A stretch of 32,877 nt of DNA from the NCBI GenBank assembly GCA_022772735.1, contig JALEZD010000013.1, positions 1 to 32,877 of the forward strand. Reading direction: 5' to 3'. Origin of the DNA: Erysipelotrichaceae bacterium (GTDB lineage: Bacteria; Bacillota_I; Bacilli_A; Erysipelotrichales; Erysipelotrichaceae). The notes below the pieces were generated by a model, which was not told where the DNA came from, did not search any database, and was given only the letters and a program-made list of their open reading frames with translations. Made by a program: the position numbers and the translations under genes. Positions within the stretch are counted from its first letter, which is position 1. Every line of letters begins with the position of its first letter. Below, piece after piece: positions 1-32,877 of the stretch.

Positions 1-2769
1 TGTAACTTGTGGTTGTATTCCATATCCACTATCCATAACTATCTTTACCATTGTTACTTTTGTATAATCACTTACACTACTACTCCAATTCGCATTTACA
101 TTCTCTTCTATTGTCCCTTTTGGTGTATCTACACTATAGTAATATGTATATCCTTGTTTTGGAGTTAATGGTCCTACTAGTACTGGTTTAAATTCACTTC
201 CCCTGTTTACATATTCTCCTGCTTGGTTTTTTACTATTGATTTATCTCCAACATATGGCAATACATCTATTAATGTTTTTTCATTTTGTACTATATCACT
301 ATTGTTGAATATCTCTATTGAGTAATCTATTAATTCTCCTTCATCTCCATATGATGATAATGCATATTTTGTATCTGTATCAGATACATATTTTGATTTC
401 TTTGATATTACTAATTCCTTTGGTGGAGTGAATAACACTGACCTTGTGGTATATCCAAAAAGCTCTGTATTATTTCCATCATTATCTGAATCATATCTAT
501 CAGCACTATAAGAATGCCCTAATATTGTAGTATTATCATCCCAAATCAAAATAGTTTCAAAATTGTGTTTTCCCTCACTCAACTCTCTTGTAGACATAAA
601 TGTAGAAGCTGTAGAAATATATTTGTAAGAGATAACACCAGCAATTGAATTAGCTGTAATTATTTTATTTGTAACATCATGAATATAAGCAGTTTTCCCT
701 GTTCCTTTATAATCATATATTGTTTCATAATTACTAGATAAACCTGAATTGGTTGATGTAGAACCTTTATATACAAATTCCGGATCACTTAAAAATATTA
801 TTTTTAATCCTGTAATTTCTCTATTTTCTAATATCTTTCCACTAAAAGAAAAAGACGAATTATATTTAACATCAGAATTTAATAAAACAGTTGGATAACT
901 AACATTAGATGATGGTGCGAGAAAAGTTATCTTTTCATATTCAATTGAAAAGAAATCTTTGGCGGTTGAAGTCCCCAAACTACTAGTTACCGTATTACCA
1001 TTATAATATCTAGCTTGACTATTTTGTTTCAAATATTCCTTAACAATATTCATTTGATTTTCTGTTAAACCCATTTTGTATTGCATATAAACAACTGGGC
1101 TATTGTTAACATATTTAAATTCAATTTCTTCATCATAAACAAGTTTTATACTCTTATAATGCTTTGGATTTGTAATATCCACAAAACTCGCTGTTGTTTG
1201 TAAAGGTATATTTGTCGCAATAGTTTCTTCACTTCCATCAGGTAAAACACCTATCAATTTATTTTTTAAAAGTTTAGCCTTATTTGCATCATCCATCCCT
1301 GATTGATTACTTGTATTAATATAATATCTATAGCCAAGTAAAGTTGCCTCAAACTCAGGTGTGTCTTCCATTGATTTAACTTTTGTGACTATATCTCCTT
1401 CTTGAGTAGATGAATGTGAAAAACCTGTTATCCATGTAATAGTTAAATTTTCTGTAGTTGGTCTAACTACAAATTGATATGGACTAACATTTTTATAAGA
1501 CTTTCCTGTACCTGTTAAAGCAGTATATAAAAATGTATCTGTACTTGTAGCTATTGTCCCACCTCTAGTTTCATCAATACTCCCATCAGTATTAACACTA
1601 TTTGTTTTATAATTTAAAACAAGTTTTCTATCAATTGGATAGTTATCAAATTTTAACTGAATGTTAAGTCCGGTAATATAACCAGAATAGGCTTCATCAA
1701 TAGTAAAATCCTTATATGCAACTCTAGTTGTTGGATCATATGACCAGCCACTATTAAGTGTTGTATCAAAAACTACATTTTCTGGGATTGTAATTGAGAA
1801 TCTTACTGGTCTAGAATCTCCTCCACTATAAGGTGATGTAGAACTATCTGTATGTTTAAAGCTTAGTTGTCTACTTAAAACATAAGTAGAATTAATTAAA
1901 GTTTTTGTCGAATCTAAATTATTATCAGTTACTATTCTTGTAATACTTCCCGATGAAATTGCAGATGGTTCAATTGTTTTTACAGTAAAAGTTCCATTTC
2001 CTGAATCTAATAATGTATTATTTGAGTCATAAAATTCTGTTGGTATGTTTATTAATTCATTTTCTTGGGACTGTCTTTGTCTTAATGTCGCATTAACTGG
2101 AACTGCAATTTGTGAACCACCATTTAAAGTTTTGTAATTTAATCTAACAATATGATAATTTTCATCTTGTAATATTTGAGCATTAAGTAGGTTTGCTGCT
2201 GGAGAAATATCACCTATAGAAATAGCTTTATATTTAGATTTAGGAAACTTAGTGAGTGAATATGTGTTTTCATGAATTGTATCTATTCCAGATATTTTTA
2301 CATCTATATAATATGGCTCAAGTTTATTTGTTACTATTGTGTCTCCCGAATCCACTTTTCTAACTGTAATATCTACTGATGAACTTTGTCTTGTAGAAAC
2401 ACTTCTAAGCATAGAAGAATCTACTGTATTTTCTGAAGATACCTCTTCTGATACATCTTCTGAATCATCAGAAAAATTATACTCTTCACTAGGAGTATTA
2501 GGTGTTGTCTCTGGTTGAGATGTTTCTGGTTGCACTATTTCAGGTGTGGGTTCAATAGAGCCCTCCACACTTTCATTTGTAGCACTTTCGTTAATAGTTT
2601 CTGAATTTTCATTGGAGTTTCCAATAGGAGCCTCAGTTGGTTGAGATGTTACTTCTTCAACAGGAACTCCCTCTGTATTTTCAGCATATGTATCTTGATA
2701 AATACTTATTGAAGTAAAAACCACCAACATACAAATTATTGATATTGCTATTTTTTTGATATTTATCAT
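1..2769 (-). CDS. Large secreted surface protein, N-terminal 923 residues (partial at window edge)
   Basis: An open frame runs from an ATG at 2769-2767 to base 1 without a stop, so the C-terminus lies outside the window. An AAAGGATT ribosome site sits 5 bases upstream. Residues 1-29 form a signal peptide (KK, hydrophobic core, cut likely after DTYA). Residues about 30-125 are a low-complexity spacer rich in Glu, Thr, Ser and Pro with repeated QPET/SQPET motifs, typical of a wall-spanning stalk. The rest is beta-rich, Asn/Ser/Thr-rich sequence without a clear enzyme motif. From about residue 784 (KELVISKKSKYVSDTDT...) it resembles the DUF11-like or isopeptide-type repeats of Gram-positive adhesins (IDYSIEIFNNSD, TLIDVLP). 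An LPxTG or other anchor would be in the missing part. Probably an adhesin-like wall protein; the function is inferred from architecture only. Confidence 0.8.
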   Translation of the reverse strand, partial: MINIKKIAISIICMLVVFTSISIYQDTYAENTEGVPVEEVTSQPTEAPIGNSNENSETINESATNESVEGSIEPTPEIVQPETSQPETTPNTPSEEYNFSDDSEDVSEEVSSENTVDSSMLRSVSTRQSSSVDITVRKVDSGDTIVTNKLEPYYIDVKISGIDTIHENTYSLTKFPKSKYKAISIGDISPAANLLNAQILQDENYHIVRLNYKTLNGGSQIAVPVNATLRQRQSQENELINIPTEFYDSNNTLLDSGNGTFTVKTIEPSAISSGSITRIVTDNNLDSTKTLINSTYVLSRQLSFKHTDSSTSPYSGGDSRPVRFSITIPENVVFDTTLNSGWSYDPTTRVAYKDFTIDEAYSGYITGLNIQLKFDNYPIDRKLVLNYKTNSVNTDGSIDETRGGTIATSTDTFLYTALTGTGKSYKNVSPYQFVVRPTTENLTITWITGFSHSSTQEGDIVTKVKSMEDTPEFEATLLGYRYYINTSNQSGMDDANKAKLLKNKLIGVLPDGSEETIATNIPLQTTASFVDITNPKHYKSIKLVYDEEIEFKYVNNSPVVYMQYKMGLTENQMNIVKEYLKQNSQARYYNGNTVTSSLGTSTAKDFFSIEYEKITFLAPSSNVSYPTVLLNSDVKYNSSFSFSGKILENREITGLKIIFLSDPEFVYKGSTSTNSGLSSNYETIYDYKGTGKTAYIHDVTNKIITANSIAGVISYKYISTASTFMSTRELSEGKHNFETILIWDDNTTILGHSYSADRYDSDNDGNNTELFGYTTRSVLFTPPKELVISKKSKYVSDTDTKYALSSYGDEGELIDYSIEIFNNSDIVQNEKTLIDVLPYVGDKSIVKNQAGEYVNRGSEFKPVLVGPLTPKQGYTYYYSVDTPKGTIEENVNANWSSSVSDYTKVTMVKIVMDSGYGIQPQVT

Positions 2770-3081
2770 AGTAATCCTTTCTTTAACATTTCTCGTATAT
2801 TGAGAATTTTAATTAATCTTAAAATGTTTTTTAATCAAAATAAAAAGAACAGAAACATTCTATTATACTTTCATTATTTTGAATACCAATTAATTATATT
2901 TGTTGTGTCAATTTTTTCAATTGTTTTGCACTTTTTGACACTACTTTTAAATTTTTTAGTAATTTTCTCTTAATTTAAGACATTTATAAAAAAATTAATT
3001 GTAAAAAACTTTACACCCCTCTCAACATTATTGAGTGTATAAGATAATATTTTTATAATTTATCTAGGAGGAAAATTATAA
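2770..3081. other. Divergent intergenic region between surface protein and C69 peptidase
   Basis: This 312-base AT-rich gap holds the promoters of two divergent exported-protein genes. It contains an inverted repeat GTGTCAA (2905-2911) / TTGACAC (2935-2941) whose arms start 30 bases apart; each arm contains a TTGACA on one strand. TTGACA at 2935-2940 is followed after 17 bases by AGTAAT (2958-2963), a possible forward promoter. Nearer the peptidase start there is a small hairpin, CTCAA/TTGAG (3021-3035), and a -10-like GATAAT (3043-3048) without a convincing -35. No RNA gene or small ORF with a ribosome site was seen. Confidence 0.5.
2862..2889 (-). promoter_or_regulatory. Putative sigma-A promoter of the surface protein gene
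   Basis: On the minus strand, TTGGTA (2889-2884) and TATAAT (2867-2862) are separated by 16 bases, followed by a leader of roughly 90 bases. The -10 is perfect and the -35 matches 4 of 6 bases. Confidence 0.5.
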
Positions 3082-4992
3082 ATGAAAAATATAATTTTAA
3101 AATATTTTTGTTTTTTTACAGCATTTATAGCTATGTTTTCTTTGATAACTCCTGTAAATGCTTGTACGGGTGTTATTGTAGGAGGAGATGTATCAGAAGA
3201 TGGAAACTATATTTTTGGTAGAACTGAAGATTTAGAAATTAACCATAATAAAATTTACTCTATACATCCTGCAAAAACATATTCAAAAGGTTCAAAAATA
3301 AAAGATGTTTCATATGATGAAAATTTAGGTTATGAATTTGAATTCCCTCACGATTCATATAAATACACATCAATCAGTGATACAACACCGGAATATGGAA
3401 TTTTTGATGAAGCAGGGTTTAATGAAAAGGGACTGATTGCTGATATGACAGTTTCTGCAAGTGCAAATGATGCTGTTTTAGGTGTAGATCCTTATCTAGA
3501 TGGAAGTGATGAAACTAAAAACATTGGAATCACTGAAGCAATAATAACAACTGTAGTATTATCAACTGCTGATAATGCAAAAGATGCTGTTGGCTTAATT
3601 GCTGATGAAGTTGCACAAAAAGGTGCGGCAGAGGGAAATGGTTTAGTTGTCGGCGATACAAAAGAAATATGGTATATGGAAATTTATACTGGACATCAAT
3701 TTGTTGCAATGAAATATCCAAGAGACAAATTTTCTGTATTTCCTAATACTTTTTGGATTAATGAAGTCACTTTAGATAAAGGTGAAGAAAAAGAAAATTA
3801 TATAATTTCTAAGGATGGTAATTTTATATATTCAAAAGGAATTTTTGAAACTGCAGTAAAAGCAAATAAATTTGTTGGAGATGAAGCTAAAAATTTAATT
3901 GATTTGGCTAAATCTTATGGTCCAGAAGAATTAAGAGGATCAAACAGGTCTAGAATGTGTTCTGGAATACTTCATTTAAATCCAAAAGCCAATGTTACAC
4001 TTGAAGATGATGTATACCCATTTTTACAAAGTACTGATTCTAAAATAACATTAGAAAATGTATTTACATTTACTCAAAACCGCTTAGAAAATATAAATTT
4101 AGAAGCTGATGATTTAAGTAAAGACAGTTTATATCCAATTGGAAATAGAAACACTATGGAAGCTCATATATTCCATACAAGTAAAGATAATGATGCTACT
4201 TACCCTGGTATTATGTGGTTGGCTTTAGGTTCTCCACTTGTATCACCATTTGTTGCTTACTATCCAAACCAAGAAAAAGGAATTGATGAAGCAATTAATA
4301 CTTCTAATGAATATACAGATAATTCAGTATATTGGACTGCCATGGATATTCTTCATATGGTAGAAATAAATAGAAAAGAATTTATGCCAATTGTCGATAA
4401 ACATTTAAAACCAATTCAAGATAAATTTATTAAAAACGCTAATTTAAATCCAATGAGTGGCGAAGAATCTACAAAAGTTAATAATTCTGATGCTAAAGAA
4501 TCATTTGAAACCATGAAAAAATTACAAGCAGAATTAAAAGAATTATATTCTGACTTCTTAAAGAACAATTCATATAAATCTATGCTTAAAGCAAATAAAA
4601 AAACAGCCAATTTATCTGGAAGCTTTATTGAAGTCGAGGCTGACACTGCTGATACTAAATTAAATATTTCAATAAACACAGAAAAAAATGAAATCACACT
4701 TGTTGATAACTATGGAAATCCTATAACATCATTAAAAAAACCTGTTAAATTTTATATAAATAAAATTGGATTTGAAAGTGATATAAAACAATTATCAGAT
4801 ACTGCCATTCCAGTAAAATTAAATGGAGAATATTATGAATTCGAAAGTGATAAAACAACAATAGGATTTAATAATAGCGAAGAAAAAATCAATGTTGAAA
4901 CAAAAAAACCAAATAGCACAAATAAAATAATTATTGGTTCACTAGTTGCTTTAGCAGTAGTACTAATATTTAGATTTACAAAGAAAAAATAA
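3082..4992 (+). CDS. Secreted, membrane-anchored C69-family dipeptidase
   Basis: Peptidase family C69 (PepD-like) enzymes are N-terminal-nucleophile hydrolases that cleave dipeptides. AGGAGG lies 10 bases before the ATG. Residues 1-27 form a signal peptide ending PVNA; the next residue, Cys28, begins the family signature CTGVIVGG, so cleavage by signal peptidase would expose the catalytic cysteine directly. GRTEDLE (about residues 48-54) is the second conserved family motif. The peptidase domain runs to about residue 480, followed by a helical stretch (MKKLQAELKELY), a small beta-rich domain and a C-terminal membrane helix (about 613-632) with an FTKKK tail. At 636 residues it is longer than cytoplasmic PepD proteins (about 470) because of these additions. 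Predicted to act outside the cell, tethered to the membrane, on peptides or cell-wall peptide fragments. The alternative that Cys28 is lipidated (V-N-A-C is a poor lipobox) would abolish catalysis and is less likely. Confidence 0.88.
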   Translation: MKNIILKYFCFFTAFIAMFSLITPVNACTGVIVGGDVSEDGNYIFGRTEDLEINHNKIYSIHPAKTYSKGSKIKDVSYDENLGYEFEFPHDSYKYTSISDTTPEYGIFDEAGFNEKGLIADMTVSASANDAVLGVDPYLDGSDETKNIGITEAIITTVVLSTADNAKDAVGLIADEVAQKGAAEGNGLVVGDTKEIWYMEIYTGHQFVAMKYPRDKFSVFPNTFWINEVTLDKGEEKENYIISKDGNFIYSKGIFETAVKANKFVGDEAKNLIDLAKSYGPEELRGSNRSRMCSGILHLNPKANVTLEDDVYPFLQSTDSKITLENVFTFTQNRLENINLEADDLSKDSLYPIGNRNTMEAHIFHTSKDNDATYPGIMWLALGSPLVSPFVAYYPNQEKGIDEAINTSNEYTDNSVYWTAMDILHMVEINRKEFMPIVDKHLKPIQDKFIKNANLNPMSGEESTKVNNSDAKESFETMKKLQAELKELYSDFLKNNSYKSMLKANKKTANLSGSFIEVEADTADTKLNISINTEKNEITLVDNYGNPITSLKKPVKFYINKIGFESDIKQLSDTAIPVKLNGEYYEFESDKTTIGFNNSEEKINVETKKPNSTNKIIIGSLVALAVVLIFRFTKKK

Positions 4993-5004
4993 ATATTTAA
5001 ACAT

Positions 5005-5036
5005 AAAAAAAGTTATCAAAATTGATAACTTTTTTT
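5005..5036. terminator. Bidirectional intrinsic terminator
   Basis: A perfect 15-base-pair inverted repeat (A7-GTTATCAA / TTGATAAC-T7) lies between the convergent C69 peptidase and gapA genes. It has A-runs and T-runs on both flanks and so can stop transcription from either side. Confidence 0.93.
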
Positions 5037-5042
5037 GTTTAA

Positions 5043-6059
5043 TTACTTAATTGAAGCGAAGTATTTAATTGTTCTAACCATTTGGCTAGTGTAACTATTT
5101 TCATTATCATACCATGCAACAACTTGAACTTGGTAAGTTTCATCATCAACTTTAGTTACCATTGTTTGAGTTGCATCGAAGATTGAACCATGTGTTTCAC
5201 CAACGATATCGCTAGAAACTAATTCTTCTTCAGTATATCCAAATGAATCATTTGCTGCTGCTTTCATAGCTGCATTAATTCCTTCAACTGTAACATCTTT
5301 TCCTTTAACTACAGCAACTAATAAAGTTGTAGAACCTGTAGGAACTGGAACTCTTTGTGCAGAACCGATTAATTTTCCATTTAATTCAGGAATAACTAAA
5401 CCGATAGCCTTTGCAGCACCTGTTGAGTTAGGAACGATATTTGCTGCTGCTGCACGAGCACGGCGTAAATCACCTTTACGGTGAGGTCCATCTAATACCA
5501 TTTGGTCACCAGTATAAGCATGAACAGTTGTCATGATACCTGATTGAATTGGAGCATATTTATTTAAAGTATATGCCATTGGAGCTAAGCAGTTTGTTGT
5601 ACATGAAGCTGCAGAGATAATTGTATCTTCAGCACTTAAAATTCCTTCATTTACACCGAATACAACTGTTGGTAAATCATTTCCTGCAGGAGCTGAAATA
5701 ACAACTTTTTTAGCACCAGCTGTAATATGTGCAGCTGCTTTTGCTTTAGATGTGTAGAATCCTGTACATTCAAGAACTACATCTACATCTAATTCTCCCC
5801 AAGGAAGTTTGCTAGCATCAGCTTCCTTATAAATTTTAATTGTTTCTCCATCAACTGTGATTGTGTCTTCACCAGCTGTTACTGTATGACCAGCATATTT
5901 ACCTTGTGCTGAATCATATTTTAATAAGTGTGCAAGCATTGCAGGATCTGTTAAATCGTTGATTGCAACAACGTCATATCCTTCTGCTTCAAACATTTGT
6001 CTGAACGCTAAACGACCGATACGTCCAAAACCATTAATCGCTACTTTTACATCTGCCAT
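5043..6059 (-). CDS. gapA: Glyceraldehyde-3-phosphate dehydrogenase, type I
   Basis: Converts glyceraldehyde-3-phosphate to 1,3-bisphosphoglycerate in cytoplasmic glycolysis. The N-terminal Rossmann motif NGFGRIGR is followed by an acidic residue in VAINDLTD, which fits NAD rather than NADP use. The active-site signature [10 protein letters not shown] carries the catalytic cysteine, and [12 protein letters not shown] is the conserved C-terminal segment. At 338 residues it has the normal length. The start has AAGGAGG (6067-6073) 7 bases upstream, and the gene has a consensus promoter of its own. Its codon choice is visibly less AT-extreme than the neighbours (many GCT, GGT, CGT codons), as expected of a highly expressed gene. 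It stands alone, without a cggR regulator or the rest of the glycolytic operon next to it. Confidence 0.98.
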
Positions 6060-6086
6060 TTTATGACCTCCTTATGATGCATTAAA

Positions 6087-6115
6087 ATTATAAGATTATA
6101 TTTTGTTAGTGTCAA
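6087..6115 (-). promoter_or_regulatory. Consensus sigma-A promoter of gapA
   Basis: On the minus strand TTGACA (6115-6110), a 17-base spacer and TATAAT (6092-6087) match consensus perfectly, giving a leader of about 20 bases with AAGGAGG. Upstream, a small inverted repeat CGTTT/AAACG (6126-6137) lies next to the -35. Confidence 0.93.
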
Positions 6116-6162
6116 TTAAGGTTACCGTTTTTAAACGATAAATTGAATAATTTTTCACAATT

Positions 6163-7071
6163 TTAATACAAATCACTAATATAAAGTGGTTTACTACTTA
6201 GTAGTAAAATTTCTTCAACACTAACCAAACTACAATTAAACAACCTATTAAAAAGTTCAGGGTTATTTAATCTCATCATCATAAAATCTTTAACCTTATA
6301 TTTTGCATTAGGAAATAGTTTATCTAGCTTTTCAGCACTACTAACATTTAAATAAACAGTATGTCTTTGTTGAAGTGCCACATTTAAAAGTTTAAATAAA
6401 CTAAGTGTATCAGAATATATACACTCTCCAATATGAATAACTTTATTTTCAACTTTCATTACTGCATATCCTTTTATTTCATTATTTTCATAATATGCAA
6501 CAATTCTACCACCTTGTTCATTTAAACCCTGCTTTAATTTTTCAAAATCTTCCAATGTCTTTATTCTGTATCCATTAAATCTTCTCATAAAACCAGAATA
6601 TAGTTTTAACATATCAATAGCACTTGGATCATAAATACAACCATCATTTGTTATTCTTTGTACATCATCCCTAGTTAATTCATACTCATTTCTTCTATAC
6701 AAAACTCTAAATCCATATTTTAAAAACAAATCAACATTTTTTGTATTAACTAAACTAACTAATTCGCTATGTTCTAGATTGTCAATGACAGTATTTAAAA
6801 TCTTATCCATATTACCCATATTTTGATATTTAGGCAATGTTGCAGCCATCATTATAGTTGATGCAAAAATTGGTCTTCCATTAATCATGATTACACCATC
6901 AACCATACTAAGTGCTGAAACAACTTTATTATCCATAATTTCAATAATTGTTTTTTCAGGTTTTAAAACAGATTTAAATAAATAATCTACTATTCTTTTA
7001 TTTTCATTTGGAAAACAAGTAAGATATAAATCTTTAACATTCCCCATTAAGTTTAAAGTAGCTCTTTTCAC
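6163..7071 (-). CDS. GNAT-superfamily N-acetyltransferase-like protein
   Basis: The protein has 302 residues. Residues about 68-92 (FASTIMMAATLPKYQNMGNM) fit the GNAT acetyl-CoA motif, in which a beta strand with ATLP is followed by a Q/R-x-x-G-x-G/A loop; the loop here, QNMGNM, is degenerate at the last glycine. The C-terminal half (from about 165) looks like a second GNAT-like or sterol-carrier-like half (GGRIVAYYENNEIKGYAVMK), as in two-domain acetyltransferases. Translation starts at a GTG with AAGGAG upstream that is embedded in the last codons of the preceding gene, so the two are coupled. Last gene of the rapZ-yvcK-whiA operon. No clear terminator follows, so readthrough into gapA is possible. 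The substrate is unknown. Confidence 0.65.
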   Translation of the reverse strand: MKRATLNLMGNVKDLYLTCFPNENKRIVDYLFKSVLKPEKTIIEIMDNKVVSALSMVDGVIMINGRPIFASTIMMAATLPKYQNMGNMDKILNTVIDNLEHSELVSLVNTKNVDLFLKYGFRVLYRRNEYELTRDDVQRITNDGCIYDPSAIDMLKLYSGFMRRFNGYRIKTLEDFEKLKQGLNEQGGRIVAYYENNEIKGYAVMKVENKVIHIGECIYSDTLSLFKLLNVALQQRHTVYLNVSSAEKLDKLFPNAKYKVKDFMMMRLNNPELFNRLFNCSLVSVEEILLLSSKPLYISDLY

Positions 7072-7075
7072 AATA

Positions 7076-7351
7076 TTACTCCTTATGTTCAGTATATTCT
7101 ACATCAATCACATCAGGATTATTTTGTGTCTTTTCAACATTATCCCAATTATTATAATTCCCATCTTCATTTAAAACCTTATCTTCATTCATTGATGTGA
7201 AAATTTTGAAGGATTTATATCTTAAATACCAAATAAATATAACAATTCCTCCAAGAATAACTAAAATTAACCACCAAAAATATCTTAAAAGAAAGCTAAG
7301 TATTAAAAATATTACAATCAATGAAATGATGCTTGTTTGTCTGCTTCTCAT
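7076..7351 (-). CDS. Small membrane protein of unknown function
   Basis: This 91-residue protein has a basic N-terminus (MRSRQ), a hydrophobic region of about 35 residues that can form two membrane helices (residues about 7-43), then a basic YLRYKSFK and a polar acidic tail of about 40 residues ending EYTEHKE. Its ATG overlaps the whiA stop (ATGA), so it is translationally coupled to whiA. In Bacillus subtilis the slot after whiA is taken by crh, an HPr-like regulator; this protein has no HPr motif and is not Crh. The family was not recognised. Confidence 0.7.
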   Translation of the reverse strand: MRSRQTSIISLIVIFLILSFLLRYFWWLILVILGGIVIFIWYLRYKSFKIFTSMNEDKVLNEDGNYNNWDNVEKTQNNPDVIDVEYTEHKE

Positions 7352-8295
7352 ATTTTCTCTCTTTCTAGTTGCTTTAAAGCTAACTCATGTATTTTCGTAA
7401 ATCTATGCTTCATTCCAGATTTACTCATTGATACTCCAAATTCTTTCGTGTAAGCCTCACTTAATTCATTTAAGCTAAGCTCTGGATGATTTTTTCTTAG
7501 TTTTATAACCTCTTGAAGTTTAATATCTAAATTTTCAATTTTTATTGTTCTTTCTAAAATTCCTATATCATCCAGTTGATTTTTTGCGGCTTTCATCGTT
7601 TTCATTTCATTCGCAACTTCACAATTGTCTAGCCTAACCAGACTATTTTTAAAATCTCTTCCAATTCTAATATCTTCATATTTCATTAATGCATTAAACG
7701 CTCCAATAACCTTTAAAAAGTCAGCTATTTTATCCGCAGCTTTTAAATACACAACATGATTTCCTCTTCTAACTATATTTTTTGAAGGTAAATTAAATCT
7801 CTCCATTAATTTAATTATAAATTGTGCGTGTTCAAAGCTATTTGTACTAATTTCAAGATGATAATTAGTTTTTTGTGGTGCATTAACACTACCACTTGCC
7901 ATAAACGCACCTGCAAGATACGCCTTTGCACAACATTCTTTTAATACAATTTTTCCTAAAGGAACATCTAATAAACCTCTATTACTATATAAACACAAAT
8001 CCAACAAAATATCTTTCACTTTATTTAAAACTCTTATATTGTAAATATTATTCTTCTTTAGATTCATCTTTTTTACTACTGATAAACTTGTTTCAACATC
8101 ATAAAGCTCTCTAAGCAATGACCAAATTCTTTTCGCAATTGTTGCGTTTTCTGACTTTATAAGTAAATTCAATCCTGAATTAGTAATATTTAGAGTTGAA
8201 CAAAGTTTTATCAAAGCAGATAATTCGGCTTTTTTACAACATTCTTTTAAATCTAATTGAGAAATTTCATGCTTTACATCACTTGTAAATGACAT
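7348..8295 (-). CDS. whiA: WhiA-family DNA-binding regulator
   Basis: 315 residues, the usual length. WhiA joins a degenerate LAGLIDADG homing-endonuclease fold to a C-terminal helix-turn-helix; in Bacillus it affects chromosome segregation and cell division. Seen here: the N-terminal FTSDVKHEIS start, the central AYLAGAFMASGSVNAP motif of the LAGLIDADG-like part, and the C-terminal ANEMKTMKAAKNQLDDI followed by a helix-turn-helix (LSLNELSEAYTKEFGVSMSK, about 273-292) with GMKHRFTKI. GGAGGG lies just before the ATG, 1 base after the yvcK stop. It belongs to the conserved rapZ-yvcK-whiA operon. The TGA stop in an ATGA overlap supports the standard genetic code. Confidence 0.96.
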   Translation of the reverse strand: MSFTSDVKHEISQLDLKECCKKAELSALIKLCSTLNITNSGLNLLIKSENATIAKRIWSLLRELYDVETSLSVVKKMNLKKNNIYNIRVLNKVKDILLDLCLYSNRGLLDVPLGKIVLKECCAKAYLAGAFMASGSVNAPQKTNYHLEISTNSFEHAQFIIKLMERFNLPSKNIVRRGNHVVYLKAADKIADFLKVIGAFNALMKYEDIRIGRDFKNSLVRLDNCEVANEMKTMKAAKNQLDDIGILERTIKIENLDIKLQEVIKLRKNHPELSLNELSEAYTKEFGVSMSKSGMKHRFTKIHELALKQLEREKI

Positions 8296-8296
8296 A

Positions 8297-9256
8297 TTAT
8301 CCCTCCTTTAATAGCTTTTGGACAACTTCTTTTATTTTATTGTAATCATGCCTGATTAAATTATCCTTAAAATCAAGAAGTGGATAACTTTCAATTTCAT
8401 ATTCATGATTATCTTTTAAAACTCTAACAAGAGTACTACCTTCCTTTAGATACTTATTTATTAAATTATTTGGAACTATATCACTCGCAATAACTACCTT
8501 ATCAACTGTTGCACCATGTCTTAAAAGTGCATCAACATGTTCCTCAACACTATATCCATCTGTCTCTCCAGGCTGACTCATCACATTACAAAAATAAACT
8601 TTTTTTGCCTTACTTTTTTTAAGCGCATCATCAATATCCTTGATTATTATATTAGGTAGAATACTCGTATATAATGAACCAATACCATATATTATTAAAT
8701 CTGCATTTAATATAGCTTTAATCGCAGAAGGAGTTGCCCTAACATCATGATCATAAAAAACTTCTGTAATTCTATTATCAAAATTAGGAATATTTGCTTC
8801 ACCTTTCACTATTGTTCCATCAATCATTTTCGCATAAAGTGTAACAAGCTGAAGACTTGCAGGAATAATTTTTCCTTTTACATTTAGTATCTTCTCAATT
8901 GTAGCTATTGCTTCCATAAAACTTCCACAAGATTTGGTTAAAGCAGTTAAAATTAAATTCCCTAAATTATGCCCTTGTACATCGGTATCTTCGCTATCTT
9001 CGCTTGACTCAAACCTAAAATCCATTAAAGTTGACAACAAAGACTCACTTTCTGCAAGTGAAACCATAACATTTCTAATATCACCCATTGCTGGTATATC
9101 AAAATGCTTTCTTAATCTTCCAGTAGAACCACCATCATCCGCAACTGTAACTATTGCTGTTAAATCTATATCTTCCACAAGTTTTAGACCTCTACAAATG
9201 GCAGCTTGTCCATGCCCTCCACCTATAATGACGACTCTTTTTTTATTTGATTTCAT
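8297..9256 (-). CDS. yvcK: YvcK/CofD-like gluconeogenesis factor
   Basis: YvcK (GlmR in Bacillus) binds UDP-GlcNAc and adjusts carbon flow into cell-wall precursors. The protein has 319 residues, and the family signatures VTVADDGGSTGRLR, DIRNVMVSLAE and GHNLGNLILTAL are intact. The N-terminal nucleotide loop reads GGGHGQAAICRGLK, with His where Bacillus YvcK has Thr (GGGTG). It overlaps rapZ by 14 bases and is followed directly by whiA, so all three are one transcript. The amino-sugar link fits glmU elsewhere in this window. Confidence 0.95.
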   Translation of the reverse strand: MKSNKKRVVIIGGGHGQAAICRGLKLVEDIDLTAIVTVADDGGSTGRLRKHFDIPAMGDIRNVMVSLAESESLLSTLMDFRFESSEDSEDTDVQGHNLGNLILTALTKSCGSFMEAIATIEKILNVKGKIIPASLQLVTLYAKMIDGTIVKGEANIPNFDNRITEVFYDHDVRATPSAIKAILNADLIIYGIGSLYTSILPNIIIKDIDDALKKSKAKKVYFCNVMSQPGETDGYSVEEHVDALLRHGATVDKVVIASDIVPNNLINKYLKEGSTLVRVLKDNHEYEIESYPLLDFKDNLIRHDYNKIKEVVQKLLKEG

Positions 9257-10109
9257 TTAGTCCTACCTTATCTCTGTGTTCTTTATAACAGTTATATTTT
9301 TCACTATATTTTTCATATAAATAATTTGTAATTGTTACAGATCTATGTTGTCCACCAGTACAACCAATCGCAACCGTAAAATGATTTTTACCTTCTAATA
9401 CATATCTTTCAAACGAAAAATCTAAAAATTCAATTAATTTAGCGACAAATTCTTTAGTTTCTTTTTTTTCCATTACATAATCATAAACAATTTTATCATC
9501 ACCAGAATATGGTCTTAAATCTTCTTCCCAATATGGATTTGGTAAAAATCTTACATCAAACATTAAATCTGCATCCATTGGCACACCATGTTTGTAACCA
9601 AAAGAAACAAAACTTATTGAAAACACAGGAACTTGTGATTTAGAAAAATATTTTTCTATCTTACTCTTTAATTCCTTAAAATTTAAAAATGTAGTATCCA
9701 AAGTTAAAAATGCTTGATCTTTCAAATTAATAAACATTTCTCTTTCAGTTGAAATAGCTTCTTCCAAGGTATTTGACATATTACTTACCAAAAGAGGATG
9801 AGTTCTTCTTGTTGATTTATATCTATGAAGTAAAACATCATTTGATGCATCTAAAAACAACATTCTAACATCTAAATCAGTTCCTTTAAATACTCTAACA
9901 AAGTCCATTAAATCATTGGCAGAAGTAGCAAGTGCAATATAATTAAATCTTACATCACTACTGTTTTGAATCAATTCTGCAAGCATATCTAAAAGTTGAA
10001 CAGGAAATTGATCGATACAATGATATCCCATATCCTCAAGTACACTCATTGCGCTTGATTTCCCTGCCCCAGACATTCCACTTATCAAAATAACCCTTTT
10101 TTTATTCAT
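9243..10109 (-). CDS. rapZ: RapZ/YvcJ nucleotide-binding protein
   Basis: 288 residues, the normal length. The family is a P-loop nucleotide-binding protein; in Escherichia coli RapZ binds small RNAs that control glmS, and in Bacillus YvcJ affects competence. Walker A is SGMSGAGKSS (about 10-19), and the C-terminal domain carries VAIGCTGGQHRSV, the most conserved segment of the family. First gene of the rapZ-yvcK-whiA operon, with its own promoter just upstream and a short leader containing GAGGTAG. Whether RNA binding is conserved in this lineage is not known. Confidence 0.95.
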   Translation of the reverse strand: MNKKRVILISGMSGAGKSSAMSVLEDMGYHCIDQFPVQLLDMLAELIQNSSDVRFNYIALATSANDLMDFVRVFKGTDLDVRMLFLDASNDVLLHRYKSTRRTHPLLVSNMSNTLEEAISTEREMFINLKDQAFLTLDTTFLNFKELKSKIEKYFSKSQVPVFSISFVSFGYKHGVPMDADLMFDVRFLPNPYWEEDLRPYSGDDKIVYDYVMEKKETKEFVAKLIEFLDFSFERYVLEGKNHFTVAIGCTGGQHRSVTITNYLYEKYSEKYNCYKEHRDKVGLNEIK

Positions 10110-10127
10110 AAATTCTACCTCATAAAA

Positions 10128-10156
10128 ATTGTACCACGCACCCTAGTGTTTCACAA
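10128..10156 (-). promoter_or_regulatory. Sigma-A promoter of the rapZ-yvcK-whiA operon
   Basis: Minus-strand TTGTGA (10156-10151), a 17-base spacer and TACAAT (10133-10128). The predicted start near 10121 leaves a leader of only about 12 bases containing GAGGTAG. The -35 lies inside one arm of an inverted repeat, TTTCACA (10149-10155) / TGTGAAA (10179-10185), which could be an operator. Confidence 0.72.
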
Positions 10157-10220
10157 TAAAACAAATATAGAAATACAATGTGAAATTATGTTAATTTTTT
10201 TAATTTATTAAAATAACTAA

Positions 10221-10243
10221 AAAACGCTTAAATCAAGCGTTTT
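10221..10243 (-). terminator. Intrinsic terminator of the uvrA-hprK-lgt-trxB operon
   Basis: A 9-base-pair stem AAAACGCTT/AAGCGTTTT with a 5-base loop, followed on the minus strand by a T-rich tract. The stem overlaps the trxB stop codon. Confidence 0.85.
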
Positions 10244-11156
10244 AGTCTTTAATATAGTGATATGCGTTTTGACCTGCAATTGCTCCATCACTTGTTGCAG
10301 TTACAATTTGGCGTAACTCTTTTCTATTGCAATCTCCTGCACTAAAAATCCCAGGAACCTTAGTTTCCATTTTTTCATTTACCAAGATATAACCATTTTC
10401 ATCAGTTATATTTAAATCACTTACAAATGATGTGTTAGGAATTGAGCCTATATAAGGGAAAATTCCATCAACATTAAGTTTTGTTATTTCTTTTGTATCA
10501 ACATTTTCAATAACTAACCCATCAACTTTTTTATCTCCAGTAATCTCTACAGGTATATGTTTTTTTATTATTTCAATTTTTGGATGATTTAAAACTTTGT
10601 TTTGCACAATTTCTTCAGCTCTAAACACATCTCTTCTAATTATTATGTAAAGTTTATTTACACCTTCTGCAAGATATAGAGCTTCTTCAAGTGCACTATT
10701 ACCACCACCAATTACTGCAACATCCTTACCTTTAAAAAATGTTGCATCACATACTGCACAATAAGATACACCTCTACTTGCAAGTTCTAACTCTCCTGGA
10801 ATATTTAATAATCTTTCTTTTGTTCCTGTCGCAATTATTACTGCTTTAGCCTCGTATTCATTACCATCAGCACACTTTATTTTTTTATACTCACCATCAG
10901 TTATATTAACAACATCCCCATATAGATAAGATACATTAAGATTTTGAGTATGTTCAAACATTTTCATAGATAAATCTGCACCATTAACTTCTGAATAACT
11001 TGGATAGTTTTGTATATCAAATGTTTTTACCATTTTCCCGCCAGGTGCCATAGATTCTAACATCGCAACATTTAAACCAGCTCTTTTAGCATAAATTGCT
11101 GCAGTCATACCTGCAGGACCTGCACCAATTACTATTACATCATATCTGTTGTCCAT
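10242..11156 (-). CDS. trxB: Thioredoxin-disulfide reductase
   Basis: Transfers electrons from NADPH through FAD to thioredoxin. The FAD motif GAGPAGMTAA lies at about residues 11-20. The redox pair C133-AV-C136 sits in SYCAVCDATFF, and the NADPH motif GGGNSALEEA (150-159) is followed by the basic RRDVFRA. At 304 residues the length is normal for the low-molecular-weight type. Its start lies 22 bases inside the end of the lgt-ppaX gene, with AAGGAG about 11 bases before the ATG, so it is translated with that operon. It is the likely reductant source, through thioredoxin, for the peroxidase at the right end of the window (inference). Confidence 0.96.
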   Translation of the reverse strand: MDNRYDVIVIGAGPAGMTAAIYAKRAGLNVAMLESMAPGGKMVKTFDIQNYPSYSEVNGADLSMKMFEHTQNLNVSYLYGDVVNITDGEYKKIKCADGNEYEAKAVIIATGTKERLLNIPGELELASRGVSYCAVCDATFFKGKDVAVIGGGNSALEEALYLAEGVNKLYIIIRRDVFRAEEIVQNKVLNHPKIEIIKKHIPVEITGDKKVDGLVIENVDTKEITKLNVDGIFPYIGSIPNTSFVSDLNITDENGYILVNEKMETKVPGIFSAGDCNRKELRQIVTATSDGAIAGQNAYHYIKD

Positions 11157-12592
11157 GATAATTTATTCTCCTTTATAATCTGTTTAACCTCTATCAAATC
11201 ACTAATTAGTTTATTCGGTTTGCTGTTTCGTAAAGACATTTCTCTATCTTTTGAAAATAAATAACCAATAGTATAAACCCCTGCATTTTTACCAGCACTT
11301 ATATCAGTTGAACTATCGCCAATATATATGCACTCATCGTGTCCTTCATTTAATAACTTACAGGCTTTTAATATTCCCTCTGGATCTGGCTTAGGTTTTT
11401 TTGCATCATCAAGACCAATAATCACATCAAACATTTCTTCCATTTGAAACATATTTAAACCAAATTTTACACCTTCATTTAATTTTGAAGAAACTATTCC
11501 TAATTTATATCCTTCAGACTTTAAATAACTAACTAGTTCTTTTGAGTTTACCATTAGATTAACATATTCTTTGTGTGCTTTAAAATTATATGCTTTATAC
11601 TCCTCAATCAGTTCATCAACATTTCTTTCTGGGAAATATTTTTCAAACATTTCTTTTAATGGTGGTCCTAAAACTTCCACTTGTTTTTGTTTGTCAAATT
11701 CTTCAACATTACGATACTTTTCAAATAAATATTTATATGTTTGTATAATCGCAGGAGCGCTATCAATTAAAGTACCATCTAAATCAAAAAGTATAACTGG
11801 TTTTTTCTTTTTAATAAATATTTCAAACACACCAAAAATTCCTACTAACCCTACCACAATAAATAATATAGAGATTACTTGGGCCATTCTTAATCCCAAA
11901 AACATCAAACTATCAGTTCTAAATCCTTCAACAATAAATCTAGTAATACCATACCATATCAAATAGATATATATCATATCACCTCTTTTATTACGGTTAA
12001 ATTTCTTATAAACATAATTAATCAAAATAAAACCTAAAATATTTAGTGAACTTTCCCATAAAAATGTTGGTTGTCTATACGCATTATCAATATACATTCC
12101 ATCTTTGATAAATTTTGGAAAATTATTATAAAAACTTTCACTTACTATGTTTCCATAAGCTTCTTTATTAATAAAATTACCCCATCTACCAATCGCTTGT
12201 GCAATAAGTATATTAGGTACAATCGCATCAGCCATTCTTAAAAAGCTCATTTTATTTTTCTTAGTATAGTAGTATCCATATAGTGCACCACCAAAAAGTC
12301 CACCTTGAATCGCAAGACCTCCTTCAAAAATATACAAGAATTTAATTGGATTAGATAAATAATAATCAGGATATGAAAATAAACAATACCAAATCCTTGC
12401 ACCAACAATACCGAATAAAAAACAACCAAAAAACAAATCATCAACTACATTACTTGAATATCCGTTCTTTTTTAGATTTTTAACAGAAAATATATACGCA
12501 ACAAGTGCACCACTGAGCATTGTTATTGCATACCATTTTATTGATAAAACTCCAAAAGAAACAAAAGTAGTACTATCTGGAAAAAATACCAT
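11135..12592 (-). CDS. lgt-ppaX: Fusion of prolipoprotein diacylglyceryl transferase (Lgt) and PpaX-type HAD phosphatase
   Basis: Residues 1 to about 262 are Lgt, the membrane enzyme that attaches diacylglycerol to the lipobox cysteine of prolipoproteins: several membrane helices, the family signature GRWGNFINKEAYG (about 135-147), RQPTFLWE and VEGFRTDSL with the conserved arginine. After a short lysine-rich linker (KKKK, 261-264) comes a complete HAD hydrolase: motif I DLDGT (270-274), motif II in IVSSK, motif III region KKPKPDP, and motif IV GDSSTDI. This matches PpaX, the pyrophosphatase that removes the PPi made by HPr kinase/phosphorylase. In Bacillus the order is hprK-lgt-(yvoD)-ppaX as separate genes; here the two are one frame of 485 codons with no stop between them. 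The start is coupled to hprK through TAATG. Position 96 is Gln (GGLAIQGG), where E. coli Lgt has His103. Confidence 0.92.
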   Translation of the reverse strand: MVFFPDSTTFVSFGVLSIKWYAITMLSGALVAYIFSVKNLKKNGYSSNVVDDLFFGCFLFGIVGARIWYCLFSYPDYYLSNPIKFLYIFEGGLAIQGGLFGGALYGYYYTKKNKMSFLRMADAIVPNILIAQAIGRWGNFINKEAYGNIVSESFYNNFPKFIKDGMYIDNAYRQPTFLWESSLNILGFILINYVYKKFNRNKRGDMIYIYLIWYGITRFIVEGFRTDSLMFLGLRMAQVISILFIVVGLVGIFGVFEIFIKKKKPVILFDLDGTLIDSAPAIIQTYKYLFEKYRNVEEFDKQKQVEVLGPPLKEMFEKYFPERNVDELIEEYKAYNFKAHKEYVNLMVNSKELVSYLKSEGYKLGIVSSKLNEGVKFGLNMFQMEEMFDVIIGLDDAKKPKPDPEGILKACKLLNEGHDECIYIGDSSTDISAGKNAGVYTIGYLFSKDREMSLRNSKPNKLISDLIEVKQIIKENKLSWTTDMM

Positions 12593-13551
12593 TATTTACC
12601 CTCCCTATTCATTTCATTTTGTTTTTGTATATATTCATATACTTTATTTTCAAATTCTTTTGCACTATTAAAACCTTGTTCAGTCAATCTATAATTTGTA
12701 ACTGCAGACTCAACAATTACTCCCATAGATCTTCCTTCTTTTACAGGTAAAATCAAACTTGGAATTTCTACACCTAAAATCCTAGTGTAACTCATATCCT
12801 CATTCCCAACTCTTGTATATGATGCATTTGAATCAAATTTTTCTAATTTAATAACTATATTTATATTAAATTTTTTAAGAAGTGAACTTGCACCAAACAT
12901 TTTTGCAACATCTATTATTCCAATACCTCGTATTTCAAGCATTCCCTCAAGCAACATGTGTGGTCTACCTACGATTGTATTATGAACTCTACTTACATCA
13001 ACTCTATCATCCGCAACAAGCACGTGCCCTCTTTTTATTAATTCAAGTGCAATTTCAGATTTACCCATTCCACTTTCACCAATTATCAAAACTCCTACTC
13101 CATAAACACTCATCAAAACTCCATGAAGAGTATCACTTGGCGCAAGCCTTTCATCTAAAAAGGTTATTATATCTACCATATCTCTATAAGTTGGTGCACT
13201 AGAAGAGAAAATTGGAAAATTATTTTGTTCAGCAATTTCTTTTAAAACACGAGGACACTCAAAATTTCTTGTAATTAAAATCATTGGAGTAAGCGCATCA
13301 GTTATTAATTTAAAACGTTCTCTTTGAACATCTTCAGGCATCTCATCAATATATTCCATCTCCTTACTACCAATTATTACAAGTCTTCTTGGTTCAGTAA
13401 GCTTTTGGTATCCACTAAGCTCTAGACCTGGACGATTAACATCTGGCACAACAATCCATCTATTTAATGATTCTTCATTACCTGTTATTTGTTTATAGTT
13501 AAAGAAATCTTTAATTTCTTTAATTTTTACTTTTCCTTCATATTCTTCCAT
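12592..13551 (-). CDS. hprK: HPr kinase/phosphorylase
   Basis: Phosphorylates and dephosphorylates HPr on serine and so controls carbon catabolite repression and PTS activity. 319 residues, the usual length. Walker A GESGMGKS lies at 158-165, the conserved LHGVLM histidine at 143, and the family signature LEIRGIGIIDV at 205-215. Both gene borders are TAATG overlaps (uvrA stop/hprK start; hprK stop/lgt start), with AGGAGT and GGGAGGG ribosome sites buried in the preceding genes. This shows tight co-translation with the pyrophosphatase that clears the product of its phosphorylase reaction. It is the probable regulator of the sugar operon at 22700-28437 through HPr and CcpA (inference; no cre site was recognised). 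Confidence 0.97.
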   Translation of the reverse strand: MEEYEGKVKIKEIKDFFNYKQITGNEESLNRWIVVPDVNRPGLELSGYQKLTEPRRLVIIGSKEMEYIDEMPEDVQRERFKLITDALTPMILITRNFECPRVLKEIAEQNNFPIFSSSAPTYRDMVDIITFLDERLAPSDTLHGVLMSVYGVGVLIIGESGMGKSEIALELIKRGHVLVADDRVDVSRVHNTIVGRPHMLLEGMLEIRGIGIIDVAKMFGASSLLKKFNINIVIKLEKFDSNASYTRVGNEDMSYTRILGVEIPSLILPVKEGRSMGVIVESAVTNYRLTEQGFNSAKEFENKVYEYIQKQNEMNREGK

Positions 13552-16373
13552 TAGCTACTCCTCTTTAAAATTTGTTTTAAATATTGACCAGTATAACTTT
13601 CATTTACTTTAGCTACATCTTCAGGTGTTCCCTTGGCAATAATCATTCCCCCACCATCGCCACCTTCTGGTCCTAAATCAATAATATAGTCTGCATTTTT
13701 AATTACATCTAGGTTATGCTCAATTATTAAAACTGTATCTCCATTTTCAACAATTCTTTGTAAAACACTCAATAGTTTTTTTACATCATGTGTATGTAAT
13801 CCAGTTGTTGGCTCATCAAGCACATAAACTGTTTTCCCTGTAGCTTTCTTTTGAAGCTCTGAAGCCAGTTTAACTCTTTGTGCTTCTCCACCACTTATTG
13901 TTGTACTAGATTGTCCAAGTTTTATATAACCTAATCCTACATCACTTAATGTTTGCAGTTTATCTTTTATTTTATGAATTGAAGAGAAAAACATAATCGC
14001 ATCTTCAACAGTCATATCAAGAACTTCACTAATATTTTTATCTTTAAACTTAACTTGTAAAGTTTCCTCATTATATCGTTGTCCATGACATATTTCACAT
14101 GGTACAAATACATCAGGCAAAAAGTTCATACTAATTCTTTTAACCCCATCACCTTGACAAGCTTCACATCTTCCCCCTTTAACATTAAAAGAAAATCTTC
14201 CTTTGTCATAGCCTTTTAATTTTGCTTCTGGAGTTAGCGCAAAAATATCTCTTATATCATCAAAAACACCTGTATAAGTTACTGGATTACTTCTTGGAGT
14301 TCTTCCAATTGGATCTTGGCTTATTTCTATTACCTTATCAATATTTTCTAAACCTTTAATACTCTTATGTAATCCTGGTTTAACTTTTTTTCTACCTAAA
14401 GATTGCATAACAGCTTTTAAAAATATCTCATTCACAAGTGTACTTTTACCACTTCCGCTAACACCACTAACAACACTCATACACCCAAGAGGAATTTTTA
14501 CATTAACATTTTTTAAATTATTTTCTTTTGCACCAAAAATTTCTATAAAATTACCATTCCCTTTTCTTCTTGTTTTAGGAATTTCTATTTTAAGTGTTTG
14601 TGCAAGATATTGACCAGTAATTGAATTTTTATTATTCATAACTTCTTGTGGTGTACCAGCCGCAATAACTTCTCCTCCATGAACACCTGCACCAGGTCCA
14701 ATATCCACAATGTAATCAGATTCCATCATTGTTTCTTCATCATGTTCTACAACTAAAACACTATTACCTAAATCTCTCATATTTTTTAGCGTTTTAATTA
14801 GCTTAGAATTATCTCTTTGGTGAAGACCAATACTTGGTTCATCTAAAACATACAATACACCTGTTAAACTAGAACCTATCTGTGTCGCAAGTCGTATTCT
14901 TTGTGCTTCTCCACCACTTAATGTTCCTGCTAGTCTATTTAATGTTAAATAATCTAACCCAACATCTTTTAAAAACTTTAATCTGCTTTTTATTTCTTTA
15001 AGTATTAATTCAGCAATAATCTTTTGTGTTTCATTTAAATTTAAATCATTTACCCAATCATATGCTTCTTTAATTGACATTAAAGTAAATTGATATATGT
15101 TTTTATCATGAACTTTTACACTAAGTGCTTGTTCATTAAGTCTTTGACCTTTACATTTTGGACAAGTATTTTCCATCATAAATGATTGATACCACTCTTT
15201 ACTCATAGAACTTGTAGTTTCTACAAATCTTCTTTCAATCAATGTTTTAATACCCTCTATATAATCGTTTCTAGTAAAAATATTTCCACTAGAACTTGTA
15301 ATTGTGTATTTTATCGGCTCATTAGAACCATGTAAAACAACATCCAATTCTTTTTTACTAAAGTCTTTAAGAGGTTTATTTACATCTATTTTATAATGCC
15401 TTAAAAGAGTTCTAAATGTTTGCCATTCAATATTTTCAGTATTAACAATATTTTTATAATATCTTATACCACCTTCCATGATAGATAAGTTATTATCTGG
15501 AATTAATAAATCTATATCAACTTCCATTGTCATACCCAATCCCTTACAACAATCACAAGCTCCGATTGGCGCATTAAAAGAAAATAATCTTGGCTCTAAA
15601 TTAGGAACTGAAAATCCACATATAGGACATGCATAATTACTTGAAAAAAGAAGTTCTTCATCTTTTGTACTTACTATTGCATTACCATTTCCTAACTTTA
15701 ATGCTGTTTCTAGTGAATCATGTAACCTACTTCTTGAATCATCACTTTTTACAATTCTATCTACAACAACATCAATATTATGTTTTTTATTTTTATCAAG
15801 TTCTTCAATTTCTTCAAGAACTTTAATTTCACCATCTATTCTTGCACGAATAAAACCATCTTTAATTAATTTTGCAATTAAATCTTTATGAGTTCCTTTT
15901 TTATCTTTGATTATTGGACCCATTACTTCCATTCTAGTTTTATTTTCAAAATCCATCAATCTATCTAGCATTTGAGTTATTGTTTGCGCAGTAATTGGAA
16001 CATTATGAAAAGGGCAATAAGGAATACCTACTCTTGCATATAAAAGTCTTAAATAATCATATATTTCCGTAACAGTTCCCACTGTACTTCGAGGATTACT
16101 AGAAGTTGTTTTTTGATCAATGGAAATTGCAGGACTTAACCCTTCAATAAATTCAACATTTGGTTTTTCTACTCCACCCAAAAACTGTCTAGCATATGCA
16201 CTAAGAGATTCAACATATCTTCTTTGTCCTTCAGCATATATTGTATCAAACGCAAGTGAAGTTTTTCCTGAACCACTCACACCTGTCATAATAACTAATT
16301 TATCTCTAGGTATTTCTAAATCTATATTTTTTAAATTGTTTTCTTTTGCACCTTTAATAATAATTTTATCCAT
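13551..16373 (-). CDS. uvrA: Excinuclease ABC subunit A
   Basis: UvrA is the damage-sensing ATPase of nucleotide excision repair and loads UvrB on DNA. 940 residues with both ABC modules: Walker A GVSGSGKTS (about 31-39), first signature LSGGEAQRIRLA, second Walker A GVSGSGKST and second signature ISGGEAQRVKLA. Zinc-binding cysteines are visible as CPICGF and as CEACQGDG...CEICHGQ. TAGGAGG precedes the ATG, and a good promoter lies upstream. uvrB, often adjacent, is not in the window. First gene of the uvrA-hprK-lgt/ppaX-trxB operon. Confidence 0.98.
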   Translation of the reverse strand: MDKIIIKGAKENNLKNIDLEIPRDKLVIMTGVSGSGKTSLAFDTIYAEGQRRYVESLSAYARQFLGGVEKPNVEFIEGLSPAISIDQKTTSSNPRSTVGTVTEIYDYLRLLYARVGIPYCPFHNVPITAQTITQMLDRLMDFENKTRMEVMGPIIKDKKGTHKDLIAKLIKDGFIRARIDGEIKVLEEIEELDKNKKHNIDVVVDRIVKSDDSRSRLHDSLETALKLGNGNAIVSTKDEELLFSSNYACPICGFSVPNLEPRLFSFNAPIGACDCCKGLGMTMEVDIDLLIPDNNLSIMEGGIRYYKNIVNTENIEWQTFRTLLRHYKIDVNKPLKDFSKKELDVVLHGSNEPIKYTITSSSGNIFTRNDYIEGIKTLIERRFVETTSSMSKEWYQSFMMENTCPKCKGQRLNEQALSVKVHDKNIYQFTLMSIKEAYDWVNDLNLNETQKIIAELILKEIKSRLKFLKDVGLDYLTLNRLAGTLSGGEAQRIRLATQIGSSLTGVLYVLDEPSIGLHQRDNSKLIKTLKNMRDLGNSVLVVEHDEETMMESDYIVDIGPGAGVHGGEVIAAGTPQEVMNNKNSITGQYLAQTLKIEIPKTRRKGNGNFIEIFGAKENNLKNVNVKIPLGCMSVVSGVSGSGKSTLVNEIFLKAVMQSLGRKKVKPGLHKSIKGLENIDKVIEISQDPIGRTPRSNPVTYTGVFDDIRDIFALTPEAKLKGYDKGRFSFNVKGGRCEACQGDGVKRISMNFLPDVFVPCEICHGQRYNEETLQVKFKDKNISEVLDMTVEDAIMFFSSIHKIKDKLQTLSDVGLGYIKLGQSSTTISGGEAQRVKLASELQKKATGKTVYVLDEPTTGLHTHDVKKLLSVLQRIVENGDTVLIIEHNLDVIKNADYIIDLGPEGGDGGGMIIAKGTPEDVAKVNESYTGQYLKQILKRSS

Positions 16374-16390
16374 GGTTATACCTCCTAAGA

Positions 16391-16419
16391 ATTATACTAC
16401 CTTTAATTAATTACCTCAA
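16391..16419 (-). promoter_or_regulatory. Sigma-A promoter of the uvrA operon
   Basis: Minus-strand TTGAGG (16419-16414), a 17-base spacer and TATAAT (16396-16391), followed by TAGGAGG and the uvrA start. No clear LexA-type (DinR) box was seen near it. Confidence 0.85.
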
Positions 16420-16483
16420 ACATTAAGCAAAATCATAGATTTTTAAATAATAATTAAATAATATTAAACTAGAGGTGATTCAT

Positions 16484-16849
16484 ATGAAAATTTTTGCAGC
16501 ATTGCTTTCTTTAGCTTTTTTGTTTGGATGTAATAAAAAACAAAACTTTACAGTAATTAATCAAGAAGAAGCTTACAATATGATTAATACACAAAATGTT
16601 GTAATTCTTGATGTAAGAACTAAAGAAGAATTTAATGAAGGATATATTCCAAACGCAATTAATATTGAACTAAACAATTTAAAAGATGAAGTTTCAAATA
16701 TTATTGAAGACAAAAACTCAACAATACTTGTATATTGCAGAAGTGGTAATAGGAGTAATCAAGCAGCACATATTTTAAGTGATTTAGGATACACAAGTGT
16801 ATACGACTTTGGTGGTATTACAACTTGGCAATATGAAATAGTAAAATAA
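16484..16849 (+). CDS. Rhodanese-domain lipoprotein
   Basis: Rhodaneses carry sulfur as a persulfide on an active-site cysteine. The catalytic loop CRSGNRS begins at Cys85, and the N-terminal LDVRTKEEF and C-terminal DFGGITTW motifs are present. Residues 1-15 are hydrophobic and end LFGC, so Cys16 is a likely lipid-anchored residue; the domain would then work on the outer face of the membrane. The chosen start is ATG 16484, with AGAGGTGA 6 bases upstream; a GTG at 16475 lies inside that ribosome site and is rejected. 121 residues. The gene is monocistronic, divergent from uvrA, and has its own terminator. The substrate is unknown. Confidence 0.85.
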   Translation: MKIFAALLSLAFLFGCNKKQNFTVINQEEAYNMINTQNVVILDVRTKEEFNEGYIPNAINIELNNLKDEVSNIIEDKNSTILVYCRSGNRSNQAAHILSDLGYTSVYDFGGITTWQYEIVK

Positions 16850-16862
16850 TCCAAACAAATTT

Positions 16863-16890
16863 AAGTGAACTATATTTAAAAAGTTCACTT
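16863..16890 (+). terminator. Intrinsic terminator of the rhodanese gene
   Basis: A 9-base-pair stem AAGTGAACT/AGTTCACTT with a 10-base loop, followed by TTTTTATT. Confidence 0.87.
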
Positions 16891-16903
16891 TTTTATTAAA
16901 AAA

Positions 16904-16921
16904 GGTGGATTAATATCCACC
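16904..16921 (-). terminator. Intrinsic terminator of the secreted 221-residue protein gene
   Basis: Stem GGTGGAT/ATCCACC with a 4-base loop, followed on the minus strand by a run of six T. The stop codon lies inside the hairpin: the last codons GGT GGA TAT form one arm. Confidence 0.85.
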
Positions 16922-17575
16922 AAATAAATCTAAATCATCATTTATTTCATTTTCACTATATGTTTCAAAATCACTTTTATACATATAAGTAACATCTTTT
17001 TCAACTTTAGTATCCAAAACCTTTTCGATTTTAACAATAACTCCTTCAAATCTTTCGTCATTGTTGAAGTTGCCATAACTCGCAAGTCCACTTGGTCCAA
17101 CCCCAAAATACTCCCCTGCGATTTTCGCATCAATCACAAACTCAATAATATGACCATTATGCGCAGCACATCCATTAGTAGCACTATCAGACTTTGCATC
17201 AACTTTAACAATAGGCAATACAATTCCTGTATCTAATGTAAAATAAAATCTTGAGCCAATTTCTCCAAAATTACTCGCAAGTGCTGCTCCAATAAAACCA
17301 TCTTCATCATATAAAAATCCGGTTGTTTCATCTATAGTCATTTTTTCATGAATGTGTTTGTATTGTTTTGAATTTACATTTGTAACTGCTTGATAAGGCA
17401 TATATGTTTTTGCACTAACATTAAAACAAACATCCATTTCTTCAGTTTCAAACTCTTTTTCATATGCATCAAAATGATCAATACTAAACTCTTCAGAAGT
17501 AAAGCCTGATCCAAAAATAAATATAAATCCGCAAATTAATGCAGTACTAATCTTTCTTAAAAATTTACTTTGCAT
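16910..17575 (-). CDS. Secreted protein of unknown function
   Basis: 221 residues. A basic start (MQSKFLRK) and a hydrophobic core to about residue 25 (IFGSGFTSEE) give a signal peptide. The mature part is acidic, with AKTYMPYQAVTNVNSKQYKH near residue 55, a central FTLDTGIVLPIVKVDAKSD segment and NGCAAHNGHIIEFVID. The TG-I-LPI-V-DAK / NGC-H / EFVID pattern recalls the double-psi beta-barrel (3D or RlpA-like) domain of secreted wall proteins, but the key aspartates of the 3D motif are not convincingly present. There is no ribosome site before the ATG; a -10 element lies exactly 6 bases upstream, suggesting a leaderless transcript. It lies downstream of the VanY-type carboxypeptidase, so a cell-wall role is plausible but unproven. 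Confidence 0.6.
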   Translation of the reverse strand: MQSKFLRKISTALICGFIFIFGSGFTSEEFSIDHFDAYEKEFETEEMDVCFNVSAKTYMPYQAVTNVNSKQYKHIHEKMTIDETTGFLYDEDGFIGAALASNFGEIGSRFYFTLDTGIVLPIVKVDAKSDSATNGCAAHNGHIIEFVIDAKIAGEYFGVGPSGLASYGNFNNDERFEGVIVKIEKVLDTKVEKDVTYMYKSDFETYSENEINDDLDLFGGY

Positions 17576-17581
17576 ATTTCG

Positions 17582-17610
17582 ATTTTAACACATTAAGATT
17601 TCTTAAGCAA
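17582..17610 (-). promoter_or_regulatory. Promoter of the secreted 221-residue protein gene, apparently leaderless
   Basis: Minus-strand TTGCTT (17610-17605), a 17-base spacer and an extended TG-T-TAAAAT (-10 at 17587-17582), then 6 bases and the ATG (17575). Transcription would start at or next to the A of ATG. A perfect palindrome TTAAGA-TT-TCTTAA (17593-17606) overlaps the spacer and -35 and may be an operator. Confidence 0.6.
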
Positions 17611-17611
17611 A

Positions 17612-18358
17612 TTACTGTTGATAAAACTCTTCCAATGTCAAATTAGATTCAAATACTTTTTTGGCTTCTTCAATTCCAATAAATCTATAATGCCATGGAT
17701 TATACATTACTCCAGTAATACTTTCTTTTCCTTTTGGATATCTCATTATAAACCCATATTTATATGAATTTTCACTTAGCCATTTACCAGCTTTTCCACT
17801 ACCAAAACATTGTTTTAGTTTACAGCCATCATTAGCTGATAAATCTACAGCTAATCCAAGTTGATGTTCGCTAGCACCTGGAGTCGCATCCATTCTATTC
17901 GCAACTTTTCTACCATATTTTTCTTCATATGTATACCAAAGACTTTTTTGTTGTTTATAAGATCTATATCCACTTACAACATTTAAGTTAATTCCCGCTT
18001 CTTTTGCTGCATTGAACATTTCTTCAAGTTGAGATGCAGCTTCAGGTCTTAATTGTTGATTATCATCATTAGACACATTCAAACTAATAAGCTCAGGAAC
18101 ATATGACTCTGATATCATATTACTTTTATTCACAAGTCGATTAATACTTGAATCACTTGTAATGTCAATTTTAACTTCTTCAACAACGGGTTCAGCACTA
18201 GCCTCTGGAGTAACAACAGGTTCAATTGTTGGAGTAGGAGTTTCAATAATTATTGTTTCCTTTTTAACTGGTCTATTAAAATACAGAAAAACTAAACCTG
18301 CGCATATAAATACTCCTAAAACTACTATTGCAATAACTTTGTTTCTAATTTTATCCAC
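17612..18358 (-). CDS. D-Ala-D-Ala carboxypeptidase, VanY/M15B type, membrane-anchored
   Basis: Zinc peptidases of this family trim the terminal D-alanine of peptidoglycan stem peptides. 248 residues: an N-terminal membrane anchor (about 8-27), then a Pro/Glu/Thr-rich linker (PTPTIEPVVTPEASAEPVVEE, about 41-61), then the catalytic domain with SGYRS (129-133), the zinc motif SEHQLGLAVD (H165, D172) and PWHYRF (H223). Two cysteines, C179 and C184, could form an extracellular disulfide. Starts at a GTG with TAGGAGG upstream. It lies 11 bases after the degenerate EIICB gene and is the last gene of the nadK operon. Nothing suggests vancomycin resistance: no vanHAX or vanRS genes are nearby, so this is a housekeeping wall enzyme. 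Confidence 0.92.
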   Translation of the reverse strand: MDKIRNKVIAIVVLGVFICAGLVFLYFNRPVKKETIIIETPTPTIEPVVTPEASAEPVVEEVKIDITSDSSINRLVNKSNMISESYVPELISLNVSNDDNQQLRPEAASQLEEMFNAAKEAGINLNVVSGYRSYKQQKSLWYTYEEKYGRKVANRMDATPGASEHQLGLAVDLSANDGCKLKQCFGSGKAGKWLSENSYKYGFIMRYPKGKESITGVMYNPWHYRFIGIEEAKKVFESNLTLEEFYQQ

Positions 18359-18369
18359 AATACTACCTC

Positions 18370-19920
18370 CTAATTATTTTTAAGTGTATCCCTCATGCTT
18401 TTTCTTAAGCTCTTCCCCACGATTGTACTTGCTGCACCAAACTGTATTGCAAATCCTGCCCTTGTTTCAATTACCTTAGTGGCACCTAGTTGTAACAATT
18501 TACCTGCATCAAGATGTGATGAGTCAAAAAGTTGAATTGTCAATTTATTTATTGAAGTATTAATCATCTTTATATTTGATGTTCCACCAATAGCTTCAAG
18601 TATTCCATCTGTAAGTCGTTTGGTTGTACCTGTATTAAATAAATCAACCGCAAGCTGTCTAAAATAAAATCTTGTAAAAACAAAATATAATATCCCCGTA
18701 ATAACCCCAACAATTACAACCATTCGTATTGAATTAGATAAACTACTTACTCTTAAATAGGTAATAAGCTCAATAATTGTCCCCGGCATTGCAACAACAG
18801 TACTTGTACCATTGTAATTAAAACCTAACGAAATACCCAATACTTGAAAAATCGCAAACAAACTCCCACTAACAAACACATGGAAAAAATAAAGCAATGG
18901 ACAAAGTATTATTAAAAGTAATTCCAAAGGAAGTAGTGTACCAAAAATCATTGATATAATAGTTGAAATCACAAAAAACATGAATAATCTTCTTTTTTCA
19001 AATTTATCGGTATAAATTGTATATATTGCCCAAATCATTGAAGGAACTGCAAATATATTCAATACATAATAAGGAGTAATAAATCTACCTACATTAGTTT
19101 GTAAGGTATTTGATGCAATAGATGTTGTCCATATACTTACATCACCCGCAATACTTTCTCCAACTATGTTACTCCAAGTTCCTCCTGCAGCTTGAAACCA
19201 AAATGGATTTCTAATTAAATTCGCAAGATGGAATGTTGATAAAATCCTATCAAATATTCCATAAACAAATAAACTAATTGGATTTGTAATGTCACTGGAA
19301 ATAAACTTTATTATTTCACTTAAAAAGTTGTTGTAAATATATGAATATCCTAATGAAGCTAAAATTCCTGCAAGTATACAATAAAAGATATTCAAAATAA
19401 CTGCATGTGTGTCTTTATCAATAAACCCCAAGAAACCATATTGAGATTTATTTCTTGATTGAGAAAAAGATATTCTTGTTAGAAAAACTACAATTAAAGC
19501 ACCTATAAGACCTGTTTGTAGTGGATAATTAACTCCTGAAAGGCGTAATATATTACTCGATGTAAAATTTATTCCAAAAATAGACGCAAAAGCTGAAGAT
19601 GGTAATGTTTTATCCGCAAAAAACAAAGTCATTGATAAAAAACTTATATATCCAATAAATCCAGACATTGTAGTTACGGCACCATTCACTCTTCGATTTA
19701 CGCTTCTTAAAAGAACAATAAAAGGCATATATGCGATTATCAAACTACCTATTCTCATAAAAAGTTCTGCAAATAATATAACAACTTCATTTTTTATCAC
19801 AAAAAGTGACGAAAAAGCTTGATTAACCAATATATTACCAATTCCATAAAGTACAATACCCAACATGATTACTTTTAAAGGAAATTGTAAAATTTCTAAA
19901 AAGGATCTCCATAATTTCAT
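18370..19920 (-). CDS. Degenerate PTS EIICB-like membrane protein (glucose superfamily) lacking the phosphorylation cysteine
   Basis: 516 residues with about ten membrane helices, then a C-terminal EIIB-like domain (about 433-505). EIIB features remain (ILEAIGGTSNI, KLLQLGATKVIE, AIQFGAAS), but the signature C-x-T-R-L-R, seen as CITRLR in the neighbouring EIICB, reads S456-I-N-K-L-T here, so no cysteine can be phosphorylated. In the EIIC part, the T-E-P-L-E-F sugar motif is L-L-P-L-E-L (329-334), losing the first glutamate, and F-G-L-H-H is F-H-L-A-N (230-234). The frame is intact and the ribosome site (GAGGTAG) is good, so this looks like a retained, re-purposed protein rather than a pseudogene. 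It is the middle gene of nadK - this gene - VanY carboxypeptidase (gaps of 18 and 11 bases). It could be a sensor, scaffold or non-PTS transporter. Confidence 0.75.
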   Translation of the reverse strand: MKLWRSFLEILQFPLKVIMLGIVLYGIGNILVNQAFSSLFVIKNEVVILFAELFMRIGSLIIAYMPFIVLLRSVNRRVNGAVTTMSGFIGYISFLSMTLFFADKTLPSSAFASIFGINFTSSNILRLSGVNYPLQTGLIGALIVVFLTRISFSQSRNKSQYGFLGFIDKDTHAVILNIFYCILAGILASLGYSYIYNNFLSEIIKFISSDITNPISLFVYGIFDRILSTFHLANLIRNPFWFQAAGGTWSNIVGESIAGDVSIWTTSIASNTLQTNVGRFITPYYVLNIFAVPSMIWAIYTIYTDKFEKRRLFMFFVISTIISMIFGTLLPLELLLIILCPLLYFFHVFVSGSLFAIFQVLGISLGFNYNGTSTVVAMPGTIIELITYLRVSSLSNSIRMVVIVGVITGILYFVFTRFYFRQLAVDLFNTGTTKRLTDGILEAIGGTSNIKMINTSINKLTIQLFDSSHLDAGKLLQLGATKVIETRAGFAIQFGAASTIVGKSLRKSMRDTLKNN

Positions 19921-19938
19921 ATATTCTACCTCGATTAA

Positions 19939-20712
19939 TTAAAATAAACTTTGTAATTTTTTAAAATAAGATATTTCTCTAAATCTTAACATATTAATCT
20001 TTTTATCACATAATTTTACTGTAATAACTTTGTTTCCATCAAGTTTTGTATGATATGCATCATGGCACAATATAGCACCATTAAAATCACTAGATTTAAA
20101 AGTTATAATAGAGTTTTCACTCATAACTATTGGTACTCCAAGTGATCTATACGAACTATGATGTATCCCCGCAATTTCACTCATTTGTATTAAAGGTAAT
20201 CCTTCTTGTATTACAGCACCATTTAATGATCTATTATATGCACTACTTCCAATTTGAGTACATACGCACATACCAGTACCTCTAAAAGTTTCAAACTCTA
20301 AACCATTTACTGTTATATCTAGCACTTGAGTCTTAAGAGAGTTTTCTATTCTCATTTCGTTAACCGCATAATATTTTTTTTCTTTATCAACTTCTACTTC
20401 TAAAAGTTGATATTTTACAATTTTTTTTGTTTTATTTAAAAAATCATCTAAAAACTCATCAAGTTCATCAGATTTATAATCAGTAAAAAAACCTAGTGTT
20501 CCTGTGTGTATACCATAAAAATATGTTGTATCCAAATTCTCAATATTTTCGTGAACTGCCTTTAAAAATGTTCCATCTCCACCAATTACTATTACATATT
20601 CAGGTTTTTCATCTAAATATTCAAATCCGTTATCAATTAATACTTTTTTAATTTTTTTATCTAAATCTTTTGATATGTCATCATATCTTACTATTGTCTT
20701 AAAAGTTTTCAT
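19939..20712 (-). CDS. nadK: NAD kinase
   Basis: Makes NADP from NAD. 257 residues. The GGDGT motif (VIVIGGDGTFLKA) is in the N-terminal half, and the NE motif AVNEMRIE and the glycine-rich TGMCVCTQIGSSAYNRS follow in the C-terminal all-beta domain. The ATG is the only possible start: an in-frame TAA lies two codons upstream. There is no Shine-Dalgarno; instead TATAAT ends 6 bases before the ATG, as in a leaderless transcript. First gene of the operon with the degenerate EIICB and the VanY carboxypeptidase. The divergent CYTH neighbour matches the yjbK-yjbN(nadK) linkage of Bacillus. Confidence 0.95.
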   Translation of the reverse strand: MKTFKTIVRYDDISKDLDKKIKKVLIDNGFEYLDEKPEYVIVIGGDGTFLKAVHENIENLDTTYFYGIHTGTLGFFTDYKSDELDEFLDDFLNKTKKIVKYQLLEVEVDKEKKYYAVNEMRIENSLKTQVLDITVNGLEFETFRGTGMCVCTQIGSSAYNRSLNGAVIQEGLPLIQMSEIAGIHHSSYRSLGVPIVMSENSIITFKSSDFNGAILCHDAYHTKLDGNKVITVKLCDKKINMLRFREISYFKKLQSLF

Positions 20713-20718
20713 ATTTTA

Positions 20719-20747
20719 ATTATAACTTAGTTTTTCTAATTAATCAT
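20719..20747 (-). promoter_or_regulatory. Putative leaderless promoter of nadK
   Basis: Minus-strand TATAAT at 20724-20719 is followed by TAAAAT and the ATG at 20712, placing the expected +1 on the start codon. The -35 at the right distance (ATGATT, 20747-20742) matches only 3 of 6 bases. No ribosome site is present. Confidence 0.55.
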
Positions 20748-20783
20748 TAAAGTTGTGGTAATATGAATTAAAGAGGTGTGTTT

Positions 20784-21332
20784 ATGTTTGCAGGAAAAAT
20801 AGAAAAAGAATATAAAATGATGCTTACAAAAAAACAATTTGATACTATTAAAAAACATTATTTATTTGATAAAACAAATACTCAAATAAATCATTATTTT
20901 AATTCTGTAAATAATTTTAAAAAAAACTATGCATTGAGGATAAGAGAATTAAATAACACATTTATATTCACCCTTAAAATGAATAATGAAAATGGGAAAT
21001 TAGAATATGAATTTGAAATAGATAATTTAGATATCAATCACAACAAAATAAAAAGTTTATTAAAAGAGCTAAATATTGATGATGAATTTTATCCAATTGG
21101 CACTATGAAAACCATACGACATATTTTAAATGATGAATTTGGTGAGTTGTGTTTGGATGAAAATCACTACTTTGATAAAGTTGACTATGAAATAGAATAT
21201 GAACTTTTTGATTATACCCAAGATAAACTAGAACACTTTAAAAACATTTTAAAAACATTTGATATTGAATTTGTTTTAAATAAAAAAAGTAAATTAAAAA
21301 GATTTAAAGACGAATTAAATAAAGTTGGTTAA
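20784..21332 (+). CDS. CYTH-domain protein (YjbK-like)
   Basis: CYTH/triphosphate tunnel proteins bind or hydrolyse organic triphosphates with a ring of charged residues. The defining E-x-E-x-K motif is near the N-terminus (EKEYK), and later conserved pieces are visible: HYFNS, ALRIRE, FTLKMN, and the acidic EYEFEID and DYEIEYEL strands. 182 residues from ATG 20784, which has AGAGGTG 5 bases upstream; a GTG at 20778 lies within that site and is rejected. In Bacillus, yjbK is near nadK and the small (p)ppGpp synthetase yjbM; here nadK is divergent 71 bases away and the synthetase is absent. The substrate (thiamine triphosphate, polyphosphate or other) cannot be told from sequence. Confidence 0.85.
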   Translation: MFAGKIEKEYKMMLTKKQFDTIKKHYLFDKTNTQINHYFNSVNNFKKNYALRIRELNNTFIFTLKMNNENGKLEYEFEIDNLDINHNKIKSLLKELNIDDEFYPIGTMKTIRHILNDEFGELCLDENHYFDKVDYEIEYELFDYTQDKLEHFKNILKTFDIEFVLNKKSKLKRFKDELNKVG

Positions 21333-21335
21333 AAT

Positions 21336-22703
21336 ATGAATAACATTTCTGAAATCTATAAAAAATGGATAAACAATCAAAATTTTAAAGATATACAAAC
21401 TATAAATGAACCAAATAAAATATATTTTAAACACGGGCTAATAGAAGGTTGTGTAGAATTTTATAGTTTAAAAAAAGAAATAGTTGAATTAAAAATTGTA
21501 AACCTAACAAATAATGAAAATAAATTCTTTTTACACTTTGAGTTAAATAATATTGAGCGTGCAAAAGAATTGTTTACTGAAATGATTGAATGTTTATTGG
21601 ATTTAAAAAACAACAATAAAACAAAAGTTCTTATATGTTGTACAAGTGGTATTACTTCAAGTTATTTTTGTGAAAAACTAAATGAATACTCCAAAAAAGA
21701 AAATATTACATTTGAATTTTATGCAAGTAATTATTCAGAAATTTACTCTAAAGGAATTGATTTTGAATATATCTTGCTTACACCACAAATAAAACATCAA
21801 TCAGATGAAATAAAAAATATTTTTAAAGATAAAATCGTAGAAGATATACCTGTAAAAACCTTTGCGACTTATGACATTTTTAAAATTTTTGAGTTACTAT
21901 CCAAAACTAAAAATAGTAATGTAACATACTCACCAAAAAGAGTTAATAAACCTTTAAAACTTGGTACTTACCTTGTAATTTGTATAATACACTATTATCA
22001 AAACTTTAAAATAGTTTACTCTATATATAATCAATGTGAAAAAATAAATCAAGGAGAGATATTAAAAAATAAATATTCTTTGAAAGATATTGAAGATTTT
22101 TTAGACTATGCATCATTCTCATTCCCAAATATTGAAAAAATTTATATTTGTACGCCAGGTATGATAAACAATAATTTGTTAAGTTTTCCATTTTTTAATA
22201 TTTATGATCAAGATTTAGTAGAAAACTTTTCAAAAAAATACAATAAACAATTTTATTTATGTAATGATGCAAATGCACTCGCAAGAGGATATTTTGAAGA
22301 ATATAAAAATATTGATAACTTTATACTATATTATTCTCCACTAGCAAGTAGAGTTGGTGGCGCTGGAATAATTATCGACAACAAGTTATACAACGGTAAT
22401 AATGGGCTTGCAGGTGAAGTACAGTTTTATCAAAAATTACTCATCTTTTCAGATGATGTAAATACTCTTTCAAAAACAATTGAAGGACAAATAGAATTAT
22501 GCTACAAACAATTACTTATATTAATATCTTGTTTTTCACCAGATAAAATTGCTTTATGTTGTCCAATGATTACTGATTTATCAAAAGTAAAACAAAACTT
22601 ACAAAAATATATACCAAATAGGTTTATACCACAAATTATTAAAGTTGATGAAGATATTGAAACTATGGTTTATGGTGCGATATTACTCGCAAATGAAACT
22701 TAG
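21336..22703 (+). CDS. Fusion protein: N-terminal domain + PTS EIIB (lactose/cellobiose type) + degenerate ROK-family domain
   Basis: 455 residues in three parts. Residues 1-95 are an unrecognised alpha/beta domain (KIYFKHGLIEGCVEFY). Residues about 96-190 fit an EIIB of the lactose/cellobiose type: KVLICCTSGITSSY, with C102 at the phosphorylation position, then YILLTPQIKHQSDEIK. Residues about 206-455 fit a ROK sugar kinase/regulator: ICTPG, CNDANALARGYFEE (D311, the catalytic-base position), GGAGIIIDNKLYNGNNGLAGE (E361). The N-terminal ATP loop DxGGT is missing (LGTYLVICIIHYYQNF instead), the second phosphate loop is altered (SPLASRVGGAG), the sugar histidine after GE is lost (GEVQF), and the ROK zinc cysteines are absent. 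So EIIB looks active while ROK looks like a non-catalytic ligand-binding domain. It starts 4 bases after the CYTH gene and ends overlapping the stop of the convergent MFS gene. No matching EIIA or EIIC of the lactose family is in the window. Confidence 0.75.
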   Translation: MNNISEIYKKWINNQNFKDIQTINEPNKIYFKHGLIEGCVEFYSLKKEIVELKIVNLTNNENKFFLHFELNNIERAKELFTEMIECLLDLKNNNKTKVLICCTSGITSSYFCEKLNEYSKKENITFEFYASNYSEIYSKGIDFEYILLTPQIKHQSDEIKNIFKDKIVEDIPVKTFATYDIFKIFELLSKTKNSNVTYSPKRVNKPLKLGTYLVICIIHYYQNFKIVYSIYNQCEKINQGEILKNKYSLKDIEDFLDYASFSFPNIEKIYICTPGMINNNLLSFPFFNIYDQDLVENFSKKYNKQFYLCNDANALARGYFEEYKNIDNFILYYSPLASRVGGAGIIIDNKLYNGNNGLAGEVQFYQKLLIFSDDVNTLSKTIEGQIELCYKQLLILISCFSPDKIALCCPMITDLSKVKQNLQKYIPNRFIPQIIKVDEDIETMVYGAILLANET

Positions 22704-22711
22704 TTTCTTTT
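22695..22711 (+). terminator. Weak terminator-like hairpin over two convergent stop codons
   Basis: GAAAC-TTA-GTTTC-TTTTT: a 5-base-pair stem that contains the stop codons of the EIIB-ROK gene (+) and the MFS gene (-), followed by a T-run on the plus strand. Short, so only a possible terminator. Confidence 0.4.
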
Positions 22712-23839
22712 TATATTTACAACTACAAATAGCCCTAATCCAACAAATATTGTTGAAATTAAAAACGGAAAAATATTATTAAACGCAAATAAATAGCTTG
22801 ATAATATTGCACCAAAAATCATTGCGATTGATCTTACACTATTTTGTAGCCCTAACGCTATTGATTGTTCTTCTTTAATTGTGTTTTTAATACATGTACT
22901 TTGTAAAATAGGTAAATGTATAGTATCTATAACCATTATTAGTATACCTAAAACAATAAATAACATATTTATATTAGAAACATTGATAAATAATAAATAC
23001 ATAATAAATAAAATTAAAATATAAAATTTTATCCACTTAAATATATTTTTTGAATTTTGAATTTTTAATGTGAAACTAAAATTTATGGCTATTGATAAAA
23101 TACCAACTATTCCCTTTATTAAACCATTAATGGTAGGAGTAACATTTAAAACATTGATTAAGTAATACGCAAACATTTGCGTTAATGAAGTGGATGAAAC
23201 AAATAAACAAAATGTCAGTAACATTACAGAAATTTGTATTCTGTTTAACTTTATTCCTAAATCAAATAATTTTTTTGTTACAAGTTTATCGTTATTAACT
23301 TTTACATCAACAATAAAAAACAAAATAAATGCTGCCACAAAATATATTAAAGATTGTAAGGCTACAGGCAAATATATATTAATTCCACCTAAAAAACCCC
23401 CAAAAAAATATCCAACTGTTCCTCCAACTGTAAAAAAAGTTGATAACTTCGTAATATAACTTGATTTTTCGTTTTCATCACTAATCAAAGCAAAATAGTA
23501 TGGCATACCAATAAATACACCTGCAATAAACATACCTGAGATTGCTCTACTTAAAAGCATTACATAAACATTATTACCTATCAAAAACAAAAATTGACCA
23601 AACGCATATCCCATACAACATACAATAAAAATTAAATTGATTTTTATTTTATTTAACTTTTTTGCCCAAAAGAAAGAAAATAGAAAGTTGAATAAAGACA
23701 TCATTGAAAATGCTAAACCAAATAATGTACTTTCAAATCCTCTTATATTAAATAATGTTGGAGTTATTGGATGAGCTAAATTAGCAGCTAAACCTAATAT
23801 TCCATATACAAACAAAATAAATTTTTTACTATTTTTCAT
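22700..23839 (-). CDS. MFS-family transporter
   Basis: 379 residues with about 12 hydrophobic segments and a mostly basic cytoplasmic loop after helix 2 (FWAKKLNKIKIN), typical of the major facilitator superfamily; GMFIAGVFIGMPYYFA and TVGGTVGYFFGG are typical glycine-rich helices. The start is taken as ATG 23839, which has TAGGGG 5-6 bases upstream; an ATG at 23854 has no ribosome site. Last gene of the alpha-glycoside operon, separated from EIIA by a strong hairpin. It could export sugars or take up a related glycan; the substrate cannot be read from the sequence. Confidence 0.8.
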   Translation of the reverse strand: MKNSKKFILFVYGILGLAANLAHPITPTLFNIRGFESTLFGLAFSMMSLFNFLFSFFWAKKLNKIKINLIFIVCCMGYAFGQFLFLIGNNVYVMLLSRAISGMFIAGVFIGMPYYFALISDENEKSSYITKLSTFFTVGGTVGYFFGGFLGGINIYLPVALQSLIYFVAAFILFFIVDVKVNNDKLVTKKLFDLGIKLNRIQISVMLLTFCLFVSSTSLTQMFAYYLINVLNVTPTINGLIKGIVGILSIAINFSFTLKIQNSKNIFKWIKFYILILFIMYLLFINVSNINMLFIVLGILIMVIDTIHLPILQSTCIKNTIKEEQSIALGLQNSVRSIAMIFGAILSSYLFAFNNIFPFLISTIFVGLGLFVVVNIKRN

Positions 23840-23858
23840 ACTGCCCCTAATCATAAAG

Positions 23859-23886
23859 TTAGGAAATTACAAATGTAATTTCCTAA
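23859..23886 (-). other. Perfect 13-base-pair intercistronic hairpin between EIIA and MFS genes
   Basis: TTAGGAAATTACA (23859-23871) and TGTAATTTCCTAA (23874-23886) are exact complements. The EIIA stop codon lies in one arm, and the MFS ribosome site follows about 10 bases after the other. There is no T-run behind it on the minus strand (CTTTATG), so it is not a classic terminator; it may stabilise upstream mRNA ends or lower MFS expression. Confidence 0.75.
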
Positions 23887-24368
23887 ACCTTTATCGCAAA
23901 AATATTACCTTCTTTTTCTTTAAGAATCAAATCTTTTTTTATCATTACAAACTTTCTTCCTCTTAAATTTGTAACTAATATCATTGTTGTCATATCAACA
24001 TTATTACTTTTGAAAAAATCATGATTAACTTCTAATAGTAGTTGACCTTTTTTTACATTATCACCGATTTTAACATGGGGAACAAAGCCTTTTCCTTCAT
24101 ATTTTATAGTGTCTAATCCTACATGTATTAAATATTCATTTCTATCGACTGCTTTAATACCAATCGCATGATTAGTAGGAAACAAAGCAACTATTTCCCC
24201 ATCAACCGGTGAAAAAACATTGCCATTTAAAAATTTCACTGCAAATCCATCACCCATACTTCTAGATGAAAATACTGGATCACTGACCTTATCTAAATCA
24301 ATAATTTCTCCAGATATAGGTGAAATAAAATCTATAGGTTTTGGCTTAAAAATATTAAACATCTTCAA
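23883..24368 (-). CDS. PTS EIIA component, glucose type
   Basis: Soluble phosphocarrier passing phosphate from HPr to EIIB. 161 residues with the EIIA(Glc) fold markers: DFISPISGEII, SPVDGEIV, auxiliary His67 in NHAIGI and the phosphorylated His82 in LIHVGLDTI, then VKIGDNVKKGQLLLEV. It is a stand-alone protein; in many alpha-glucoside permeases EIIA is fused to EIICB. The start chosen is TTG 24368, with AAGG 7 bases upstream; an ATG two codons later (24362) is also possible. The gene overlaps nagA by 14 bases. Confidence 0.93.
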   Translation of the reverse strand: MKMFNIFKPKPIDFISPISGEIIDLDKVSDPVFSSRSMGDGFAVKFLNGNVFSPVDGEIVALFPTNHAIGIKAVDRNEYLIHVGLDTIKYEGKGFVPHVKIGDNVKKGQLLLEVNHDFFKSNNVDMTTMILVTNLRGRKFVMIKKDLILKEKEGNIFAIKV

Positions 24369-25551
24369 AACATTTCCTTCCCATACAATATGTTACTTTT
24401 AAATTAAAATCTTTATCAACCACTAATATATCCGCATCTTTTCCTTTTTCAAGTGAGCCTTTTTTATCAAAGACACCAATATATTTAGCACTATTTTCAG
24501 ATGTCATTTTTATAATGTCATGAACACTTGGATTAACATTGTTTTTTAAATTTTGAATTGACCTAATATAACTTAACTCTAAATCTTTAATATCATCATA
24601 ATTTGTTCTATCAAAAACTTTTTCACTTCCATCCTCGTTTCTAATGATAAATTTATCACCATCAGGAATAAAATATTGTTTTCTAACATAATGATATCTT
24701 TCTTTTTCTATCTGTGAAATTCCAGCATTATCTGTAGTCATAATTATTCTGTTTGCACCTTTTAATTTGTATGCAATTTGAAACGCTTCTTTTTTTACTG
24801 TAATTCCTGTTTGTTTGGCAAATTCACAATATAGATCATCAAAATATAATGCACTACCTGCAACACCTAACTCTCTATGGTGAAACCCACTCATTCCACT
24901 AAACATATGTGTAACACCATTTACACCTAATTCTTTAAGTTTTTTAATAGTTTCAAATGTTGCACAAGAATGACCAATGCTTATTTGTATATTATTTTTA
25001 TTACAATATTTTATGACCTCAGCTGCACCTTCTAATTCTATTGCCATAGTCATTAACTTAATAGAATTCATAACATTTTGAGAATCTACTAATTTCTTCA
25101 TTACATCAACAGAAGGTTTTAAAAAGTTATTAACATTCATCATCCCTTTATTACTTTCATTAACAAATGGACCTTCTAAATGAATTCCTAATAATGTAGA
25201 ACCTTCTTTTTGATTGTTCATAACATTTCCAACAGAATTAATACCTTTTATGAGTTCATCAATAGGTTCAGCACCTGTTGTAGCCAAAAAACTTGTAACA
25301 CCAGCTTTTGGAAGATGTTTTTTCATTTCATATAATTGTTTTTCATCTCTACTACTTACAAAACTACCTGTTCCCCATCCATGTAAGTGCTGATCAATAA
25401 ATCCTGGAATTATTAAATAATCTGAATAATCAACATAATCATTTGTATTTACTGAATCTACAATATCATCAATTATTCCATTATTAATTATTAAATAGCC
25501 TTCTTTTTTTACTTGATTGGGTAAATAAATATTTTTAGAATAAATTATCAT
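24355..25551 (-). CDS. nagA: N-acetylglucosamine-6-phosphate deacetylase-like amidohydrolase
   Basis: Removes acetyl from GlcNAc-6-phosphate to give glucosamine-6-phosphate. 398 residues with the family metal and catalytic motifs: PGFIDQHLHG (H55, H57), GIHLEGPF (E126), SIGHSCA (H194), GVTHMFSGM (H215) and the catalytic Asp274 in TTDNAG. It differs from standard NagA: TTDNAG replaces the usual TDAM/TDAT, and the conserved (L)xGSxLTM segment is replaced by a longer polar stretch (FDRTNYDDIKDLELSYIRS). The substrate may therefore be a variant amino-sugar phosphate. It lies 4 bases after the EIICB gene and overlaps EIIA. No nagB (deaminase) is in the window. Confidence 0.85.
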   Translation of the reverse strand: MIIYSKNIYLPNQVKKEGYLIINNGIIDDIVDSVNTNDYVDYSDYLIIPGFIDQHLHGWGTGSFVSSRDEKQLYEMKKHLPKAGVTSFLATTGAEPIDELIKGINSVGNVMNNQKEGSTLLGIHLEGPFVNESNKGMMNVNNFLKPSVDVMKKLVDSQNVMNSIKLMTMAIELEGAAEVIKYCNKNNIQISIGHSCATFETIKKLKELGVNGVTHMFSGMSGFHHRELGVAGSALYFDDLYCEFAKQTGITVKKEAFQIAYKLKGANRIIMTTDNAGISQIEKERYHYVRKQYFIPDGDKFIIRNEDGSEKVFDRTNYDDIKDLELSYIRSIQNLKNNVNPSVHDIIKMTSENSAKYIGVFDKKGSLEKGKDADILVVDKDFNLKVTYCMGRKCFEDV

Positions 25552-25555
25552 TTAA

Positions 25556-27109
25556 TTATCCTTTCATTTTATCATCAACTGCATTTCTTACAAATTCAAC
25601 AAGTGGACCATATACTACATGTATGTGATTTGAAGATGGGAAAAACACACCTGAACATCCTGAATCTTTTAAAAGCTTATTATCAATTTTATTTTTATCT
25701 TTAAAATCAACTCTTAATCTTGTAATACAATTCTCAACAGAAACAATATTATCTTTTCCACCTAAACCTTCAATAACTAAATCTGCAATTTCATCAAATC
25801 TTTTTTCTTTAATTAATATATTGTCACTTGATGCATCTTCTTCTCTTCCAGGAGTAGGAACATTAAATTTTACAATATACCACTTAAATAAATAGTAAAT
25901 TATTATAGCTTCAATAACTCCAACAATAACTATATTTATCCAATTGGAATTTTTATACATTACTCCAAAAATTATAAAATCAAATATTGTACCTCTTATA
26001 TATCCTACAGCTGTTCCCATAAAATGTAATGCAATACCACCGATTGCTCCAATTATTGCATACAAACCATATAATACTGGTGCAATAAATAAGAATGTAA
26101 ATTCTAATGGCTCTGTAACATTACCGAAAAAAGCAGTAGCAATACTTGCGATTATTAACCCTTTAGCGATTGCTTTATTTTCATTATAGGCTGTTTTATA
26201 CATTGCAAGTCCAATTGCAGGGAAAACAAATAATGCTCGTACCATTTGGTTTTGTGCACCAAATCTTGTAAGTTCAGGCATTAATTTCCAATATTCACTA
26301 TCTGGTCCAAGTTTAAATAAAATTTCATTCATTGCATCTAAATATCCGATATATTGTGTTCCATTTATTGTATATACTCCACCGGCTTCGGTAAATCTTA
26401 ACATCGCATTCCAAACATGATGTAATCCAAATGGTATCAATAATCTATTTACAACACCATTCAATATTTGTCCAATAATTGGACTCAATAATAAACCTGA
26501 CATACTTGAAAATAACGCAATTAAATATTGCCAGAAAAATGGTATAACCAAACCTAAACAAACACAGGCAAACATAGTTATTAAAGGAACTGATTTTCTT
26601 CCTGCAAAAAAAGCAAATGCAATTGGAAGCTGCAAATTATAAAATTTATCAGTTGCGATTGCCGCAAATAACCCTGCAAGTATTCCACCAAAAACGTTAA
26701 CATTTACAGTTTGAATACCAAGAACCATACTTTGCCCTGCGACAGCTATATTCCCCTCTTTAATAAGTAATCCTGTATTACTTAGATAAACATTCATTAC
26801 AATTAATAGTGTTAAATATCCAAGTACTGATGAAAAAACTGCAATACCTTTGTCTTTTTTAGACATTCCATATGCAACACCCATCGCAAATAGTAAAGGT
26901 AAATTCCCAAATATAACATCACTTACTTTTCTAATACCTAAAAAAACCTGATTAATAAAAGGATTTCCCAAAAAAGGTAGTAACTCTATCATGTATTTTT
27001 GAGAAAATGCTCCTGAAATACCTAATAAAAACCCAACTGGTGCCATCACTCCTATAGGTAATAAAAGCGATCTACCAAACCTTTGAATGCTTTCACTATA
27101 CTTTTTCAT
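25556..27109 (-). CDS. PTS EIICB permease, alpha-glucoside/GlcNAc group of the glucose superfamily
   Basis: Imports and phosphorylates a sugar. 517 residues: an EIIC membrane domain (to about 415) with the signatures IPFGLHHVWN (HH at 230-231) and VTEPLEF (331-337, E333), a linker KFNVPTPGREED, and an EIIB domain with GLGGKDNI and ENCITRLRV (C461 phosphorylated). The KFN-x-x-TPGRE linker and the partner GH4 enzyme resemble MalP/GlvC-type alpha-glucoside permeases. It needs a separate EIIA, which is encoded two genes downstream. The start overlaps the GH4 stop as TAATG, with AAGGAG inside GH4. The precise sugar is inferred only from the neighbours. Confidence 0.9.
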   Translation of the reverse strand: MKKYSESIQRFGRSLLLPIGVMAPVGFLLGISGAFSQKYMIELLPFLGNPFINQVFLGIRKVSDVIFGNLPLLFAMGVAYGMSKKDKGIAVFSSVLGYLTLLIVMNVYLSNTGLLIKEGNIAVAGQSMVLGIQTVNVNVFGGILAGLFAAIATDKFYNLQLPIAFAFFAGRKSVPLITMFACVCLGLVIPFFWQYLIALFSSMSGLLLSPIIGQILNGVVNRLLIPFGLHHVWNAMLRFTEAGGVYTINGTQYIGYLDAMNEILFKLGPDSEYWKLMPELTRFGAQNQMVRALFVFPAIGLAMYKTAYNENKAIAKGLIIASIATAFFGNVTEPLEFTFLFIAPVLYGLYAIIGAIGGIALHFMGTAVGYIRGTIFDFIIFGVMYKNSNWINIVIVGVIEAIIIYYLFKWYIVKFNVPTPGREEDASSDNILIKEKRFDEIADLVIEGLGGKDNIVSVENCITRLRVDFKDKNKIDNKLLKDSGCSGVFFPSSNHIHVVYGPLVEFVRNAVDDKMKG

Positions 27110-28437
27110 TATTTTATCTCCTTATTATGTTTTTTTAATGTCCAATACCCCTTATTCACATCAATTAAATCGTCTAAAACTTTTTTTGCAATTTGTGGAT
27201 CTATTATTGTTCTATTTAGTGTTAAAGCTTCAATAGCTTTATCATAATCTTCTTCCAAACATGCCTCAACGGTTAATTTTTCATACGCATGTTGGTTTTC
27301 CATCAACCCCTTATAAAAAGGTTTGATTTCACCATATTTTTCAACAATCACACCATCTTTTCCAAGTTTACCGACAAGTTCAACAATTGCATCATTTGAA
27401 AAATTTGTAATTAAGTTATTATTTCTTGTCATTATTACAAATTCATCTTTTAAATCATATAAAATTGATCTTGCGACTTCTACCATTAAATTTCCAAAAA
27501 CTGAACCTTTTAAAATTGTTGAATTTTCATATGTTGCATTTTCACACATTTCAAATACTTCTTTTTCTCTGCTATCTCTTGCCTCATCTGCCCTTGTATA
27601 TTCTGGATTACTTTCACCTACAATTTCATTAGGGAAAAAATAATATTGTAAATATGTGTTAGGTAAATATTCTGGAAAAAATGATAAATATTTATTTACC
27701 CTTTTATATGTTTCTAACCATGATGTAGATCTTTGTTCAGCATTATAAGGTTTAAAATCATTATTTTTTAAATAATCTTTTAAACTATTTAAATAACTTT
27801 TTCCATTTTTATCATAAATGTCTGTGAACCACCCAAAATGATTTAATCCAAAATATTTACATGATAATTCACTTTGTTTTAAATTCAAAATTTTTGCATA
27901 TGATCGCATCATGGAATACGGTTGATCACATAAGTTGAGTATACGTTTATCATTTGGAAACACTTTATCTAAAGCTAAGGCAACAATTGCTGCAGGATTT
28001 GTATAATTTAAAATCCATGCATTTGTATTTATATTTCTTATGTCATTAACCATTTCTATCATTGCCTTAATAGATCTCATCCCATACGCAAAACCACCTG
28101 GACCACATGTTTCTTGACCAACAACCCCATATTTAAGAGGTATTTTTTCATCAAGACTTCTCATTTCAATGTTTCCTGCTCTCATTTGCACTAATACTGC
28201 ATCACAATTTTCATATGCGATTTTTTTATCTGTTGTAAAAATAACTTCTAGTTCAGGAAGCTCCTTTTGTAAAACAATTCTTATATAATTTTCCATTTTT
28301 GACATTCTGTTATTATCTATATCAAAGAAAATTAATTTTTTTAATAAGAAACTGTCTTTGTAGTCAATAATAGAGCCTACTAGTGCAGGTGTTCTGGAGC
28401 TTCCTGCACCAACAACTGTAATGTTTAACCCTTTCAT
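27109..28437 (-). CDS. GH4 family 6-phospho-alpha-glucosidase (GlvA/MalH-like)
   Basis: GH4 enzymes split phosphorylated disaccharides by an NAD- and metal-dependent redox mechanism. 442 residues. NAD loop VVGAGSSRTPALVG (about 8-21), family-typical IPLKYGVVGQETCGPGG (99-115), metal-binding Cys170 and catalytic Asp171 in LNLCDQP, metal-binding His200 in LNHFGW, and LPNTYLQYYFFP. These segments follow the maltose-6'-phosphate hydrolase GlvA of Bacillus closely as recalled from memory, which points to alpha-6-phosphoglycosides rather than the beta-type (LicH, CelF) branch. First gene of the sugar operon. With NagA downstream, the substrate may be an alpha-linked N-acetylglucosaminide (inference). 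Confidence 0.92.
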   Translation of the reverse strand: MKGLNITVVGAGSSRTPALVGSIIDYKDSFLLKKLIFFDIDNNRMSKMENYIRIVLQKELPELEVIFTTDKKIAYENCDAVLVQMRAGNIEMRSLDEKIPLKYGVVGQETCGPGGFAYGMRSIKAMIEMVNDIRNINTNAWILNYTNPAAIVALALDKVFPNDKRILNLCDQPYSMMRSYAKILNLKQSELSCKYFGLNHFGWFTDIYDKNGKSYLNSLKDYLKNNDFKPYNAEQRSTSWLETYKRVNKYLSFFPEYLPNTYLQYYFFPNEIVGESNPEYTRADEARDSREKEVFEMCENATYENSTILKGSVFGNLMVEVARSILYDLKDEFVIMTRNNNLITNFSNDAIVELVGKLGKDGVIVEKYGEIKPFYKGLMENQHAYEKLTVEACLEEDYDKAIEALTLNRTIIDPQIAKKVLDDLIDVNKGYWTLKKHNKEIK

Positions 28438-28461
28438 AACTCACCGTCCTTTGTTAAGTAA

Positions 28462-28491
28462 ATTATATTTTTTAACATTATAGCTAGGCAA
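28462..28491 (-). promoter_or_regulatory. Putative promoter region of the GH4-EIICB-nagA-EIIA-MFS operon
   Basis: Minus-strand TTGCCT (28491-28486), an 18-base spacer and TATAAT (28467-28462). A second TATAAT (28482-28477) lies inside the spacer with no good -35. The AAAGGACGGTGAG ribosome site follows. No obvious cre (CcpA) box was found. Confidence 0.55.
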
Positions 28492-28523
28492 TGTAAAGCT
28501 AATTTCCTTGAAAAAAAATAAAA

Positions 28524-28550
28524 ACTTAGGTAACCAATTCTTACCTAAGT
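28524..28550 (-). terminator. Intrinsic terminator of the rpiR-family regulator gene
   Basis: A 10-base-pair stem ACTTAGGTAA/TTACCTAAGT with a 7-base loop, followed on the minus strand by TTTTTATTTTTTTT. It begins 2 bases after the stop codon and isolates the regulator from the sugar operon. Confidence 0.93.
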
Positions 28551-28552
28551 AA

Positions 28553-29293
28553 CTATATAATTTTTTTATTTTCAAACAAATTTTTTATTGAATCAAATAA
28601 AAGCTCTATTAAAATAAATATTCCAATTCTAGAATTATCATCATTATCACTTGTATCAAAAGAATCAGACGCAACATATAAATTAATATCTGAAAGCTTT
28701 GCGAGTGAATTATGAGTAAATGATGTAATTGATATTATTTTAGCTTGCCTTGATTTAACAATTTTTGCAGTTTCTAAAATTTTTGCAGTTTCTCCTGATA
28801 GAGATATTAAAACAAACAGCTCTCTTTTATCAACTTTTTTTGCAGCGAGTGTTAAAAGATTATAATCATCAATTAAAATGCACTTAATTCCAATTATCAA
28901 AAGTAATCTGCTTAAATGTAATGCACAAGTTTTTGAAGTTCCCCTAGCTGCAATATAAACAGTATTCGCATTAATTATTTTTTTTGATGCAGATTTAATT
29001 GTTTCAGTATTTATTAAGTTTTTATTCATTTCTATTATTTTAAAAATATCTGATTTATTTTTATTACTTTTTTTTGAATTATCATTATTTTTTAAATAAT
29101 ACTTAAGTTCAACAAAACCTGCAAAACCTAGCTTTTTTGACATATTAATAACTACGGTTTTAGAAGTAAACATTTTTTTTGCAAGTTCATTAATATTTAT
29201 ATCTTTTATTTCATCAATATTTTCAAATATATAATTACAAACTCTTTTTTCCGCTTCAGTAAGTAAATCATATTTTGCAATTATTTTATCCAT
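28553..29293 (-). CDS. RpiR-family transcriptional regulator (HTH + SIS domain)
   Basis: 246 residues. The N-terminal HTH_6 domain (about 1-75) shows LTEAEKRVCNYIF and ININELAKKMFTSKTVV, then KKLGFAGFVELKYYLK. A SIS sugar-phosphate-binding domain follows (about 95-230), with VYIAARGTSK and the LISLSGETAKILETAK phosphosugar loop. Such proteins repress or activate sugar operons in response to a sugar phosphate. It lies directly upstream of the GH4-EIICB operon in the same direction but is separated by a strong terminator, so it is the likely local regulator. AGGAGA precedes the ATG. It may be co-transcribed with the DUF2500-like gene 33 bases upstream. Confidence 0.92.
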   Translation of the reverse strand: MDKIIAKYDLLTEAEKRVCNYIFENIDEIKDININELAKKMFTSKTVVINMSKKLGFAGFVELKYYLKNNDNSKKSNKNKSDIFKIIEMNKNLINTETIKSASKKIINANTVYIAARGTSKTCALHLSRLLLIIGIKCILIDDYNLLTLAAKKVDKRELFVLISLSGETAKILETAKIVKSRQAKIISITSFTHNSLAKLSDINLYVASDSFDTSDNDDNSRIGIFILIELLFDSIKNLFENKKII

Positions 29294-29326
29294 TAATAAT
29301 TATTCTCCTGTAAATGTTAATAAAAT

Positions 29327-29698
29327 CTATAAATTTCTTTTAAATCCTAAATATCTTCTACCTTGAAAACTAAGAATTCCTGAATCTTGTTCACAAAGTT
29401 GTCCATATTCAATTCCTGAAACTTTTAATTCCAATCTATCTCCTGTATCAAATTCAAATGTGACAAAATAGCTTGTATTTGTTGATGTAAAATTATTATG
29501 TGAACTGTGCCTAGTGTCCATTCTTTTAGAAACAACTTTTGAATTAACATTTAATTTAGGTGAATTATTATTTCTATTCCATTCAGAAATTCCCATAATA
29601 ATAGTATAAGCCATTAAAATAAAGATTGCTGCCATTATAAAAAATGGGATAAACGAATGAATTGAGAAAAAACCATTATCTATTAAAAAACCATGCAT
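29327..29698 (-). CDS. DUF2500-like membrane protein
   Basis: 123 residues: a membrane helix at about 15-37, then a soluble beta-rich domain with KVVSKRMDTRHS, SYFVTFEFDTGDRLELKVSG and ending GILSFQGRRYLGFKRN. The V-x-x-KR / YFVTFEF-x-x-G-x-R-x-EL / L-x-FQGxRYLGF pattern is that of DUF2500 proteins, small membrane proteins of unknown role in many bacteria. Complete length, with GGAG upstream of the ATG. It follows the prs terminator. Confidence 0.78.
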   Translation of the reverse strand: MHGFLIDNGFFSIHSFIPFFIMAAIFILMAYTIIMGISEWNRNNNSPKLNVNSKVVSKRMDTRHSSHNNFTSTNTSYFVTFEFDTGDRLELKVSGIEYGQLCEQDSGILSFQGRRYLGFKRNL

Positions 29699-29761
29699 AA
29701 ATTACTCCTTTCCATATAAAAACTTTTATTAAATTATAACTCATTTAACAAAATAAAAAAA

Positions 29762-29783
29762 TACTCTCAGTTTTTTGAGAGTA
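29762..29783 (-). terminator. Intrinsic terminator of glmU-prs
   Basis: An 8-base-pair stem TACTCTCA/TGAGAGTA with a 6-base loop, followed on the minus strand by TTTTTTTATTTT. It closes the glmU-prs operon. Confidence 0.9.
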
Positions 29784-29792
29784 CTTTTAAGA

Positions 29793-30755
29793 CTATTTAT
29801 TAAATAAATCATAAACATGCGAAACTGGTGTATGATATTGAATTGCTTCTATAGTTTTCGCAAGCATATATGCAACAGATAATTGTTTAATTTTGTTTGT
29901 TTTTGCAGCTTTTTCACTAGTTAATTCTATAGTGTTTGTAACTATAATTTGACTTATACATGATTCATGAATTATTTCTAAAGCAGTTCTAGAAAATACA
30001 CCATGAGTTATTGCCGCTAAAACTTCTCTAGCTCCATGTTGTTTTAAAAGTTCACACCCTGCTACAAGTGAGCCAGCTGTATCACAAATATCATCAACCA
30101 CAATACATATTTTATCCTTAACATCCCCAATGACATTTTGTGCTTCAACCACATTTGGCCTTGGTCTTCTTTTATCAATAATTGCAATTGGTGCATCTAA
30201 CTGGAATGCCAAATTTCTTGCACGAACTGTTCCACCATGATCTGGAGAAACAACCACAATATCATCTTTATTAAAGTTTAAACTTTTAATATATTGACCT
30301 AGCATTGGTATTGCAGTTAAATCATCAATAGGTATATTAAAGAATCCTTGTATTTGAGAAGCATGTAAATCCACTGTAATGCATCTATTTGCTCCTGCTG
30401 CTTGTATTAAATCTGCAACTAACTTCGCAGTAATTGGTTGCCTAGGTTTTGCTTTCCTATCTTGTCTTGCATATCCAAAATATGGAATGACAACATTAAT
30501 TTCTTTTGCACTAGCTCTTTTACATGCGTCACAACAAACTAATACTTCCATCAATCTTTCTGTAACAGGCGCATTTGTAGATTGAATTATATATACATTT
30601 CTTCCTCTAACAGTTTCTTCAGGTTCAACAAGAATTTCACCATCCGCAAAATGATAAACACTTATTTTTCCTTGAGGTATTTGTAACAAACTACAAATTT
30701 CTTTAGTAAGCTCAACGCTAGAAGATAATGCAAATACAACTATTTCATTCATCAT
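29793..30755 (-). CDS. prs: Ribose-phosphate pyrophosphokinase (PRPP synthetase)
   Basis: Makes PRPP from ribose-5-phosphate and ATP for nucleotide, His and Trp synthesis. 320 residues, the usual length. FADGEILVEPEETVRGRNVY, YFGYARQDRK (ATP site), VDLHASQIQGFF, SPDHGG and the PRPP loop VVDDICDTAGS are all intact. It lies 20 bases after glmU in the same direction, the same glmU-prs order as in Bacillus. There is no good ribosome site next to the ATG pair (30755/30752); the nearest purine run, AGGGGG, lies about 17 bases upstream at the glmU stop, so translation may depend on coupling. Confidence 0.97.
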   Translation of the reverse strand: MMNEIVVFALSSSVELTKEICSLLQIPQGKISVYHFADGEILVEPEETVRGRNVYIIQSTNAPVTERLMEVLVCCDACKRASAKEINVVIPYFGYARQDRKAKPRQPITAKLVADLIQAAGANRCITVDLHASQIQGFFNIPIDDLTAIPMLGQYIKSLNFNKDDIVVVSPDHGGTVRARNLAFQLDAPIAIIDKRRPRPNVVEAQNVIGDVKDKICIVVDDICDTAGSLVAGCELLKQHGAREVLAAITHGVFSRTALEIIHESCISQIIVTNTIELTSEKAAKTNKIKQLSVAYMLAKTIEAIQYHTPVSHVYDLFNK

Positions 30756-30775
30756 AATTAAATTTCAATAACCCC

Positions 30776-32131
30776 CTATTTAGATTTATATTTCTTTCCA
30801 TAACCTTTTTTTATTTCTTGTCTGCTTCTTGCGATTGCCATATCGCCATCTTCGACATCTTCATTTACAGTTGAACCTGCCGCAACAACTGTATCCTTAC
30901 CAATAGTTATTGGTGCAATAAGATTTGAATTGCTACCAACAAATGCTCCATCTTTTATAGTAGTTCTATATTTGTTTTTACCATCATAATTTACAGTAAC
31001 AACACCACATCCTATATTAACTCTACTTCCAACATCACTATCTCCAAGATATGTTAAATGTGCACAACTACTATGATATCCAAAATGCGTGTTTTTAAAT
31101 TCAACAAAGTTTCCTACTCTATTTTCACTTTCAACAACACTATTCATTCTAAAATGTGCATATGGTCCAATAGTACATTTATCTTTTACTTCACTATCAA
31201 CAATATGACTAGAATCTATCACACAATCTTTTCCTACTTTCCCATTTACAATCATTGACTGAGGAAGTATTACAGAGTTTTCTTTTATTATTGATTTACC
31301 TTGAATATAAACATTTGGATAAATAATAACATCTTTTTCAATGACTGCATTTTTATCAATGTAAGTCACATTAGAATCTATTATTGTTACTCCATTTTTC
31401 ATATGCTTTTCATTTATTTCTTTTTGCATATATTTGTTTGCTTTTTCAAGTTCAACTCTGTCATTAATACCTGCAACTTCTTCATTGTTTTTAGCTAAAA
31501 TTGTTTTAACCTTATATCCTTTTGATATCAAAATTGCAGCTAAATCTGTAATGTAATACTCTTTTTGAGCATTATCATTTTTAAGCTCTTTAACAGCTTC
31601 AAATAAAATCTCATTGTCGAATCCATAGATGCCTGTATTAATCTCTTTGATTAATTTTTCATCTTCACTTGCATCTTTGTACTCCACAATTTTCTCTAAA
31701 TATCCTTCAGAGTTTTTTACAATTCTTCCATACGATTTTGCATCATCAAGTTTTGCGCTTAATATAACCATTGCGCAACCATCAAGCTCACTATAAATTT
31801 TCTCTAAAGTTTCGCTTTTTAAACAAGGAGTATCACCATTTACGACAAGTGTTTTTCCTTTTAATCCTTCTAATTGTTTAGCCTGCATAATCGCATGTCC
31901 TGTTCCAAGTTGAACCTCTTGTAAAGCATATTCACATTTATCTTTAAGATAATTTTCAATTATTTCATGTCCATATCCTACAACAGAAATAACTCTTTGT
32001 GCTCCTGCTTCTTTGACACTATCTAAAATATGTTCAATCATTGGAGTTTGACATATCTTATGCATAACCTTTGGTAAACTAGAATTCATTCTTGTACCTT
32101 TTCCTGCTGCCATTATTACTGCATATTTCAT
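30776..32131 (-). CDS. glmU: Bifunctional GlmU (GlcN-1-P acetyltransferase / GlcNAc-1-P uridylyltransferase)
   Basis: Makes UDP-GlcNAc for peptidoglycan in two steps. The N-terminal pyrophosphorylase domain begins AVIMAAGKGTRM with SLPKVMH, and shows QLGTGHA, VVNGDTP and NTGIYGF. The C-terminal left-handed beta helix has the acetyltransferase markers GPYAHFRM, GNFVEFKN, LGDSDVG, NIGCGVVTVNYDG and FVGSNSNLIAP. The start is set at ATG 32131 (MKYAVIMAAG, 451 residues) with GGGAG upstream; the frame is open 35 codons further but that part is hydrophobic, non-conserved and ribosome-site-free. First gene of glmU-prs. Confidence 0.97.
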   Translation of the reverse strand: MKYAVIMAAGKGTRMNSSLPKVMHKICQTPMIEHILDSVKEAGAQRVISVVGYGHEIIENYLKDKCEYALQEVQLGTGHAIMQAKQLEGLKGKTLVVNGDTPCLKSETLEKIYSELDGCAMVILSAKLDDAKSYGRIVKNSEGYLEKIVEYKDASEDEKLIKEINTGIYGFDNEILFEAVKELKNDNAQKEYYITDLAAILISKGYKVKTILAKNNEEVAGINDRVELEKANKYMQKEINEKHMKNGVTIIDSNVTYIDKNAVIEKDVIIYPNVYIQGKSIIKENSVILPQSMIVNGKVGKDCVIDSSHIVDSEVKDKCTIGPYAHFRMNSVVESENRVGNFVEFKNTHFGYHSSCAHLTYLGDSDVGSRVNIGCGVVTVNYDGKNKYRTTIKDGAFVGSNSNLIAPITIGKDTVVAAGSTVNEDVEDGDMAIARSRQEIKKGYGKKYKSK

Positions 32132-32255
32132 AGTCTGCTTATCTCCCATATATATTCTAAAGGAAAAAAATAAATTATTAAAGGGTAAATAAAAACAAAT
32201 AGGGACTATACATGCATTATAAATTGGAAAAATCAATAAATTTTACAAAATAAAA

Positions 32256-32273
32256 CCTAGAATTAAATCTAGG
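32256..32273 (-). terminator. Intrinsic terminator of the glutathione peroxidase gene
   Basis: Stem CCTAGA/TCTAGG with a 6-base loop, followed on the minus strand by TTTTATTTTG. It directly abuts the stop codon. Confidence 0.8.
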
Positions 32274-32753
32274 CTAATTATTTAATAACTTTTTTATTTC
32301 ATCTTCTATTTTAGAAATTGATGTTGTTGGAGAAAATCTTTTAATAACATTTCCATTTTTATCAACTAAAAATTTAGTAAAGTTCCACTTTATATCACTA
32401 CCAAATATAGAGCCTTTCTTTGATTTTAAAAATTTAAAAAGTTCACTTGCATTTTTTCCGTTAACTTCTATCTTTGCAAATTGTGGAAATGTAATTCCAA
32501 ATCTACCTTCACAAAACATTTTTATTTCTTCATTACTTCCTGAAGCTTGATTACCAAATTGATTACATGGGAAATCTAATATCTCAAAACCAGTTTCTTT
32601 ATATTTATCATAAAGTTCCTGTAAAGGCTTATATTGTGGAGTAAAACCACAGCCTGTAGCTGTATTTACAATCAAAATAATCTTCCCTTCATACTTTCTT
32701 AAACTCACATCTTCATTTTTTATATCCTTAACAACAATATCGTATATATTCAT
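32274..32753 (-). CDS. Glutathione peroxidase family protein (thioredoxin-dependent type)
   Basis: Reduces hydroperoxides. 159 residues from ATG 32753, which has GGAGG 5 bases upstream; a TTG 4 codons earlier overlaps that site and is rejected. The peroxidatic Cys35 lies in NTATGCGFTPQY, with DFPCNQFGNQ (60-69) and KWNFTKFLVDKNG completing the Gln/Trp/Asn active site. Cys81 in MFCEGRF lies 46 residues after Cys35, the spacing of the resolving cysteine in thioredoxin-using family members, so thioredoxin (and TrxB, encoded here) is the probable donor rather than glutathione. TATAAT at 32780-32775 may be its -10. Monocistronic. Confidence 0.93.
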   Translation of the reverse strand: MNIYDIVVKDIKNEDVSLRKYEGKIILIVNTATGCGFTPQYKPLQELYDKYKETGFEILDFPCNQFGNQASGSNEEIKMFCEGRFGITFPQFAKIEVNGKNASELFKFLKSKKGSIFGSDIKWNFTKFLVDKNGNVIKRFSPTTSISKIEDEIKKLLNN

Positions 32754-32784
32754 ACATACCTCCAATATCGATAAATTATACTCT

Positions 32785-32877
32785 TTAATATAATATTTTT
32801 ATAGTTTTACCACTTCTTTTTATTAAATTATCAGATTCCAAAATATTAATTTCTCTCATCATTGCTGATCTATCAAC
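32785..32877 (-). CDS. Crp/Fnr-family regulator, C-terminal 30 residues (partial at window edge)
   Basis: An open frame enters from the right edge and ends at TAA 32787-32785. The sequence VDRSAMMREINILESDNLI followed by KRSGKTIKIL matches the end of the Crp-type helix-turn-helix: the recognition helix with R-S-x-x-x-R-E, then the wing. The sensor domain lies outside the window. It precedes the peroxidase gene in the same direction with a short gap and could respond to redox or oxygen; this is inference only. Confidence 0.72.
   Translation of the reverse strand, partial: VDRSAMMREINILESDNLIKRSGKTIKILY

Follow-up and report, generated by a model that had tools for sequence, protein, structure and literature searches.

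We found that a single gene of an Erysipelotrichaceae bacterium encodes a 455-amino acid protein in which a PTS EIIB domain of the lactose/cellobiose type is joined to a conserved N-terminal domain (N-domain) and to a ROK domain that has lost its kinase motifs. The gene covers positions 21336..22703 on the + strand of the window, by which we mean the whole 32,877-nucleotide stretch of DNA that was analysed. The domain architecture, the lack of catalytic motifs and the ancestry of the protein are demonstrated or have good support. Its best reading would be a sensor of PTS state and of a bound sugar that acts through a partner, and a member of the fusion family is probably a cytosolic nutrient sensor. 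We consider it fairly probable that the fusion is a soluble, PTS-coupled regulator with a non-kinase ROK cleft, which acts via a protein partner and stems from a single fusion. We see roughly even chances for a wider proposal, in which the fusion would be a new type of PTS output device: a soluble protein that lacks a DNA-binding domain, reads EIIB phosphorylation and a dead ROK sugar pocket jointly, signals to other proteins and derives from a two-gene system of N-domain-EIIB and HTH-ROK proteins.

Domain architecture of the fusion protein

The frame runs from ATG to TAG with 0 internal stops; the opposite strand has stops throughout. The protein consists of the N-domain (residues 1-93; 21336..21614, +), the EIIB domain (residues 95-196; 21618..21923, +) and, after a short linker, the ROK domain (residues 210-455; 21963..22700, +). 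Against curated Pfam cut-offs of 22.9 bits for ROK and 23.6 bits for PTS_IIB, it scores 53.9 bits (E 2.6e-14, residues 250-362) and 33.7 bits (E 6e-8, residues 97-181), respectively, and both models were matched by 11/11 members of the initial homologue alignment. The full-length AlphaFold2 model, for which 70 homologues served as input, has a mean pLDDT of 90.5 and a pTM of 0.82, with low confidence in the linker around residues 196-199. A sequence-only reading of the window had already proposed a single intact frame with an unassigned N-terminal part, a lactose/cellobiose-type EIIB domain with the phosphorylation cysteine C102 and a ROK fold, and the frame and the Pfam matches bear this out. 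It had also proposed structure prediction against EIIB and ROK proteins, with the lack of an EIIB or ROK fold as the outcome that would speak against it; both folds were predicted with confidence.

The predicted EIIB part superimposes on IIB-chitobiose (2wy2; Z 17.6, rmsd 1.5 A over 102 residues) and also matches the EIIB of the cellobiose PTS. C102 (codon 21639-21641), the phospho-acceptor predicted by EIIB homology, is located in the loop CCTSGITSS, and this cysteine is kept in 112/112 proteins (70/70 fused and 42/42 with EIIB only). The Pro-Gln motif formed by P150 and Q151 is equally invariant (70/70 fused, 42/42 EIIB-only). As both the active loop and the PQ motif are typical, the protein could also serve an EIIC transporter as an accessory EIIB subunit, in which case the ROK part would adjust uptake and not transcription; in addition, N-domain-EIIB genes at times adjoin Lac/Cel EIIB genes (L176, L182). 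However, the transporter-subunit model TIGR00853 gives the fusion protein 46.3 bits, far below its cut-off of 110, EIIC genes are not enriched near family members, and the split version described below couples the N-domain-EIIB protein to an HTH-ROK regulator. We regard this alternative as unlikely.

Residues 1-93 gave no significant Pfam match. Modelled alone with AF2, the N-domain reaches a pLDDT of 93.4 and is predicted to adopt an alpha-beta5-alpha fold, which carries a conserved E51 and a histidine, H67 (codon 21534-21536), that is invariant in the 70 fused and 42 EIIB-only proteins (112/112). Its closest structural likeness is the TriTu immunity protein 7zhm_C (Z 9.5, 2.2 A over 79 residues). 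A TriTu-like or frataxin-like fold is thus possible for the N-domain. Homology to the TriTu immunity proteins was set aside as doubtful, since the likeness is one of fold only and the sequence support is unconvincing (Foldseek E 0.31; the TriTu profile matches 3/70 members, best E 0.0057). In phylum- and family-wide searches, nearly all frames bearing the N-domain were either ~430-500 aa long, with EIIB and ROK, or ~200-250 aa, with EIIB.

The Pfam scan of the fusion protein revealed no HTH and no PRD domain, which are features of PRD/EIIB regulators. An HTH concealed in the linker was excluded as well, because the spacer between EIIB and ROK (residues 188-212 of the query) measures 25-37 residues across 70 homologues and leaves no space for an HTH between the folds. 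The absence of an HTH, earlier claimed for this one protein, therefore holds family-wide.

Loss of kinase motifs in the ROK domain

The predicted structure of the ROK part matches the ManNAc kinase 6jdc (Z 22.5 over 233 residues), and the ROK repressors Lmo0178 and Mlc match as well. The sequence-only reading had described the DxGGT loop and the zinc cysteines as lost and GTGIG and GExGH as altered, and this turned out to be a feature of the entire family: the motifs DxGGT, GTGIG, GExGH and CxCG occur in 0/83 fused ROK domains. DxGGT is also absent from 8 split and 17 HTH-ROK domains; as a control for the motif scan, the ROK kinase L003 of the same genome, part of the outgroup set, shows it. 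A ROK kinase with a relocated ATP loop was ruled out, as DxGGT is found nowhere in any ROK domain of the fused, split and HTH-ROK set. Homologues that keep DxGGT intact, which had been named as evidence against the reading, were not found.

The fusion protein contains N310-D311-A-N and E361 (codons of D311 and E361 at 22266-22268 and 22416-22418, respectively), so that D311 and E361 are indeed retained here, as had been claimed. N310 and E361, which occupy positions in ROK sugar-contact motifs, are kept in 67/70 fused proteins. The weight placed on D311 found no support, since the catalytic-base position (NDxN) is an Asp in only 39/70 and an Asn in 29/70 fused proteins (~40% Asn). In PsNagK, a D6N/A substitution of the metal-coordinating Asp or a D105N substitution of the base reduces activity at least 1000-fold (PMC10031466). 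The lack of the kinase motifs in 83/83 domains, the Asn in 29/70 and the PsNagK mutants together speak against the ROK part being a kinase of the ordinary ATP-dependent kind, and such an activity is very unlikely.

One might speculate instead that the protein is an ATP-independent sugar phosphotransferase, in which the EIIB Cys-P donates its phosphate to a cytosolic sugar in the ROK cleft, as a soluble substitute for EIIC. The loops that bind the ATP phosphates are gone, yet N310 and E361 are kept, the fusion protein studied here has the catalytic-base Asp as well, and the EIIB cysteine is invariant. We nevertheless consider this idea highly improbable: the base is an Asn in those 29/70 proteins, the equivalent of a change that abolishes the activity of PsNagK, and the closest non-fused relatives are HTH-bearing regulators and not kinases.

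Distribution, split relatives and ancestry

In total, 83 distinct ROK domains with the N-domain-EIIB-ROK architecture were collected. The dN/dS ratio between close pairs lies between 0.01 and 0.16 in each of the three parts, indicating strong purifying selection. Residues C102, H67, L66, F68, P150, Q151, P172, G275, G360 and G447 are invariant in 70 fused proteins. The 42 N-domain-EIIB proteins likewise keep the Cys and the His without exception, together with E51, P150 and Q151. Full-length homologues are present in 9/146 genomes of Erysipelotrichaceae, the source genome counted, and in many records that bear the labels Erysipelotrichaceae, Solobacterium, Thomasclavelia, Massilimicrobiota, Selenomonadaceae and Hungatella; Thomasclavelia, like Eggerthia, belongs to the Coprobacillaceae. 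Phylum-wide, 18/392 genomes encode N-domain proteins, all of them within two families of one order. A gut lineage, the Coprobacillaceae, which is the second of these families, appears to possess a PTS-sensing layer of which we found no description in the open-licence literature, as N-domain-EIIB proteins were found in 43/43 of its genomes that were searched, with up to 10 matches each. The fusion family had no match among plasmids or phages, and an origin of the gene from either was dropped.

Two further observations concern individual loci. On a contig labelled Selenomonadaceae, an N-domain-EIIB gene is followed by two full fusions in tandem (L075:7995-11428), and copies whose contigs bear the labels Selenomonadaceae, Selenomonas and Veillonellaceae group together within the fused clade, a clustering that suggests, on sequence grounds, lateral transfer of these copies. 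At L182:5955-7360 (-), an N-domain-EIIB frame is followed by a second one that retains just the C-terminal part of ROK, and the locus looks like a broken fusion gene.

We also discovered split versions of the fusion in seven Coprobacillaceae genomes (L177, L191, L207, L238, L239, L240, L241). At these loci, a separate ROK gene is located directly downstream of the N-domain-EIIB gene on the same strand, at distances of -29 to +3 nt as measured with mechanically called start codons. The split ROK proteins are 309-337 aa long and have the same degenerate motifs as the fused ROK domains. Five of them (L177, L207, L238, L240, L241) carry an N-terminal winged HTH, with scores beyond the Pfam cut-off for L207 and L238. 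For L191 and L239, it is doubtful whether the N-terminal region forms an HTH. The NagC model aligns over residues 3-236 of the L177 protein and over residues 30-233 of the L238 protein. That the N-domain-EIIB gene of these relatives immediately precedes a gene for a NagC-like HTH-ROK protein strengthens the reading of the fusion as a sensor.

HTH-ROK relatives are present in many Coprobacillaceae genomes, and further ones lack an EIIB neighbour. The gene that follows the latter is often of the PHP type, judged by the start of its sequence, and such a gene lies close behind a degenerate-subfamily HTH-ROK gene in L223, L225, L226, L228, L233, L234, L236, L237 and L242. The PHP-type protein, which starts with IDLHMHSxYSDDGE(F/Y) and was assigned as a phosphoesterase by motif, forms a recurrent two-gene unit with the HTH-ROK gene.

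Known ROK proteins form dimers. It is therefore conceivable that the fusion, as a ROK protein without an HTH, forms mixed oligomers with HTH-ROK repressors and titrates or co-controls them. Such relatives are encoded in many Coprobacillaceae genomes, as described above, and NagK is an example of a ROK dimer (PMC10031466). However, the source genome has the fusion and no HTH-ROK repressor; the only other ROK matches in it are two proteins of ~300 aa. This makes mixed oligomers a quite improbable explanation.

For 109 ROK domains, a maximum-likelihood tree obtained with a quick search and rooted on two distant, long-branched outgroups places 83/83 fused domains beyond one branch (SH-aLRT 99), with one change between the HTH-bearing and the fused state. 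A chance fusion or frame artefact was ruled out, as the 83 fused ROK domains form a single clade and are under purifying selection. Since the fused proteins are one clade, the fusions most likely arose once, when a PTS module was joined to a ROK repressor whose DNA-binding domain was lost. The direction of change, that is fusion together with loss of the HTH, and the order of these events are what we infer from a quick tree with distant outgroups.

Gene neighbourhood, proposed mechanism and related systems

A CYTH-domain gene (20778..21332, +; Pfam CYTH 1.5e-16) lies 3 nt upstream of the fusion gene in the same direction and is possibly co-transcribed with it. Downstream follows a convergent MFS transporter gene (22700..23854, -; Pfam MFS_1), which forms the end of a PTS/NagA cluster (22700-29293). 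The stop ends of the fusion and MFS genes overlap by 4 nt, so the tail-to-tail arrangement with a sugar operon, described earlier, is real in this genome; it is absent at other homologues and finds no support as a clue to function. The CYTH, MFS and NagA/PTS genes were rejected as operon partners, as they are not conserved beside the fusion elsewhere, and a survey of the neighbourhoods of this architecture, proposed earlier as a check, revealed no conserved operon around the fused genes. A scan of positions 20600-23000 found promoter-like sites no more often than in shuffled sequences and 0 terminators.

Two other genes of the window deserve mention. A 516-aa protein encoded at 18370-19920 (-) matches glucose-type PTS EIIBC (TIGR02002, E 8e-39), and its EIIB motif reads NTSINKL versus NCITRLR in the intact EIIBC encoded at 25556-27109, a change of the phosphorylation Cys to Ser; to judge by this motif, the product is a PTS-derived membrane protein that may have dropped out of phosphotransfer. 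At 11135-12592 (-), a single frame of 485 aa appears, by eye, to combine an Lgt-like membrane part with a HAD-hydrolase-like domain.

We compared the genes at most two positions away from family members with genes further off, pooling fused and EIIB-only loci and treating loci as independent though they are related. GH1 genes showed no enrichment. RpiR-type genes are moderately enriched close by (4.7% versus 1.7%, p 0.003, pooled); for fused genes alone, this enrichment is weak (p 0.08). Among the pooled, related loci, the same holds for metallophosphoesterase genes (2.7% versus 0.3%, p 0.0004) and maltose-acetyltransferase-like genes (1.6% versus 0, p 0.001). In L059, L062, L105 and L113, the gene order is metallophosphoesterase, degenerate RpiR-like protein and fusion, where the metallophosphoesterase of L059 matches Pfam Metallophos and the RpiR-like group has weak SIS/HTH_6 matches. 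In L197, L203, L208 and L210, the N-domain-EIIB gene is divergent from a metallophosphoesterase and RpiR-type pair, and the surrounding genes are alike in several of the genomes. In L186, L198, L202, L209 and L182, the N-domain-EIIB gene overlaps or abuts a maltose-acetyltransferase-like gene, whose product in L209 matches Pfam Mac and Hexapep.

The source genome encodes two EIIA-Lac proteins and six RpiR-type regulators. EIIA-Lac was found in 9/9 sampled fusion-bearing genomes; its co-occurrence with the fusion is consistent with a functional link and not decisive, as EIIA-Lac is common in the family (106/146 genomes).

The phosphorylation, ligand binding, protein partner and regulatory output that we infer for the fusion protein could be connected as follows. 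A NagC-like ROK repressor would have lost its HTH, and its effector half would have been joined to an N-domain-EIIB protein. An EIIA of the Lac/Cel type, such as the two encoded elsewhere in the genome, would charge and discharge Cys102, whose phosphorylation state would serve as a readout of PTS flux. The ROK cleft would hold a sugar or sugar phosphate without ATP-dependent phosphorylation. The combined state could then alter how the fusion binds a protein partner; the most plausible candidate is an RpiR-type HTH regulator, which would stand in for the lost DNA-binding domain. RNA, suggested earlier as another target, is not supported by anything in our analysis.

The PTS controls transcription through PRD regulators, EIIA-Glc, HPr/CcpA and the sequestration of Mlc, which is controlled by the EIIB of EIICB(Glc). 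Glc-type and Lac/Cel-type EIIB domains belong to different fold families. We found no paper describing an EIIB-ROK fusion in the open-licence literature, which is weak evidence of novelty, and the N-domain-EIIB-ROK proteins constitute a large, conserved and apparently undescribed family in gut bacteria. They share the ROK fold with NagC, Mlc and XylR; NagC is the top ROK-type NCBIfam model for the fusion protein, and the split relatives align to it from the HTH region on. In contrast to these regulators, the fusion lacks the HTH and the zinc motif, and the N-domain-EIIB part occupies the place of the HTH. The ROK sugar kinases NagK and NanK likewise share the overall fold (Z 22.5), whereas the fusion family lacks the ATP-loop and zinc motifs and does not conserve the catalytic base. 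On the EIIB side, the chitobiose/cellobiose EIIB ChbB resembles the fusion in its Cys loop, its PQI motif and its fold (Z 17.6, 1.5 A); unlike ChbB, the fusion is not a stand-alone transporter subunit and carries the additional conserved N-domain and ROK domain. The PRD regulators MtlR and the AtxA/Mga group have, as the fusion does, a cysteine-bearing EIIB-like module that is linked to the PTS (PMC8560693). However, they combine HTH, PRD and a Gat-type EIIB, while the fusion has neither HTH nor PRD and adds a ROK domain. A system of similar logic, notably to that of the split pairs, is Mlc in E. coli, a ROK regulator governed by a PTS EIIB (Mlc/EIIB complex, 3bp8), although this is a likeness of working and not of membership: Mlc meets a Glc-type EIIB in trans, whereas the fusion family has a Lac/Cel-type EIIB, either fused to the ROK part or encoded by the adjacent gene. 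A single polypeptide unites an EIIB domain and the ROK fold, partners that meet in trans in the control of Mlc, and as relatives have a two-gene version, the split pairs offer a ready test of communication between an EIIB domain and a ROK regulator.
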